A DNA stretch of 64,000 nucleotides from an uncultured Microbulbifer sp. GTDB lineage: Bacteria; Pseudomonadota; Gammaproteobacteria; Pseudomonadales; Cellvibrionaceae. The stretch is from contig NZ_CANNGQ010000002.1 of assembly GCF_947504145.1 (NCBI RefSeq), forward strand, positions 744,001-808,000, in the 5' to 3' direction. Under the pieces are notes generated by a model. It saw only the letters and a list, made by a program, of their open reading frames with translations, was not told the DNA's origin and searched no databases. Each line of letters opens with the position of its first letter. Within the stretch, counting starts at the first letter, position 1. Shown here piece after piece: positions 1-64,000 of this stretch. The position numbers and the translations under genes were made by a program.

Positions 1-947
1 TTCCCATAAAAGTGAAATTCTTCCAATGCGCTGTACGCCAGTTTGATCACATGATCATCGTCACTGTGCAGCGCCTTTTCTGTGATTTCCGCCTGTCGTT
101 GCGGGATGTCCTTAATCACTTCTGATTTCACCGGCTGGATCGTTTTTGGCCCGGTACTCAAATACGCAATCACCAGGCCCTGCCAGAAATAGCGCAACGC
201 CGCCTCCTGATCTGTGCAGTAGGGCAGGATCAGGCGCAGAGCGTGACAGCCGGTTACGCCGTGTAGCAGGGTGAAGTCCCGGGTGCCGAGGTAGGCATCG
301 ATCGCGACGCCGGCAATGTCTTCAAGGCCGAGCAACCTGGGTTGGATTGTTGCTTCCATCCAGCCCGCTTGACCGGTGACGGAGTGCATATGGTCTGCGA
401 TGTTGCCTGGGGCGAGGGGTATTTCGGGGTATTTATCGGTTACCCGCTGAATCACTTCTTTGGCGGTTGCGATGGCGGGGGTGGTTTCTGTACGACTCGT
501 CAGTTCGTGGTAGTCGAGGTTCCAGTAAGCAAGACCCATGGCGATTTCTTCCAGGTGGCGAGCGTCGACGCCATAGGCGGTGCGAATTAGGCCGTGGAAG
601 GCGGCGGTGGCGATGGCCGGGAGAAGTTTGGGTAATTCCTGCTGCAGGCACTTGGCGATACCGAGGTGCTTGAGCTGCTGTTCGTAGTAGTGCAGAGCGC
701 TGGGGAATAGGTCGTCGCGATTGCGACATTCGGTGATATCAGTGATTTCCTGCACCGGGCTGCCGGGGCGTGGTTGCAGGTGTGGGGTGCTGCGGTCGAA
801 GGTGTGCTTGAGCTCAGTGGGGCCCGCTGACAGTTTGTCCAGAGCGATCAGCACCATGGGCAGATGGTTGGCCAGCCGGTCTCCGTAATGCACGTGATAG
901 CGGCTGCCCGCTTCGAGTAATTCCACACAATTGCGGGTAATGCTCAC
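1..947 (-). CDS. Questin oxidase-like (DUF4243) protein, 3' end cut by window
   Basis: The reverse strand is open from a GTG at 947 to the window edge, giving about 315 residues without a stop; the C-terminus lies outside. An AGGA ribosome-binding site sits just before the GTG. Visible motifs are AFHGLIRTAYG near residue 125, LAYW about 30 residues later, and LHGVTGCHAL near residue 235. This HG-IR-YG / LAYW / H-VTG pattern is typical of the questin oxidase-like family (DUF4243), whose fungal members open an anthraquinone ring; bacterial members are mostly uncharacterised. No signal peptide is seen, so it is probably cytoplasmic. It diverges from the alginate lyase gene. The family call rests on remembered motifs; substrate unknown. 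Confidence 0.6.
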   Translation of the reverse strand, partial: MSITRNCVELLEAGSRYHVHYGDRLANHLPMVLIALDKLSAGPTELKHTFDRSTPHLQPRPGSPVQEITDITECRNRDDLFPSALHYYEQQLKHLGIAKCLQQELPKLLPAIATAAFHGLIRTAYGVDARHLEEIAMGLAYWNLDYHELTSRTETTPAIATAKEVIQRVTDKYPEIPLAPGNIADHMHSVTGQAGWMEATIQPRLLGLEDIAGVAIDAYLGTRDFTLLHGVTGCHALRLILPYCTDQEAALRYFWQGLVIAYLSTGPKTIQPVKSEVIKDIPQRQAEITEKALHSDDDHVIKLAYSALEEFHFYG

Positions 948-1176
948 AAATCCTGCCTCCGCTCAATAAATGGCCATATTTTTTAATTCCGAGCTAATTC
1001 AATAGTTTATGTCGCCACAGGCATCCTCCCCAAACCTTCTGTTTGGTTATTTTCCTTTCTTATAAACAATAATATTGTCCAACAAATAGAGTTTTGATAG
1101 CGTATTGGTTCTTCGGCCCCGGGTGGTCGAGGAAAGCAAAAATAATTGAATAAAAATGCGATGAGAGGGAAATGCC
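948..1176. promoter_or_regulatory. Divergent intergenic region upstream of PL6 lyase
   Basis: An AT-rich stretch between two diverging genes. It must hold promoters for both, but no clear sigma-70 pair stands out. A short inverted repeat CAATA-a-TATTG lies at about 1068-1078. I do not see the ATTGGT-NN-ACCAAT palindrome that precedes the other alginate lyase gene. Confidence 0.35.
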
Positions 1177-3810
<2,634 letters not shown>

Positions 3811-3819
3811 TGGATGATC

Positions 3820-3841
3820 GCGCCGGCCGCAAGGCCGGTGC
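3820..3841 (+). other. GC-rich hairpin after PL6 gene
   Basis: Nine-base arms around a GCAA tetraloop, immediately after the PL6 stop. No T-tract follows, so it is more likely an mRNA 3'-end stabiliser or weak terminator than a classical intrinsic terminator. Confidence 0.45.
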
Positions 3842-3928
3842 GAATATCCACGGGGCCATATCGCCGGATCATAAAAAAGTGCCACGCAATAAAAATACAT
3901 AACGTGGCACCACTATCAGGAGCCAGAT

Positions 3929-4018
3929 ATGAACCTTTGGAAAAGCGGACAACTGGATATTCTCTGGTTATGGGGAGGGATGTTGTTGACTTCCTACGCC
4001 TGGGACTGCTTCCAGTAA
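3929..4018 (+). CDS. Possible 29-residue small protein
   Basis: A short ORF between the PL6 gene and the terminator at 4025-4058. It begins with ATG at 3929, six bases after a perfect AGGAG ribosome-binding site (3918-3922), and ends at TAA 4018, seven bases before the terminator stem. The peptide starts MNLWKSGQLD, continues with a hydrophobic Trp-rich stretch (ILWLWGGMLLTSYAW) that could lie in a membrane, and ends DCFQ. Ribosome site, start, stop and terminator fit a real gene, but 30 codons are too few to judge coding bias. I do not recognise the peptide. Confidence 0.45.
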   Translation: MNLWKSGQLDILWLWGGMLLTSYAWDCFQ

Positions 4019-4024
4019 TGTTCA

Positions 4025-4058
4025 ACGTAAAAAGCCGGCGATTGCCGGCTTTTTACGT
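4025..4058. terminator. Bidirectional intrinsic terminator
   Basis: A perfect 15-base inverted repeat with a GATT loop and A-tract/T-tract edges. It can end transcription of the PL6/small-ORF unit on plus and of the GntR gene on minus. Confidence 0.9.
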
Positions 4059-4083
4059 GTCGGTTGTGGCAATTGCAGTGAAG

Positions 4084-4794
4084 TCAGGACTCACCGAGTC
4101 GATGCTTATGGCTTTCCATTAGCGACATGCTCGCCTGCATGGCTCGCTCGGGATCTTCCGCCATAATCGCTTCGTATATCTGCCGGTGCTCATCGATACA
4201 GACGCCGCCCTCTTTGGAAGAAAAGCGGATAAACCACTGCAACATAGCCGCCATGACATTGCCAAACGGTGTGTAAAAACTGTTCCCGGTAGCGAGAAAA
4301 ATAATGCGATGGAACTGGGTGTCGACTTCTGTCCACTGTTGCTGATCGAAGTTTTTGGCGATAGCAGCCATTTGCTCAAACGCCTCAGTCAAGCCGGCGC
4401 GTTGCTCCGGTGTGGCCCTGGTGGCAGCCAGTGCGGTGGCCTGGGGTTCGATGGCACGGCGCAATTCGAGGAACTGCCGGTAGACACTTTCAGTAGTTTC
4501 TACTCCGGCCATCCACTCCAGCAGTTGCGCGTCGAGGAAGTTCCACTGGGTTTCACTGCATACCCGGGTGCCTACCTTGGGCCTGGATTCCAGCATGCCC
4601 TTGGACTGGAGCAGCTTGATCGCTTCCCGCAGCACCGTCCGGCTCACCCCAAACTGGGCGCAGAGGTAGACCTCACCGGGAATGATGCCGCCCTGGGGGA
4701 GTTCTCCGGAAAGGATCTTTTGGGCGATTTCCCGGGCAATCTGGATGTTCAGATTGCGGCTGGTTTCGGTAATCACCTGGAATTGCGCTGTCAT
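4084..4794 (-). CDS. FadR-type GntR family transcriptional regulator (FCD domain)
   Basis: A 236-residue DNA-binding regulator. Residues about 15-80 form the GntR winged helix (FGVSRTVLREAIKLL, then GMLESRPKVGTRV). Residues about 95-230 form an all-helical FCD ligand domain. It keeps the metal-binding pattern Asp158-x3-His162 plus later histidines near 203 and 229. This subfamily includes ExuR, UxuR and similar regulators that release DNA on binding sugar acids. It is convergent with the PL6 lyase gene. Two ATTGGT-NN-ACCAAT sites before the PL7 lyase gene match the known ExuR/UxuR operator form, so it is a good candidate regulator of alginate use. The ligand is inferred. Confidence 0.85.
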   Translation of the reverse strand: MTAQFQVITETSRNLNIQIAREIAQKILSGELPQGGIIPGEVYLCAQFGVSRTVLREAIKLLQSKGMLESRPKVGTRVCSETQWNFLDAQLLEWMAGVETTESVYRQFLELRRAIEPQATALAATRATPEQRAGLTEAFEQMAAIAKNFDQQQWTEVDTQFHRIIFLATGNSFYTPFGNVMAAMLQWFIRFSSKEGGVCIDEHRQIYEAIMAEDPERAMQASMSLMESHKHRLGES

Positions 4795-4943
4795 CGCCGT
4801 CTCGTGACTGATCGGTATTTGACCGCAAATTGTATAGAGGTTTGGGCGGGAAGTGAATTTGTTACGGCATTGGGTCTAATGGGTGGCAGGGAAAACGTGG
4901 CCAGCCTGGGATTTTGAGAGAAAGAAGAATAGGTACAGATGCA

Positions 4944-6932
4944 ATGAAAATTATCTTATTGACGATGGGACTGTTGTTTTTTGGGTTGCTTCCAGCCAGC
5001 GTGGCCTGGTCGAAAAGTGGTAACGATCTACCGGATGTCCGCGCTTACGGAGCCTTGCCAACGATCAGTATGGTGGCGCTGTCTCCCAGTGGTGAGCGAA
5101 TCGCCTACCGAATGCATCAGGATGGCAAGCACTTTGCCGTGGTGTACTCCCTGGCGGAAAACCGCCATATCGCCTCTATGGATCTCGCGGAAATCACACC
5201 GAAAAAAATGTACTTCGTCGGCGAAGATGAGCTGGTTCTTGTGGGCTCGGTGGTGCGCTGGTTGATGGGCTACAAAGGTAAGCACGAGTGGAGTACGGCC
5301 TATGCTTTTAATGTGAAGCGGCAGGAGGTGCGACCGCTGCTTACACCGGGTGATGGAGTCTATAAATCTCAAAGCGATTTGGGGACGATTGTCGGTATGT
5401 CATCCGACAAAAAATATCTGTATATGCCTGCCCTGGTTCCCGACAGCGTTAATGACCTGTCACCGCGGCATTCACTGATGGCGGTTGAAGTGGACTCTCC
5501 GGACCGGCCAAAAGTGCATTTCAAAGGGCGCAATTCCTCGGTGGATTTTATCCTGAATAAACAGGGAGAAGTGATTGCCCACGTACTGTTCGATGACCAT
5601 CGCAATCTGTACCGAATTCTTGCCCGTCAGGAGGAGGACTGGAAGGAAATTTTTCGCGACGAAACTTCCATTCCACGCATTGCCGTCGTTGGTACCACAC
5701 CGGATATGACATCTCTGGTTATCAAGGCGGTAAACAGTGGAAGCCGGCGTATTGATCTCTACACACTGAATCTTTCAGGGGGAGAGCTGGTGCAAGCGGA
5801 AATAGGTCGTGGAGATGCGGATATCGAACAAATATATATGGGACTGGATCGTGTGGTGCTGGGGGTCCGATACTCAGGCTTCAGCCCGTCGTACAAGTTT
5901 TTTGATGAGACACTGGATCAGCGTCTGAGCGCGATTCTCACATCATTTCCCGAACATTCCGTTTGGCTGGCTGACTGGAGTCAGGACCTGCAGGATCTGG
6001 TTGTGTACGTTGAGGGATCACAGATTTCTGGTAGTTACTACAAATTTACCGCGGGTGAGCCGCCTCAGCATGTGGCGGATACACGCCCGCACTTTGGCCC
6101 CGAGACGATCAATCCCATTGGCAAAATAAATCTGAAAGCGCGGGATGGGTTGATCATTCCAACGTTGCTGACGATCCCAGGTGATCGGGTGCAATCCATG
6201 AAGAACCTGCCCGCGGTCATGTTGCCGCACGGTGGTCCGGAAGCGTATGACAGTCTTGGGTTTGACTGGATGGCTCAGGCCTTGGCCAGTCGAGGTTATC
6301 TGGTTATCCAGCCGCAGTTTCGCGGCTCTGCCGGGTTCGGTGTGGATCACCGTAATGCCGGGCATGGGGAGTGGGGCAAGAAGATGCAGGACGACCTGAC
6401 GGATAGCCTTGCTGCACTGGTGGAGCGCGGCATGGTTGATCCGGATCGCGTTTGTATCGCGGGGGCCAGTTATGGCGGTTACGCAGCACTGGCCGGTGGT
6501 GCATTGACCCCAGATTTATACCGTTGCGTGGTCTCCATCAATGGTGTCACAGATCTCGAAGAAATGATGCGGGATGAAGAGCGAGAGTATGGTAGTGACC
6601 ACTGGGTGGTGGCCTATTGGGCGGATATTATGAGTGCGGGAGATACCGGCAAAGATCGTTTGCGGGAAGTTTCTCCAGCCTACCATGCCGATTCTTTTCA
6701 GGCGCCGGTACTCTTGATTCACGGCGAGGACGACATGATAGTGCCGTTCGAGCAGTCCAGGCTTATGTATAAGAAACTCAGGCGGGCAAAAAAGACGGTA
6801 CAGTTGGTCGAACTGGAAGGGGAAACCCACAACCTGGTGAAAAGTAAAACACGGCAGAAAACCGTCGAAGCGTTGGTGGGGTTTGTGGATAAACATCTGC
6901 AGCCGGTCAATGCAAAAGCGGTGGTGATGTAA
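4944..6932 (+). CDS. S9 family prolyl oligopeptidase-type serine peptidase, exported
   Basis: A 662-residue protein with an N-terminal beta-propeller-like half and a C-terminal alpha/beta-hydrolase. I chose ATG at 4944 because it opens a clean signal peptide (MKIILLTMGLLFFGLLPASVAW); an upstream in-frame TTG at 4914 would add ten charged residues. The catalytic triad is visible: Ser509 in GASYGGYAAL, Asp597 in HGEDDMIVP and His629 in GETHNL. The order and spacing fit the S9C acylaminoacyl/dipeptidyl peptidase group, which trims short peptides. Periplasmic location is inferred from the signal. It appears monocistronic, with no functional link to its neighbours. Confidence 0.85.
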   Translation: MKIILLTMGLLFFGLLPASVAWSKSGNDLPDVRAYGALPTISMVALSPSGERIAYRMHQDGKHFAVVYSLAENRHIASMDLAEITPKKMYFVGEDELVLVGSVVRWLMGYKGKHEWSTAYAFNVKRQEVRPLLTPGDGVYKSQSDLGTIVGMSSDKKYLYMPALVPDSVNDLSPRHSLMAVEVDSPDRPKVHFKGRNSSVDFILNKQGEVIAHVLFDDHRNLYRILARQEEDWKEIFRDETSIPRIAVVGTTPDMTSLVIKAVNSGSRRIDLYTLNLSGGELVQAEIGRGDADIEQIYMGLDRVVLGVRYSGFSPSYKFFDETLDQRLSAILTSFPEHSVWLADWSQDLQDLVVYVEGSQISGSYYKFTAGEPPQHVADTRPHFGPETINPIGKINLKARDGLIIPTLLTIPGDRVQSMKNLPAVMLPHGGPEAYDSLGFDWMAQALASRGYLVIQPQFRGSAGFGVDHRNAGHGEWGKKMQDDLTDSLAALVERGMVDPDRVCIAGASYGGYAALAGGALTPDLYRCVVSINGVTDLEEMMRDEEREYGSDHWVVAYWADIMSAGDTGKDRLREVSPAYHADSFQAPVLLIHGEDDMIVPFEQSRLMYKKLRRAKKTVQLVELEGETHNLVKSKTRQKTVEALVGFVDKHLQPVNAKAVVM

Positions 6933-7030
6933 ATGGAAAGTGCGCAGGGCACGAAAGCGATTTTCGTGCCCTGCCATTCGATGGTGCAACTGTCCATCGG
7001 ACTGTGGAATATACGGAAGGAACCCCTGAT

Positions 7031-7840
7031 TCAGCGTACTTCTATCCGGTCGCCCACACAGATGGTCGCGGCTTTCTGCTCCGCCGCCGCCGGCGCCAGG
7101 TTCATGCCAAAGTAAATCTGCCCATCTTCCCAGCGTCGGTAACTGGCCAATGTTTTCAGCGGCTCTTTTTGCGCGCGCCCGGTGAAAGGATGCAGGCCGG
7201 GAATAGCACAACGGGCGCAGGGGTGGGTGCAGTCGAAGGTCAGCGGGCCGTCGTGAGTATGGATGGTCAGGGTTTTCCAGTTGTCTTCGGCAAAGGGTTC
7301 GCAGCCGCTGATCACCAGGTTGGGGCGAAAGCGCAGCATGGACACTGGTTCTACCAGGCGGCTGTTGAGGTCATCGAGAGAGGCCTGACTAATCACCAGA
7401 AGTGGCGCCGCATCCGCAAAGCCTACCTGGCGGTCTTCGCGTGGCACCTCCAAAGGCCGGCTGAATTCTTCGCCCATGGCCACGAGGCGCACCGGAGTTT
7501 GCAGTTGTTCGCTCAGCCATTGGGCCGGTTCATCACCGGCATCGCGGGCGGTCACGTCGTCGCTCCATACACGTACGGTTCTGCGCTCGGCATCCGCCGT
7601 CGGTTGAATGACCTCGAAGCGTTCGCCATCGGCATTTTCCAGCCGTAGTCCCTGTGCCGTCACTGTTGCCTTGAGCTGTGCCATGGCACGGGTGCGGCGC
7701 TGGGTGACGAATTGATTGTCCGAATCCACCAGCATCCAGCGACGGTCGTTCACCGCACCGAAGGCGTCCAGAGGCAGGGATTTGGACTTGTGTCCCTGCA
7801 GGGATTTGACCGGGAAATGATAGAGCGCAGAAATTTCCAC
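7031..7840 (-). CDS. MOSC domain protein, YcbX-like molybdenum-cofactor binding
   Basis: Family members reduce N-hydroxylated compounds using a cysteine-bound molybdenum cofactor. I start it at GTG 7840 (VEISALYHFPVKSL), which matches the usual MOSC N-terminus. The longer frame to 7909 would run into the terminator at 7908-7940. Residues 1-120 are the N-terminal beta-barrel (ALYHFPVKSLQG, DRRWMLVD). The C-terminal MOSC part carries FDCTHPCARCAIP, whose cysteines resemble the YcbX cofactor-binding site, followed by LASYRRWEDGQIYFG. YcbX proteins often have a C-terminal 2Fe-2S ferredoxin domain; this one, at 269 residues, lacks it and needs a separate electron donor. Confidence 0.8.
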   Translation of the reverse strand: MEISALYHFPVKSLQGHKSKSLPLDAFGAVNDRRWMLVDSDNQFVTQRRTRAMAQLKATVTAQGLRLENADGERFEVIQPTADAERRTVRVWSDDVTARDAGDEPAQWLSEQLQTPVRLVAMGEEFSRPLEVPREDRQVGFADAAPLLVISQASLDDLNSRLVEPVSMLRFRPNLVISGCEPFAEDNWKTLTIHTHDGPLTFDCTHPCARCAIPGLHPFTGRAQKEPLKTLASYRRWEDGQIYFGMNLAPAAAEQKAATICVGDRIEVR

Positions 7841-7907
7841 TTCGGGTACCTGAATTCGAACTGGGAGTAGTAAGGCTACAGGTAAGGGTATAGACAAGTG
7901 GCGCGAC

Positions 7908-7940
7908 AAAAAAGCCCCGCAAGGAATACTTGCGGGGCTT
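7908..7940 (-). terminator. Intrinsic terminator of TonB receptor gene
   Basis: Twelve-base perfect arms around a five-base loop. Read on the minus strand the second arm runs into six Ts, placing it as the terminator of the receptor gene ending at 7992. Confidence 0.85.
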
Positions 7941-7991
7941 GTAACTGATCAGGCTCTGGCCGTTCGCCGTGGATCTTACAGGTGTCTGCGT

Positions 7992-10103
7992 TTAAAAATT
8001 CTTGTTCCAACCGAGGCTCAATGTGCGACCGCGACCGGCAAAATAGGTGCTGTCGTTCACATAGGTAAGGGTCTGAGAGTAATAAGTGATGTACGACTCG
8101 TTCAGCAGGTTTTCCACACCCAGGGTGAAGGTGCCCAGTTCGGGATTGGTGTAGGTGGCCACGGCGTCGAGCAGGCGATAGCCATCGAAGTTGTGTTGCG
8201 GCAGGCCACCGTCAAAATCCCGGTCCAGCAGTACCGAGTACTGCAGCCGTCCCTGAACTTCTTCTGCCAGGGGCCCAGCCACGTACAGGTTTACCCGGTC
8301 CGGAGCGATATTGCGGCCGTCCAGGTCTTTGTCCAGGCGGCCGTCATTATCGCTGTCGAATCGGCCTTCCAGCTGGCTGTAGGCAATACCGGAGCGCACG
8401 CCGGATTCAGACTGGTAGCTGACGCTCAGTTCCAGGCCGTTGATTTCGGTTTTCTGGCGAGTGATTTCGCCCACACCATTGACTACCAGTATGCGCGAGC
8501 CGAAATCGGAGTTGGACCAGAAGTAGCTGCCGGCAACTTCGAGGCCGCCGTTCTGATAATTCGCACCGAGTTCGGTGTTGTCGGCGATCACCGGCTGCAG
8601 GTCCACCAGGTCCGCTACGGTCTGGTCCGGGGTGTTTACGCCGCGCAGGATCAGGCCGGCGTCCGGCATGGTGAAGCCTTCGGCGAAGGAGGCGAAGAGG
8701 GTGAGGTTATCGGTCACGTCGAATACCGCACCGGCGTTGCCGAGCACTTCGCTAAAGTCCGGAGAATCTCCGTCCACAAAGGTGTTGTTGGCACCGGCCA
8801 CGGTGGTGAAGCTGGGGACTTTCAGGGTGACGTTTTCAACGCGGCCACCGGCGGACAGGCGCAGGCGGTCGTCGATCAGGCGCTGTTCCAGCTGCACGAA
8901 GGGCGCCCAACCCTGATACACCATATTCGGAACCCACAGGCGGTGGGTCTGGGCCAGTTCCTGGTAGGTGTTATCGCGCAGGTAGTCGAGGCCGGTCACC
9001 AGTTGCAGGCCGTCAACCAAGGTGTTGTCGCGGATAAAAGTCAGCTTGGCACCGGCCTTTTCCGAGGCCAGAGCAGACTGGTCAAACAGGGTGCCCGCGG
9101 GGGCAATGTCCGGATCCTGGAATGCAGGAAAGGTACCGCCGCCGTAGAGTGCGTAAAAATCGTAATAGAAGGTCTGCGCGCTCAGCTCACCGCCCAGCAG
9201 ATCGCTGTGGGTGTAGCTGAAGGTGAGGTTGAGCGCCTCGTTTTCTGTGGGATCGCCATCGCCACGGCCTTTTTCGGAGGTGGCAGGGATGCCCAGGGCC
9301 ATGTCACCGGGGACCACGCGGTAGTCGCCATCGCCGGCCAGGTTGAAATAGTTGGCGGAGACTTCCAGGCGCTGCGCGGCGTCCAGGTCGTAGCCGAATT
9401 TGCTGAACAGGTTCCAGCTCTGGCTATCCATAAAGTCGCCCTGGATCGGGTCTACTGCGATGGGATCGCCGTCGGCGTCGTAGTAAATATCCTGCGCGTC
9501 GTAGGCGATGCCGGTGACGAAATCACTCTGCTCGAATTTCTTACCCACCAGGCCGGAGATCTTGTAGTGGTTGTCGCCATCCAGCAGGGCGTCGGTGGTC
9601 ATGGTGGTATTGACCCGGCGCAGCCAGTCGCCGGAGTCCGGCGCGTCCACGGTGACGTAATTGATTACACCGCCGGTGGCACCCACGCCCTGAATGGCAT
9701 TGGCCCCGTAAATCACTTCCACGCGCTCGATAAAGTCCGGGTCGATGGTAAAGCCGCTGCGCTCGCCGTTGCGCAGGGGGGTGGACTGCGGCACGCCGTC
9801 GGCCATATACAGCGGGGTACGCCCCCGCAGGGTAACGCCGTTGCTGGTTATCTTTTGGTGGGCGGGGGTGAGGCTCGGCACGGTAAAGCTGAGGCTGTCC
9901 AGCAGGCTGCTGCTCATGGCCAGTTGCTCGTCCAGCGCGGCGCGGTCCAGCACCTTGACGGTATTCGGAATGGCGCTGATCGGCTTGTTGCTGCGGCTCG
10001 CGGTGACGGTGACCGTTTCGATGGATTCGTCTGCGTGGACCGCAGCGGACGCGCACAGGCTGCAGATCACTGCGGCCAAGGTGTTTTTTTGGATGGAAGT
10101 CAT
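7992..10103 (-). CDS. TonB-dependent outer-membrane receptor, probably ferric siderophore
   Basis: A 703-residue outer-membrane transporter. It has a signal peptide ending in HADES, a TonB-box-like ETVTVTA at about residues 29-35, a plug domain (LRGRTPLYMADGVPQ; ERVEVIYGANAIQGVGATGGVINYV) and a beta-barrel ending in aromatic Phe (LSLGWNKNF). ATG 10103 has a GGCAGGGA site directly upstream. A Fur-box-like sequence at 10195-10213 in the promoter region makes iron-regulated siderophore uptake the likeliest role. It carries its own terminator and stands alone. The substrate cannot be read from sequence. Confidence 0.88.
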   Translation of the reverse strand: MTSIQKNTLAAVICSLCASAAVHADESIETVTVTASRSNKPISAIPNTVKVLDRAALDEQLAMSSSLLDSLSFTVPSLTPAHQKITSNGVTLRGRTPLYMADGVPQSTPLRNGERSGFTIDPDFIERVEVIYGANAIQGVGATGGVINYVTVDAPDSGDWLRRVNTTMTTDALLDGDNHYKISGLVGKKFEQSDFVTGIAYDAQDIYYDADGDPIAVDPIQGDFMDSQSWNLFSKFGYDLDAAQRLEVSANYFNLAGDGDYRVVPGDMALGIPATSEKGRGDGDPTENEALNLTFSYTHSDLLGGELSAQTFYYDFYALYGGGTFPAFQDPDIAPAGTLFDQSALASEKAGAKLTFIRDNTLVDGLQLVTGLDYLRDNTYQELAQTHRLWVPNMVYQGWAPFVQLEQRLIDDRLRLSAGGRVENVTLKVPSFTTVAGANNTFVDGDSPDFSEVLGNAGAVFDVTDNLTLFASFAEGFTMPDAGLILRGVNTPDQTVADLVDLQPVIADNTELGANYQNGGLEVAGSYFWSNSDFGSRILVVNGVGEITRQKTEINGLELSVSYQSESGVRSGIAYSQLEGRFDSDNDGRLDKDLDGRNIAPDRVNLYVAGPLAEEVQGRLQYSVLLDRDFDGGLPQHNFDGYRLLDAVATYTNPELGTFTLGVENLLNESYITYYSQTLTYVNDSTYFAGRGRTLSLGWNKNF

Positions 10104-10194
10104 TCCCTGCCCCTGATTGAGATGGTGTCGGTGTTCCCGGGTGCTGGGGCATGTGGATTCATCAGCCGAGTCGGCCGCTGCCCCTGAGGGTGCG

Positions 10195-10213
10195 AATGAT
10201 ATAGATTATCAAT
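10195..10213 (-). promoter_or_regulatory. Putative Fur box
   Basis: Read on minus, the sequence contains TGATAATCTATATCA, close to the 7-1-7 Fur pattern TGATAAT-N-ATTATCA (12 of 14 positions). It lies about 90 bases upstream of the TonB receptor start. Confidence 0.6.
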
Positions 10214-10345
10214 CGCTCGCTCAATGTGGCGAAGGGGAAAGTGTGTGGGGAAAGTGTGCGGGGAAAATTGGGGGGACAGGCGAAGTGGGGAAAATAAGGC
10301 GGCACCCGGGTTCGAGAGTGCCGCGACAAATTATTTCAATACGGG

Positions 10346-13300
10346 TTACCACTTCTTGTGGAAACCGATACGCGCTTCAAACCCGTCGAACTCGCTGGAG
10401 TCGATATCGCGGGTGTAATCAATAATGCCGAACAGGCTGGTGGTGCCGCTGAAGTCTGCGGTGAGGCCAACGCCCGTTTCCAGTACTGCCTGACCGCGGT
10501 CCACCAGAATGGACGTGGTGTTGAATAGCACGGCGTCGGAGCCGTGATCCTCGTACCAGATATTTGCCTTGAAGTAGGGGCGCCAGCGGCGGTTGCCGCG
10601 CACAATATCCGCAACAATGCGTCCGCCTATTCGCGCGGTGAGCGCATCGACATCGTCAAAGTGGATGTCTGAAAATGCATCGAGGGTATTCCGGGTGCGC
10701 TGGTGCAGCCACACCAATTGCGCCTGGGGTTCGAGGGTCCATACCCCGTCGAGGGGAATCGGCACGCCCGCTTCCATGGACCCGAGCCACTGGTCGCCAT
10801 CAATATCCGCGCGGATCCCTCGGTGTGAACGGCTATCGCCATCAAAGTTTGCATACATCAGCACACCATCGAAGTAAGCGCCACCCGCCCAGTGGTGGGT
10901 CCAGTAACCGCCCAGGTTGTACTGATCCAGTTCTACCTTGCCGGTATTCAGGTTCTCCTCGGCCAGGGCAAAGCCACTGACATCCCCGCTGGCGCCACTG
11001 ACGCCAAACATAATGCCGAAAATATCCCGTTGCCCGTCTATTGGTCCGCGGCCATACAGCGGCGCACCCAGTTGTACGCCCCACAGGTCGCCGTCAAATT
11101 CCGGCCGCACCGAGCCGCCTTGGGATTGTTGCAGGTGATTGCCAAAGGCGCGCATCCACAGGCCGCCGAGACCGTCGTTGCGCTTGGACCAGGCCTGCTC
11201 ACCCTCGCGCTCGTGGAAGGTGCCAAGACTTTCGAGGCCCAGTGCGCGGCTTACCGAAGGCAGGGTCACGTGCACCGAGACTTCCGGCCGGTAGATGGGG
11301 ATGGGGTCGGTAAGGATCTCGGGACCACCGGAGCTGCTGGATGATGAGCTGCCACCGGAGCTGGAGCTACTGCCTGAACTTGAACTGCTGCCTGAGCTCG
11401 AGCCGCTACCTGAACTGGAACCGCTACTCGAGCCGGATGAGCTTCCCGAAGAGCTGGAACCGCTACTGCTGCCTGAAGAACTACCGGAAGAGCTACCGGA
11501 AGAACTGCCAGAGCTCGAGCTGCTGGAGCCGCTAGAACTTGAGGAGCTGGAGGATCCAGAGGAGCTGCTCGATGAACTGCCACTGCCAGAACTTGAGCTG
11601 CTGGAGCCCCCAGAGCTTGAAGAACTTGAAGAGCTGGAACTAGACGAGCTGGAACTCGATGAACTCGAGGATGAGCCGCCGCTAGAACTGGAGCTTGAAG
11701 AGCTACCGCTGGAAGAGCTGCTACTGCTACCAGAGCCACTGGAGCTGGAACTGCTCGATGCGCTGCCCCCCGAACTACTGGAAGAGCTACTTGAAGAGCT
11801 ACTGGAGGAACTGCTCGTAGAGCCGCCGGATGAGCCGCTCGAAGAGCTGCTTGAAGAACCACTGGACGAGCTACTCGACGAACTGCTGGAACTCGATGAA
11901 CTACTGGAACTCGATGAATTGCTACCACCAGAACTGGAAGAGCTACTGGAGCTACTGGTCTGTATCGGGTCGATATTTTTTGTATGCGAGCGCAGATACC
12001 AATTGTTTTCGGTACCGGCAGACACACCGCCGCGGAACAGGAAGTACTCATAGGGGCCGGCCGCGACAATACCGCCGAGGGTAAAAGCGCTGCTGCTACT
12101 GGTGCCGTTGCGCACCTCATTGACGAGAATGCCATCCCCGCGGGTCATCGCGCCCTGGCCGAAGGTGTTGTTAATAAACAGGGTGGTAGAGCCGGTCTCA
12201 TTGCCGTCGACAATCATCCGGTCCGATGGCGAGCCGTCACTGCCCAGTACGGTATCCAGGTACATACGCCCGTTCACACCCGCATAGTTGCCGGTCACGA
12301 GTAACTGGCCGCTGGCATTGTCGTTGCCAACCATATCGATACTGCCGGCATTGGTCAGGGTGACGCCGTTACCGGAAACCGCCGGAGCAATACGGCGCTG
12401 GCCATTGTTGGCCAGCAGGGTGGCATCGCGGTCGATCAACAGGGTTCCGGTACCGGTATTGCTGTCGCCAAGTATCAGGTCGCCGTTCATGGTCAGCTGA
12501 GAACTGCCGAGCAGACGAATCTGTTCCCACTGGGTCAGGCGGTTGGGCCTATCGCCGGTGGAGGATTCCCAGTCGAGACGGTCGGAACCCTGACCGCCAT
12601 TGATCGGATAGCCACCCAGGTTGCTGTCGTCCAGCCCAATCAGGCGAGCGAAGTCATCGCCCTCCTGCATATTCACATTGCGGACCTCCCCGCCGCTCCA
12701 GGAGAGTTCGTCGTTGCCCGCACCAGCCATGTAGGTCGGCAGTTCGCCGTCGAGAATGACCGCGCGATCGTCTCCGGCACCCTGTTGCACGCTATTGACG
12801 AATCCGCCTTCCATCAAAAAGGTATCGGTGCCCGCACCTTGGTCAAGCTGGGTATTGATTCGGCCACCGGCACGGTTGATGACTGTATCCGCGCCGGCAT
12901 CCAGGGAAAAAGGTGAGCCTTGAATAGTGCCGTAGTTATCCACCCGCGTATCCGCACTGCCAACGACTTCAACGCCGCTGTTAATGGTGCCACCACTTTG
13001 ATTGAGGATACTCAGGCTGCCGCCGCTGTTCACGCGGACTCCCTGATTGACGGTGCCGTCATTGGTAAACGTCACCATGCCGTTGTTCAGCAGATTCAGA
13101 GAGCTCAATATGCCCTGGTTGTCGATGGTCAGGGAGTCGATCATCTGTGCCTGTAGTGGCCCGTTAAAGCTCGTGCCCGCGAGGATGTCGATAGTGAGGT
13201 CGCTGAGTCCGCTGACAGAAAACCCGTTGCTGGTTCCGCTACAGGTGACAGTATCTCCAGAATTAGGCGGGGCAGGTTGGCAATCGGCACGAGTGTCTAG

Positions 13301-13390
13301 GGGAATGAAAGTGCTGCTTAAAAGCAGGGTAACGGATAAGACGGTACTTGCCCGTGCGCAGGCGCGGTCGCTTTTTGATTTGAATGCCAT
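10346..13390 (-). CDS. Type V autotransporter with poly-Ser linker of about 210 residues
   Basis: A 1014-residue self-secreted surface protein. From ATG 13390 (TTG 13417 is possible; neither has a strong ribosome site) a signal peptide ends near TRADC. The passenger, about residues 40-475, is rich in repeated short strands with Asn, Gly and Thr (LTIDNQG, VTFTNDGTVNQG), as in pertactin/AIDA-like beta-helices. From about 477 to 689 the chain is almost only Ser with scattered Gly, written with mixed Ser codons. The C-terminal 300 residues are an autotransporter beta-barrel (GGLWMRAFGNHLQQSQGG; YNLGGYWTHHW; terminal GFHKKW). The barrel ends in an aromatic residue, as outer-membrane barrels do. 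The passenger function is unknown; adhesion is the common role. Confidence 0.82.
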   Translation of the reverse strand: MAFKSKSDRACARASTVLSVTLLLSSTFIPLDTRADCQPAPPNSGDTVTCSGTSNGFSVSGLSDLTIDILAGTSFNGPLQAQMIDSLTIDNQGILSSLNLLNNGMVTFTNDGTVNQGVRVNSGGSLSILNQSGGTINSGVEVVGSADTRVDNYGTIQGSPFSLDAGADTVINRAGGRINTQLDQGAGTDTFLMEGGFVNSVQQGAGDDRAVILDGELPTYMAGAGNDELSWSGGEVRNVNMQEGDDFARLIGLDDSNLGGYPINGGQGSDRLDWESSTGDRPNRLTQWEQIRLLGSSQLTMNGDLILGDSNTGTGTLLIDRDATLLANNGQRRIAPAVSGNGVTLTNAGSIDMVGNDNASGQLLVTGNYAGVNGRMYLDTVLGSDGSPSDRMIVDGNETGSTTLFINNTFGQGAMTRGDGILVNEVRNGTSSSSAFTLGGIVAAGPYEYFLFRGGVSAGTENNWYLRSHTKNIDPIQTSSSSSSSSSGGSNSSSSSSSSSSSSSSSSSSSGSSSSSSSGSSGGSTSSSSSSSSSSSSSSSGGSASSSSSSSGSGSSSSSSSGSSSSSSSSGGSSSSSSSSSSSSSSSSSSSSSGGSSSSSSGSGSSSSSSSGSSSSSSSSGSSSSSSGSSSGSSSGSSSGSSSGSSSSGSSSGSSSGSSSGSGSSSGSSSSSGSSSSSGGSSSSSSSGGPEILTDPIPIYRPEVSVHVTLPSVSRALGLESLGTFHEREGEQAWSKRNDGLGGLWMRAFGNHLQQSQGGSVRPEFDGDLWGVQLGAPLYGRGPIDGQRDIFGIMFGVSGASGDVSGFALAEENLNTGKVELDQYNLGGYWTHHWAGGAYFDGVLMYANFDGDSRSHRGIRADIDGDQWLGSMEAGVPIPLDGVWTLEPQAQLVWLHQRTRNTLDAFSDIHFDDVDALTARIGGRIVADIVRGNRRWRPYFKANIWYEDHGSDAVLFNTTSILVDRGQAVLETGVGLTADFSGTTSLFGIIDYTRDIDSSEFDGFEARIGFHKKW

Positions 13391-13597
13391 TGCTTGAACT
13401 TTTATTTCGATACGCAAGAGATAACCGGCCGGATTTTTCCGGGGGTGCCGGTTCTACTGTGGCTGGCTCGGCACCCGCTTCCGGTCATTTGGATGGAACC
13501 AGTTTAGGTCGATACCGAAGTTTGGCCTGGGAATGGAAGGCGCTGTGGTAATATTCCGTGTCATAAATACATCAAAAAATGATCGGGGCGCAGTGCG

Positions 13598-15343
13598 ATG
13601 AAGATCGCCAGTTGGATATGGGGATTGCTGTGGATCGCTCTGGCGACAGCGGTGGCAAGGGCCGAGGTTTCGATGCCCCCAATGCAGCCATTGGTCGTCA
13701 GTGAAGGCGTGGCGCTGCAGACATTGACGCCGCATTTACGCCTGCTCGAGGACACGCAAGGAGCGCTGACGTTTGATGCTATCCGTGTGACCGATAGCCT
13801 GAACCCGTTGCAGCCGGTCCCCGCCGACCAGACAAATTTCGGTTTCAGCCGCGCCGCCTACTGGGTAGCGTTTTCTCTTCATAACCCGTCAAGTGACCGT
13901 TTGCGGCTGATTGTCCGCCAGGACTACCCGTTGATCGACCGGCTGGATTTCTGGCAACCGAATGTCGAGGGCGGCTGGACGCATACTGCCACCGGCGATC
14001 GTCGCCCCTTCCATTCTCGCCCACTCAATCTGCGGGACTTTGTGTTCCCTATATCCCTGCCCGCCAACAGCACGCAAACCTTTTATCTGCGCTATCAGAC
14101 TGCAGGTTCGATGAATATTGGCCTGAGCGTCAGCAGTGAAACGGCGTTTCTGCCACAACTGGGTAAAGAGCAGATTCTGCTGGGGATCTATTACGGTGGG
14201 TTTCTGGTACTGGTGATTTACAACCTGTTTCTGTTCCTGGCGGTGCGGGATCGGGCCTACGCCTATTACATGGGCTATGCGATCAGCTACGGCCTGTATT
14301 TTGGCGTACACAACGGGCTGTCATTTCAGTATCTGTGGCCGGGTAACCCGTGGCTTGCCAATCAGAGCCTGGTGATACTGCTCGGCCTGACGCTGATCTT
14401 CGGTATCCAGTTTGTGCGCACCGTCTGTTGCGGCCCGCAACTGGCACCGCGCACTGACCGGGTAGCGCGCTTTCTGTTGTACCTGCTGCTTCCCCTGACG
14501 GCCATTGCGCCGTTTGTCAGTTACGGCCCAATGATCCTGAGCCTGGCCACCCTGACCCTGCTGCTGTCGATACTGTTTATGGTCATGGGGGCGATCAGCC
14601 TGTTGCGCGGCTCGGTGCCCGCGCGCTATTTCCTGGTGGGTTGGACGGCGCTACTGGTGAGCGTGGTGATCTATATGCTGAAGACCTTCGGCCTGGTTCC
14701 CCACAATAGTTTTACCCACAATGCCTTCCAGGTGGGCGCGTTGGTGGAAATGGTGCTGCTCTCTCTGGCGCTGGGCGCCCGGGTTGGCGAATTGCAGCGG
14801 CAGGGATATACGGATCAATTGACCGGGCTGTTCAATCGTCGCTACTTCGATGAACAGTTTCCGAGGGAGTTCGCACTGGCCGCTCGCAACGGCACGCCGC
14901 TCGCCCTGTTGATCCTCGACCTGGATCATTTCAAGGCGATCAACGATCGCCTGGGGCACGCGCGGGGGGATGCCGCCCTGTGTGCCGTGGGGCAATTGAT
15001 TCGCAAGCAGGTGCGCAAACCGGTGCTGGCTTGCCGTTATGGCGGGGAGGAGTTTGCCATTTTGTTGCCGCGGGCAAACCGGATACAGGCCGCATCGGTG
15101 GCCGAGCGATTGGTCAAGGTGGTGGCGGAGATGGAACTGGAGGATATGTCGCTCACTGTGAGTATCGGCATTGCCGCCTGTGAGCAAGGGAATGTGGCTT
15201 CGTCCCTGCGGTTGTTCGAAGCGGCGGATGCGGCGCTGTACCGGGCAAAACAGGCGGGGCGCAACCGGTACGAAGTCGCACTTGTTTCCAATCCGGCGGT
15301 CGGCCCTGAAACTCCTGCACTGGCGGCCGCCATACCTCGGTAA
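13598..15343 (+). CDS. Diguanylate cyclase with 7TMR-DISM sensor
   Basis: A 581-residue membrane enzyme making cyclic di-GMP. It has a signal segment, a periplasmic 7TMR-DISMED2 domain (about 40-180; NFGFSRAAYWVAFSLHNP, FYLRYQTAGS), seven transmembrane helices (about 190-390) and a cytoplasmic GGDEF domain (about 405-565). The active-site motif is GGEEF at 482-486, an active variant. The product-inhibition I-site would need Asp six residues before it; that position is Val (RKPVLACRYGGEEF), so feedback inhibition is probably absent. The DISMED2 fold is thought to bind carbohydrate-like ligands, which would suit a polysaccharide degrader. ATG 13598 has only a weak ribosome site. Confidence 0.88.
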   Translation: MKIASWIWGLLWIALATAVARAEVSMPPMQPLVVSEGVALQTLTPHLRLLEDTQGALTFDAIRVTDSLNPLQPVPADQTNFGFSRAAYWVAFSLHNPSSDRLRLIVRQDYPLIDRLDFWQPNVEGGWTHTATGDRRPFHSRPLNLRDFVFPISLPANSTQTFYLRYQTAGSMNIGLSVSSETAFLPQLGKEQILLGIYYGGFLVLVIYNLFLFLAVRDRAYAYYMGYAISYGLYFGVHNGLSFQYLWPGNPWLANQSLVILLGLTLIFGIQFVRTVCCGPQLAPRTDRVARFLLYLLLPLTAIAPFVSYGPMILSLATLTLLLSILFMVMGAISLLRGSVPARYFLVGWTALLVSVVIYMLKTFGLVPHNSFTHNAFQVGALVEMVLLSLALGARVGELQRQGYTDQLTGLFNRRYFDEQFPREFALAARNGTPLALLILDLDHFKAINDRLGHARGDAALCAVGQLIRKQVRKPVLACRYGGEEFAILLPRANRIQAASVAERLVKVVAEMELEDMSLTVSIGIAACEQGNVASSLRLFEAADAALYRAKQAGRNRYEVALVSNPAVGPETPALAAAIPR

Positions 15344-15359
15344 ATTTCAGCGAGATTGT

Positions 15360-15884
15360 TCAGCCCAGCAGCAGGCTATTTTCAATTGGAATAAATTCGC
15401 TGGCGGCATTGATCAAGGTGTTCGCGGTCAATGCCGCAACACCGTACACCTCAACCTTTTTACTGCGGCCCTCTCGCAGTTTCTGCACCAGTAAATCAAA
15501 ATCCCCATCGCCGGAGACCAGAATCACCACATCGGCACTCGCACTTTCTTCCAGTGCATCGATGGTGATGCCCACATCCCAGTCCCCCTTGGCGGAGCCG
15601 TCGGCGCGCTGGATAAACGGTTTCAGTTTTACCTCGAAACCGATGGCCCTGAGAATATTCTGAAATTCCCGCTGTTTCTGGTCACCGCGGTCAACTGCAT
15701 AGGCAATCGCGGTGGTGACCTGCCGGCCTTCTGTGGCTTTGCGCCAGAAGGTATTGTAATCAAAGTTGCGATTGAAAATTTTTCGCGCGGTGTAATACAC
15801 GTTCTGTACATCCACAAAGATGGCGACTTTTTGTGTTTGTGGCGCTGGGGACAAGGGCGCGTTGGGCATTGGCGCGGTGGACAT
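15360..15884 (-). CDS. NYN domain protein (LabA/DUF88-like predicted RNase)
   Basis: A 174-residue PIN-like protein, probably cytoplasmic. The acidic metal-binding residues expected of NYN nucleases are present: FVDVQN near the N-terminus, GDWDVGITID in the middle, and VSGDGDFDLLV, followed by VEVYGV. Members are predicted to process RNA. I start at ATG 15884 because AGG precedes it at a usable distance; in-frame TTG 15911 and ATG 15869 have poorer context. It converges on the diguanylate cyclase gene with a 16-base gap. Confidence 0.8.
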   Translation of the reverse strand: MSTAPMPNAPLSPAPQTQKVAIFVDVQNVYYTARKIFNRNFDYNTFWRKATEGRQVTTAIAYAVDRGDQKQREFQNILRAIGFEVKLKPFIQRADGSAKGDWDVGITIDALEESASADVVILVSGDGDFDLLVQKLREGRSKKVEVYGVAALTANTLINAASEFIPIENSLLLG

Positions 15885-15957
15885 AAACAGGAGCCTGGGG
15901 CGATTCGCCAAGGAAAGTGGGATTGAAGGCGCACTATAGCACTCCGGTGAACACTCG

Positions 15958-15994
15958 ATTGGTACTGCCTATCAGTCTGATATTTCCACGCTAT
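15958..15994 (+). promoter_or_regulatory. OxyR binding site upstream of katG
   Basis: Four tetranucleotides spaced by exactly seven bases: ATTG-N7-CTAT-N7-ATAT-N7-CTAT. The published OxyR consensus is ATAG-N7-CTAT-N7-ATAG-N7-CTAT, so 14 of 16 defined positions match with perfect spacing. It lies 122 bases before the katG start. The oxyR gene itself is not in the window. Confidence 0.85.
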
Positions 15995-16116
15995 TAGTGT
16001 CGGTTTTTAGATTGTGGTTCTCAATAAGGTCGATAATAACGTCTAATTTCAAGGTGATTGCGTGCCCCTATAGGATTCTCTCGTCTGATTGATGAGACTA
16101 TAAGGAACGCAACCCA

Positions 16117-18330
16117 ATGCTCAAGAAATCCCTCTCTCTCGCCGTGGCACTGGCAACCGCCATTTCTGCCAGCGCTCACGCTGAGTCCTCCAAACCCATG
16201 TCCAACCAGGACTGGTGGCCGAACATGGTCGACCTGCAACCTCTGCGTATGAACGCGGAAAAGTCCAACCCAATGGGCGAAGACTTTGACTACGCAAAAG
16301 CTTTTGAAAGCCTCGATCTGGACGCAGTCAAAAAAGATATCGAACAGGTCCTCACCACCTCGCAGGACTGGTGGCCCGCAGATTACGGCCACTACGGTCC
16401 CTTCTTTATCCGCATGGCCTGGCACAGTGCCGGTACCTATCGTGTGTACGATGGTCGCGGCGGTGCCGGCGGTGGTCAGCAGCGTTTCGAGCCCCTGAAC
16501 AGCTGGCCGGACAACGTCAGTCTGGACAAGGCTCGCCGCCTGCTGTGGCCAATCAAACAGAAATACGGCAACAAAATTTCCTGGGCAGACCTGATGGTGC
16601 TGGCTGGCAACGTGTCCCTGGAATCCATGGGCTTCGAGACCTTCGGTTACGCCGGTGGCCGCGAAGACGACTGGGAAGCGGACGTGGTCTACTGGGGCTC
16701 CGAGCGCGAATGGCTGGGCCAGGACAAACGCTACGACGGCGAAAAACTCGAGAAACCGCTGGCGGCCTCTCACATGGGCCTGATCTACGTGAATCCGGAA
16801 GGCCCCGGTGGCAAGCCCGATCCCAAAGCCGCCGCGGACCGTATTCGCCAGACCTTCAGTCGCATGGCCATGAACACCGAAGAAACCGTCGCCCTGATCG
16901 CCGGTGGCCACACCTTCGGTAAGGCCCACGGCGCTCACAAGGCCTCCGACTGTGTGGGTGAAGCACCCTCCGGCGCGGCGCTGGAAGCGCAGGGTTTTGG
17001 CTGGAAAAACAAATGCGGCAAAGGCCACTCCGAAGACACAGTCACCAGTGGTCTCGAAGGTGCCTGGTCGGCAAACCCCATTGCCTGGTCCACGCAGTTT
17101 CTGGATAACCTGTTTGGCTTCGAGTGGGTGAAAACCAAGAGCCCCGGTGGCCATATCCAGTGGGAGCCGGAAAATGCCGAACAGGCGAGGTTTGTGCCGG
17201 ATGCGCACATCGAAGGCAAGCGCCACGCGCCAATGATGTTTACCACCGACCTGTCGTTGAAAGAAGATCCGGAAATGCGCGAAATTTCCGAGCGTTTCCA
17301 CAAGAACCCGGACGAATTCCAGAAAGCCTTCGCCAAGGCCTGGTTCAAACTGACCCACCGCGATCTGGGCCCGCGCGCCCGCTACCTGGGTGATGAAGTA
17401 CCGGCAGAAGTGCTGATCTGGCAGGATCCAATCCCACAAGTGGATTACAAGCTGATCGATGACGCCGACATCAAAGTGCTGAAAAGCAAAGTGCTGGACA
17501 GCGGCCTGAGCACCCAGGAACTGGTGCGCACCGCCTGGGCTTCTGCTTCAACCTACCGTGCCACCGATATGCGCGGTGGTGCCAACGGTGCCCGAGTTCG
17601 CCTGGCGCCGCAAAAAGACTGGGTGGTGAATGACCCGCAGGAACTGGAGAAGGTGCTGGACCGACTGGCGAACATCCAGAAGGACTTCAACAGCAAGGCC
17701 AAAGGTGGCAAGCAGGTTTCCATGGCAGACCTGATTGTGCTCGGCGGTGCGGCGGCCATCGAGCAGGCCGCAGGTGAAGCGGGTTATGACATCAGCGTAC
17801 CGTTCAAGCCGGGCCGCAACGATGCCGCCCAGGCGCAGACCGACGTGCAGTCCTTCAGCTTTATGGAGCGCAAGGCGGATGGCTTCCGCAACTATTATCA
17901 CAGCGAAGCGCATCTGGCGCCGGTGGATGCACTGATTGATAGCGCCAACCTGCTGGATCTGAGCGTACCGGAAATGACCGTACTGGTGGGCGGGCTACGT
18001 ACCATCGGCGCCAACCACGACGACGTGAAGCACGGTGTATTGACCGACAAACCCGGTGCACTGAGCAACGACTTCTTCGTCAACCTGTTGTCCATGGAGA
18101 CCGCCTGGAACAAATCCGCGAAACAGCCGGGTATTTATGAAGGGCGTGACCGAAGCAGCGGAAAATTGAAGTGGACCGCCACCCCGGTGGATCTGATTTT
18201 TGGTTCCAATTCCGAGCTACGCGCGCTGTCCGAGCTGTACGCGACCCAAGACAACGACGAGAAGTTCGTCAATGACTTCGTCAGTGCCTGGACCAAGGTG
18301 ATGACCGCAGATCGCTTCGACCTGAAGTAG
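16117..18330 (+). CDS. katG: Catalase-peroxidase KatG with signal peptide
   Basis: A bifunctional haem enzyme removing hydrogen peroxide. ATG 16117 follows an AAGGA site. Residues 1-22 ([22 protein letters not shown]) are a clear signal peptide, so this copy is probably periplasmic, like E. coli KatP rather than cytosolic KatG. Distal residues are Arg99, Trp102 and His103 ([11 protein letters not shown]). The Trp-Tyr-Met crosslink unique to the family is conserved as Trp102-Tyr224-Met250, and the proximal ligand is His265 in [10 protein letters not shown]. The C-terminal half is the usual inactive duplicate. Length 737 is normal. The upstream OxyR site predicts peroxide induction. Confidence 0.97.
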
Positions 18331-18376
18331 TCCAGTCTTCACAGGATGGACTGGCTGTATTTTCATGCGGCCAAAT

Positions 18377-18407
18377 AAAAATGGGCAGCCTTTGGCTGCC
18401 CATTTTT
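18377..18407. terminator. Intrinsic terminator after katG
   Basis: Fourteen-base perfect arms (AAAAATGGGCAGCC and its complement) around TTT, with a T-tract on plus. It also faces the end of the convergent histidine kinase gene. Confidence 0.9.
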
Positions 18408-18431
18408 TTCCTTCTGGTACGGCTACATGGA

Positions 18432-20297
18432 CTACGCCGGCTCCGTGCCCAAGCCCAGATTTTTCTGCAGGGCGGTGATCAGGTGCGGAAGAGCAATGGG
18501 TTTGGTCAGGTAGTCGTTCATACCGGCGTTGAGCGCAGCGCTTCGTTGTTCACTGAATGCCGCTGCCGATAGACCAATGATCGGGGTTTTGCGGATTTCC
18601 GGCATCTGGCGGATTTCCTCTGTCGCTTCCAGGCCGCTCAGGCCGGGCATCTGGATATCCATAAAAATCAGGTCCGGGCGTATATCCATAGCCAGCGCAA
18701 TCCCCTCGCGACCGTTGGCCACAAAGGTGGCGTTTACGCCCAGGTCGTCGCAAAACGCCTGCATCAGCGTCTGGTTAAGGGCGTTGTCTTCAAAAATCAG
18801 TACTCTGAATCCCCGCAGGTTCTCCACTGATGCCTCATCGGTTTCGGGCAGAGGCTCTATCGGCAGCCCCTGGCGCAAGGGCAGTACTACCCGAAAGCGG
18901 GTCCCCACATTGGGCTCGCTTTCCAGGTGGATTTCGCCATTGAGCAGTTCCACCAGCCGGCGGGTAATCGGAAGCCCCAGGCCGGTTCCCCGCGCTTGTC
19001 CGTCAGCGGATTTATCCACTTGTTCAAACGGCTCAAAAATAACTGCCTGCTGCTCCGTGGAAATACCGATACCGCTGTCGCTGATCTCGATGGCAATCTG
19101 CTCTGCGTTTTGTTCGTCCTGCTGATAGTGCAGCTGGATATCAATCGCGCTGTTGGCAGGGGAAAACTTGATGGCATTGCCGATCAGGTTGATCAGGATC
19201 TGAGAGAGTTTGCCGCGGTCACTGCGAATGACATCAGGCAAGCGCGCATCGATGTTGCGCTGTAGGCGGAGGCTTTTCTGACTGGCCTGTGACTCACAGG
19301 AAACAAGAATGCAATTGATCAGGCTGCGCAGCTGGAAATCTTCCTCTACTGCTTCGATTTTTCCAGACTCGATACGGGAGATGTCCAGCACATCGTTGAC
19401 CAGTTCCGCGAGCCCCTGGCCACTCATGGCAATTTTTTCCAGAAAGTCACGATATTCCTGTGGTAAGCCGTTCGCTTTACTGCGGTTCAGCAGCACCTGG
19501 CTAAAGCCCACGATCCCGTTGAGGGGTGTGCGGATTTCATGGCTCATATTGGTGAGAAATTCGGTTTTGGAGCGGCTGTAAAACTCCGCCTTTTCCTTGG
19601 CCGCCACCAGTTCGCGCTCCAGTGTTTTGCGATCGGTGATGTCAAGAATCACACCGATCAAACCGCCGAGCCGGCCATCCTTCAGTTCATACGCTGCCTT
19701 GTTGAAAATAACATCGTGCAGGCTTCCATCGGCGTAAACCACCTGGGATTCGTAAACCTGATGGCCGCGCTGCTGCATCAGTTCAATATCTTTCTCGTGG
19801 TATATCCTGGCCTGCGGCCCTGGTGAAATACCGTAGACCGAGTGGCCGACAATGTCTTCCCGGCGCTTGCCTAGAAATGCCTCGAATGCCCGGTTGCAAC
19901 CGGTGTAAACGCCCTTGGCATTTTTGTAAAAAATGGGCGCGGGGATGGCGTCCACAAGGATCTGGAGAAACTGCAGCTGGTCTGACAGTGCCAATTCCGT
20001 TGCCTCTCGCTCCAGTAACTCCCGTTGATACCTGTCATTCAGCTGCTGTTGGTGGTTGACCGTGTCGGACAGACGACCAGTAAGTTTCTGTTGTCGACGG
20101 AACATTCGGTAGCCGACAAAGCCGAGAAGTAGGGCGAGAAGAGATAACCGTGCCAGGGAGCGTGTGAGGGCGGGGGTGTTTGAGAGGGGTTGGGACATGA
20201 GTACCCATTCCAGGGCCCCCATGAGCGCCAGTACCAGTAAGCCGCCGGGAATGAAGTGGCGAAGCCAGGGAGACCGTACTTCTGTTGGGGTGTACAT
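18432..20297 (-). CDS. Hybrid sensor histidine kinase (TM-PAS-HisKA-HATPase-REC)
   Basis: A 621-residue inner-membrane signalling kinase. Two transmembrane helices lie at about 15-35 and 48-65 with a very short periplasmic loop. A PAS domain (LQILVDAIPAPIFYKNAKG, about 108-225) is followed by HisKA with phospho-acceptor NMSHEIRTPLNG, an ATPase domain (NAIKFSP, DSGIGI, GTGLGLPI) and a C-terminal receiver domain with phospho-acceptor Asp in LIFMDIQMPG and Lys in YLTKPI. No Hpt domain or partner regulator is adjacent, so its output is unknown. The small periplasmic part suggests a cytoplasmic or membrane signal sensed by PAS. Confidence 0.9.
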   Translation of the reverse strand: MYTPTEVRSPWLRHFIPGGLLVLALMGALEWVLMSQPLSNTPALTRSLARLSLLALLLGFVGYRMFRRQQKLTGRLSDTVNHQQQLNDRYQRELLEREATELALSDQLQFLQILVDAIPAPIFYKNAKGVYTGCNRAFEAFLGKRREDIVGHSVYGISPGPQARIYHEKDIELMQQRGHQVYESQVVYADGSLHDVIFNKAAYELKDGRLGGLIGVILDITDRKTLERELVAAKEKAEFYSRSKTEFLTNMSHEIRTPLNGIVGFSQVLLNRSKANGLPQEYRDFLEKIAMSGQGLAELVNDVLDISRIESGKIEAVEEDFQLRSLINCILVSCESQASQKSLRLQRNIDARLPDVIRSDRGKLSQILINLIGNAIKFSPANSAIDIQLHYQQDEQNAEQIAIEISDSGIGISTEQQAVIFEPFEQVDKSADGQARGTGLGLPITRRLVELLNGEIHLESEPNVGTRFRVVLPLRQGLPIEPLPETDEASVENLRGFRVLIFEDNALNQTLMQAFCDDLGVNATFVANGREGIALAMDIRPDLIFMDIQMPGLSGLEATEEIRQMPEIRKTPIIGLSAAAFSEQRSAALNAGMNDYLTKPIALPHLITALQKNLGLGTEPA

Positions 20298-20534
20298 GAC
20301 GATGTCTATATTGGCAGCGAGTACTTATTACCCTACTTAAAATGCGGAAACTCGGCAATATGATGATGTTGCCACGTGTCCACAAGACGGGCAGTGTCGT
20401 GGTTCTGCCAGGGATCGCATGGTATTAATGGCCACTGCTGACGGGCGCGGTGTTCACACATCGTCAATGCGGGCGCTTTCGCGCACCACCTGTCAATCAC
20501 CACGCATCGTGCAACCCGAATGAAGGATACCCTT

Positions 20535-21542
20535 TTGAATACCACTTCCCCTGAGAATAAAGCAAAGGTTGTACTGGAGAATGCCGCGGGTGTACAGGTG
20601 GAGGTCAGTGCGTTGGGGGCGGGGCTGACGCGGGTGCGAGCGCCCGATCGCCATGGTGTGGTGGAGGATATCGCCCTGGGGTACAGGGACGTGAGCTTGT
20701 GGCAAACCAACCCGCTCTACCTGGGGGTGACGGTCGGCAGGGTGGCCAATCGGATTGGCGGCAGCAAATTTTCGCTGAGTGGAAAATCCTACAGCCTGAT
20801 CGCAAACGAGGGGGCCAATCAGCTGCACGGTGGTCCAAAGGGTATCTCGACCCAGCACTGGACATTGGAAGACGGGGGGAATGCCAAGACATTGGCGTTC
20901 CGATACAACAGTCCTGCGGGCGAAAACGGCTACCCGGGGAATGTCGAAATTTCGGTCTCTTATCAGCTCACGGACGACAATCGACTGATTTGTGAATACC
21001 GCGCAAAAAGTGACTGCGAGACACCAATCAGTCTCGCCAACCATGGGTACTGGAATCTGGCGGGTGCTGGTGACGTATTGCAGCACGAGCTGGAAATTTA
21101 CGCCGATAACACCGTGGAACTGGATGCACAGCAGATACCAACGGGCCGGATAAATCCGGTATCTGGAACAGCGATGGACTTCCGTGTGGCGAAGAAAGTC
21201 GGGCGGGATATTGACGCGGTGGCCGGTGGGTTCGATCACTACTGGGTAGTCGATGGGAGTGACACAGGAATATTAAAGCCCGTTGCGTGGTTGTATGACC
21301 CGTCCAGTGGGCGCAGCATGGAGGTCTCTTCAACGGCGCCCGGTGTGCAGTTTTACAGTGGCAACTTTCTGGATGGCAGCTGCGAGAATGTCGATGGGTC
21401 GCCAATGTCACGTCACAGCGGGCTGTGCCTGGAAACACACGGTTTCCCGGATGCGGTGAACCGCCCGGAATTTCCGTCGGTGATGATCGGGCCGGACATG
21501 CCCTACCAGCAGACGATGATTTTGAAGTTTGGCGCGGGCTAG
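20535..21542 (+). CDS. galM: Aldose 1-epimerase (mutarotase)
   Basis: Interconverts alpha and beta anomers of aldoses such as galactose and glucose. The family motifs are present: GVTVGRVANRIGG near residue 70, NQLHGGPKG near 100, LANHGYWNLAG near 170 and CLETHGFPDA near 300, the last carrying the region of the catalytic Glu. I prefer TTG 20535, which has AAGGA seven bases upstream, over in-frame ATG 20520, which has no ribosome site and contains that AAGGA within its own first codons. It is cytoplasmic unless the start is misread, with no sugar operon around it. Confidence 0.88.
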   Translation: MNTTSPENKAKVVLENAAGVQVEVSALGAGLTRVRAPDRHGVVEDIALGYRDVSLWQTNPLYLGVTVGRVANRIGGSKFSLSGKSYSLIANEGANQLHGGPKGISTQHWTLEDGGNAKTLAFRYNSPAGENGYPGNVEISVSYQLTDDNRLICEYRAKSDCETPISLANHGYWNLAGAGDVLQHELEIYADNTVELDAQQIPTGRINPVSGTAMDFRVAKKVGRDIDAVAGGFDHYWVVDGSDTGILKPVAWLYDPSSGRSMEVSSTAPGVQFYSGNFLDGSCENVDGSPMSRHSGLCLETHGFPDAVNRPEFPSVMIGPDMPYQQTMILKFGAG

Positions 21543-21563
21543 GTTTCAGTTTTAACAAGATAC

Positions 21564-21591
21564 AAAAAAGCCCGCAATCGCGGGCTTTTTT
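21564..21591. terminator. Bidirectional terminator between galM and ettA
   Basis: Stem GCCCGC/GCGGGC with an AATC loop, flanked by six As on the left and six Ts on the right. It serves both convergent genes. Confidence 0.92.
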
Positions 21592-21609
21592 GTTTTATCA
21601 GAAGGCCAA

Positions 21610-23274
<1,665 letters not shown>

Positions 23275-23446
23275 TAGAGCATCATTCCAGTCGGTCAGAA
23301 TTTGCGCGCAAGTTAGCAGTTTGGTGGGAAAGTTCAACCTGCTGTGTTGTGTTGTTTTTTTGCTCGCCGCGAGGGAAGCGCCAGGTAATGCCAGTGCAAG
23401 CCCATCTATGTTTAACTTTGCCCAAACCAGACAAGCGGGAACCAGT

Positions 23447-24556
23447 ATGACCCAGGAATCACCTCTCATCGTCGAGCGTCAGGGCCCTATCGGCAAATTG
23501 ACGCTCAATCTGCCCAAAGCCCACAACGCCCTCAACCTCGAGATGATTGACTTGATGGCCGCCCAGTTGGACGCGTGGGAAGCCGATGACAGCGTCGCCT
23601 GTGTCTGGGTTGAAGGCGCCGGTGACAAGGCCCTGTGTGCGGGAGGCGACGTGGTAGCGCTGCACAAAGCCTCCGGCAGTTACGATGCGCCGGGCGCCGG
23701 TCAGTTTGTGGAAGACTTTTTTACCCGGGAGTACCGCCTCGACTACCGTATCCACACCTTTCCTAAACCGATTGTGGTGTGGGGTAACGGCATTGTCATG
23801 GGCGGCGGTATCGGCATCATGAGCGGTGCCAGCCATCGCATCGTTACCGAGACCACGCGCATGGCCATGCCGGAAATCACCATCGGGTTGTTCCCGGATG
23901 TGGGTGGCAGCTGGTTTCTGAATCGTATGCCCGGGCGCACCGGATTGTTTCTCGGTCTTAGCGGCGCGCAGTTTAATGGTGCCGACGCGCTGTACTGCGG
24001 TATGGCGGATCGCCTGCTGGCCAGTGAACGGAAGCAGGCGCTGATCGACAAACTGGCAGAGCAGCCATTTGGTCCAGTTCGTCAACAGAATCACGCGCTG
24101 GTCAGCCGTGCCGTGCAGTCACTGGAAATGGAAGCGGCAGAGTACCCCGCGCCCAATCTGCGCGAGCACTATGACGCGATTCAGAAACTTACCGACGCGC
24201 CAACTCTGCCGGAAGTCTATCGGGATATCGTCGATTACGCCGGCGACGATCCGTGGCTGCAGCGATCCGCGAAAACCCTGAAGGCCGGTTGCCCGCTCAC
24301 CGCGTGGATCGTGTGGGAGCAACTGCGTCGCAGCAAACACATGTCGCTCGCGCAGGTACTGCAGATGGAGCTGGCGCTGGCGCTGAATATGTGTAGCAAT
24401 GGGCAGGTCAAAGAAGGGGTACGTGCGTTGTTGATTGATAAAGACCGCTCCCCACAGTGGCAGCCTGCGCGTCTGGACGATGTGACGAGGGAGCAGGTGG
24501 AAGCGTGTTTTGCGGAGCCCTGGGACGGAGAGAATCCACTGGCAGACCTCTGCTGA
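23447..24556 (+). CDS. 3-hydroxyisobutyryl-CoA hydrolase (enoyl-CoA hydratase family)
   Basis: Releases free 3-hydroxyisobutyrate from its CoA ester in valine breakdown. ATG 23447 gives 369 residues, normal for HIBCH-type proteins and longer than plain enoyl-CoA hydratases. Typical motifs are LNLPKAHNALNLEMI, KALCAGGDVVALHK (oxyanion-hole region), MGGGIGIMSGASHRIVTE, and MPEITIGLFPDVGGSWFLNRMPG with the catalytic Glu region. The next gene encodes 3-hydroxyisobutyrate dehydrogenase, the following pathway step, which strengthens the call over a generic enoyl-CoA hydratase. Confidence 0.88.
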   Translation: MTQESPLIVERQGPIGKLTLNLPKAHNALNLEMIDLMAAQLDAWEADDSVACVWVEGAGDKALCAGGDVVALHKASGSYDAPGAGQFVEDFFTREYRLDYRIHTFPKPIVVWGNGIVMGGGIGIMSGASHRIVTETTRMAMPEITIGLFPDVGGSWFLNRMPGRTGLFLGLSGAQFNGADALYCGMADRLLASERKQALIDKLAEQPFGPVRQQNHALVSRAVQSLEMEAAEYPAPNLREHYDAIQKLTDAPTLPEVYRDIVDYAGDDPWLQRSAKTLKAGCPLTAWIVWEQLRRSKHMSLAQVLQMELALALNMCSNGQVKEGVRALLIDKDRSPQWQPARLDDVTREQVEACFAEPWDGENPLADLC

Positions 24557-24627
24557 ATTGGTGGATACACGCTCAGACAGGCCGGACAAACAAGCCAGAA
24601 AAATAATAAATACATGGAGTTAAACAA

Positions 24628-25536
24628 ATGAATCAAACTAAAAATATTGCCTTTATTGGCCTCGGCAACATGGGCGGCCCCATGGCCGCAAACCTGGTCA
24701 AGCAAGGCTTTACCGTCACCGCGTTTGATCTTTCCGTGCCCATGCTGGAAAACGCCGTCGCCGCCGGTTGCCAGAAGGCCGATAGCGCCCACGCCGCCAT
24801 CGAAGGCGCAGATGTGGTGGTTTCCATGTTGCCCAGTGGCGAAGCGGTGCGCGCACTTTATCTGGGTGTGCACGGCCTGTTGCAGGCGATGGATTCGAAA
24901 ACCCTGTTGATCGACTGTTCGACGATTGCCGCCAACGATGCTCGCCAGGTTATCGCCGCCGCCAGTGAGCGCGGAATCGACGCGCTGGATGCGCCAGTCT
25001 CCGGTGGCACGGCCGCCGCAGCCGCAGGAACACTCTCGTTCATGTGTGGCGGTGAGCAGAATGCCATCGCGCGGGCGCGGCCGGTACTGGAGGCCATGGG
25101 CGCAAATGTGTTTCACGCAGGTCCCGCGGGCAGCGGGCAGGTGGCGAAAATCTGCAACAATATGTTGCTCGCCATTCATATGATCGGCACCGCCGAGGCC
25201 CTGCAACTGGGGGTGGATAACGGCATGGATCCCGCTGTGCTGTCGGAAATCATTGGGGCCAGCTCTGGCGGTAACTGGTCGCTTGAAAGGTACAATCCCT
25301 ATCCGGGGGTGATGGAAAATGTACCCGCCTCCCGGGAGTACCAGGGCGGTTTTTCCGTGGCACTGATGCTGAAAGACCTGGGTCTTGCCATGGACACTGC
25401 CGCCGGCAGCGCCTCTTCTACCCCCCTCGGTGCACTGGCGAAGAACCTCTACCAGCTCCACGGCGGCGACCCGATCAACAGCGCACTGGATTTTTCGTCC
25501 ATTCAAAATTTGTTCCGCCGCCCGGTAGGTGACTGA
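24628..25536 (+). CDS. mmsB: 3-hydroxyisobutyrate dehydrogenase
   Basis: Oxidises 3-hydroxyisobutyrate to methylmalonate semialdehyde with NAD in valine catabolism. It has 302 residues with an N-terminal Rossmann motif (IAFIGLGNMGGPMAANLVK), the substrate-binding DAPVSGGTAAAAAGTL near residue 120 and the catalytic Lys in GSGQVAKICNNMLL near 173, all diagnostic of the beta-hydroxyacid dehydrogenase family. Ribosome site GGAG precedes ATG 24628. It lies 71 bases after the hydrolase, probably one operon; the upstream pathway enzymes are not in view. Confidence 0.93.
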   Translation: MNQTKNIAFIGLGNMGGPMAANLVKQGFTVTAFDLSVPMLENAVAAGCQKADSAHAAIEGADVVVSMLPSGEAVRALYLGVHGLLQAMDSKTLLIDCSTIAANDARQVIAAASERGIDALDAPVSGGTAAAAAGTLSFMCGGEQNAIARARPVLEAMGANVFHAGPAGSGQVAKICNNMLLAIHMIGTAEALQLGVDNGMDPAVLSEIIGASSGGNWSLERYNPYPGVMENVPASREYQGGFSVALMLKDLGLAMDTAAGSASSTPLGALAKNLYQLHGGDPINSALDFSSIQNLFRRPVGD

Positions 25537-25558
25537 TCCGCGGTCAATTGCGCCGCAC

Positions 25559-25572
25559 TTGATCCAGATCAA
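25559..25572 (+). promoter_or_regulatory. FNR/Anr box upstream of hemN
   Basis: TTGATCCAGATCAA is a perfect match to the FNR consensus TTGAT-N4-ATCAA. It lies 58 bases before hemN; with its centre at -41.5 the transcript would start near 25607, leaving room for the AGGAGG ribosome site at 25616-25621. Confidence 0.9.
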
Positions 25573-25629
25573 GTGCGGCCGCTGCCGGTTTACGTAGCCT
25601 CCCCCTCCTTGTGACAGGAGGCTTGCCAG

Positions 25630-27009
25630 ATGGACACCGCAGAATCTCTCTCCCTGGCGCTATTACAGCGCTACGCCGGACCTTGCCCACGCTATACCTC
25701 CTACCCCACCGCAGACCGCTTCGCCCCTCTCGATGGCGCGGCGTCGGGCCCGGCCCCCTGGGGCGCGCTGCAGAGTGTGAAAACCCTGTCGCTATATGTG
25801 CACATCCCGTTCTGTAAATCCCTCTGCTACTTCTGTGCCTGCAACAAGGTCATTACAAAAAAGTACGATTCTGCCGCGAATTACCTGGAGACCCTGTTGC
25901 GGGAAGCCCAGTGGTATAGGGACCGGGTGGCCAGAGCGCCGGTGATCCAGCTGCACCTGGGCGGTGGTACGCCGACCTTTTTGAATGACAGGGATCTCAC
26001 AACGTTGATCCACGGCCTGGGGGAAATCTTTGATCTGCGCGCTGGGGATGCCGTGGAATACAGCGTGGAGGCGGATCCGCGCACTCTCGAACCCGGCACC
26101 CTGGAAACCCTGCGCAGCCTCGGTTTCAACCGCCTGAGCCTCGGGGTGCAGGATTTCAATCCGCAGGTACAGCAGGCGATCAACCGTATCTGTACGCCAG
26201 CACAGGTGGCGGCGCTTACCCGCGGGGCGCGTGCGCAAGGTTTTGGTTCCATCTCTTATGACCTGATTTACGGCCTTCCCGGGCAGAGTGTGGCGAGCCT
26301 GGAGCGCACGGTGGATATCGTGCTGGAGCAGGCTCCAGACCGCATAGCGCTGTATCACTACGCCCATTTGCCGGAGCGCTTCAAAGCCCAGCGCCTGATC
26401 GATTCCGATTTGATGCCGGCGCCGCAAGAAAAAATCGCGATGCAACTGGCGGCGACGCAACGGCTGACCGACGCGGGCTACCAGTTCCTGGGAATGGATC
26501 ACTTCGCACGCCCTGAAGACAGCCTCGCTCGCGCCGCGAGAGAGGGGCGCCTGGCACGTAACTTCCAGGGTTATACCTTGATGCCGGCAGATGCCCTGGT
26601 CGGGCTTGGCGCTTCGGCCATCAGTTACAGCCGGGATGGTTACTGGCAGAATCAGCACAGCATCAAGGAATACAGTTACGGGGTGGCGGAGCGGGGGCAG
26701 GCGATTACCCGGGGTTGGCAACTGGACGACGAGGATCGACTGCGCCAGTGGTTGATCATGGAACTGATGTGTCAGCTGCGGGTGGACAAGCAAGAGGCGG
26801 CGCGGCGCGCAGGGCAGCCGTTTGAAGCGGCTTTTGCCGAAGCGCTGGTGCGGCTGGCGCCGATGGAGAGGGATGGCCTGGTGCGGATGGACTCCTGTGA
26901 CCTTGTCGTCACTGAGCGTGGCCGCTGGTTCCTGCGCAATATCGCCGCGGCATTCGATCGCCACCTGAACCCGTCGCAACGCGGTGCCCGCTATTCCCGG
27001 GTGCTGTAG
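25630..27009 (+). CDS. hemN: Oxygen-independent coproporphyrinogen III dehydrogenase (radical SAM)
   Basis: Converts coproporphyrinogen III to protoporphyrinogen IX without oxygen, allowing haem synthesis in low oxygen. It has 459 residues, normal for true HemN. The radical-SAM cluster motif is HIPFCKSLCYFCACN (Cys-x3-Cys-x2-Cys, with the fourth Cys two residues later as in HemN). Next come LHLGGGTPTFL, SVEADPRTL and NRLSLGVQDFNPQVQQAINR. The strong AGGAGG ribosome site supports ATG 25630. Transcription is probably controlled by the FNR box upstream, and the fnr gene follows 158 bases downstream. Confidence 0.96.
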   Translation: MDTAESLSLALLQRYAGPCPRYTSYPTADRFAPLDGAASGPAPWGALQSVKTLSLYVHIPFCKSLCYFCACNKVITKKYDSAANYLETLLREAQWYRDRVARAPVIQLHLGGGTPTFLNDRDLTTLIHGLGEIFDLRAGDAVEYSVEADPRTLEPGTLETLRSLGFNRLSLGVQDFNPQVQQAINRICTPAQVAALTRGARAQGFGSISYDLIYGLPGQSVASLERTVDIVLEQAPDRIALYHYAHLPERFKAQRLIDSDLMPAPQEKIAMQLAATQRLTDAGYQFLGMDHFARPEDSLARAAREGRLARNFQGYTLMPADALVGLGASAISYSRDGYWQNQHSIKEYSYGVAERGQAITRGWQLDDEDRLRQWLIMELMCQLRVDKQEAARRAGQPFEAAFAEALVRLAPMERDGLVRMDSCDLVVTERGRWFLRNIAAAFDRHLNPSQRGARYSRVL

Positions 27010-27167
27010 TGCACCGCCAAAATTGCGGGTGAGAACCCCCAGTGCGGGCACAAGTGTCGCCAGCAGCCGGCGAAGATACAATGGAATAATATCCGCCCTG
27101 CAGAACTGCGCGGCGGTCACGCAAAAATTGCGCAGCTGGGAGTGGACTCGGTTTGGGTGTGAAGAAA

Positions 27168-27896
27168 ATGAGCGCGGCGGTCAGCTGCGCGAATTGCTCG
27201 GTCAGGGCGCTGTGCCTGCCTGCGGGCCTGTCGAAAAGCGATATCGATCGCCTGGAGCAGGTCGCGCACAAGAAAACTCTGGTACAGGCGGGAAGTACGT
27301 TGTTTCGGGCCGGGGATACCTTTACCAGCCTCTACGCGATCCGTTCGGGCAGTTTCAAATCGGTGGTCATCGCGGCCGACGGCGATGCGCAGGTGACCCA
27401 CTTTGCCCTGCCGGGCGAGCTGCTGGGACTGGATGCGTACAGCAATCAGTTCCACCCCAGTTACGCGGAGGCTCTGGAAGACAGCAGTGTGTGCGAATTG
27501 CCCTTTTCACAGCTGGAAACTCTGGCCCAACAGGTGCCGGGGCTACAGAAGCAGATATTCAATCTGTTTTCTGACGAGTTGCGGCAGGAGAAAGAGATGG
27601 TGATGCTGCTGGGCAAGCGCTCCGCAGAGGCGCGCATGGCCGCGCTACTGGTGAACATCTCCGAGCGCTACGCGCGCCGCGGTTACTCCGCGACCGCCTT
27701 TAATCTCACCATGCCGCGCACGGATATTGCCAACTACCTGGGGCTCACCGCGGAGACGGTAAGCCGGTTGATATCGCGCTTCCAGAAGCAGGGTGTGATG
27801 AAAGTGAATGGTCGCGCTGTCACCCTGCTGGATAAGCCCGGCCTTGCGGCACTGGCGGGCGTCAGTTGTGATGTCTTGCAGGTAGCGAACCGGTAG
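27168..27896 (+). CDS. fnr: FNR/Anr-type oxygen-sensing transcription regulator
   Basis: A 242-residue CRP-family activator of anaerobic genes. The iron-sulphur ligands are complete: Cys7, Cys10 and Cys16 (CANCSVRALC) plus Cys109 (SSVCELPF), as in E. coli FNR. A cyclic-nucleotide-fold domain spans about 25-130, and the helix-turn-helix YLGLTAETVSRLISRFQKQG has the FNR-type E..SR recognition residues that read TTGAT. I use ATG 27168; in-frame TTG 27153 would add five residues and has a GGAG site ten bases away. Its neighbour hemN carries its predicted target box. Confidence 0.94.
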   Translation: MSAAVSCANCSVRALCLPAGLSKSDIDRLEQVAHKKTLVQAGSTLFRAGDTFTSLYAIRSGSFKSVVIAADGDAQVTHFALPGELLGLDAYSNQFHPSYAEALEDSSVCELPFSQLETLAQQVPGLQKQIFNLFSDELRQEKEMVMLLGKRSAEARMAALLVNISERYARRGYSATAFNLTMPRTDIANYLGLTAETVSRLISRFQKQGVMKVNGRAVTLLDKPGLAALAGVSCDVLQVANR

Positions 27897-27947
27897 CAAA
27901 TAGAGAGCGAAGAGCCAGCGCAGAAATACATCCTGCGCTGGGTCGGA

Positions 27948-28496
27948 TCAGGCAGCGTTGCTGTTCTTTTCTTTGTGCCCATCCTTCAGGTGTAGTGCCA
28001 CCTGTTTTTCCATACCTTCCAGAGCGTAGGCCTGGCCAAATCCTTTCACGTAGCGGCCAGCACTGGGCTTCAGTTCGAACAGGTGGAAATCTTCCAGGTC
28101 TTTCAGGTGGTCCATTACCGGACCGAACTTTTCCCGCAATTGCTCGATGCGCTCCTGCCACAGCGGCAGCGCGCGGCCGATTACGCCGGCTTGCACATTG
28201 AAGGTTACGCGCAGACGGGCGAAGGCCTGTTTGGTGTCCGCCTCGTCCGCATTGAAAATCACGGAGGCTTTGCTGTTCGCTTTCAGGTTGGCGCAGTGCT
28301 CGGAAAGGTCGCTGATAAACAGGTAAAAGTTGCCATCTGCGGCCAGGAAGGGTGCGGTGCTGGCGTGGGGCTGGCCGTCTTCGGCCAGGCTGGCCAGGTT
28401 CAGCAGTTTACGGGTGGCGATAAAATCGCGTACCTCGGCAACCAGGTCGGCGCCGTCATTGGTTTTCGGGGTTTGATGCTGGTTTTGTTCGGTCAT
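27948..28496 (-). CDS. hutZ: Haem utilisation protein HutZ (haem-degrading, PNPOx-like fold)
   Basis: A 182-residue split-barrel protein of the HugZ/HutZ family, which opens haem to release iron in the cytoplasm. The N-terminal FMN-binding-like barrel contains LLNLASLAEDGQPHAS and FYLFISDLSEHCANL. The C-terminal RYVKGFGQAYAL is the signature of HutZ proteins. ATG 28496 follows an AAGGAC site. It lies 13 bases after hutX and, with the receptor gene upstream on minus, forms a receptor-hutX-hutZ transcription unit. Confidence 0.9.
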   Translation of the reverse strand: MTEQNQHQTPKTNDGADLVAEVRDFIATRKLLNLASLAEDGQPHASTAPFLAADGNFYLFISDLSEHCANLKANSKASVIFNADEADTKQAFARLRVTFNVQAGVIGRALPLWQERIEQLREKFGPVMDHLKDLEDFHLFELKPSAGRYVKGFGQAYALEGMEKQVALHLKDGHKEKNSNAA

Positions 28497-28509
28497 GTCC
28501 TTGTCTCCC

Positions 28510-29034
28510 TCAGGAATGTGCAGCGCCGGCGCCTGCCAGTTGCTGCTTTAATTGTTTGAACCGCGCGACCTGTTCCGGGATCAGTTTGCGTTCTGCATCC
28601 CGGCCCAGAAATACTTTGAATACGCAGTTGCCGCTGGGGGCGAGAAAGACCATGGAGTGGCTTTCGGCACCGCGGTGGGGTTTGCTGACGAAGGCGATTT
28701 CTACGAGCCCTTCGACCAGCAAGTGGCCGTGGAAGGGATTTTTGTGGTGCATGAAGTTGTAGTAACCGTGGGCAATGCTGCCTTTGGGAAACTCGCCTTT
28801 AAATTCAAACACGGAGCCTTCGTTCTGGACGATGGCGGTCACTTTGCCCCAGCTGGGCAGTTCTTCGATCAGTTGCCATACGGCGTCGCTTCCGGCGAGT
28901 GAGGCCATGTCGCCCGGCAGGTTGGCAATAATCTCGCGCACACTGGTGTCGAGCTGTTTCGCCATCTGTTCCAGGGTGAAACCTGATTCACTGGCAAGTA
29001 GTTCCTGTACTTTCTCTTTCATCTTTTCTTGCAT
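28510..29034 (-). CDS. hutX: Cytosolic haem carrier HutX
   Basis: Carries haem and hands it to HutZ. From ATG 29034 (in-frame choices at 29046 and 29022) it has 174 residues. Family signs are SGFTLEQMAKQLDTSVREI near the N-terminus, the central WGKVTAIVQNEGSVFEFKG, GYYNFMHHKNPFHGHL with candidate haem-binding histidines, and AFVSKPHRGAESHSMVFL. Its order next to hutZ is the standard arrangement. The 291 bases separating it from the receptor gene hold the unusual inverted elements described at 29081-29292. Confidence 0.9.
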   Translation of the reverse strand: MQEKMKEKVQELLASESGFTLEQMAKQLDTSVREIIANLPGDMASLAGSDAVWQLIEELPSWGKVTAIVQNEGSVFEFKGEFPKGSIAHGYYNFMHHKNPFHGHLLVEGLVEIAFVSKPHRGAESHSMVFLAPSGNCVFKVFLGRDAERKLIPEQVARFKQLKQQLAGAGAAHS

Positions 29035-29080
29035 TAGCAATACCAAACGTTCTCTGTATCAATCCACCACTACAAAATTA

Positions 29081-29153
29081 GCCGAGTCAGTGTTGGCCAT
29101 TGCGAAAACGATTGCCGCTAGGTTGTTTGCGCAATGGCCACCACTGGCTCGGC
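29081..29153 (+). repeat. Family II palindromic element, copy 1 (73 bp)
   Basis: A hairpin of 24-base arms (29081-29104 with 29130-29153, two mismatches) around a 25-base loop. The loop holds a 24-base core (29106-29129, beginning AAACGATTGCCG) that recurs exactly, inverted, in copy 2. Core position and total length are identical in both copies; the arms are unrelated. Confidence 0.85.
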
Positions 29154-29159
29154 GGGCTA

Positions 29160-29213
29160 CGGAGCTAGAAAGACCGGCTCGGTGGACCGCGCTCTCCAAA
29201 GGTCTTAGCTCCG
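29160..29213 (+). repeat. Imperfect hairpin between the two family II copies
   Basis: CGGAGCTA-gaa-AGACC (29160-29175) pairs with GGTCTTAGCTCCG (29201-29213), leaving a three-base bulge. It fills most of the 66-base spacer between the family II copies. Confidence 0.65.
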
Positions 29214-29219
29214 CGAGTC

Positions 29220-29292
29220 GCGGCCTCCGGGGTACTTACCTGTCAAACAACCTAGCGGCAATCGTTTGCCAAGTAAGTACCCCGGAGGCCGC
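29220..29292 (-). repeat. Family II palindromic element, copy 2 (73 bp, inverted)
   Basis: Perfect 20-base arms (29220-29239 with 29273-29292) around a 33-base loop. The loop carries the same 24-base core on the minus strand (29244-29267). Read on minus, 25 bases precede the core and 24 follow it, exactly as in copy 1. Confidence 0.85.
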
Positions 29293-29325
29293 TCGTTTGT
29301 AGTGGGTTTCGATTCTGGTTTGTGA

Positions 29326-31404
29326 TCAGAAACGGTAGCTGGCAGACAGTTTAATGTTGCGGCCCGGCATATACAGTTCCTGGAAGGCGACCCGGTATTC
29401 TTCGTCGGTCAGGTTATCCAGGGCCAGGCCCAGCTTGATACCGTTCAGGCTGCCAGCGGCTGGCTCCCAGGTCATGTAGGCGTCGGCCAGGGTGTAGCTG
29501 GTGTAGTCGCGGGTTTCTTCTACCGGCAGCTGATCCTGGGCGGAGACTACGGAGGTGCGCAGGCCCGCTTTGAGGTCACGTTGCAGGAAGTAGTGGCCGA
29601 GATCCAGTACGAACTTGTCCGCGGGGATGCTGGTCAGGTAGCTGTCGTCGGTCAGGTCACGGCCTTCGGTCTGGCCGTAGCTGGTGCCGATTTCGAGATC
29701 GTTGATCCGGTAGTTGGCGCTCAGTTCAAAGCCTTTCAGTTCCGCCTCGTCCACGTTCAGGTAGGTGGTGTTCATGGGGAAGCCGAACATTGGGTGCGGG
29801 TTGGTGACTACCTGCTCGATAAAGTTATCCACTTTATTGCGGAATATAGCCGCGCTGGCGGTGAGCTGGTCGCTGCTATTGGCGAGGCCGCTGAAGGCAA
29901 AGTCCGCGCGCAGCTCGGTGTTTTGTGCTTCTTCTGCTTCCAGGTCCGGGTTGGGAATGAAGGTGTTGCAGAAGGGGCCGAAGTAGCAGAAGTGGGTGCC
30001 TTCGGTGTACATCTCTTCCACGCCTGGTGCGCGGAAGGCTTTGGCGTAGCTGGCGCTGAGATTCAGCCATTCGGTGGCTTTGACGGCGGCGGCGATGGAG
30101 GGGGAGACGGCGGTGTCTTCGCGGGTGGATTCGCTCAGCTGCTGGCTTTCGGCTTCGAAGCGGTCGTAGCGTACCCCCGGGGTCACGGTGAATACATCGC
30201 CGAAGGTGAACGCGGCCTGGGTGTAAATGCCCAGCACGTCGGTGTCGGCGTTCAGGTTTTGCGGGCGGTTGTCGCCGTCGCGCACGGTGGTGACGTCGTC
30301 CTGATACCAGTCGAGACCGTAGACCCACTGGGCACTGAGGCCTTCTGTTGCATTGGTTAGGGCGAGGCCGGTGGTGGTGACTTCGGTGTTGTCGTTCTGA
30401 CCGGCCTCACCCTGGGTGGGGCGGAATTCTTCGAACTGTGTGTCGTTGCGGTAAAGGGTGACTTTTGTTGTGTGGCTGGCGGCGCCGTCGGTGTGCGCGC
30501 TTTTTCCTGCCTGGATCAGATAGCCGGCGGTGACATTCTGATCGGTGATGTCGCGCTCAACCAGCGGTGAGCTGGTGCCCACATTGGCATTCGGGTTGGA
30601 CGGAACGGCTTCTTCGCGATTGTTGTGGCGGAAGGACAGGTCGATGCGCTGGTTGTCGCTGATTTTGAAACCGCCGCGGGCGAGCAGGGCGGTATTTTCG
30701 CTGGCGCTGTTTTCCAGTTCCTCGCCACCACCGATTTCCACGTTGTCGTGCTCGGAGAAGGAGCCGTTCACCAGGTAATCGAAATCGCCGGCCAGGCCGT
30801 AGATGGCGGCGGTGGTTTCGGTGGAGTCACCGTTGCTGCCCAGTTCCTGTTTCAGGTAGCCGCCGAGGTTGTTGTTGAGCGTATTGCCGCTTTTCAGCAG
30901 GTCCGCAGCGCTCTTGGTGGACATGGCCACCACGCCGCCGATGGCGCCGGAGCCCCACAGACTGGAGGCGGGGCCTTTTTTTACTTCCACCTGTTTCAGC
31001 AGTTCCGGGTCCAGCTGGTAGGTGCCGCGGTGGCCGGAGTTGAAGTTCTGGCGGGCGCCGTCGATGGTTTGCAGTACACGCACGCCCTGGAGGCCGCGAA
31101 TATTTGGAGCCTGGTTGGAGTAGCGGGGGCCGCCGGTGACTTCGATATTGGGTTCGTATTTCAGTGCCTGGGCGATGGACTCCGGCTGTTGCTCTTCCAG
31201 CTGTACGCGCTCGACCACGGCGATGCTTGCGTCTTTTTCCTTGGCGGCCGGGTTGCGGTCTGCGGCGACGATTACTTCACCGAACTGGATCACTGGCTGG
31301 TCGCCAGTCTCGGTTTCGGTCGCCTGTGCCATGGCGCTGTTTGCACACAGCGCCAGTACCGCAGCGGCGAGAGGATGAAGTTTCAGAGTCTTGAACTGGC
31401 CCAT
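29326..31404 (-). CDS. TonB-dependent haem/haemoglobin receptor
   Basis: A 692-residue outer-membrane receptor importing haem. I start at ATG 31404, which has a GGGGG ribosome site and opens the signal peptide MGQFKTLKLHPLAAAVLALC...AMAQA. A TonB-box-like FGEVIVAADR, a plug domain (NIEVTGGPRYSNQAPNIRGLQG, TIDGARQNFNSGHRG, EVKKGPASSLWGSGAIGGVV) and a barrel ending in aromatic Phe (ASYRF) follow. The VLQTIDGARQ and GHRG features resemble the haemoglobin/transferrin/lactoferrin receptor group. Neighbouring hutX and hutZ on the same strand and hmuTUV opposite fix haem as substrate. A Fur box lies about 125 bases upstream. Confidence 0.92.
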   Translation of the reverse strand: MGQFKTLKLHPLAAAVLALCANSAMAQATETETGDQPVIQFGEVIVAADRNPAAKEKDASIAVVERVQLEEQQPESIAQALKYEPNIEVTGGPRYSNQAPNIRGLQGVRVLQTIDGARQNFNSGHRGTYQLDPELLKQVEVKKGPASSLWGSGAIGGVVAMSTKSAADLLKSGNTLNNNLGGYLKQELGSNGDSTETTAAIYGLAGDFDYLVNGSFSEHDNVEIGGGEELENSASENTALLARGGFKISDNQRIDLSFRHNNREEAVPSNPNANVGTSSPLVERDITDQNVTAGYLIQAGKSAHTDGAASHTTKVTLYRNDTQFEEFRPTQGEAGQNDNTEVTTTGLALTNATEGLSAQWVYGLDWYQDDVTTVRDGDNRPQNLNADTDVLGIYTQAAFTFGDVFTVTPGVRYDRFEAESQQLSESTREDTAVSPSIAAAVKATEWLNLSASYAKAFRAPGVEEMYTEGTHFCYFGPFCNTFIPNPDLEAEEAQNTELRADFAFSGLANSSDQLTASAAIFRNKVDNFIEQVVTNPHPMFGFPMNTTYLNVDEAELKGFELSANYRINDLEIGTSYGQTEGRDLTDDSYLTSIPADKFVLDLGHYFLQRDLKAGLRTSVVSAQDQLPVEETRDYTSYTLADAYMTWEPAAGSLNGIKLGLALDNLTDEEYRVAFQELYMPGRNIKLSASYRF

Positions 31405-31529
31405 AACGGTGCCCCCTTTTCGTGTTCCCAAGATAGGTTCCCAATTGAATGTCCGTATTGCCGACCGTTATTTCGAGGCCGGTCGGTACGGTTGCGCCGA
31501 ATCATAGGTCCAGTAAATCATATTGTAAA

Positions 31530-31550
31530 TGCAAACTATTATCGTTTGAT
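31530..31550. promoter_or_regulatory. Fur box between haem receptor and tonB operons
   Basis: The stretch TGCAAACTATTATCGTTTG is close to the Fur target form TGCAAATGATTATCATTTG and is itself nearly palindromic. It sits between the two divergent iron operons, so one site could control both. Confidence 0.75.
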
Positions 31551-31670
31551 ATTAAATCTGCAAGTTGCTAGTCTTCCCTGCGTTGGATGTTCGGCTGGGA
31601 CATCCGTATCAGCATCGGCCAGGTAGCAGGAGCTAGAAAACGGCGTGGAGACGAACAGTGAGGTATCACC

Positions 31671-32396
31671 GTGAAATGGCGCATGGCCACAATGGTGTTC
31701 CTGTCCTTTGCGCTGCACGGATGGTTGCTCTGGGCAGCGCCGGTACGGGAAGTACAGGCGCCCTCGGGTGTGGTGGCGCTGAAACTGGGGCAGGTGAAGC
31801 TCGCCTCCGCGACGCTGTCTGAGAAGGAAGTGGCGCCGCCGGAGAGGATCGCCGAGCAGCCACTTTCGGAAACGCCAGAGCCGTCGAAGCCGGTGGAAAA
31901 GGTGCTGCCCAAGCCGCTTCAGAAGCAGCCACCTAACAGAATGGTTGAAAAGAAGCCGATTGAAAAAAAGCCGGTAGAAAATAAACCAGAAACGGAAAAG
32001 CCAGAGGTGGCTGTACCGCCCAAGCCCTCGCCGGTTGACGAGGCTGTTGCCGATTCTGAGCTAAGCCAGGTATCCAGCGCGCCAGCGCCGACAAAACAGC
32101 AGAGTGTCAGTGAAGAATCCGTATTGGTGGAGCGCCCGGCCTTCGCCAGCCCACCCGGCGCACCGGCCTACCCGGAACTGGCGCGGCAGCGCCGCCAGCA
32201 GGGCACTGTGGTAGTCGAGGTGCAGCTGGATCGCACCGGTGCGCAAGTGGTTCGCCGCCTGTTGCAGTCTTCCGGGGTCGACAGCCTGGATGAAGCGGCC
32301 TTGAAGGCGGTGGCGGGGTGGCAGTTTCTGCCCTACCGGGAAAACGGTCAGGCGCGATTGTCCCGAGTGCGATTGCCCATTCAATTTTCTCTGTAA
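31671..32396 (+). CDS. tonB: TonB energy transducer
   Basis: Couples the inner-membrane proton gradient to outer-membrane receptors. It has 241 residues: an N-terminal membrane anchor (ATMVFLSFALHGWLLWAAP with the family His), a long Pro/Glu/Lys-rich periplasmic spacer (about 55-135) and a C-terminal TonB domain (YPELARQRRQQGTVVVEVQL, SSGVDSLDEAALKAVAGWQF). The start is GTG 31671 with GAGGT seven bases upstream. It heads tonB-exbB-exbD-hmuTUV and so is dedicated to haem uptake. Confidence 0.95.
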   Translation: MKWRMATMVFLSFALHGWLLWAAPVREVQAPSGVVALKLGQVKLASATLSEKEVAPPERIAEQPLSETPEPSKPVEKVLPKPLQKQPPNRMVEKKPIEKKPVENKPETEKPEVAVPPKPSPVDEAVADSELSQVSSAPAPTKQQSVSEESVLVERPAFASPPGAPAYPELARQRRQQGTVVVEVQLDRTGAQVVRRLLQSSGVDSLDEAALKAVAGWQFLPYRENGQARLSRVRLPIQFSL

Positions 32397-32435
32397 GTTT
32401 TGTTGGCCAAAGTCGTAATAAAAAACGAGAGCGCT

Positions 32436-33125
32436 ATGTTCGAACATCAATCCTGGTCTGAATTTTTCGCCCAGCTCGGCCCAATGGGCTGGCCGCTGTT
32501 GGTGGTGTCGGCGGTTGCGCTGGCGCTACTGGGTGAGCGTCTCTGGTTTCTGCTGACCACCGCCCACCGCGGTATCAGCGGTTCTTTCAAACGCCTGCAG
32601 TGCACCGCCGAAGCGGAACTGGATCAACTGGGCAAAACCTGCGAGCAGGAGCGCGCCCTGGCCAGCCGCGCCACCGCACTGTTGCTGCAGCATCGCAAGG
32701 TAGACAAGCCTCAGCGGGAAGAAATCGCCGCGGTATGGCTGCAGGATCAGCGTCGCCAGTTGCACAGCGGTCTGCGCCTGTTGATGGTGGTCGGCATCAT
32801 CAGCCCGCTGATGGGTTTGCTGGGCACGGTGCTCGGCCTGATCGGTATGTTTGCCGGCCTGTCCGGCAGCAACGAACCGGTGACCCCGGCGCTGCTGGCG
32901 GATGGATTGGGTATGGCGCTCAGCACCACCGCCGCGGGCCTGATCGTCGCACTGCCGGCCATTGCCGGCGCGCACCTGTTGGCGATCTGGAGTGATCGGG
33001 TGGTGGCGGATCTGGAGCACCTGTTCAATCGCGGCAACCTGTGGCTGGAGGGGCTGGACCCTTGCTGCAAAACCCCGGATGCGTGTGTGCGCGAGCCGGT
33101 CAATATTGCGGTGCCGGCGCAGTGA
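32436..33125 (+). CDS. exbB: ExbB/TolQ-type proton channel subunit
   Basis: Inner-membrane proton channel that powers TonB with ExbD. ATG 32436 (GAGAG upstream) gives 229 residues and the expected N-terminal helix (GPMGWPLLVVSAVALALLGERLW, about 13-35). Two more helices lie in the MotA/TolQ/ExbB core: VVGIISPLMGLLGTVLGLIGMF and TAAGLIVALPAIAGAHLLAI. An in-frame upstream TTG at 32400 would add twelve unneeded residues. Confidence 0.94.
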   Translation: MFEHQSWSEFFAQLGPMGWPLLVVSAVALALLGERLWFLLTTAHRGISGSFKRLQCTAEAELDQLGKTCEQERALASRATALLLQHRKVDKPQREEIAAVWLQDQRRQLHSGLRLLMVVGIISPLMGLLGTVLGLIGMFAGLSGSNEPVTPALLADGLGMALSTTAAGLIVALPAIAGAHLLAIWSDRVVADLEHLFNRGNLWLEGLDPCCKTPDACVREPVNIAVPAQ

Positions 33126-33559
33126 TCAATATCAATCCCCCCAATCAGCGGGAGTTTTCCCTCGCCAATCTGGCGCCGGACCTGACCCCGCTGCTGGATA
33201 TCATCTTTATCGTTCTGGTGTTCCTGCTGTTGACCGCAAATATGCGGTTGGCGTCGCTGCCCATGGACCTTCCCGCCAGCGAACATGCGGCGGCGACTAT
33301 GCCGTCCGACCCCATGACCATTTCTCTGTCCAACCACGGGCCGGACCTGTGGGGGATCGATGATCGTGGCTACGCTAGTCAGGGGGAATTTGAACAGGCG
33401 TTGATGGCCTCGCTGGTGGCGAACCCGGAGCGCCCGGTCGCTCTGGCGTCGGATCGCAATGTGCCGGTACAGCGCATGCTGGATCTGTTTGCCCTGTTGC
33501 AGAAGCAGGGGGTGGAAGTGGCGGAAATTGCACTGCAACCGCACGCCGCCGCACCCTGA
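33122..33559 (+). CDS. exbD: ExbD/TolR-type subunit
   Basis: Partner of ExbB. The start is GTG 33122, overlapping the exbB stop by four bases (GTGA), a sign of translational coupling; an upstream frame to 33041 is a shadow inside exbB. It has 145 residues with one transmembrane helix near the N-terminus carrying the proton-relay Asp (LTPLLDIIFIVLVFLLLTAN), then a periplasmic domain with IDDRGYASQGEFEQAL and RPVALASDRNVPVQRML. Confidence 0.94.
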   Translation: MININPPNQREFSLANLAPDLTPLLDIIFIVLVFLLLTANMRLASLPMDLPASEHAAATMPSDPMTISLSNHGPDLWGIDDRGYASQGEFEQALMASLVANPERPVALASDRNVPVQRMLDLFALLQKQGVEVAEIALQPHAAAP

Positions 33560-33613
33560 CCGATTGAAAGCCCTGCGTGGGGGTTTTTGGTTTTTATCGA
33601 CTGGACTCGAACT

Positions 33614-34504
33614 ATGACCTTTTCAATGCCTCGTCCTTTGAATTGCCCTCTGATTTTCCTTCTGGCGCGCGCATGCCACACCTTTCTTTCGGCCGCTGCA
33701 CTGCTGCTGGCCAGTAGTGTTGCCGCCGCGGCACCGGAGCGGGTGATCAGCACCGGCCATTCCATTACCGAACTGGTGCTGGCGCTGGGCGCCGGCGATA
33801 GCCTGATCGCGGTGGACTCCTCCACGCGCCTGCCGGCGGATTTCAAAAAAGTGCCGGTGGTGGGTTATTACCGTCAGTTGCCGGTGGAGGGCATGCTGGC
33901 GCAGCGACCGCAGTTACTGATTGGCGGCGAGCATATGGGCCCGGCGAATACCCTGACTCTGCTTCAAAATGCCGGGGTAAAAATTGTGAAGCTGCCGGAA
34001 GCAGAGAACGGCGAGCAGTTGATCGCCAATATTGATCGCCTTTCCAGAGTGCTGGAAAAACCCGCTGCTGAATTGACAAAAAGTGTCGTGCAGCAGTTGC
34101 GTGCATTGAAACGTGCCCGCAGCTCACTGTCTGAGGCACCGCGCATTTTATTTGTGCGCGCCCAGGAAGGCCGCGGTCTAAAGGCCGCCGGCACCGGCAC
34201 CAGCCCGGACAGTCTGATTCGCATGGCGGGCGGTGTGAACGCGGTGGAATTTTCCGGCTACAAACAACTGTCGGATGAGGCGCTGATTGAACTGCGCCCG
34301 GACTGGATTCTGTTTTCTAGTGACCAGGATGCGCAGCTGAAAGGCGGCGCGGCACTGTTGGAGTGGCAGCCGCTGTTGAAGCTGACACCGGCAGGAAAAA
34401 AGAAAGCCTTTTTCTCCGTGGACGGTTTTGCGCTGCTCGGCGGCATGGGATTGGCCAGCCTGAATGAAGCGAAAAAGCTAAACGAAAAATTTTCAAGAAA
34501 CTAA
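33614..34504 (+). CDS. hmuT: Periplasmic haem-binding protein of ABC transporter
   Basis: Delivers haem to the HmuUV transporter. From ATG 33614, a signal peptide ends at SSVAAAAPE (about residue 38), then a class III binding fold: RVISTGHSITELVLALGAGDSLIAVD, VPVVGYYRQLPVEGMLAQRPQLLIG and ILFVRAQEGRGLKAAGTGTSPDSLI. VGYYRQL contains the Tyr that ligates haem in known HmuT/ShuT proteins (family knowledge). Position after tonB-exbBD and before a FecCD permease fits. The ribosome site is weak. Confidence 0.92.
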   Translation: MTFSMPRPLNCPLIFLLARACHTFLSAAALLLASSVAAAAPERVISTGHSITELVLALGAGDSLIAVDSSTRLPADFKKVPVVGYYRQLPVEGMLAQRPQLLIGGEHMGPANTLTLLQNAGVKIVKLPEAENGEQLIANIDRLSRVLEKPAAELTKSVVQQLRALKRARSSLSEAPRILFVRAQEGRGLKAAGTGTSPDSLIRMAGGVNAVEFSGYKQLSDEALIELRPDWILFSSDQDAQLKGGAALLEWQPLLKLTPAGKKKAFFSVDGFALLGGMGLASLNEAKKLNEKFSRN

Positions 34505-34532
34505 ATATTCTTTAGTAGACGCAGCATTCCGG

Positions 34533-34670
34533 GCGAAGGCGTCGATGCCGGGTGCAAACTTGTGAGACCTTCAAAAACAGGATGTTTTTGCAGAGCCCCC
34601 AGGGATGGGTTCATGGCGTGTCTCACAAGTTTGCACCCGGTAGCGGTGCCGCCACAAAAGTACCCGAAGC
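34533..34670 (+). repeat. Family I palindromic element, copy A (138 bp)
   Basis: It lies between hmuT and hmuU in the same orientation as the operon. Perfect 21-base arms (34548-34568 with 34620-34640) enclose a loop with a mini-hairpin (CAAAAAC-aggat-GTTTTTG) and the conserved core CCCAGGGATGGGTTCA at 34598-34613. The conserved left end is GCGAAGGCG, and the conserved right end has CCGCCAC then ACCCGAAGC. Confidence 0.88.
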
Positions 34671-34709
34671 GGCACCCCGATAGTCAAATGAAATTGAGGT
34701 ACCCCTCCC

Positions 34710-35765
34710 TTGGAATTTCGCCTGAGTGACAAAAGCCTGCTGCCAGCGCTGATTGCGCTGTTGCTGTTGGGGAGCTGTATTTCCCTTGCGGTGGGCGCCA
34801 TGACCATCGGTTGGCGGGACGTACTCGCCGGCTTGCTACAGTGGAGCTGGCCCGGGATTCTGGATCAGGATGTGCCGGAGCAGTACGCACTGGTGCTCGG
34901 TGAAATTCGTTTGCCGCGCCTGCTGCTTGGTTTGATTGTCGGCGGCACCCTCGGCGTTTGTGGTGCAGTGATGCAGGGCATGTTCCGCAATCCATTGGCC
35001 GAGCCAGGGATTATCGGCATTTCTTCCGGCGCCGCCGTCGGTGCCGGCATCGTGCTGGTGTTTGGCGGTGTTCTGAGTGTTTGGCTGGGCACTCTTTACG
35101 AGAAATTACAGTGGTTACTGTTGCCCACCTTTGCCAGCTTTGGTGCCATCTTTGCCACCTGGCTGGTGTATATCCTCGGTGACCGCGGCCGCTCGGTGGT
35201 AATGATGTTGCTCGCCGGTATCGCAATCTCCGCACTGGCCGGCGCCGCCCTCGGCATGTTCGCCTATGTGGCGACCGATACCGCACTGCGGGATATGACC
35301 ATGTGGCAACTGGGTTCCCTGTCCGGGGCTACCTGGACCACGGTGCTGGTATCCGGAATTATTTTTGCCATCAGCGCCGGGCTGCTGTGGGCACGCGCCA
35401 GCGATCTCAACGCGCTGTTGCTGGGTGAATCGGAAGCCCGCCACCTGGGGGTGGATGTGGTTGGCCTCAAGCGGCAGATTATCGTGCTGAATGGCATCGC
35501 CGTGGGTGCGGCGGTATCCGTATCGGGAATTATCGGCTTTGTCGGTTTGGTGGTGCCGCATATCGTGCGCCTGCTGCGGGGGCCGGATCACCGCTATCTG
35601 ATTCCCTACAGCGCACTGCTCGGCGGCCTGTTGCTGACCGTGGCAGACACCATTGCGCGCAGTGTTTTTGCCCCGGCGGAAATGCCGGTGGGGATTATTA
35701 CCGCACTGCTGGGTGCACCTTTCTTCCTGTTTCTGCTGTGGCAACAGCGCCAGCAGATTTTCTAA
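34710..35765 (+). CDS. hmuU: Haem ABC transporter permease (FecCD family)
   Basis: Inner-membrane channel for haem with about ten transmembrane helices in 351 residues. Family motifs: RLPRLLLGLIVGGTLGVCGAVMQGMFRNPLAEPGIIGISSG split across helices 2-3, MLLAGIAISALAGAALG, and near the C-terminus IIGFVGLVVPHIVRLLRGPDHRYLIP followed by PAEMPVGIITALLGAPFFLFLL. The start is TTG 34710, with GAGGT nine bases upstream; it begins directly with the first membrane helix. The family I repeat separates it from hmuT, so its mRNA leader contains a large hairpin. Confidence 0.93.
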   Translation: MEFRLSDKSLLPALIALLLLGSCISLAVGAMTIGWRDVLAGLLQWSWPGILDQDVPEQYALVLGEIRLPRLLLGLIVGGTLGVCGAVMQGMFRNPLAEPGIIGISSGAAVGAGIVLVFGGVLSVWLGTLYEKLQWLLLPTFASFGAIFATWLVYILGDRGRSVVMMLLAGIAISALAGAALGMFAYVATDTALRDMTMWQLGSLSGATWTTVLVSGIIFAISAGLLWARASDLNALLLGESEARHLGVDVVGLKRQIIVLNGIAVGAAVSVSGIIGFVGLVVPHIVRLLRGPDHRYLIPYSALLGGLLLTVADTIARSVFAPAEMPVGIITALLGAPFFLFLLWQQRQQIF

Positions 35766-35780
35766 GGGGAGGGTGCCCAT

Positions 35781-36563
35781 ATGTTGCTGGAAATTTCCGA
35801 CCTCTCAATTCAGTACCCCCGCGCGGCTTCGCCGCTGCTGGAGCACATCTCCCTGGGCTTTGCCTGCGGCGAGGTAACCGCGCTGCTCGGCCCCAATGGC
35901 TGCGGCAAAACCTCGCTGCTGCGTGCCATCAGCGGTGAGCTGGATTATTCCGGCCGCATTCATCTGTTCGGTCGCCCGCAGGCGGACTGGTATCGCAGCC
36001 AACAGGATCACCGCGCCCTCGCGCGCCGCTACGGTCTGCTGGCCCAGCACTCCAATCTGAATTTTGCCTTTACCAGTCGCGAAGTAGTGCAGCTCGGCCT
36101 CGGCCCGGGCAGCTTGTCGCGGGCGGAGCAGGGCGAGCGGGTTGAACACTTTATGCAGCGCGCGGATGTATGGCACCTGCGCGACCGGCTGTTCCCCAGT
36201 CTGTCCGGCGGTGAAAAGCAGCGGGTGCAGCTGGCGCGAGTCCTGTCCCAGCTCAGCCTCGCCGACCCCGGGGATAAAAAAATCCTGCTGCTGGACGAAC
36301 CCACTTCCGCCCTCGACCTCAAGCACCAGCATGAGGTGCTGGCGCTGGCCTGCGAAGTCGCCGGCGACAACACCGCCGTGGTCGCGGTCCTGCACGATCT
36401 CAATCTCGCCGCCCGCTACGCCGATCGCATGGTCATGCTGGCCGATGGCCGGGTTCAGGCCGACGGCACCCCCGCCGAACTGCTGCAGCCGGACCTGGTG
36501 GAGCGGGTCTATGGCTACCGCGGGCAACTGGTGGATATGGCGGGCTACAGTGCCCTGTTGTGA
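35781..36563 (+). CDS. hmuV: Haem ABC transporter ATP-binding protein
   Basis: ATPase driving HmuU. It has 260 residues with Walker A (LLGPNGCGKTSLLRAISGE), Q-loop (LLAQHSNLNFAF), signature (SLSGGEKQRVQLARVL), Walker B (ILLLDEPTSALD) and switch His (VAVLHDLNLAARYADR). The gap to hmuU is 15 bases with a GGGGAGGG ribosome site. It closes the tonB-exbBD-hmuTUV operon. Confidence 0.95.
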   Translation: MLLEISDLSIQYPRAASPLLEHISLGFACGEVTALLGPNGCGKTSLLRAISGELDYSGRIHLFGRPQADWYRSQQDHRALARRYGLLAQHSNLNFAFTSREVVQLGLGPGSLSRAEQGERVEHFMQRADVWHLRDRLFPSLSGGEKQRVQLARVLSQLSLADPGDKKILLLDEPTSALDLKHQHEVLALACEVAGDNTAVVAVLHDLNLAARYADRMVMLADGRVQADGTPAELLQPDLVERVYGYRGQLVDMAGYSALL

Positions 36564-36818
36564 TTCCTGCCAGCGGCACTATTCGTTGATTTCTGCGTCA
36601 ACTGGTACGCCCGCAGCGGACGAATCTCCCGGTGGCGCCAACTTGAACAGAGTGGGGCGCTGAATTGAATTTGTTTCATGTGCACCCTTTGCGCCGACGC
36701 CACTCCCTTGGTGTACAATGCGCCGCTTTCTGGGGCGGGCCGGTCACATTTGGGTCGGGATTTGCCCTTGTCGAGATTATGCTTGCGCGATTCGCGCCTT
36801 ATCATCCGAGGGAATACC

Positions 36819-38084
<1,266 letters not shown>

Positions 38085-38111
38085 GCGGCACCGCAAAGCC
38101 AGTAGTACATG

Positions 38112-38140
38112 AAAAGCGGCTCTTCGGAGCCGCTTTTTTT
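38112..38140 (+). terminator. Intrinsic terminator of glyA
   Basis: Arms AAAAGCGGCTC and its complement around a TTCG tetraloop, followed by seven Ts. Confidence 0.95.
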
Positions 38141-38484
38141 ATGTCTGTCTCCCACCCAGGGGGCTCTTCTGCATTCCTGCCGTAGCTCCCTTTCCTTACT
38201 CTGTTTTCCCTGTGCCTGGTTAGTCTCTAGTCCAAGATTCTCCGCGCCCCTCAAAAATTGAATTTTTATTCGATTTTTGGGTGATCTTATGTAGAATTAC
38301 GCGCGTATATAGCAAATGTGAATAACCCGGTTTTCCTTTATTCCTGCGGCGCCTCGATTGGGGCGCCCATGCCGGTAAGACGCCATTAGGGGTCGGAAGG
38401 GGTTAACCGTGGACGAATAAGAATACAAACCCACGGCCCTGTGATTTTTGGGTCGGATATTTTTCCTGGCTGTAGGAGAACACC
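38141..38484 (+). promoter_or_regulatory. Leader and promoter region of amine oxidase gene
   Basis: The region goes from AT-rich (38250-38330, with TAGAAT near 38292 as a possible -10) to GC-rich. A six-base hairpin CCGTGG/CCACGG lies at 38407-38436. An AGGAG ribosome site lies just before the ATG. If the promoter is near 38292 the leader is about 180 bases; I recognise no riboswitch in it. Confidence 0.35.
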
Positions 38485-40149
38485 ATGCGAAGCCGTAAAT
38501 CCCAATCACCGCTTGCCAGCCTGATGCGCCGCCTGGGCGCCGCGCAGGAGCTGTCTGAAAAGGCCGGTATCTCAGCTGACGAGAGTCTCGATATCATCAA
38601 TGAAGGCACTCGTCACACGGGCGCCAATGCTTCGGAAGAAGGGCGCCGTCAGTTCCTCAAGCAGTTGGGACTGGGGGCCGCGGCACTGGGTACCGCCGGC
38701 GCAACCAGCACTATTTCTGCCCCTGCGCAGGCGGCTCCCGGTAGCTCAAACCCCGGGCGTGTTGCGGTTATTGGTGGCGGTGTTGCGGGTGTGCGCTGTG
38801 CCCACCGGCTACAGCAGTACGGCATTGCTAGTAAAGTGTTTGAAGGTAATACCCGCCTGGGCGGCCGCGTAAACACCAATCGCAGCATCTTTGGTCGCCC
38901 GGTCGAGCGCGGTGGCGAATTGATTTCCACTGAGCACACCTATACGCGCAACCTGGCCAACAACCTTGGTCTGGATGTCGAGGATGTGAATGGCAACGCG
39001 GTGCCCGGCGGCAATGAGGTCTACTACGTCAATGGCCAGCACTACACCGAGCACCAGCTAAACGAAGAGTGGCGCGATGTTTACCGGATCTTCAAGCGCG
39101 CGCAGAAGGATGCGCCCTGGGTGCCCACCTATGAGAGCCACAATGCCATGCATCGCGAGCTGGATCATATCGATGTGAACAGCTGGCTGGATGCCGTGGG
39201 TATTGGTGCAAATTCAAATATGGGCCAGGTCTTCCAGGCGGATATCGTTGCGGAATACGGCATCCAGCCGGAAGAGACCACGGCACTGAATCTGATTTAC
39301 CTGCTGGCATGGAACCCCATTAATACGGCCTTGCCACTGGCGGGAACCGATGAGCGTTTCCGCATCGCCGGTGGTAACGATCAGCTGGTGACGCGTATGG
39401 TCGAAGAGTTGCCGGAAGGCACCATCGAGACCGCGCGTAAATTGGTGGCCATTCAGGGCGACCTCAACGGCCCTTACAATCTGGTATTTGATGACGGCCA
39501 CGAATACAGCTGTGATCGCCTGGTACTGGCAATGCCGTTCTCCACCCTGCGCGACGTGGATATCGATTCCCGCATCTACACCGGGTTCCGCCCGCAGAAG
39601 CGCATGGCCATTGAGCGTATGGCGTTCGGTTCCAACGGCAAGCTGGCAATGCACTGTGCTGCCCGCCCGTGGACGCAACCGCAGATGATCAACGGGGAAA
39701 TGTTCACCCCAAATGGTGTGACCTACGTGGGCCGCCCGGAACTGTTCGACACCTGGGACTCCACTTCAGTGACCGACGGCAGCGACGGGATTCTGGTGAA
39801 CTTCTTCGGCGGTGACTACGGCAAGCAGATCGGTGGTGATCAGCCGTTCGCTGCGCCAACCAGTGCCGATCTGAATCACTTCTTCGGCATTGTCGATAAC
39901 ATCTTCCCCGGTACCAGCAATGCGTTTACCGGAACTGCGATGCAGTCCAAGTGGGCGGCCAATCCCTGGTCCAAAGGCTCTTACTCCACCCAGACGTTTG
40001 GCGACTACACCGAGTGGTGGGGTGCGGCTGGTTTGCAAGAGGGGAATATCCACTTCTGTGGCGAGCACACCGCACTGGAGGCGTTTGGCTACATCGACGG
40101 CGCCATCAGTACTGCCGAGCGGGCGGCGAAGGAAATCCATCAAGCCTGA
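38485..40149 (+). CDS. Tat-exported flavin monoamine oxidase family protein
   Basis: A 554-residue FAD enzyme predicted to oxidise an amine. A twin-arginine signal (RRQFLKQLGLGAAALGTAGA, arginines 54-55) follows an unusually long 53-residue polar N-terminus. The FAD-binding motif is VAVIGGGVAGVRCAHRL near residue 92, followed by FEGNTRLGGRVNT. The C-terminal FAD contact is FCGEHTALEAFGYIDGAISTAERAA, typical of monoamine oxidase, polyamine oxidase and L-amino-acid oxidase. Substrate is not defined by motifs; the next gene encodes a polyamine-type binding protein, so an exported polyamine or amine oxidase is my inference. Confidence 0.85.
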   Translation: MRSRKSQSPLASLMRRLGAAQELSEKAGISADESLDIINEGTRHTGANASEEGRRQFLKQLGLGAAALGTAGATSTISAPAQAAPGSSNPGRVAVIGGGVAGVRCAHRLQQYGIASKVFEGNTRLGGRVNTNRSIFGRPVERGGELISTEHTYTRNLANNLGLDVEDVNGNAVPGGNEVYYVNGQHYTEHQLNEEWRDVYRIFKRAQKDAPWVPTYESHNAMHRELDHIDVNSWLDAVGIGANSNMGQVFQADIVAEYGIQPEETTALNLIYLLAWNPINTALPLAGTDERFRIAGGNDQLVTRMVEELPEGTIETARKLVAIQGDLNGPYNLVFDDGHEYSCDRLVLAMPFSTLRDVDIDSRIYTGFRPQKRMAIERMAFGSNGKLAMHCAARPWTQPQMINGEMFTPNGVTYVGRPELFDTWDSTSVTDGSDGILVNFFGGDYGKQIGGDQPFAAPTSADLNHFFGIVDNIFPGTSNAFTGTAMQSKWAANPWSKGSYSTQTFGDYTEWWGAAGLQEGNIHFCGEHTALEAFGYIDGAISTAERAAKEIHQA

Positions 40150-40159
40150 TGGCAGCATG

Positions 40160-40189
40160 CACCCGGCGCCACTTCGGTGGCGCCGGGTG
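40160..40189 (+). other. Stable UUCG hairpin between amine oxidase and binding-protein genes
   Basis: Perfect 13-base GC-rich arms (40160-40172 with 40177-40189) around TTCG, with no T-tract after it. It could stabilise the upstream mRNA and reduce, without ending, read-through into the next gene. Confidence 0.7.
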
Positions 40190-40228
40190 AATAAATTGCG
40201 AACGGAAACAGCAGGTTGAGAGTCGCTC

Positions 40229-41326
40229 ATGCGCGCAACATCCAAATTTTTCATCATTCTGCTCGCAGTGGTCGGGCTGAACCTCAATGTGCAGGCCAAA
40301 GAGTTGCATTTCGCCAACTGGTCTGAGTCCATTGCCGAAGACACGATTGCCGACTTCGAAGCCGCCACTGGGATCAAGGTACATTACTTCGAATTCGACG
40401 ATATCGAAGAGCTGGAAGAGGTGTGGTTGAAGGAGGGGCGCCGCTTCGATGTGATCGTGCCCGGTTCCGACAATATCCCCAAATACATTGCTGCCGGCCA
40501 ATTGCAAAAACTCGATCGCAACCGTATCGACAACTGGTCCCAGAACGACCCGGAGTTTATGCGGCGTCTCGCCCTGTTTGACCCGGGCAATGAATACGCC
40601 TTTCCCTACCTGTGGGGCACTGTGGGTATTGGCTACAACGTACAGGCGGTGGAAAAGGCCTTTGGTGGCTACTTGCCCGAAGACAGTTGGGACCTGCTGT
40701 TCGACCCGGAAAACCTGGGCAAATTGCATCACTGCAACGCGACACTAATGCGCTCGCCGGAGGAGATCTTCGACGTGGCGCTCAAGTATCTGGACAAAGA
40801 CCCCAACTCCATGAGTACTGCTCACCAGTACATGGTGGCAAACCTGCTTTCCAAAGTGCGTCTGCACCTTACCGATTTCGACTCCGGTGAATACGTCGAG
40901 GATCTGGCGAGTGGTAAACGCTGCATTGCTCATGCCTGGAGTGGCGATGTACTGGTTGCCCAACAAATGGCGAAAGAAGCCGGCAAGAACTTTGATATTC
41001 GCTATGTGATGCCAAAAGAGGGTTTTCCCCTGTGGATCGACGTTGTCTCTGTTCCCACTAATGCCCAGAATGTCGACGCCGCCTATCAGTTCCTCAATTA
41101 CCTGATGCAGCCCAGTGTCATCGCCAATATCAGCAACGAAACCCAGTATGCCAATACCAACCTGGCCGCGCAGAAGCTGGTCGATCCGGAGCTGCTCAGC
41201 AATCCGGCGGTATACCCGGGGCCGCAGGAACTGGCGCGCACCTGGATTCCCGCGGCCACCAAGCCCCGGGTGCTCTCCCTGCGCCATAAGCTCTGGCAGC
41301 GGATTATCGAGCGGGAAGACATGTAA
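40229..41326 (+). CDS. Polyamine-type periplasmic binding protein (PotD/PotF-like)
   Basis: A 365-residue exported solute-binding protein with signal peptide MRATSKFFIILLAVVGLNLNVQA. PotD/PotF-type blocks are present: LHFANWSESIAEDTIADFEAATGIKV, FDVIVPGSDNIPKYIAAGQLQKLD, AFPYLWGTVGIGYN, and near the C-terminus DAAYQFLNYLMQPSVIANISNETQYANTN (each only partly quoted here as a family block). The usual binding proteins sit beside ATPase and permease genes; none follows here, so it is an orphan that may feed a distant transporter or the adjacent amine oxidase. Confidence 0.88.
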   Translation: MRATSKFFIILLAVVGLNLNVQAKELHFANWSESIAEDTIADFEAATGIKVHYFEFDDIEELEEVWLKEGRRFDVIVPGSDNIPKYIAAGQLQKLDRNRIDNWSQNDPEFMRRLALFDPGNEYAFPYLWGTVGIGYNVQAVEKAFGGYLPEDSWDLLFDPENLGKLHHCNATLMRSPEEIFDVALKYLDKDPNSMSTAHQYMVANLLSKVRLHLTDFDSGEYVEDLASGKRCIAHAWSGDVLVAQQMAKEAGKNFDIRYVMPKEGFPLWIDVVSVPTNAQNVDAAYQFLNYLMQPSVIANISNETQYANTNLAAQKLVDPELLSNPAVYPGPQELARTWIPAATKPRVLSLRHKLWQRIIEREDM

Positions 41327-41394
41327 TCTCCTGGCATTCATGCCGGCACCCTGAAAATGCTAGAATCGCCGACACAGCAGACGGGTACCTTTCC

Positions 41395-41853
41395 ATGAAC
41401 AAAAGACAGATAGAGCAGATTCTGAATCGGGCTGATGAGCGCTGCCGGGCCAAAGGCACGCGCTTTACCGAGAAACGGCAGAGCATCCTGCGTGCACTGC
41501 TGAAGTCCCCGGTGCCTCTGTCGGCTTACGAGATTGCCGATGCCTATCGCGATACGACCGGTGAGACCATTCAGGCCATGTCGGTATATCGGATGCTGGA
41601 TTTTCTGGCGGAAAACAGCCTGGTGCACAAGCTGGCCTCGGCCAACAAGTTTGTAGCCTGCGCCCATATTGCCTGCCATCACGAGCACGAGACGCCGCAA
41701 TTCCTGATCTGTGAGCGCTGCGGGGCGGTGAAAGAGGTGGGTATCAAGGGCAATGTAATCAAGGCGTTGCAGCAAGGGGCCGCGAATGCCGGCTGGCAGA
41801 TGCTGAGTCCGGCGCTGGAATTGCCCTGTCTGTGTGATCGCTGCGCCGCATAA
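41395..41853 (+). CDS. zur: Fur-family regulator, Zur type
   Basis: A 152-residue metal-dependent repressor, probably of zinc uptake. It has an N-terminal winged helix (FTEKRQSILRALLKS, LSAYEIADAY, SVYRMLDFLAENSLVHKL) and a C-terminal metal domain with ACAHIACHHEHETPQFLICERCG and CLCDRCAA. The two Cys-x2-Cys pairs form the structural zinc site. SVYRMLDFL in place of Fur's TVYRVLNQF, and the H-rich loop, resemble Zur rather than Fur. No zinc transporter is adjacent. Confidence 0.82.
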   Translation: MNKRQIEQILNRADERCRAKGTRFTEKRQSILRALLKSPVPLSAYEIADAYRDTTGETIQAMSVYRMLDFLAENSLVHKLASANKFVACAHIACHHEHETPQFLICERCGAVKEVGIKGNVIKALQQGAANAGWQMLSPALELPCLCDRCAA

Positions 41854-41981
41854 TAAACGGCGCTTGCTATTAAGTGTTTTTCTTAAAAAATGGCTCCTTT
41901 TTAGAGGCCGTTTTTGGTGGGGAAATCTAACTGACCCGATCAGTGGTAACTTGTTAAATAGGCTTCAAGTCTTAAGTCGCA

Positions 41982-44180
41982 CTACTGCTTGGTAAAAACA
42001 AATCGATCCGCATTCCACTCCCAGGTCGAAGAAGAATTGCCTGCACCGCGAATTCGAAGGGTTTGTTGTCCGGCTTGTAACGGTATTGCGGTAGAGGAGC
42101 GCAGTTCTACGAACGAATCCCAGCCTCCATTGTTACGTACGGTCTGGTGGATGTATGGATGGTTGTTTACCAGCACCTCAATTGCACCGCCAGATTGGGT
42201 GGTGCCGGTCCAGGCAGAGAGCAAATAGTTGCCCGTTTCTGGCACATTTACAACATAGTCCGCCCAGTCTCCCCGTTGATTAAAGTTGATCGCACTAATA
42301 CCTGCCGGTGTGATGTAACGATTGAAGCCGGCATAGGGGCCACCGGTAGCCTGGAAGTCTTCCGCTTCAACGGTGAAGATGACGGGGGTGCTGCTGGTGC
42401 TGGGGGAGAAGCGAATCCAGTTTAAATTAAAGTTGCCACCCATCGCGTCTAGACGCAGTACTTGGTTTGTGCCGCCGTTGATATCAATGTTTTTGACCTG
42501 GACGGTTTGCCACTGTTGCCAGCCGCCGGTACCTGTTAGCGGAATACTAACGATTTGACTATTCGCCAGCTGAATCTGAACGCTTTTGTTGCCGGTAGTG
42601 CCAATTGCGGCATAGCGCAAATCGATATCATACCGCCCGGCGGTCACAGATGAGATGGTGTATTCCAGCCATTCCCCATCTTCTATCCAGCCGACGTTGT
42701 AGGCGTTGGTGCCGTCTCCACTGGATTGAATATCGACATTATCTTCGGTGCGATATTCGTTTCCGGCGTTGCCAGTAGCCGTGTCAAAGTAAGCGATATT
42801 TTCGCCGCCGGTATCGAAGTCTTCCACCTGGATGGTCCCGGGAACAAACAGTGTGGTAAAAGCATTTTGTGCATCGCCTGGAAAAGCGGGCGGTGTTGGT
42901 TCCGCACCTACATAGCGGTAATAAGCAACGTCATCTAGAGTTTCGGATTTCGGGTTGCGCTTGTAAGCGTTGTCGCTGGTCTGCCAGACATAGTTGTTGT
43001 AGAAAGTAACTGAATCGCGGTCGATCACGCGATTGGGGTGAAACGAAAAGCCCTGCTTCCAATTCGAGGGGGAGTCTACGTAGAAGATATGGTTGTTCTT
43101 CCAGGTATTGCGTGCAGTAGCAGGCTGGCCATTGCTTTCGCTGCCGTTTTCCTGAAAACCACCGTCTGCACCGTTAACGTGGATGCCGACGTTGCCGTCG
43201 ATCATGTTGTCGGTGGAAGCAATTTCGGTCCACACCATCCAGCGACTGCCCGAATCAATCAGGAGGTTGCGCAATGTTTCCGAGTTTTTGGTATATGCAT
43301 CGATATCAATGCCGTCGACATCCGCGTCATAGATGAAATTGTTGATAATCTGTATGCCATTCGAAGCTTTTACGTGAATGGCGCGCCGGGCCGAGTTGTA
43401 GATAAAGTTTCCTTTCGCCGTACTGCTTCCATACACATTGTTTAAAAACAGCACGTTGCGGCAGGTGTCGGTATTGAGACCCTCTACCTGCAGGTCGCGG
43501 GCGTAGCGCACATACACTGCGGAAAGCCTGTCGTTCCCGAGTATTTTTCCGCGCTTGGTGCCGAAGATTTTCACATTGGGTTTGGCGAGATTATTGGTTC
43601 CGCGCACTTCAAAAATGCCATTGATCACGTCGGATACGGAATACTCATCCGGCGCGGTTCCCGGAATCTCGGAGCCAGTATATCTGACGGTGCCATCGAC
43701 CCAGATTGTGGTGTTGGCTCCAACCTGAATCAGAGAATCTTTCGAGGGGATATCAATAGTTCCCCGGAAAACAAAGGTTCCGCCATTACCGGCGATTGCT
43801 GCGCGATGCTGCTCTAGGTTTGCGCTGGTGACGATGGTTCCTGCACCCGAGTAAGTATCGGGACGTGCGTTTGCCAGATAGTTGAGGGTCTCCGTAACGG
43901 CCTCAAGTTGTGCAATGTTGTACGCGTATTCGCCGGTGGTTAATTGGGAGTTTCGTACATCGGCTGGGAGCTGAGCTTGGGTCGCAAGACTTCTGACAGT
44001 ATTGATGCTGCCGGAGCCACCGGGTGCATCGCGCAGCTTTACTTGCCCGCCATTATTGGCGGTGGTAAGGCTATAGCTGGAATTGTCCACATTGGATTGG
44101 GCGGTACCAATCAGGGGTGCAAAAAGGATAAGGGTGGCCATACGTCGCGCGCTGGATATGAAGTTTGTGGGGATAGGCAT
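41982..44180 (-). CDS. Secreted right-handed beta-helix polysaccharidase candidate with two CBM6 domains
   Basis: A 732-residue exported protein. From ATG 44180 (GAGGA upstream) a signal peptide ends near GTAQS. Residues about 90-460 have parallel beta-helix rhythm (NVKIFGTKRGKILG, IQIINNFIYDADVDGIDID, NMIDGNVGIHVNG, SVTFYNNYVW). CBM6 number one starts VPGTIQVEDFDTGGENIAYFD; number two starts FTVEAEDFQATGGPYAGFNR and includes INFNQRGDWADYVVNVP. Such CBM6 pairs are common on agarases and carrageenases of marine bacteria, so a red-algal galactan is the likely target. I cannot assign a GH or PL family. By eye it reads less GC-rich than its neighbours, so transfer is possible. Confidence 0.7.
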   Translation of the reverse strand: MPIPTNFISSARRMATLILFAPLIGTAQSNVDNSSYSLTTANNGGQVKLRDAPGGSGSINTVRSLATQAQLPADVRNSQLTTGEYAYNIAQLEAVTETLNYLANARPDTYSGAGTIVTSANLEQHRAAIAGNGGTFVFRGTIDIPSKDSLIQVGANTTIWVDGTVRYTGSEIPGTAPDEYSVSDVINGIFEVRGTNNLAKPNVKIFGTKRGKILGNDRLSAVYVRYARDLQVEGLNTDTCRNVLFLNNVYGSSTAKGNFIYNSARRAIHVKASNGIQIINNFIYDADVDGIDIDAYTKNSETLRNLLIDSGSRWMVWTEIASTDNMIDGNVGIHVNGADGGFQENGSESNGQPATARNTWKNNHIFYVDSPSNWKQGFSFHPNRVIDRDSVTFYNNYVWQTSDNAYKRNPKSETLDDVAYYRYVGAEPTPPAFPGDAQNAFTTLFVPGTIQVEDFDTGGENIAYFDTATGNAGNEYRTEDNVDIQSSGDGTNAYNVGWIEDGEWLEYTISSVTAGRYDIDLRYAAIGTTGNKSVQIQLANSQIVSIPLTGTGGWQQWQTVQVKNIDINGGTNQVLRLDAMGGNFNLNWIRFSPSTSSTPVIFTVEAEDFQATGGPYAGFNRYITPAGISAINFNQRGDWADYVVNVPETGNYLLSAWTGTTQSGGAIEVLVNNHPYIHQTVRNNGGWDSFVELRSSTAIPLQAGQQTLRIRGAGNSSSTWEWNADRFVFTKQ

Positions 44181-44480
44181 ACTGTCCTCGTTTATTTTTA
44201 TGACACTGTTTCGCAAGGGATTGGATTGGCCGACCGAGCAGCAATATATGCATTGTTAACAATTTGCACCAAGTGAATATGCTCAGGGTGAGCAGTGAGT
44301 CATGTTTTGAGTGATCATATTGGCGGGATATTTTCCGTGTGGTGTTTCGGGGCGCCAAAGGAGAGCGGTGAACACCCGTCCACCGTTCCGGGGGCGATTT
44401 TGGGGTGCCCGAGGCCTTTGCTACGGTGATAGGCCCCTGTGTGATAAACTGCCGCCCACTTTTTCGAGGGCCCTCTCCCC
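44181..44480. promoter_or_regulatory. Divergent region between beta-helix gene and nrdR
   Basis: About 300 bases without a gene. The left half is AT-rich and should hold the promoter of the minus-strand gene; GATAAA near 44443 could be a -10 for the nrdR operon. No repeated operator is recognised. Confidence 0.3.
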
Positions 44481-44960
44481 ATGCACTGTCCCTTCTGCAG
44501 CGCAGATGAAACCAAAGTCGTAGACTCCCGCCTGGTGGCCGATGGCGATCAGGTACGGCGCCGTCGCGAGTGCCTGCAGTGCCACGAGCGCTTCACCACC
44601 TTCGAAACCGCCGAACTGCTGCTGCCGCGGGTGGTGAAGCAGAACGGCCAGCGCGAACCCTTCAACGAAGACAAGCTGCGCGCCGGTATCCAGCGCGCGG
44701 TGGAGAAGCGCCCGGTGAGCACCGAGCGGGTGGAGGCTGCTGTGGCCCAGATCAAGCACGCCCTCCAGGCCACCGGTGAGCGCGAGCTGCCCGCCATGCA
44801 TATTGGCGAGCTGGTAATGGAGCAGCTGCGCGAGCTCGACCAGGTGGCCTTCGTGCGCTTCGCCTCCGTTTACCGCCGCTTCGAAGACGTCAGCGACTTC
44901 AGCGACGAGATCGAACGCCTGAATACGCCCAAGGGGAGCAAGCAGGGAGAGGAAAACTGA
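44481..44960 (+). CDS. nrdR: NrdR, repressor of ribonucleotide reductase genes
   Basis: A zinc-ribbon plus ATP-cone repressor of 159 residues. The N-terminal ribbon has MHCPFC and CLQCHERF (Cys3, Cys6 and a second pair near 31-34) around the DNA-contacting RRRR. The ATP-cone ([20 protein letters not shown]...VEKRPVS) senses nucleotides. The 3' end overlaps ribD by one base (TGATG). nrdR heading the rib operon is the usual gammaproteobacterial order. Confidence 0.97.
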
Positions 44961-46108
44961 TGGCCTTTACCCCGCGAGAACTGATGGTCCGTGCCATCCA
45001 GCTGGCCGAGCGCGGCGTTTACACCACTATGCCCAACCCGCGGGTGGGCTGCGTGATTGCCGATAGCGAGGGCAAGATTGTCGGCGAGGGCTGGCACAAG
45101 CGCGCCGGCGAGGGCCACGCCGAAGTGGAAGCCTTGAAAGACGCCGGTGCTCTTGATGGTGGAAAAGGCGCCGCCGGCAATATTGCCTACGTCACCCTGG
45201 AACCCTGCAGTCACAGTGGCAAGACAGGCCCCTGTGCCGATGCCCTGATCGCCGCCGGCGTGGCCAAAGTGGTGTTTGGTATGGAAGATCCCAATCCCAG
45301 TGTGAGCGGGAATGGGTTACAGAAACTGCGCGATGCGGGCATTGAAGTGGAAGGCCCGTTGCTGGAAGAATCCTGCCGGGCGCTGAATCCCGGGTTCATC
45401 AAGCGTATGACCCTCGGCCTGCCTCTGGTGCGCACCAAGTCCGCCATGAGTATCGACGGCCGCACCGCCATGGCCAGTGGCGAGTCCAAATGGGTCACCG
45501 GCCCCGCCGCCCGCGCCGATGTGCAGAACCTGCGCGCGCGCAGCTGCGCCATCGTCACCGGCGTGGATACTGTGCGCGATGACAACCCGAACATGAACGT
45601 GCGCCCGGAAGAGATGGCGCTGCCCGAGGCGGACGCGGCTGCCGCGGCGGCAAAGCAGCCACTGCGGGTGATCGTCGACAGCACACTGCGCACTCCGGCC
45701 AAGGCCTTTATTTTGCAGGGTGACGCCCCCACATTGGTGGTCACCACAGACGCCGCAGACAGCGAGCGCCGCGTGCGCCTGGAAAAGGCTGGCGCCGAGG
45801 TGCTGGTACTGCCTGCGGACAAAGCTGGCCGCGTACACCTGGGCGAATTGCTGAAAGAGCTTGCCCGTCGCGAGTGCAACGAGGTGCTGATCGAGAGTGG
45901 TGCGACCCTCTCCGGCGCCTTCATGTACCAGGGCCATGTGGACGAAATCATCGTCTATATGGCGCCCAAGATTCTTGGCTCCAGCGCAAGGCCGTTGTTC
46001 GAGCTGCCGATTGAGCGCATGGGATCCATGCTGCCCATCACCATTACCGATATGCGCGCAGTCGGCCACGACTGGCGCATTACAGCCACTACTGACATTG
46101 AGCGTTAA
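44960..46108 (+). CDS. ribD: Bifunctional diaminohydroxyphosphoribosylaminopyrimidine deaminase / reductase
   Basis: Performs the second and third steps of riboflavin synthesis. Residues 1-150 are the deaminase with zinc site (GEGHAEVEAL, LEPCSHSGKTGPCADALI). Residues about 155-380 are the NADPH reductase (VRTKSAMSIDGRTAMASGESKW, LRARSCAIVTGVDTVRDDNP). Length 382 is normal. It overlaps nrdR and ribE by one base at each end, so translation is coupled. Confidence 0.97.
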   Translation: MAFTPRELMVRAIQLAERGVYTTMPNPRVGCVIADSEGKIVGEGWHKRAGEGHAEVEALKDAGALDGGKGAAGNIAYVTLEPCSHSGKTGPCADALIAAGVAKVVFGMEDPNPSVSGNGLQKLRDAGIEVEGPLLEESCRALNPGFIKRMTLGLPLVRTKSAMSIDGRTAMASGESKWVTGPAARADVQNLRARSCAIVTGVDTVRDDNPNMNVRPEEMALPEADAAAAAAKQPLRVIVDSTLRTPAKAFILQGDAPTLVVTTDAADSERRVRLEKAGAEVLVLPADKAGRVHLGELLKELARRECNEVLIESGATLSGAFMYQGHVDEIIVYMAPKILGSSARPLFELPIERMGSMLPITITDMRAVGHDWRITATTDIER

Positions 46109-46770
46109 TGTTTACCGGAATTGTTGAAGCCGTAGGGGAAATCACCGCGCTGCAACCGAAGGGCGGCGACCTGCGCCTGCGGGTGAAAACCGGCAAGCTG
46201 GACCTGTCCGACGTCAAGCTCGGCGACAGCATCGCCACTAATGGCGTCTGCCTCACCGTGGTGGACCTGCCAGGCGATGGCTACTGGGCCGACGTCTCCG
46301 CCGAGACTCTTGCCGTAGCCACCCTGAAAGACTGGAAGCTGGGCGCAAAGGTGAACCTGGAAAAGGCTCTCACGCCACAGACCCGCCTCGGCGGTCATAT
46401 GGTCAGCGGCCATGTGGACGGTATCGGTGAAGTGGTGTGGCGCAAACAGACCGCCCGCGCCGAGCAGTTTCGCCTGCGCGCACCCAATGAGCTGGCCAAA
46501 TACATCGCCCACAAGGGCTCCATCACCGTCGACGGCACCAGCCTGACGGTGAACGCTGTCGATGGCGCCGAATTCGAGCTTACCATCGTGCCCCACACCA
46601 TCGCGGAAACCGTGATCGGTGGCTATCAGGCGGGCACCAGGGTGAACCTGGAAGTGGACCTGATAGCGCGTTACCTGGAGCGGCTACTCTTGGGAGATGC
46701 CGCCGCCGAGCCCAAAAGTGAAGGGCTGACGATGGAATTTTTGGCGCAGCACGGATTTTACAAGGCCTGA
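46108..46770 (+). CDS. ribE: Riboflavin synthase
   Basis: Disproportionates two 6,7-dimethyl-8-ribityllumazine molecules into riboflavin. It has 220 residues made of two similar barrels, starting MFTGIVEAVGEI and repeating at GGHMVSGHVDGIGEV; ATNGVCLTV and VDGTSLTVN are the paired ligand loops. The C-terminus ends DAAAEPKSEG...FYKA. The TAATG overlap with ribD confirms the start. Confidence 0.96.
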   Translation: MFTGIVEAVGEITALQPKGGDLRLRVKTGKLDLSDVKLGDSIATNGVCLTVVDLPGDGYWADVSAETLAVATLKDWKLGAKVNLEKALTPQTRLGGHMVSGHVDGIGEVVWRKQTARAEQFRLRAPNELAKYIAHKGSITVDGTSLTVNAVDGAEFELTIVPHTIAETVIGGYQAGTRVNLEVDLIARYLERLLLGDAAAEPKSEGLTMEFLAQHGFYKA

Positions 46771-46792
46771 ATCCGAGTACAGAGGGAAGGGA

Positions 46793-46930
46793 CGCGGGTA
46801 ACTTTTGTGGCGGCACTGCCATCGGGTGACCATTCGCAGGACACGCCGTGAACCCATCCCTGGGGGCTCTTCGAAAAAGTCCCTTTTTTCGAAGGTCCTG
46901 CAAATGGTCACCCGATGTCAGCGCCTTCGC
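46793..46930 (-). repeat. Family I palindromic element, copy B (138 bp, inverted)
   Basis: Between ribE and ribBA, opposite to the operon direction. The 23-base arms (46820-46842 with 46895-46917) have one mismatch. The conserved core reads CCCAGGGATGGGTTCA on minus at 46849-46864, and the loop has a mini-hairpin CTTCGAAAAA...TTTTTCGAAG. The ends match copy A (GCGAAGGCG at one side; GTGCCGCCACAAAAGT and ACCCG at the other). Confidence 0.88.
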
Positions 46931-47002
46931 ATCAAGACAAGTGGCCACGAATTGATTTTGAAAGGTGAGAGCGTTGACCTCATCGAGCAAACTAGAGGTT
47001 TT

Positions 47003-48118
47003 ATGGAACTCAATAGCGTTGAAGAACTGATCGACGATATCCGTCAGGGCAAAATGGTTATCCTGATGGATGACGAAGATCGCGAGAACGAAGGCGACCT
47101 CGTCATCGCCGCCGAGCAGGTGCGTCCGGAAGACGTCAACTTCATGGCCACCCACGCCCGCGGTCTGATCTGCCTGACGTTGACCGGCGACCGCTGCGAG
47201 CAGCTTGACCTGCCGCTCATGTCCCGCGACAACGGCGCCCAGTTCAGCACCAACTTCACCGTCTCCATCGAAGCCGCCGAAGGTGTCACCACCGGCATCT
47301 CCGCCGCCGACCGCGCGCGCACGATTCGCGCCGCCGTCGCCCGCAATGCCAAGCCGTCCGACATCGTGCAACCCGGCCACATCTTCCCGATCAAGGCGCA
47401 ACCGGGTGGTGTACTGAGCCGCGCCGGCCACACCGAAGCCGGTTGTGACCTCGCGCGCCTCGCCGGTTTTGAGCCCGCCGCTGCCATCGTCGAAATCATG
47501 AACGAAGACGGCACTATGGCCCGCCGCCCGGACCTGGAAAAATTCGCCCAGCAGCACAACCTCAAGATCGGCACCATCGCCGACCTGATCAACTACCGCG
47601 CGCTGAACGAAAAAACCGTCGAGTGCGTCAACCAGCGCAATGTGCAGACCGAATTCGGTGAATTCAAACTGCGCACCTACCTCGACAAAGCCCGCCGCGA
47701 ACGCCATTTCGCGTTCAGCCTCGGCGACTTCCAACCGGAAGAACCCACCCTCGTGCGCGTGCACGTCGCCAGCACCCTGCGCGACGTATTCTCACTGCGC
47801 CGCGGCGACGAGAAATACGAGCCCTGGACCTTCCGCAACGCGCTGAAAAAAGTCGCGGAAGAGGGCAGTGGCGTGGTGGTTGTGATCTGCCACAACGAAA
47901 CCACCGACGAAATCGAAGAAAGCATCGACTGGCTCATCAGCGGCAAGCAACAGCGCCCGAGCCAGGATCTGGTGTACAAACAGGTGGGCACCGGCTCACA
48001 GATTTTGCGCGATCTGAAGGTGCGCAAAATGCGTTTGATGAGTGCGCCGTTTAGATTCAGCGCCATTTCCGGGTTTGATCTGGAAGTGGAAGAGTACCTG
48101 AACGCGGAAGAAATCTAA
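47003..48118 (+). CDS. ribBA: 3,4-dihydroxy-2-butanone-4-phosphate synthase fused to a degenerate GTP cyclohydrolase II domain
   Basis: Makes the four-carbon unit for lumazine. ATG 47003 (GAGG upstream) gives 371 residues. Residues 1-200 are an intact DHBP synthase (DDEDRENEGDLVIAAE, THARGLICL, GGVLSRAGHTEAGCDLARLAG). Residues 205-371 align with GTP cyclohydrolase II, but the zinc-binding block HSECLTGD...RCDCG is replaced by HVASTLRDVFSLRRGDEKY, with all three cysteines gone. That domain should not be catalytic. A separate intact ribA lies at 51.4 kb. Such RibB-type fusions are known in pseudomonads and relatives. Confidence 0.94.
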   Translation: MELNSVEELIDDIRQGKMVILMDDEDRENEGDLVIAAEQVRPEDVNFMATHARGLICLTLTGDRCEQLDLPLMSRDNGAQFSTNFTVSIEAAEGVTTGISAADRARTIRAAVARNAKPSDIVQPGHIFPIKAQPGGVLSRAGHTEAGCDLARLAGFEPAAAIVEIMNEDGTMARRPDLEKFAQQHNLKIGTIADLINYRALNEKTVECVNQRNVQTEFGEFKLRTYLDKARRERHFAFSLGDFQPEEPTLVRVHVASTLRDVFSLRRGDEKYEPWTFRNALKKVAEEGSGVVVVICHNETTDEIEESIDWLISGKQQRPSQDLVYKQVGTGSQILRDLKVRKMRLMSAPFRFSAISGFDLEVEEYLNAEEI

Positions 48119-48159
48119 GACAAATTGCATTGGTGATTAATACCACCAATGTACAACTT

Positions 48160-48296
48160 GAAGGTGGAGTGCCGGGTATCAGTTTTCAGGAGCGTCGCAA
48201 ACAGGATGTTTGCGCCGCAGCGCCCAGGGATGGGTTCACCGCGGTCCTGAAAACTGATACCCGGTGCTCCACCGCCACTGCACCAGGACCCGAAGC
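48160..48296 (+). repeat. Family I palindromic element, copy C (137 bp)
   Basis: Between ribBA and ribH, in operon direction. The 29-base arms (48163-48191 with 48245-48273) have two mismatches. The loop contains CGCAAAC-aggat-GTTTGCG and the core CCCAGGGATGGGTTCA at 48223-48238. The ends match the family (GAAGGTG left; CCGCCAC then ACCCGAAGC right). Confidence 0.88.
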
Positions 48297-48340
48297 ATTA
48301 AAAGGGACCCGCAGGGAACTACCAGAAAACGGAAAAAACC

Positions 48341-48811
48341 ATGAGCAATATCAAAGTCATCGAAGGGGATTTCGTAGGCAGCACCGGTAAATACGCGCTG
48401 CTGGTTAGCCGTTGGAACAGCTTCGTTGTAGAAAGCCTCAAAGACGGCGCACTGGACACCCTGCGTCGCAAAGGCATCAAAGAAGAAGACATCACCATCT
48501 ACTACGCACCGGGCGCCTTCGAATTCCCGCTCGCCGCGCAGAAAATTGCCGAAACCAAAAAGTTCGACGCCGTGATTGCACTGGGCGCCGTTATCCGCGG
48601 CGGCACTCCGCATTTTGAATACGTCGCCGGCGAATGCACCAAAGGTCTCGCCCAGGTCTCCATGAACACCGGCATTCCTGTGACCTTCGGCGTTCTCACC
48701 GTAGACTCCATCGAACAGGCCATCGAGCGCTCCGGCACCAAAGCCGGCAACAAAGGCTGCGAAGCAGCCGAAACCGCCCTCGAAATGGTCTCCCTGATCG
48801 GCAAGATTTGA
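48341..48811 (+). CDS. ribH: 6,7-dimethyl-8-ribityllumazine synthase
   Basis: The penultimate riboflavin enzyme, condensing the products of the RibBA and RibD branches. It has 156 residues: [55 protein letters not shown] and the phosphate/catalytic [18 protein letters not shown]. Length and all binding loops are normal. The repeat copy C occupies most of its leader. Confidence 0.97.
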
Positions 48812-48827
48812 ACCGGATAAAATTGAA

Positions 48828-49268
48828 ATGAGTGTAACCGCATCCACCCGCCGCAAGGCCCGCCACTTTGCCATGCAGGCGCTGTACCAGTGGCAGATGA
48901 CCGGCGCCAACCTGGGCACCATCGAAGCCGAGTTTCATGCCGACAACGACATGAGCAAAACCGACGTCGCCTACTTTCGCGAACTGCTCCACGGCGTAGC
49001 GAAAAACCTCGACGACATCGAAGGCGCCTACAGCCAGTACCTTGACCGCGGCGTAGAAGAACTGGATCCGGTATCCCGCTCCCTGTTGCGCATGTCCACT
49101 TACGAAATGAAAAACCGCGTCGACGTCCCGTACAAAGTCGTCATCAACGAAGCCGTCGCCCTGGCCAAAAAATTCGGCCCTACCGATGCCTTCAAATTTA
49201 TCAACGGCATCCTCGACAAAGTTGCAGCCGCCGAGCGCAGTGTCGAAGTAAAAGCCGATAAAGGCTAA
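48828..49268 (+). CDS. nusB: Transcription antitermination factor NusB
   Basis: An RNA-binding partner of NusE in rRNA antitermination. It has 146 residues, all-helical, with RRKARHFAMQALYQWQ at the N-terminus and the family end block VDVPYKVVINEAVALAKKFGPTDAFKFINGILDKV (quoted in part as a landmark). It follows ribH by 16 bases, the standard order. Confidence 0.96.
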   Translation: MSVTASTRRKARHFAMQALYQWQMTGANLGTIEAEFHADNDMSKTDVAYFRELLHGVAKNLDDIEGAYSQYLDRGVEELDPVSRSLLRMSTYEMKNRVDVPYKVVINEAVALAKKFGPTDAFKFINGILDKVAAAERSVEVKADKG

Positions 49269-49275
49269 CGCGCCC

Positions 49276-50238
49276 ATGCCCGGTCCCGGTGAATTTGAAC
49301 TGATTCGGGAGTATTTTAGCGCTCGCTTTCAGGCCAGTACCGGGGCCAGCGGCGACCAGGGCGTGGTCCTCGGCATCGGCGACGACTGCGCCTTGTTGAC
49401 CCCTCCCGCCGGTAAAATACTCGCTACCAGTGTCGATACCCTGGTGGCGGGTGTGCATTTTCCGGCAGACGCTAGACCAGACTTTATTGCCAGCCGAGCA
49501 CTGCGGGTCAACCTCTCTGACCTCGCCGCCATGAACGCCGAGCCGCTGTGGTTCACGCTCGCACTCACCTTGCGGCAAAGTGACCCGGAATGGCTGGAGC
49601 CCTTTGCCCGCGGCCTGGCGGAAACCGCAAAGCAGTACGGTATCACCCTGGTGGGGGGCGATACCACCAAAGGCCCGCTTTCCATTACCATTCAGGTCAC
49701 CGGTGCCTGTGAAAAACCACTGCGTCGGGATGGCGCCCGTGCTGGTGATACCATTTTTGTTTCCAATCAGCTCGGTGCGTCTGCGGCGGGATTGCCGCTG
49801 ATATTGAGAGAGAGGGATGGAAGCATAAAGCAGAAAGAGCAGGCCTATCTCGCTTACCATTTTCCCCAGCCGCAATTTGCCGTGGCTCGCGCCATCGGCC
49901 CTTATGCCAGTTCTGCGCTGGATATTTCCGACGGCCTGCTGGGTGATCTCGGGCATATCTGTGCGGCGAGCAAGCTTGGGGCGGAATTGAATCTGAACGA
50001 TTTGCCGGTTGCAGAGCTTGCGTATTCCATGAATGCCGACACCGCCCTGGAAACAGCCCTGACAGGTGGCGACGACTACCAGCTGTGTTTTACCGTACCG
50101 GAAAAGCATCTCGATATCGTACAGAATTTGCAGTTGCCCATTACCGCCATCGGCACCATGCACCGGGAGCCGGGCATACAGTGCACATTGAACGGTAAAT
50201 CCTGGCAGCCTCGCAGCACCAGTTACCGGCATTTCTGA
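49276..50238 (+). CDS. thiL: Thiamine-monophosphate kinase
   Basis: Phosphorylates thiamine monophosphate to the active diphosphate. It has 320 residues of the PurM/ThiL fold: GEFELIREYF, GIGDDCALL (metal and phosphate binding), TSVDTLVAGVHFP, NLSDLAAMNAEP, VGGDTTKGPLSI and SALDISDGLLGDLGHI. It starts seven bases after nusB. Upstream and downstream partners (nusB, pgpA) match conserved gammaproteobacterial synteny. Confidence 0.96.
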   Translation: MPGPGEFELIREYFSARFQASTGASGDQGVVLGIGDDCALLTPPAGKILATSVDTLVAGVHFPADARPDFIASRALRVNLSDLAAMNAEPLWFTLALTLRQSDPEWLEPFARGLAETAKQYGITLVGGDTTKGPLSITIQVTGACEKPLRRDGARAGDTIFVSNQLGASAAGLPLILRERDGSIKQKEQAYLAYHFPQPQFAVARAIGPYASSALDISDGLLGDLGHICAASKLGAELNLNDLPVAELAYSMNADTALETALTGGDDYQLCFTVPEKHLDIVQNLQLPITAIGTMHREPGIQCTLNGKSWQPRSTSYRHF

Positions 50239-50256
50239 GGCAGGAAAAGAATAATC

Positions 50257-50763
50257 ATGACAACCACAAAAGCGCCTCTCCCTACACCCACCTGGTCGGA
50301 ACTGTTTCGCAGCCCGGTGTTGTTCCTCGCCTTTGGCTTTGGCTCCGGCCTCGCGAAAAAAGCGCCGGGCACCTTTGGCACTGTTGCGGCTATTCCCCTG
50401 TGGTATGGCCTTCAGTTCCTGTCGCCATTCGCCTATATGAGCGTGATCGTGGTGACCTTTATTCTGGGTTGTTACCTGTGCGGCGCCGCGTCGAAAAAGC
50501 TCGGTGTACACGATCACGGTGGCATCGTGTGGGACGAATTTGTCGGTTACTGGCTCACCATGTTTATGGCCCCGGCGGGATGGCTTTGGGCGCTATACGG
50601 TTTCGTACTGTTCCGGATTTTTGATATCGCCAAGCCTCAGCCCATCGGTTGGGCCGACCGCAAGGTGCACGGTGGCCTGGGAATCATGCTCGACGATATA
50701 CTGGCTGGTATCTATGCCGCGCTGGTATTGCAGGGCACGGCCTATCTGATCCACTCACTGTGA
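50257..50763 (+). CDS. pgpA: Phosphatidylglycerophosphatase A
   Basis: Removes phosphate from phosphatidylglycerophosphate in the inner membrane to give phosphatidylglycerol. It has 168 residues with GFGSGLAKKAPGTFGTVAAIP at the N-terminus, the catalytic-site block IVWDEFVGYWLTMF, and RIFDIAKPQPIGWADRKVHGGLGIMLDD. Several membrane helices are apparent. AGGAAAAG precedes the ATG. Confidence 0.95.
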   Translation: MTTTKAPLPTPTWSELFRSPVLFLAFGFGSGLAKKAPGTFGTVAAIPLWYGLQFLSPFAYMSVIVVTFILGCYLCGAASKKLGVHDHGGIVWDEFVGYWLTMFMAPAGWLWALYGFVLFRIFDIAKPQPIGWADRKVHGGLGIMLDDILAGIYAALVLQGTAYLIHSL

Positions 50764-50769
50764 GGCGGG

Positions 50770-51411
50770 ATGCCCATGATACTGCGCTTGTTTTTACCTT
50801 TTTTATTGCTGCTGGCATTGCCGGTGAGCGCACAGGATGTGCGCCTGCAAGCTATTTTTGGCACCAGCGCTATGTTCGAGATCAACGGCAAACAGCGGCT
50901 GCTGAAATCCGGTAAAACCTCCCCGGAGGGGGTGAAACTGGTTTCCGTGGCCAGCGGCTATGCGCTGGTGGATATCGACGGGCGGGAGCAGAAACTGACC
51001 CTGGCGGCGCCGGTGGCGGCTAATTATGAAGCAGCGGAAAAGGCGGAGGTTCGCCTGAATCCGGACAGCCGCGGCCACTACAGCACAACCGCCTGGATCA
51101 ACGGCCGTCGGGTCAATGTGATGGTGGATACGGGCGCGACCAGTATTGCGTTCAACTATCCCACGGCAAAAAGCCTGGGGCTGGACCTGTCCCGCGCACG
51201 CCCGATGACCGTGTCTACCGCGAGCGGTGTCGAGCGGGCGTATAAGTTACAGCTGGCCAGCGTCACTATCGGCGGTATCACCGTGCACAATGTGGATGCG
51301 ACGGTGTTGGGCAGTGATTTCCCGCAGGTAACCCTGCTGGGTAACAGTTTTTTGAGCCGCGTGGATATGCAGCAACAGGGTGGCCTGTTATTGCTCCGCG
51401 CGCGCAATTAA
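50770..51411 (+). CDS. Retropepsin-like clan AA aspartic protease, exported
   Basis: A 213-residue single-domain aspartic protease (TIGR02281-like). The signal peptide is [22 protein letters not shown]. The catalytic motif DTGA starts at Asp120 ([14 protein letters not shown]), and the flap/second-strand region ends [12 protein letters not shown]. Such proteins act as homodimers, each giving one Asp. The target is unknown. It sits between pgpA (six-base gap) and ribA (stop TAA overlaps an ATG), so it is co-transcribed. Confidence 0.87.
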
Positions 51412-51443
51412 TGACGCACATTGATGGAATACGAGGTATCAGT

Positions 51444-52046
51444 TTGACCATTCGTTATGTGGAATCCTCCAAGCTGCCCACGTCCTGGGGCATGTTTGAG
51501 ATGCACGGTTTCGAGGAAGTGGAAACCGGCAAGGAGCACGTGGTTCTGAGCATGGGCGACCTGGATACGGATGCGCCGGTGCTGGCCCGTATTCACTCGG
51601 AGTGCCTGACCGGCGATGCGCTGTTTTCCCTGCGTTGCGACTGTGGTGCACAGCTGCAGTATGCCTTGCACCGGATTGCCACCGAGGGCCGCGGCGCGGT
51701 CTTCTATCTGCGCCAGGAAGGCCGCGGTATCGGTCTGCTGAACAAGATTCGCGCGTACCATCTGCAGGATGCCGGGGCAGATACGGTGGAGGCCAATGAG
51801 CAGCTGGGTTTTGGCGCGGATATGCGCGATTACTCGATTCTGAAGCCGATGATCGATCACCTGGGTATCCAGTCGATCCGTCTGATGACCAACAACCCGC
51901 GCAAGGTGAAGGCGCTGCAGGATCTGGGCGTGGAAGTGACCGAGCGTCTGCCGCACCAGTCGGGTCGCAATCCGCACAATACGAATTACCTGTCGACCAA
52001 GAAGGGCAAGCTGGGGCACCTGTTCGACGATGAAAAAGGTGACTGA
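51444..52046 (+). CDS. ribA: GTP cyclohydrolase II
   Basis: The first committed step of riboflavin synthesis from GTP. I choose TTG 51444 (GAGGT six bases upstream) over in-frame ATG 51411. The resulting protein, [16 protein letters not shown]..., has 200 residues and its zinc ligands fall at Cys54, Cys65 and Cys67 ([18 protein letters not shown]), the same numbers as in E. coli RibA. Other motifs are [17 protein letters not shown] and [13 protein letters not shown]. It supplies the activity lost from the RibBA fusion. Confidence 0.96.
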
Positions 52047-52099
52047 GAGCGGTTTTCACCGTCATCAAACCTTCACAAATCCTTCACGTGAAGGAAACG

Positions 52100-52290
52100 G
52101 GAAAACGCCAATCTATACGTGAGCAAGATGTTGATCACGCAAAACGCTCAGGAAGAGCAAATGAGTCACTCAGGGAGTGCGGGGTCAGGAAGTACGTCTA
52201 TACTCAAAGTTATCGGATCGTTGATGGTCGAGAAAGGTGATGTACCGTCAGCGCGAAGATATAAAGGCCGGCTTTATGCCGGCTTTTGTT
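52100..52290 (+). ncRNA. Candidate small RNA or short-ORF transcript
   Basis: A gene-poor stretch ends in a strong intrinsic terminator (52263-52290: GCCGGC arms, TTTAT loop, T-tract). TATACG at 52114 is a possible -10. A direct repeat CCTTCAC-aaat-CCTTCAC precedes it (52070-52087). The RNA would be about 165 bases. An ORF with AGGAAG and ATG 52161 (MSHSGSAGSGSTSILKVIG...) starts inside but runs through the terminator, so a protein product is doubtful. No known sRNA family is recognised. Confidence 0.4.
52263..52290 (+). terminator. Intrinsic terminator in the ribA-rsgA interval
   Basis: Six-base GCCGGC self-complementary arms with a TTTAT loop, extended by A-T and G-T pairs, then TTTTG and further Ts. 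It lies 217 bases after ribA and could end either that operon or a short separate RNA. Confidence 0.75.
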
Positions 52291-52486
52291 TTTGTGGCTG
52301 TTACCTTTCCACGGCAAGCAGGCGCTCCGACCAGCGGCCTCCTCACGAACCGGTACGGTGGCGTCACTGGCCGGATGCTTTCAGTTCTGAGTACTCGGGT
52401 TCTTTTCGAGTAGAGTTGTCTGGCCTATTGTCCTGGCTGGAAAATATTGCTAGATTGCGCGAAATTCCACCAGCGGAGGATTGTTG

Positions 52487-52525
52487 ATGAGTGTATCCAA
52501 CCCCCGCCGGGCCAGCCGCGACTAA
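52487..52525 (+). CDS. Possible 12-residue leader peptide upstream of rsgA
   Basis: ATG 52487 lies six bases after a strong GGAGGA site and encodes MSVSNPRRASRD with four Arg codons, then TAA. It is followed by two neighbouring hairpins (about 52540-52556 CCCGGCAA/TTGTCGGG, and 52560-52583 GGTTTCC/GGAAACC). A good ribosome site before a tiny ORF and paired structures resemble an attenuator, but this is untested. Confidence 0.35.
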   Translation: MSVSNPRRASRD

Positions 52526-52679
52526 AAGGTCGCATACAGCCCGGCAAGTTCCTTTTGTCGGGTTTCCCCTTAAATGGAAACCCCTTCAAACTGCGCCCAG
52601 ACTTAAGTTCTGAGGCTTGGATGATTTGCGCCTGCGTGTCATGAAATCGCGTGTGCAGGCGCTGTTGAGGGTTAGAACC

Positions 52680-53816
52680 TTGAGTAAATCCCTGATTTCA
52701 CGCCGCCCGGCTTTCCGGCGCGGTGCTTCTGTTGGTGCTGGTGCGGAAAATACTCGTCCCGCCAGTGTATCGCCCTTGCAGGCACTGGGCTGGAAGCCGT
52801 TTTTTCAGCAACAGTTGAGCCTGGAGGACCTGAGCGAATACCAGCCAGTAAAAGTCATGGCGGTGCACCGCAGCCAGATCGAGGTGGTCGGTGAGACCGG
52901 CGACGAGGCGGTCCAGGTGCACGGGCCGCTGTTTGAGGATTTGGCGGAGCGGCCTACGGTGGGCGACTGGTTGCTGCTGGATCGCGAGACGCGCAGGCCA
53001 GTGCGCCGACTGGATCGCAGCAGTCTGTTCAAGCGCATGGCCCCGGGGGCCAAGCAGGCGCAGTTGATTGCGGCGAATGTGGATAACGTGCTGATCGTTT
53101 CCTCCTGTAACCACGACTTCAATCTGTCCCGGGTTGAGCGGTATCTGGCACTGGTGAAAGAGGCCGGTTGTCGCGCCTGTCTGGTGCTGACCAAGGCAGA
53201 TCTGGATCAGGATCACGACCGGTACCGCGAGGCTCTGAAAGGCCACAGCGATCTGCCGGTGGTGCTGGTGAATGCGCTGGATACGGAGAGTGTCGCGCCT
53301 CTGCGAGAATACTGCCGCAGCGGAGAAACCCTGGCACTGCTGGGTTCCTCCGGGGTGGGCAAGTCGACGTTGCTGAACAGCCTTGCGGGTATCGAACTGG
53401 CGGCGACCGGTGGTATCCGCGAAGACGACAGCAAGGGCCGGCACACCACGCGGCATCGGGCGTTCTACGCGATTCCCGATGGCGGCCTGCTGCTGGACAG
53501 CCCGGGGATGCGCGAGCTGGGCCTGGCGGATGTGAGCGAGGGCCTGGCGGCGACGTTTGCAGACATCAGTGCATTGGCGGACAGCTGTCGCTTTGCAGAT
53601 TGCGCCCACGAGCTGGAACCCGGCTGTGCGGTGCAGGCGGCGATCGAATCCGGGGTCATGGATGAGCGCCGCCTGCGCAACTGGCGCAAGCTGGAGCGGG
53701 AGGTGGCGCGCAACAGTAAAACCCTGGCGCAAGCCCGCGCGGACGACCGCGCCCTGGGGCAATTCTACCGTTCGGTGCAGAGCCAGTCGCGGGTCCACAA
53801 AAACCGTCGGGACTGA
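52680..53816 (+). CDS. rsgA: Ribosome small-subunit-dependent GTPase A
   Basis: A circularly permuted GTPase that helps mature 30S subunits. The start is uncertain: TTG 52680 has GAGGG eight bases upstream, giving 378 residues; ATG 52641 and TTG 52617 are in frame. An OB-fold (about 60-135) precedes the GTPase motifs in permuted order: G4 LTKAD, G1 GSSGVGKSTLLNSLAG, G3 DSPGMREL. The C-terminal zinc site is CRFADCAHELEPGC. The LGWKPFFQQQL start of the fold resembles a second RsgA subtype found beside the canonical one in some gammaproteobacteria. Confidence 0.92.
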   Translation: MSKSLISRRPAFRRGASVGAGAENTRPASVSPLQALGWKPFFQQQLSLEDLSEYQPVKVMAVHRSQIEVVGETGDEAVQVHGPLFEDLAERPTVGDWLLLDRETRRPVRRLDRSSLFKRMAPGAKQAQLIAANVDNVLIVSSCNHDFNLSRVERYLALVKEAGCRACLVLTKADLDQDHDRYREALKGHSDLPVVLVNALDTESVAPLREYCRSGETLALLGSSGVGKSTLLNSLAGIELAATGGIREDDSKGRHTTRHRAFYAIPDGGLLLDSPGMRELGLADVSEGLAATFADISALADSCRFADCAHELEPGCAVQAAIESGVMDERRLRNWRKLEREVARNSKTLAQARADDRALGQFYRSVQSQSRVHKNRRD

Positions 53817-53829
53817 GCACCTGCCGTTT

Positions 53830-53878
53830 AAAAACCCGATAACCGGATACTTCCACAGTGTCTGGTTATCGGGTTTTT
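53830..53878 (+). terminator. Intrinsic terminator of rsgA
   Basis: Perfect 15-base arms (53830-53844 with 53864-53878) around a 19-base loop, then further Ts. Confidence 0.92.
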
Positions 53879-53932
53879 TTATGCCAGTTTTGATAGTCTG
53901 CGGTGCACTATTTCGACCGCCGGCGAACCCCA

Positions 53933-54628
53933 ATGACCCCCGACCCCAGCCTCTCCCGCATCCTGATTGCGGAAGACGACCCAGCACTGAACCAGCAGAT
54001 CGCCGCCATCATGGGTGATGCCGGTTACCAGACGTTTAGCTGTTTTGACGGCGAGTCCGTTTTGCAGGAAGCCGCCAGGCAGCCCTACCAATTGATTCTG
54101 CTGGACCTGATGCTGCCGGAGCTCGACGGCCTTTCGGTATTGCGACTGTTGCGCAAAGCCAGTCAGGTTCCGGTCATCATCGTCACCGCCAAGGGAGCGG
54201 AAGAGGAGCGGATTGCCGGCCTGCGCCACGGGGCAGACGATTACATCACCAAGCCGTTTAATCCGAAGGAGCTGTTGCTGCGGATCGAGGCACTGCTGCG
54301 CCGCAGCCTGCCGGTCGCCCCACTGCAGCGCGACACTCTGGAGTTTGAACAGCTGAAATTGCAATTGTCGGACCTGAAGGCGAGTGTCGGCGCCGAGGAC
54401 CTGGAGCTGACGGCCATCCAGTTCAACCTGTTGTGGGAGCTGGCGGCCAATCGCGGCGAGGTGTTGAGCAAAGCCTACCTCTCTCAGCATGTATTGAATC
54501 GCCCTCTGGGCGCTTATGACCGCAGCCTGGATATGCACCTGAGCCGGGTGCGTCGCAAGCTTTCGAAGGCCGGCTGGCGCGGTGAGCGGCTGCAGACGGT
54601 GCGGGGCAAAGGATACTGTCTGAAATGA
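53933..54628 (+). CDS. OmpR-family response regulator, PfeR-like
   Basis: A 231-residue DNA-binding regulator. The receiver domain has acidic pocket AEDD (14-16), phospho-acceptor Asp58 in LILLDLMLPELDG, and YITKPF. The C-terminal winged helix ends in the OmpR pattern RSLDMHLSRVRRKLSKAGW...VRGKGYCL. I start at ATG 53933 because the receiver fold begins there; an upstream in-frame ATG 53903 adds ten residues. It overlaps the kinase gene by four bases (ATGA). A TonB receptor gene follows the pair, as in Pseudomonas pfeR-pfeS-pfeA, suggesting siderophore-responsive control. Confidence 0.9.
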   Translation: MTPDPSLSRILIAEDDPALNQQIAAIMGDAGYQTFSCFDGESVLQEAARQPYQLILLDLMLPELDGLSVLRLLRKASQVPVIIVTAKGAEEERIAGLRHGADDYITKPFNPKELLLRIEALLRRSLPVAPLQRDTLEFEQLKLQLSDLKASVGAEDLELTAIQFNLLWELAANRGEVLSKAYLSQHVLNRPLGAYDRSLDMHLSRVRRKLSKAGWRGERLQTVRGKGYCLK

Positions 54629-55980
54629 ATCGCCGGTTGCTGTGGAAACTGATCCTGCTGGTGACCGCCGGCATCGTCGCGATGTTCTATCTCATCAACT
54701 ACGTCACCGGGCGTGCGGAAGAAGAGATGAGCATGCTCAGCCAGGCGCACCGGGACGAGCTGCGTGATTGGGGGAGGCAGGCTGAAGCCCTGTATTTTTC
54801 CGCTGACACAGGCGCGCTGGAGCAGTGGCTCAGCGAGCTGCAAGAGCGCGAAGATACGCTGGCGGAAGTGGTGGGTTATCGCATCCGGCACCTGGCCGGC
54901 AGCCGCGGCCTGGAAGAGCGCTACAGTGGCAATAAACTGGGGCGGGATGTGGAGTGGAAAATCCACCTGTATTTTGAAAACAACCCGGTAATGGAAATCC
55001 CGTTCGAAAAATCCGACACCAGCTTCCTGGTCCTGTTGCCCGATCGCATGCGCCCCGGCAGCTACTGGCAGACCACCTATCTGCTGTTACAGATTTTCCT
55101 GCCCGCGCTGATCCTGGCCATACTATCGGTCCTGTTATACCGCCATATCATGCGGCCACTGTGGAGTCTGGAGCGGGCCACCCGGGAGTTCAGTCGCGGG
55201 GACTTCTCCGTGCGGGTGCGCCCACAACTGGGGGCGCGCAAGGATGAGTTCGCCGAACTCGCCAACACCTTCGATCAGATGGCCGCGCGTATCGGCGAGC
55301 AGCTGCTCAACCAGCGACAGCTGATTGCCGACTTTTCCCACGAGCTCAGAACGCCACTGACCCGGCTGGAAATCGCAATCGGCCATATCCGCCAACAGTA
55401 CCCAGCGGACGAGAATGTGGAGCGCATCCAGCGGGAGGCCCGGCACTTCCGCAAACTGACCGAAGACACCCTGACACTGGCGTGGCTCGATAACGAGCAG
55501 CCCCAATTGCAGCAGGAAACACTGGATCTGGTGGACTTGATCGATGTGATTGTGGACGACGCCCGTTTCGAATTTCCCGACCGGCGCATACACACCGAGC
55601 TCCCTGATTCCGCCGAAATCACCAATTCCAGCCACCAGGCCGTGGGGCAGGCGCTGGAGAATATCCTGCGCAATGCATTGCGCTACACCCCGGTGGGGGA
55701 GATGGTGGAGGTAGCGCTGGCGACATCGAGTGGTAAGTCCGGCGCCGCGGAATTTCAGATCGCGGTCAAAGATCGCGGCCCCGGTGTGCCCGAGGTCATG
55801 CTGGAAACCATTTTCCGTCCCTTCTTTCAGGCGGACCCCTCGCGCAGTACCGAGTCCGCTGGTGTTGGTCTCGGTCTGGCCCTGGCTCGCCGGCAATTGA
55901 GCGCCGTCGGTGGACATGTGTTTGCGGAAAACCGGGAGGGCGGGGGCCTGTGCATGATCATCACGTTACCGGTGTCCTGA
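54625..55980 (+). CDS. Sensor histidine kinase, PfeS-like
   Basis: A 451-residue inner-membrane kinase partnering the preceding regulator. One helix at about 8-25 and another near 155-175 enclose a periplasmic sensor of about 130 residues. HAMP (YRHIMRPLWSLERATREFSRGDF), HisKA with LIADFSHELRTPLTRLEIAIG, and the ATPase N-box (ENILRNALRYTP), G1 (DRGPGV) and G2 (GVGLGLALARRQL) are intact. The ligand could be a periplasmic ferric siderophore, by analogy with PfeS. Confidence 0.9.
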   Translation: MNRRLLWKLILLVTAGIVAMFYLINYVTGRAEEEMSMLSQAHRDELRDWGRQAEALYFSADTGALEQWLSELQEREDTLAEVVGYRIRHLAGSRGLEERYSGNKLGRDVEWKIHLYFENNPVMEIPFEKSDTSFLVLLPDRMRPGSYWQTTYLLLQIFLPALILAILSVLLYRHIMRPLWSLERATREFSRGDFSVRVRPQLGARKDEFAELANTFDQMAARIGEQLLNQRQLIADFSHELRTPLTRLEIAIGHIRQQYPADENVERIQREARHFRKLTEDTLTLAWLDNEQPQLQQETLDLVDLIDVIVDDARFEFPDRRIHTELPDSAEITNSSHQAVGQALENILRNALRYTPVGEMVEVALATSSGKSGAAEFQIAVKDRGPGVPEVMLETIFRPFFQADPSRSTESAGVGLGLALARRQLSAVGGHVFAENREGGGLCMIITLPVS

Positions 55981-56058
55981 CCGTTTTTTGGTCAGTTTCC
56001 GGGTCTGGTACGCCCGCGCAATGTAACAAATGCAACAGCGCTGTACTTTCAAAGGGCT

Positions 56059-56077
56059 AATAGGAATAATTCGCGTT
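56059..56077 (+). promoter_or_regulatory. Putative Fur box upstream of TonB receptor
   Basis: AATAGGAATAATTCGCGTT matches 15 of 19 positions of the Fur-box form AATGAGAATAATTCTCATT. It lies 45 bases before the receptor start. Confidence 0.65.
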
Positions 56078-56121
56078 TACGATTAATGACCAACTGCGAA
56101 TCCACCTGGAAGGAAAGCCCA

Positions 56122-58098
56122 ATGTCCAACAAGTCCCTGCTCAACCACTGTGCGCTGCTGCCCCTGCTCGCCACCGGCGCGCTCACTGTAGCCCCGGCAT
56201 TCGCCGAGGAAAACGCCGATCGGGAAACTCTTGAGACGGTTGTTGTGGTAGGCGTGGCCACCGATACCGAAATCACTCCAGAACAGCTTGAGCAGCAGCA
56301 GGCCAACGACCTGAGCGATATCTTCCGTCATATCCCATCCGTATCTGTGGGTGGTTCCATTGGTATTGCCCAGAAAGTCTATATCCGCGGCATGGAAGAT
56401 ACCCTGCTGAACGTCACTGTGGACGGGGCCCCGCAGACCGGCACCCTGTTTCACCATATCGGCCGCGTTTCCATCGAGCCGGAATTGTTGGACAGAGTTG
56501 AAGTACAGTCCGGTGCCGGTGAGGCCACCAGCGGCCCCGGCGCCATCGGCGGTGCCATCCGCTTCAAGACCAAAGATGCCAGCGACCTGCTTGCCGACGG
56601 CGAACAGCTGGGCGCGCGGGTCAAGGGTGCCTACTTCAGCAACGACGGCAAAAAAGGCAGTGCCTCGGTATACGGCAAGCTCAGCGAGAACTGGGGCCTG
56701 ATTGGCTCGTTTGTGCAGGTCGAGCGCGAGAACATGCAGGATGGCGATGGCAACGAAATCCTGGGCACCTCTGCGGACCAGAACCTGGCATTTTTCAAAG
56801 TGAGTGGCGACATTGCGGACAATCAGAAGCTGACCGTCAGCTACGAGCAGCGGGAAGAATCTGGCGAACTGGGTCGCAGACCAAACTGGTTCGTACTGGA
56901 AGGTGACACGCTTTATCCGATGGATGCCGAGCGCGAAACTCTGGTCGCCAACTACAGCGCCAGCCTGAGCAGTGCCGTGAACCTGGAAATTACCGCCTAC
57001 GATACAAACTCCGACATGGTGCAGGATGGCCCCTGGGGACTGTACGGCGGTAATACCGCGTCGATTGGTTTTGATATCCGCAACACCAGCAGCTTCGGCC
57101 AGCATACCTTGACCTATGGTATTGAACGGCGGAATCAGAAGGTGGTTGCTGGTGGTCGTGAGGCTGATTCCACATCAAGCATTTCGGAAAGCGGACGGGT
57201 GCAGGGCGCCTACATTCAGGATCACTGGCAGGTGACCGAGCCGCTGATGCTCAGCTTTGGGGTGCGGTACGACTCCTACGAACTGACCCAGAACAATTTT
57301 GACGGCGAGTTCAGTAGTGACGACATCAGCCCGAATGTCGGTTTGTCCTATGCTCTGAACGAGAGCTGGACGCTTTCTGGGGGCCATGCCAAGGCCGTGC
57401 GTGGCAAGGAAATCGGTGACTCCTTTACCCTGGAAAGTGCTCATATCGACCCGGCCCTGAAGGCAGAGTCTGTCGACAATAATGAGCTGGCGCTGGAATA
57501 TGCTGGCGAAGCCCTGGCGCTGAAGGCTGCGGTTTACCAGAGCACCATCGACGATGTGATTTACGACGAAGACCTGTTTGAGAATATCGGCAAACTGGAA
57601 TCCGATGGTTTCGAACTGAGCGCCGCATACTCCTACGATAGCTGGTACCTGTCAGCTGCATACAGCCACAACGACTCCACCCTGAATGGCAACGATATCG
57701 AGGGCTATGAGCACAACGGGCTGGGCAATACCCGCGGTGATACCCTGACACTCGCGGTAGACTACGCACTTACTGATCGCCTCGACTTGGGCTGGAACCT
57801 GACTCATGTTCAGGGAATCGACGTTGAAGTATTGCATCGCTCGGTTGAATTGGGCTGGATTGATAGCGTGCAGACGATCAACAAGTCCGGTTATCAGCTG
57901 CACGACATCTACTTGCGTTGGCAGCCACTGCAGGACGATAGCCTGGCGGTTAACTTTGCCGTGCAGAACCTTTTTGACGAGCACTACCGCGATCACTCCA
58001 GCGTAGGGGATTACTCCGATATTCCCGGTTGGGGCATTGTTTCCGGTGTTTATGAAGCGGGTCGCGACGTCCGCCTGTCTGTAGATTATCGTTTCTGA
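56122..58098 (+). CDS. TonB-dependent siderophore receptor
   Basis: A 658-residue outer-membrane receptor. ATG 56122 follows AAGGAAAG and opens the signal peptide MSNKSLLNHCALLPLLATGA...AFAEE. The TonB box is probably ETVVVVGV. The plug has VYIRGMEDTLLNVTVDGAPQ, RVEVQSGAGEATSGPGAIGGAIRF; the barrel ends in aromatic Phe (VRLSVDYRF) after NLFDEHYRDHSS. Preceding PfeRS-like genes and a Fur box indicate iron- and substrate-dependent induction, probably for a foreign catecholate siderophore; the substrate is inferred. Confidence 0.9.
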   Translation: MSNKSLLNHCALLPLLATGALTVAPAFAEENADRETLETVVVVGVATDTEITPEQLEQQQANDLSDIFRHIPSVSVGGSIGIAQKVYIRGMEDTLLNVTVDGAPQTGTLFHHIGRVSIEPELLDRVEVQSGAGEATSGPGAIGGAIRFKTKDASDLLADGEQLGARVKGAYFSNDGKKGSASVYGKLSENWGLIGSFVQVERENMQDGDGNEILGTSADQNLAFFKVSGDIADNQKLTVSYEQREESGELGRRPNWFVLEGDTLYPMDAERETLVANYSASLSSAVNLEITAYDTNSDMVQDGPWGLYGGNTASIGFDIRNTSSFGQHTLTYGIERRNQKVVAGGREADSTSSISESGRVQGAYIQDHWQVTEPLMLSFGVRYDSYELTQNNFDGEFSSDDISPNVGLSYALNESWTLSGGHAKAVRGKEIGDSFTLESAHIDPALKAESVDNNELALEYAGEALALKAAVYQSTIDDVIYDEDLFENIGKLESDGFELSAAYSYDSWYLSAAYSHNDSTLNGNDIEGYEHNGLGNTRGDTLTLAVDYALTDRLDLGWNLTHVQGIDVEVLHRSVELGWIDSVQTINKSGYQLHDIYLRWQPLQDDSLAVNFAVQNLFDEHYRDHSSVGDYSDIPGWGIVSGVYEAGRDVRLSVDYRF

Positions 58099-58117
58099 TT
58101 TATCAGAATGCGGGGTA

Positions 58118-58152
58118 AAAAAGGCGCGGTGTGAAAGCACTGCGCCTTTTTG
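58118..58152 (+). terminator. Intrinsic terminator after TonB receptor
   Basis: Arms AAAAAGGCGC and its complement, with inner GTG/CAC pairing and a T-rich tail. It separates the receptor from the PepSY-like gene, allowing only partial read-through. Confidence 0.85.
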
Positions 58153-58185
58153 TTTGTTGTTGGCGTACTAAAAACTAAAAAGATT

Positions 58186-58755
58186 ATGAAATCCAGAACC
58201 CGTTTATTGTGGATAAAACTCCATACCTATTTTTCCTGCTTCTTCCTGCCGCTTGCTGTGATGTACCTTTCTACCGGTATGTTGCACATGATGGATATCG
58301 ATGGTGGCGTGCGCAGTGAGAGTCAGTTCGAAGTGAGCCTGCCGAGCGGTATTCCCGAGGCCGAGGAAGATGTGCGGACAGTCATATTGCCGCTGATGCA
58401 GGAAAAAGGGCAGGATATGAAGTTGCCCGCGGACTACTACTACGAACCGAAAGAAAACTATATCGGTTGGTATGGCTACAAAGGGCAGGTGTACTTTGAG
58501 CCGCTTGAAGATCCGGACAGGGCGATACTGCATGTCAAAAAACACGATCTCTGGCACCAGTTTCTGTTGATCCACAAAGGGCACGCGGGGCCGGTCTTCT
58601 GGGTGTTGGGTATTATGTTCGGTCTCAGCCTGTTGTTCAGCCTCGTCAGCGGTCTGGTGATTGCGATTGCGGTTCCCATGTTCCGCAAAACCTCCATTGT
58701 ATTTACGCTGTTGGGTACTGCCACCCTCGCTATTGGCATAGCGTTGAGTGTATAG
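58186..58755 (+). CDS. PepSY-type inner-membrane protein, possible ferric-siderophore reductase
   Basis: A 189-residue protein with about three to four membrane helices. ATG 58186 begins KSRTRLLWIKLHTYFSCFFLPLAV; the central loop (about 45-115) is periplasmic, and later segments are FWVLGIMFGLSLLFSLVSGL and VFTLLGTATLAIGIALSV. Histidines LHTYF, LHMM and HDLWHQFLLIHKGHAG are placed like the haem-ligating residues of PepSY-TM iron-uptake proteins (PiuB/FoxB type). Those reduce ferric siderophores at the inner membrane. It is shorter than typical members, and function is inferred from position after the receptor. Confidence 0.7.
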   Translation: MKSRTRLLWIKLHTYFSCFFLPLAVMYLSTGMLHMMDIDGGVRSESQFEVSLPSGIPEAEEDVRTVILPLMQEKGQDMKLPADYYYEPKENYIGWYGYKGQVYFEPLEDPDRAILHVKKHDLWHQFLLIHKGHAGPVFWVLGIMFGLSLLFSLVSGLVIAIAVPMFRKTSIVFTLLGTATLAIGIALSV

Positions 58756-58944
58756 AGTTCTCATTTTTTGATTTTGGCGCAAACAACTTAAATAATACTG
58801 CGCCAAAATCACCTGATCTATCAGGCCAATTTGTACTGGCGGGCGTGTAAAAAGTACGGCTCGTTTCAGGCAGTACTTTTCTTTCTATATCCACCCGGAA
58901 TTATTTTCAAAAAATTTCTCTTTTGTTTTCATCGGCCTACAGGC

Positions 58945-58958
58945 ATTGGTTGACCAAT
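58945..58958 (+). promoter_or_regulatory. ExuR/UxuR-like operator 1
   Basis: ATTGGT-TG-ACCAAT has perfect six-base arms, identical to the E. coli ExuR/UxuR operator form ATTGGTATACCAAT except at the central pair. It lies upstream of the PL7 lyase gene, and a FadR-type GntR gene is at 4.1-4.8 kb. Confidence 0.75.
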
Positions 58959-59078
58959 AAGTCATTATTTGGCGCAATTTTGAATATCTCTGTTGATTTA
59001 AGTTTCTCTATTCTGTAGCCGTGAACATCGCCATCGTTCCGTAAAAATATTTCTTATATTTTTCATTGCGTTATATTT

Positions 59079-59092
59079 TTTGGTTAACCAAT
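59079..59092 (+). promoter_or_regulatory. ExuR/UxuR-like operator 2
   Basis: TTTGGT-TA-ACCAAT contains the perfect 12-base palindrome TTGGTTAACCAA. Its centre is 134 bases from that of operator 1, a distance that would allow looping. Confidence 0.75.
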
Positions 59093-59314
59093 TACGGTAT
59101 TTTTTCTGAATTTTATTTTCTCCAGCGGGAGATAAATTTCAGAAAATTGACAGTTTCCTCAGGCAGCCATTAGCCTTTCCCGCGCTTCGCAATTTCGTTT
59201 TTTACGCATACCTCCTGCTGACTTGGCGGGAGATATGTATGTGATCGACGGGGTGCGGGGTTTAATAGCGAGTAGAAGTTCCGTAATAAAAATCAATAAT
59301 CAGGTCTCTATGCG

Positions 59315-62005
59315 ATGAGAAAAATCATACGAAGTAATTTGAGTCGAACGCTGACGTATACAGCGCTCTCCCTGGCCGTCGGTATTTCTTCAGCCAGCGC
59401 CGCTACCATTGAAAACGCTGGTTTTGAATCTGGCTGGTCCGGCTGGGACGATGCCGATCCCTCCGCCATATCCGGTATTGCCCGTAGCGGTAGCCAGAGC
59501 GCGAAAATTACCGGTTCCGGTGGTGCCTTTTCCCAGGAAGTGGCCGTGGATCCTAATACGGATTACACCCTGAGCGCCTGGTTGCAAGGTGCCGGCGGTA
59601 TTGAAGTCACCGTGGGTTCCGATACCTACAGCGATGCCGGTAATTATTCCGATTGGGGCGAGTTGGGCGTGGCCTTCAATTCCGGCAGCCACAGCAGCGT
59701 TACCGTCTCGGGTACCTATAACGGCGACGAAGGCCGCTTTGACGATTTTTCCATCGCGGACGGTGCGGGCTCCGGCTCCAGTTCCGGGGGGAGTTCCAGT
59801 TCGAGTTCCAGTTCCAGCTCCGGATCGGGCTCCAGTTCCGGCTCTGGTGGTGGTTCGGAGTTCTGTGATATTCAATCCTCCAGCGCCAGCTCCGATGACG
59901 GCAATGGCCCGGCCAATGCCCACGACGGCAATCTCGGCTCGCGCTGGTCGGCCAACGGTTCCGGCCAGTACATCACGTTTGATCTGGGCAGCAGCTGCAT
60001 GGTGAGTGCGCTGAATATTGCCTGGTACAAAGGCGACAGCCGCATGGCCTCGTTTGAGGTTTATGTGGGTGACAATGAAAACAGCCTGACGTACGTGTAC
60101 GGTGGCAACAGCGCCGGCGATACACTGCAACTGGAGCCGCACAACTTCGATGACTTCTCCGGCCGTTACGTGCGGGTGGTTGGGCTCGGCAATACCGCGA
60201 ACAGCTGGAACAGCATGACCGAGATTGAGGTTGTGCGCGGTGAGGGAGGCCCGGGCACGCCCACTGCGGATATCCAGGTGCCAGGCAATGTCACCGTCGG
60301 AATTCCGTTTACCCTGGATGGTAGCGGTTCTAACAACTCCAATGGTGGGTCGCTGAATTACAGTTGGGATTTCGGCGACGGTATTACCTCCATGGAAGAG
60401 AGCCCGGTCCACACCTACAACAACACGGGTGTGTATGCGGTCAGTCTGCAGGTAACCAATGCCGGTGGTATTGCCGATACCGCCAGCGCGGAAGTCACGG
60501 TCAGTGAATTACCTTCCGAGTATCCGGTCGCTACCATCAGTGGTTCCACCACTACGCGCGTGAACACCAGCCTGAACCTGAGCGGTTCGTCGTCTTACGA
60601 TCCGGATGGCGGCGACATTACTGCTTACGCCTGGGACTTTGGCGATGGCAGCAGCGGAAGCAGTGCCAATGTCTCTCACACTTACAGTGAGCAGGGTAGC
60701 TATACCGTCACACTCACGGTCACCGATGATGAAGGTTTTGAATCTTCCTCTACGGAAACCATCACCGTGGATAACGCTGTCGTGGAAGACCTGTGGCCAC
60801 TGGTCAACAACAGCTTTGAGCTGAGCTCGTCCACCGGCGGTTGGGTAGAAGAAGATCCGTCCAATGTGGTTTCCACCAACGGTACGTCCAACCCTGTACC
60901 GCCAGAGGGCGGGCGTCTGCTGGTGATCAAGGGTGATGGCGGGCGTATGAAACAGGCCATCTACAAGCCCGTTGCCGGCAACCGCTATCAAGTCACCGCC
61001 TGGGTCTACAACCACGGCACCATAGGTATTCAGGACCTGGGGTCCGACAATGTTTATGAGGTCAGTACCAACCACGGAGAGGGCTGGCAGCAGATCACCG
61101 TGGAGTACGTATCCACCGGTTCCCCGGCACTGGCTTACGCCAGGTATGGCAACGGCAGTGGCGATGCACTGTTTGATCTGTTTGAAGCGGAAAACGTCAC
61201 CACCCAGGCGGATCTCGATGCAACGCCACCGGCGCCGATCATGCGCTACGCGTCACAGGTGATCGACCTGTCCTGGTGGAAGCTGACTCTGCCGATCAAC
61301 GGTGCCGAGGAGCACTACACGCCGGACCTGTACACCTTCTCCAGCGACGAGTGGTTCAAGCTGATCTACGACGACGCCGAGCAGGAATACGCGGTGCAGT
61401 TCCGGGCCAATCACCACGGGGATTCCACCAGCGGTTCCAGCAACCCGCGCAGTGAACTGCGGGAAATGATGCAGAACTACCACTTCCAGAACTCGAAGAG
61501 CGCTGCTGCCTGGTCGAATACCGATGGCAAGAAGCACACCATGTGGATCAAGCAAAAGGTCACCAACCTGACCCATGTGAAGCCACACGTTGTGGTGGGG
61601 CAGATTCACGATTCCGGGGATGATGTGGTGGTTTTCCGTATGGAAGGTCACAACGGAACCTGTCCTCCGGGCACCGATGACGACTGGGATAACTGCGGTA
61701 CCGTCGGCAATCCGGACACCCACGCCAACCTGTGGATTACCAACGGTAACGATCGCCACGGTTATCTGGTGGACGGGAACTACGAGCTGGGTACCGTGTT
61801 TACCGTGAAGATGGAATCCTATGACGGGCAGACCCACTTCTATTACAACGGCGAGAAGGTGCCCTACGTCCACGATGAATCGATTTCTGGTTGCTACTTC
61901 AAGCTGGGTAACTACACCCAGTCTCACGACGGCACAGCGCCGGGAGAAAGTTACAGCAATTATGCGGAAACCTATGTGTACGATTACTACGTTTCTCACG
62001 AGTAA
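59315..62005 (+). CDS. Secreted multi-domain PL7 alginate lyase
   Basis: An 896-residue exported enzyme cleaving alginate. Order: signal peptide 1-30; CBM-like module 31-150 similar to those ending the PL6 lyase (NxGFE.G..GW, PNTDYTLSAW); Ser/Gly linker 152-182; F5/8-type CBM32 module about 184-310; two PKD domains about 317-398 and 403-487 (SWDFGDG, AWDFGDGSSG); another galactose-binding-like module about 495-625; PL7 catalytic domain about 650-896. Catalytic motifs are RSELREM (712-718), QIH (763-765, His765) and YFKLGNYTQ (861-869, Tyr867). QIH, rather than QVH, is associated with cleavage involving guluronate. ATG 59315 has AGGT upstream. Confidence 0.93.
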   Translation: MRKIIRSNLSRTLTYTALSLAVGISSASAATIENAGFESGWSGWDDADPSAISGIARSGSQSAKITGSGGAFSQEVAVDPNTDYTLSAWLQGAGGIEVTVGSDTYSDAGNYSDWGELGVAFNSGSHSSVTVSGTYNGDEGRFDDFSIADGAGSGSSSGGSSSSSSSSSSGSGSSSGSGGGSEFCDIQSSSASSDDGNGPANAHDGNLGSRWSANGSGQYITFDLGSSCMVSALNIAWYKGDSRMASFEVYVGDNENSLTYVYGGNSAGDTLQLEPHNFDDFSGRYVRVVGLGNTANSWNSMTEIEVVRGEGGPGTPTADIQVPGNVTVGIPFTLDGSGSNNSNGGSLNYSWDFGDGITSMEESPVHTYNNTGVYAVSLQVTNAGGIADTASAEVTVSELPSEYPVATISGSTTTRVNTSLNLSGSSSYDPDGGDITAYAWDFGDGSSGSSANVSHTYSEQGSYTVTLTVTDDEGFESSSTETITVDNAVVEDLWPLVNNSFELSSSTGGWVEEDPSNVVSTNGTSNPVPPEGGRLLVIKGDGGRMKQAIYKPVAGNRYQVTAWVYNHGTIGIQDLGSDNVYEVSTNHGEGWQQITVEYVSTGSPALAYARYGNGSGDALFDLFEAENVTTQADLDATPPAPIMRYASQVIDLSWWKLTLPINGAEEHYTPDLYTFSSDEWFKLIYDDAEQEYAVQFRANHHGDSTSGSSNPRSELREMMQNYHFQNSKSAAAWSNTDGKKHTMWIKQKVTNLTHVKPHVVVGQIHDSGDDVVVFRMEGHNGTCPPGTDDDWDNCGTVGNPDTHANLWITNGNDRHGYLVDGNYELGTVFTVKMESYDGQTHFYYNGEKVPYVHDESISGCYFKLGNYTQSHDGTAPGESYSNYAETYVYDYYVSHE

Positions 62006-62048
62006 TCACTGCTGAAAACCTGAAACCGGATTATTGGTTTCAAAACAG

Positions 62049-62074
62049 AAAAGGGCCGCGATAGCGGCCCTTTT
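62049..62074. terminator. Bidirectional terminator between PL7 and DUF885 genes
   Basis: Perfect 11-base arms AAAAGGGCCGC and complement around GATA, A-tract left and T-tract right, serving both convergent genes. Confidence 0.92.
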
Positions 62075-62099
62075 CTTATTTTCAGGTGGAGCGAATTTA

Positions 62100-63983
62100 T
62101 TAATTCAGCGCCGCCTGCCCACCGGCATCACTCATCGGTTGTGCGCGACTGATTTCACCGCCCTGGGATGCAATCCAGTCGTTCATGCGGCTTTCCAGTA
62201 CATTCAGTGGCAGGGCACCAGCGCCCAGCAGGGCGTCGTGGAACTGGCGGATATCAAAGTTATTTCCCAGTGCTTCTTCGGCGCGTGCGCGAATCTCTTT
62301 GATTTTCAGCTGCCCCACCTTGTAGGCCAGTGCCTGACCTGGCCACACCAGATAGCGGTCGATTTCCACTACCACATCGTGCTCCGGCTTCGCGCTGTTA
62401 TTCATGAAATACTGGATAGCTTCATCCCGGCTCCAGCCCAGCTGGTGCATACCGGTATCTACCACCAATCGCACCGCGCGCCACATATCGTAAGTCAGCG
62501 CACCAAACTCGTTGTACGGATCTTTGTACAGACCGAGGTCGTAGCCGAGGCTTTCGGAGTAGAGCCCCCAGCCTTCTACAAAACCGGTGTAAAACTTGTT
62601 GCGGCGCAGCGGGTGAATATCTTTCTGTTCCTGTGCCAGCGCGATCTGCAGGTGGTGCCCGGGCATGGCTTCGTGCACCGTCAGCGCTTCCATTTCCCAG
62701 GTCGGGCGGCTTTTCAGATTATAGGTGTTGGCAAAGAAAACCCCTGCGCGGCCGGCCTCGTAGGAACCCGGCTGGTAATAGGCTGTGGTCTGCGATTTTT
62801 CCGAGTAGCTTGGGATCGGCTTCACCCCATAGGGCAGGCGTGGCAGCGTGCCGAACAGTGCCGGAAGCTCACCGTCGATTCGCTTGGCAATATCCCGGTA
62901 ATTTTTCAGCAGGTCTTCTTTGTTGTCGTAGTAGAACTGCGGATCGTTCCGCAGGAATTCAGTAAATACCTTGAAGTCCCCAGCGAAGCCCGTTTTAGCG
63001 ATGATAGCGTCCATCTCATCGCGAATACGGCGCACTTCTTCCAGTCCGATGCGGTGAATTTCCTCCGGACTCAGGTCGGTGGTGGTGGTTTCCCGTACCT
63101 TGTAGGCGTACCAGCGAATACCGTCTTCATTTTTAGTGAAGGCGGTATCCGTGGTGGCATTCGGGATATAGTCGCGCTCGACGTATTCGGCAAAGCGCTT
63201 CCAGTTCGGCACCAGGGTTTTTTGGTAGATATTCTGCGCGCGGGTGCGCAGGCGATTTTGATGCGCCGCAGAAATACTTGCGGGCATTTCATAGAAAGCT
63301 TTGAGCAGTGGGCTCTGCTTTGGGTCTGCTGGAATCAGTGCGCGGATCTGGCCGGGAAGGTCGCGCAGGGTGATTTGGGGTGGAGTCAGTTTCTGCTCCG
63401 CACCTTTTTCCATGAGAATTTTGGTCTGCTCGATGAGGCCGGGCAGTTTGTCGAGGCGCGCCAGAATATTTTCATAATCGGCAGTGGTGCGCTTGGGCAT
63501 CGCATTCAGTACGCCGGGTACACTGCGCTGGATGCCACTCATGTGATTGACGGGCAGCAGGTGCTCGGGGAACTGATAGCCGCGGACTTCAAGCAGCAGA
63601 TCCTGGTACAGCAACTGGTAGTCGAGTTTTTCGGCGCTGCTCAGTTTGTCTTCGTTGAGATGACGGCTGGCGGCGAGCAGCTTCCGGGTCTGGCCTTTGC
63701 GGCGCTCGATCCCTTTGACGGATTGATCGGTCCAGTTTTCCTCGAAACCGGGATAGCCGCGGTAGGTGGCGGTCTCGGGGTAACTTTCCATTATCCAGCG
63801 GTAGCGCAGGTCCTGCAGTGCCTGAAGTTTGTCACTGGCGCCACTCTTGGGCAGTGTGTCCATGGCTTTTTCAAAGGCTTTGTGGTCCATGGCCTGAACG
63901 TTCAGGCTGGCGGCCATGATGGCTGCAGATAATCCGAGAAGTTTGGCGTTCAGGATTTTTTTAATGGATTTGGAAAAGGACAT
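62100..63983 (-). CDS. DUF885 family exported metallopeptidase-like protein
   Basis: A 627-residue protein with signal peptide MSFSKSIKKILNAKLLGLSAAIMAASLNVQA and an AGGAAGT ribosome site. The hallmark HEAMPGHHLQ (His437, Glu438, His443) is the DUF885 form of a zinc-binding helix; FVEGWGLYSE about 35 residues later provides the further acidic ligand. Family members are thought to be periplasmic or cytosolic peptidases, but few are characterised. Full length for the family, convergent with the PL7 gene, no operon partner visible in the window. Confidence 0.87.
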   Translation of the reverse strand: MSFSKSIKKILNAKLLGLSAAIMAASLNVQAMDHKAFEKAMDTLPKSGASDKLQALQDLRYRWIMESYPETATYRGYPGFEENWTDQSVKGIERRKGQTRKLLAASRHLNEDKLSSAEKLDYQLLYQDLLLEVRGYQFPEHLLPVNHMSGIQRSVPGVLNAMPKRTTADYENILARLDKLPGLIEQTKILMEKGAEQKLTPPQITLRDLPGQIRALIPADPKQSPLLKAFYEMPASISAAHQNRLRTRAQNIYQKTLVPNWKRFAEYVERDYIPNATTDTAFTKNEDGIRWYAYKVRETTTTDLSPEEIHRIGLEEVRRIRDEMDAIIAKTGFAGDFKVFTEFLRNDPQFYYDNKEDLLKNYRDIAKRIDGELPALFGTLPRLPYGVKPIPSYSEKSQTTAYYQPGSYEAGRAGVFFANTYNLKSRPTWEMEALTVHEAMPGHHLQIALAQEQKDIHPLRRNKFYTGFVEGWGLYSESLGYDLGLYKDPYNEFGALTYDMWRAVRLVVDTGMHQLGWSRDEAIQYFMNNSAKPEHDVVVEIDRYLVWPGQALAYKVGQLKIKEIRARAEEALGNNFDIRQFHDALLGAGALPLNVLESRMNDWIASQGGEISRAQPMSDAGGQAALN

Positions 63984-64000
63984 CGTACTTCCTGTCTCTG

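What the first reader, a model, noticed from the sequence alone, without database searches (positions are those of the whole stretch)
29081..29292. Family II: a pair of exactly 73-bp palindromes with identical core and unrelated stems, in inverted orientation
Copies 29081-29153 (plus) and 29220-29292 (minus) have the same 24-base core starting at base 26 of 73, but arms of different sequence (24 bases with two mismatches; 20 perfect). The geometry is identical to the base. Between them is a third hairpin. It uses the same conserved-loop, variable-stem principle as family I with a different core, so the two may be one mechanism. The inverted cores make the two loops fully complementary, permitting loop-loop pairing in the haem receptor-hutX mRNA.
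Basis: seen in the sequence. Interest (0 to 1): 0.8.

Follow-up and report, generated by a model that had tools for sequence, protein, structure and literature searches.

The report
Interspersed hairpin repeats of Microbulbifer
The two look-alike hairpins next to a haem-uptake gene are two copies of a short DNA repeat scattered through marine Microbulbifer genomes, whose tip is conserved while its stem drifts but stays paired; it resembles known bacterial palindromic repeats but did not pass the tests for their named families.

Summary
In detail: 29081-29153 (+) and 29220-29292 (-) are 73-bp palindromes sharing an identical 24-nt core at base 26. It is not a local duplication. The core recurs in 9 of 48 genus genomes (Microbulbifer, own included), 23 places, in self-complementary arms. 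A covariance model finds the family in 34 of 48 genus genomes and, weakly, in 1 of 96 others of the family; up to 65 matches per genome, both strands counted. In 52 aligned copies 22 of 25 outer pairs show two-sided changes. Copies are intergenic, rarely between divergent genes (4 of 145), in either direction relative to genes (46 sense, 60 antisense). Wobble mispairs favour the core strand (G.T 179, A.C 63), also where it is antisense to the genes. Best reading: a REP/BIME-like non-autonomous palindromic repeat, here an inverted dimer, with a strand-specific fold; partner protein unknown. REP tags and a Y1-transposase link were tested and not met. Loop-loop pairing in the haem mRNA is not supported: in 4 of 8 receptor-hutX pairs the cores differ.

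The parts
29081..29153 (+). Family II hairpin A (73 bp)
   Evidence: model R1 hit 29070-29165 (+), 84.0 bits, E 1.1e-18 (this copy is in the model's training set)
29106..29129 (+). 24-nt conserved core (cap) of hairpin A
   Evidence: core columns mostly invariant in the 23 copies of A1
29220..29292 (-). Family II hairpin B (73 bp)
   Evidence: model R1 hit 29209-29302 (-), 86.7 bits, E 2.3e-19 (also in the training set)
29244..29267 (-). 24-nt conserved core (cap) of hairpin B, identical to that of A
29067..29076 (+). 5' tail of unit A (CCACTACAAA); with 29296-29305 it forms the outer 10-bp inverted repeat
29296..29305 (-). 5' tail of unit B (the same 10 bases on the - strand)
29160..29213 (.). 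Third hairpin: 3' tails of the two units pair (CGGAGCTA / TAGCTCCG); this spacer differs strongly between species
   Evidence: species comparison
28510..29031 (-). hutX, downstream gene (haem carrier HutX)
   Evidence: TIGR04108, 181.7 bits, cut-off 110
29326..31431 (-). TonB-dependent haem/haemoglobin receptor, upstream gene
   Evidence: TIGR01785, 534.5 bits, cut-off 316.85
46801..46935 (-). Family I element that the family II model R2 matches
   Evidence: 30 bits, E 2.5e-4

Best explanation
The two hairpins are an inverted dimer of a small, non-autonomous, interspersed palindromic repeat that was found almost only in Microbulbifer: a REP/BIME-like element without the known REP tags. Shown: one family, many sites, both directions relative to genes, few copies between divergent genes, tandem arrays and inverted pairs, presence or absence at orthologous sites, a cap conserved within two main types, two stem pairs that hardly vary, and other stem pairs that vary but keep pairing, with wobble favoured on the core-bearing strand. 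Inferred: the active form is that strand folded as a single strand (ssDNA, or an RNA of its own), read by an unidentified protein that contacts the asymmetric cap (closing pairs CAAAC/GTTTG, a 5' bulge and a small GCC/GG hairpin) and the two nearly fixed G-C pairs about one helix turn below; the rest of the stem only has to pair, so it drifts. At its present site the dimer is at most a mild inter-cistronic hairpin of the receptor-hutX transcript, not a dedicated haem switch.
For: Core within 3 mismatches in 9 of 48 genus genomes (own included), 23 places, self-complementary flanks. R2 matches in 34 of 48 genus genomes, 1 weak genome among the other 96 of the family, and no other genus of the 118 sampled in the order. 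Matches per genome, both strands counted: own 12, G008 65, G037 56, G036 45, G020 38, G015 35. Pairing in A3 (52 copies): 93.2% of outer-helix cells paired, 22 of 25 pairs with two-sided changes; whole structure 370 double-change cells against 98.7 (sd 10.0) shuffled and 71-93 when slid. Context: 106 codirectional, 29 convergent, 4 divergent, 2 unresolved, 4 inside a called ORF, of 145; 46 sense, 60 antisense; median 56 nt from the nearest stop codon, n = 135. G.T 179 to A.C 63 in 146 unique copies; 62 to 26 in 55 representatives; 22 to 4 in the 23 copies found by core sequence alone, 85 to 18 in antisense and 43 to 11 in sense copies. Tandem arrays in G037 and G036. A site filled in G015 (231 bp) has 37 bp in G018 between flanks 84-88% identical; five other G015 places match that element region at 85-93%. 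TnpA-REP proteins read folded ssDNA in a strand-specific way through loops and stem irregularities (PMC8266576, passages seen).
Against: No partner protein found: 0 family II hits at 30 loci with Y1 transposase matches, 22 of them in genomes that carry the family; no correlation with Y1 counts (Spearman 0.06, p 0.68); of 35 clusters of neighbouring proteins all but one recur with the same gene cluster on the other side, i.e. as orthologous gaps. GTAG and CGTC tags are not clearly enriched. The replication-strand test is mixed: 57 of 81 unpaired copies in four high-copy genomes have the core strand on the negative-GC-skew strand, but only 2 of 12 in eight low-copy genomes (together 59 to 34, p 0.012), and G036 alone is 11 to 10. 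Persistence at orthologous sites across many species could mean a local function that this reading underrates. G.U is tolerated better in RNA than G.T in DNA (recalled), so an RNA form is not excluded. Counts include orthologous and array copies, which are not independent. Copies found through the covariance models carry some bias toward G.U.
Confidence: 0.65

Rival explanations
1. Cis-acting RNA switch of the haem operon: the two complementary loops kiss in the receptor-hutX mRNA and control the downstream gene.
For: Both hairpins lie in the gap of a codirectional receptor-hutX pair (names); the two cores are exact reverse complements here; 8 of 16 hutX loci carry a pair.
Against: Of 16 hutX loci 5 show no element, one carries a family I element instead, one a short remnant-like hairpin and one a single copy; in 4 of 8 pairs the cores differ. 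The same element occurs alone at unrelated genes. The wobble bias follows the core strand, not the mRNA strand.
Confidence: 0.05
2. Trans-acting structured RNA, or a regulon of RNA sites: the core strand is transcribed from the element's own promoter, or is bound as RNA by a shared regulator.
For: Strong two-sided covariation and tolerance of G.U on the core strand; conservation at orthologous loci such as spoT-ridA and hom-thrC.
Against: No clear direction preference relative to genes (46 to 60); no sigma-70-type promoter match in 28900-29500; no Rfam family at gathering score in the window, and in four relative loci only matches far below gathering score, to miRNA families and one IRES; conservation mostly ends just outside the hairpin; variable, arrayed copy numbers.
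Confidence: 0.17
3. Not a family under selection: quasi-palindrome correction by template switching during replication keeps any old palindrome paired, so covariation says nothing about function.
For: Two-sided changes between orthologues at spoT-ridA (by eye); long palindromes are known substrates of template switching (recalled).
Against: It predicts no G.T over A.C asymmetry (inference), yet 179 to 63 is seen; it does not explain the conserved cap or the two nearly fixed G-C pairs (50 and 49 of 52).
Confidence: 0.08
4. Intrinsic or bidirectional transcription terminators whose stems are selected for strength.
For: Copies lie just after stop codons (median 56 nt) and often between convergent genes (29 of 145); the gap folds very stably. 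On the mRNA strand hairpin A is followed by TAATTTTG, four T (by eye).
Against: T-runs (5 of 8 within 16 nt of the stem) follow 0 of 145 copies on the core strand (0.5 expected) and 24 of 145 on the other (23.3 expected), i.e. no excess. The standard scan found one terminator-like site, 29289-29305 on +, at chance level (0.5 expected), but it allows loops of 3-8 only and could not have reported these hairpins. Terminators do not need a conserved cap.
Confidence: 0.05

Closest known systems
REP / BIME repetitive extragenic palindromes (GTAG and CGTC families; Di Nocera et al. 2013, PMC3733652, abstract and passages seen)
   Same: Intergenic, multi-copy, palindromic, mainly between codirectional or convergent genes and downstream of coding regions, often as oppositely oriented dimers.
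   Different: Stem about 23-25 bp against 6-13 (GTAG) or 8-9 (CGTC); no clear GTAG or CGTC tag; a conserved 24-25-nt asymmetric cap; tens of copies rather than the more than 100 per genome said to be usual for REPs (PMC2817692, start of abstract in the listing).
REPINs / RAYT (TnpA-REP) systems (PMC3116915, start of abstract in search listings; PMC8266576, passages seen)
   Same: Inverted dimers; strand-specific hairpin features; non-autonomous.
   Different: No association with Y1 transposase genes in location or copy number; no GTAG.
Integron attC sites (recalled)
   Same: Folded single strand, variable stem sequence, unpaired bases that mark one strand.
   Different: attC keeps its conserved boxes at the base and varies at the tip; here the tip is conserved. 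No integrase was searched for.
Family I hairpins of the same window
   Same: Similar lower stem by eye and variable middle stem; two family I elements are matched by the family II model.
   Different: Another, larger apical part with two inner hairpins; 50 places in this genome within 3 mismatches of its loop pattern; no G.T over A.C asymmetry in 30 of them; two of three window copies not matched by R2.

Membership tests
GTAG / CGTC REP | Terminal unpaired GTAG or CGTC tag at one end of the stem (in over 90% of members of most GTAG families, PMC3733652) | tested here: not met
   145 copies: GTAG 3, 12, 2, 5 in the four placements against 6.7, 7.1, 3.9, 5.6 in shuffled flanks; CGTC 0, 2, 7, 15 against 5.8, 13.3, 10.5, 15.5. 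The best placement, reverse GTAG in the 3' flank, is in 12 of 145.
REP (general) | Multi-copy intergenic palindrome, few between divergent genes, often in inverted dimers | tested here: met
RAYT-mobilised REP / REPIN | Copies flank or accompany a Y1 (RAYT) transposase gene | tested here: not met
   0 of 30 loci with Y1 matches carry a family II hit at E up to 1; 22 of the 30 are in genomes with the family. No copy-number correlation. G004, G012 and G013 have family II hits but no Y1 match. A lost partner is not excluded.
MITE of a classical IS | Fixed terminal inverted repeats and target-site duplication | tested here: inconclusive
   One empty site seen, but the gap is too diverged to place the ends
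Intrinsic terminator | G+C-rich hairpin followed by a T-run | tested here: not met
   No excess of T-runs after 145 copies on either strand; the scan cannot see loops this long
Known Rfam RNA family | Reaches a curated gathering score | tested here: not met
   Window: 0 matches; four relative loci: only matches far below gathering score
Integron attC | Conserved basal R and L boxes recombined by an integron integrase | not tested
   No integrase or box search was made; the most conserved part here is apical
Phage- or plasmid-borne repeat | Present in phage or plasmid records | tested here: not met
   No match of the 291-base region in plasmids or phages; one core pattern in 0 viral contigs

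The most novel reading that the evidence does not exclude
A categorically distinct class of small mobile hairpin, not REP and not RAYT-driven, in which an unknown protein reads a conserved asymmetric cap and two fixed stem pairs of one folded strand (ssDNA at the replication fork, or an RNA intermediate) and copies it to new intergenic sites. Families I and II would be two cap types on one shared lower stem.
Probability: 0.18. Interest if true: 0.8.

Novelty: new variant of a known kind. Interest (0 to 1): 0.48.

Why it matters
It adds to bacterial palindromic repeats a family in which constraint can be read position by position: cap and two pairs conserved, stem free but paired, and wobble tolerated mainly on one strand. 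The strand asymmetry separates selection on host mRNA from selection on the element's own strand, a test that could be applied to other REP-like repeats. If a partner protein exists, it may be a REP-type system without Y1 transposases.

Tried and rejected
Blastn of the 291-base region in plasmids and phages: nothing. One core pattern in viral contigs: nothing. Rfam: nothing at gathering score in the window; in four relative loci only matches far below it. Y1 transposase link: not supported. A recurrent neighbouring gene as transposase: none; 34 of 35 protein clusters recur with the same cluster on the other side. REP tags: not clearly enriched. Terminator: no excess of T-runs; the scan was not informative for long loops. 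Replication-strand bias: looked strong in G037 and in one contig each of G008 and G020, then was diluted by the other contigs, G036 and the low-copy genomes; kept as a lead only. The inner three-pair helix that I wrote into one search was out of register; its row (32.7% paired) is not used, though it is part of the whole-structure counts.

Literature: six searches. Judged by titles and abstract beginnings, no listed paper describes this family; only open-licence papers are held. A Microbulbifer genome paper was checked: its 'palindromic' is CRISPR only (PMC12388028, passages). PMC12306157: outline and abstract seen, not used.

Rows dropped. In some searches: opposite-strand duplicate hits; tandem arrays in G037 and G036 collapsed to one by hand; hits within 400 bp of another in the unpaired counts; two G008:C8 hits near the skew switch; the hits on contigs whose skew was not sampled (G008 C4, C5, C6, C14; G020 C2, C4, C5); all of G015 (110 contigs) and the own genome; matches below the cut of the listing. 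The skew of G008:C9 rests on one 20-kb stretch. Searches used 145 of 237 placed copies (duplicate contexts and copies near locus ends left out). One search used 30 of the 50 family I places.

Full report
What is there. The gap between a TonB-dependent haem receptor gene (29326-31431, -) and hutX (28510-29031, -) (names) holds two 73-bp palindromes, 29081-29153 (+) and 29220-29292 (-), with an identical 24-nt core from base 26 of each. The cores are found 2 times in the window against 0.00 expected. Each unit also has a 5' tail CCACTACAAA, and the 3' tails of the two units pair with each other; this gives the outer 10-bp inverted repeat and the third hairpin. I read the arrangement as an inverted dimer of one unit.

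Other copies. In the own genome the core itself occurs only here, but the family models find further members at C2:41119 (the spoT-ridA gap, L083), C5:86192 and an array of three at C2:523794-524078 (gene names). Among 48 genomes of the genus, own included, 9 have the core within 3 mismatches, 23 places; all have self-complementary flanks, imperfect in some, while the stems differ. With model R2 (52 copies) 34 of 48 genus genomes match at E 1e-5 and one genome of another genus matches weakly (2.3e-7) among the other 96 of the family; in 293 genomes of the order (118 genera) only Microbulbifer matches. These wide searches use strict filters and capped candidates, so absences and counts there are lower bounds. 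High-copy genomes have head-to-tail arrays (G037, spacing about 170 and 123; G036 at 831510-832413).

Anatomy. In A3 (52 copies) 93.2% of the outer-helix cells pair and 22 of 25 pairs have two-sided changes; for the whole structure 370 double-change cells against 98.7 (sd 10.0) in shuffles and 71-93 in slid controls. Two G-C pairs are nearly fixed (50 and 49 of 52). The core reads CAAAC, GATT, GCC, a 4-5-nt loop, GG, then TT or CT and GTTTG: closing pairs, a 5' bulge and a small apical hairpin. A second core type reads AAATATTTACCGATCAGGTTTTTT, so over the whole family only part of the core is invariant. Among copies reduced to about one per orthologous site (49 of the first type, 20 of the second), conservation is mostly confined to the hairpin and a few flanking bases, and the stem itself has a consensus. 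The stems of the two window copies are therefore diverged, not unrelated.

Which strand. Stem mispairs on the core strand are G.T 179 to A.C 63 in 146 unique copies and 62 to 26 in 55 representatives; 22 to 4 in the 23 copies found by core sequence alone; 51 in 16 columns to 16 in 7 columns in A3. In copies antisense to their genes it is 85 to 18, in sense copies 43 to 11; after clustering 49 to 10 and 20 to 6; convergent sites 12 to 7, divergent 3 to 3. If host mRNA were the constrained form, antisense copies should show the reverse. So the constrained form is the core strand itself, as ssDNA or as an RNA of its own. Copies found through the covariance model carry some bias toward G.U; the 23-copy set does not.

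Context. Of 145 nonredundant contexts 106 are codirectional, 29 convergent, 4 divergent, 2 unresolved and 4 fell inside a called ORF; 46 sense, 60 antisense (a simple codon-usage gene caller of mine). The median distance to the nearest stop codon is 56 nt, n = 135. Neighbouring proteins form 35 clusters; all but one (L130/L160) recur with the same cluster on the other side of the element, i.e. as orthologous gaps: spoT-ridA (15 loci), receptor-hutX (11), hom-thrC (7) and others (names of these three pairs). T-runs after the stem are at shuffle level on both strands. Array and orthologous copies are included, so counts are not independent.

Gain and loss. Of 16 hutX loci (found in 48 genomes at E 1e-20) 8 have a pair, 1 a single copy, 1 a short remnant-like hairpin, 1 a family I element, 5 nothing. 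In 4 of the 8 pairs the two cores are not identical. In G015 one gene gap holds 231 bp including a copy close to others of that genome where G018, with flanks 84-88% identical, has 37 bp; five other G015 places match the same element region at 85-93%. The exact ends could not be placed.

Replication. GC skew and dnaA positions suggested that the core strand lies on the negative-skew strand in expanded genomes: G037 17 to 4, G008:C8 14 to 1, G020:C1 7 to 0, but G036 11 to 10 (unpaired copies). With the other sampled contigs (G008:C9 4 to 3, G020:C9 2 to 3, G020:C3 2 to 3, by hand) it is 57 to 24. Twelve unpaired copies in eight low-copy genomes run 2 to 10 the other way, several of them orthologous. 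All together it is 59 to 34, p 0.012. I treat this as a lead, not a result.

Partner. Y1 transposase matches are in 45 of 48 genomes, but none of 30 such loci, 22 of them in genomes with the family, carries a family II copy; copy numbers do not correlate (Spearman 0.06, p 0.68); three genomes with copies have no Y1 match. GTAG and CGTC tags are not clearly enriched.

Family I. Fifty places in the own genome. Thirty were read: stems vary, the apical part has two inner hairpins with GGA loops, 15 are sense and 13 antisense, G.T 30 to A.C 25. Model R2 hits the copy at 46801-46935 and the family I element in G007's receptor-hutX gap, but not the other two window copies; R1 hits none in the window. 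The lower stems look alike (by eye). Kinship is likely, a shared mechanism unproven.

Comparison with the literature. REPs are 20-40 bp, most with a GTAG or CGTC tag, lie mainly between codirectional or convergent genes and downstream of coding regions, and often form inverted dimers (PMC3733652, abstract and passages). TnpA-REP reads folded ssDNA in a strand-specific way through loops and irregularities (PMC8266576, passages). Family II works like a REP in distribution, dimer form and strand asymmetry but fails the tag and the RAYT tests, so I do not file it as a REP; I call it a new variant of the small interspersed palindromic repeats.

Verdict. The best reading is a REP/BIME-like element with a strand-specific fold and an unknown partner.

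Noticed in passing
window 34538-34651, 46801-46935, 48163-48273; 50 places in the own genome: Family I: variable main stem with an apical part of two inner hairpins, one often with loop context ACAGGATGT and one CCC-AGGGAT-GGG; both GGA loops resemble CsrA/RsmA binding sites (recalled, not tested). Copies lie in both directions (15 sense, 13 antisense of 30).
   Followed up: partly
L222 (G007), receptor-hutX gap: The same gene gap that holds family II in other species holds a family I element here.
   Followed up: partly
L215 (G006), receptor-hutX gap: A short hairpin that by eye looks like the outer and middle stem of hairpin A without the core: a possible remnant of deletion; R2 does not match it.
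   Followed up: no
L223 (G003), between the two hairpins: A short tandem repeat (units like AAGCCCGG) has expanded in the spacer of the dimer.
   Followed up: no
G037:C1:3009657-3010434 and 1792899-1793613; G036:C1:831510-832413: Head-to-tail arrays of five, six and seven hairpins, spacing about 170, 123 and 134 bases.
   Followed up: partly
L156 and other G015 copies: Copies sit in mosaics with another inverted motif of the type GTGCGCAC...GCGCACCCTA (by eye), perhaps a separate repeat family.
   Followed up: no
window 11376-11950: Long stretch of short-period direct repeats (D2-D4, D10), not examined.
   Followed up: no
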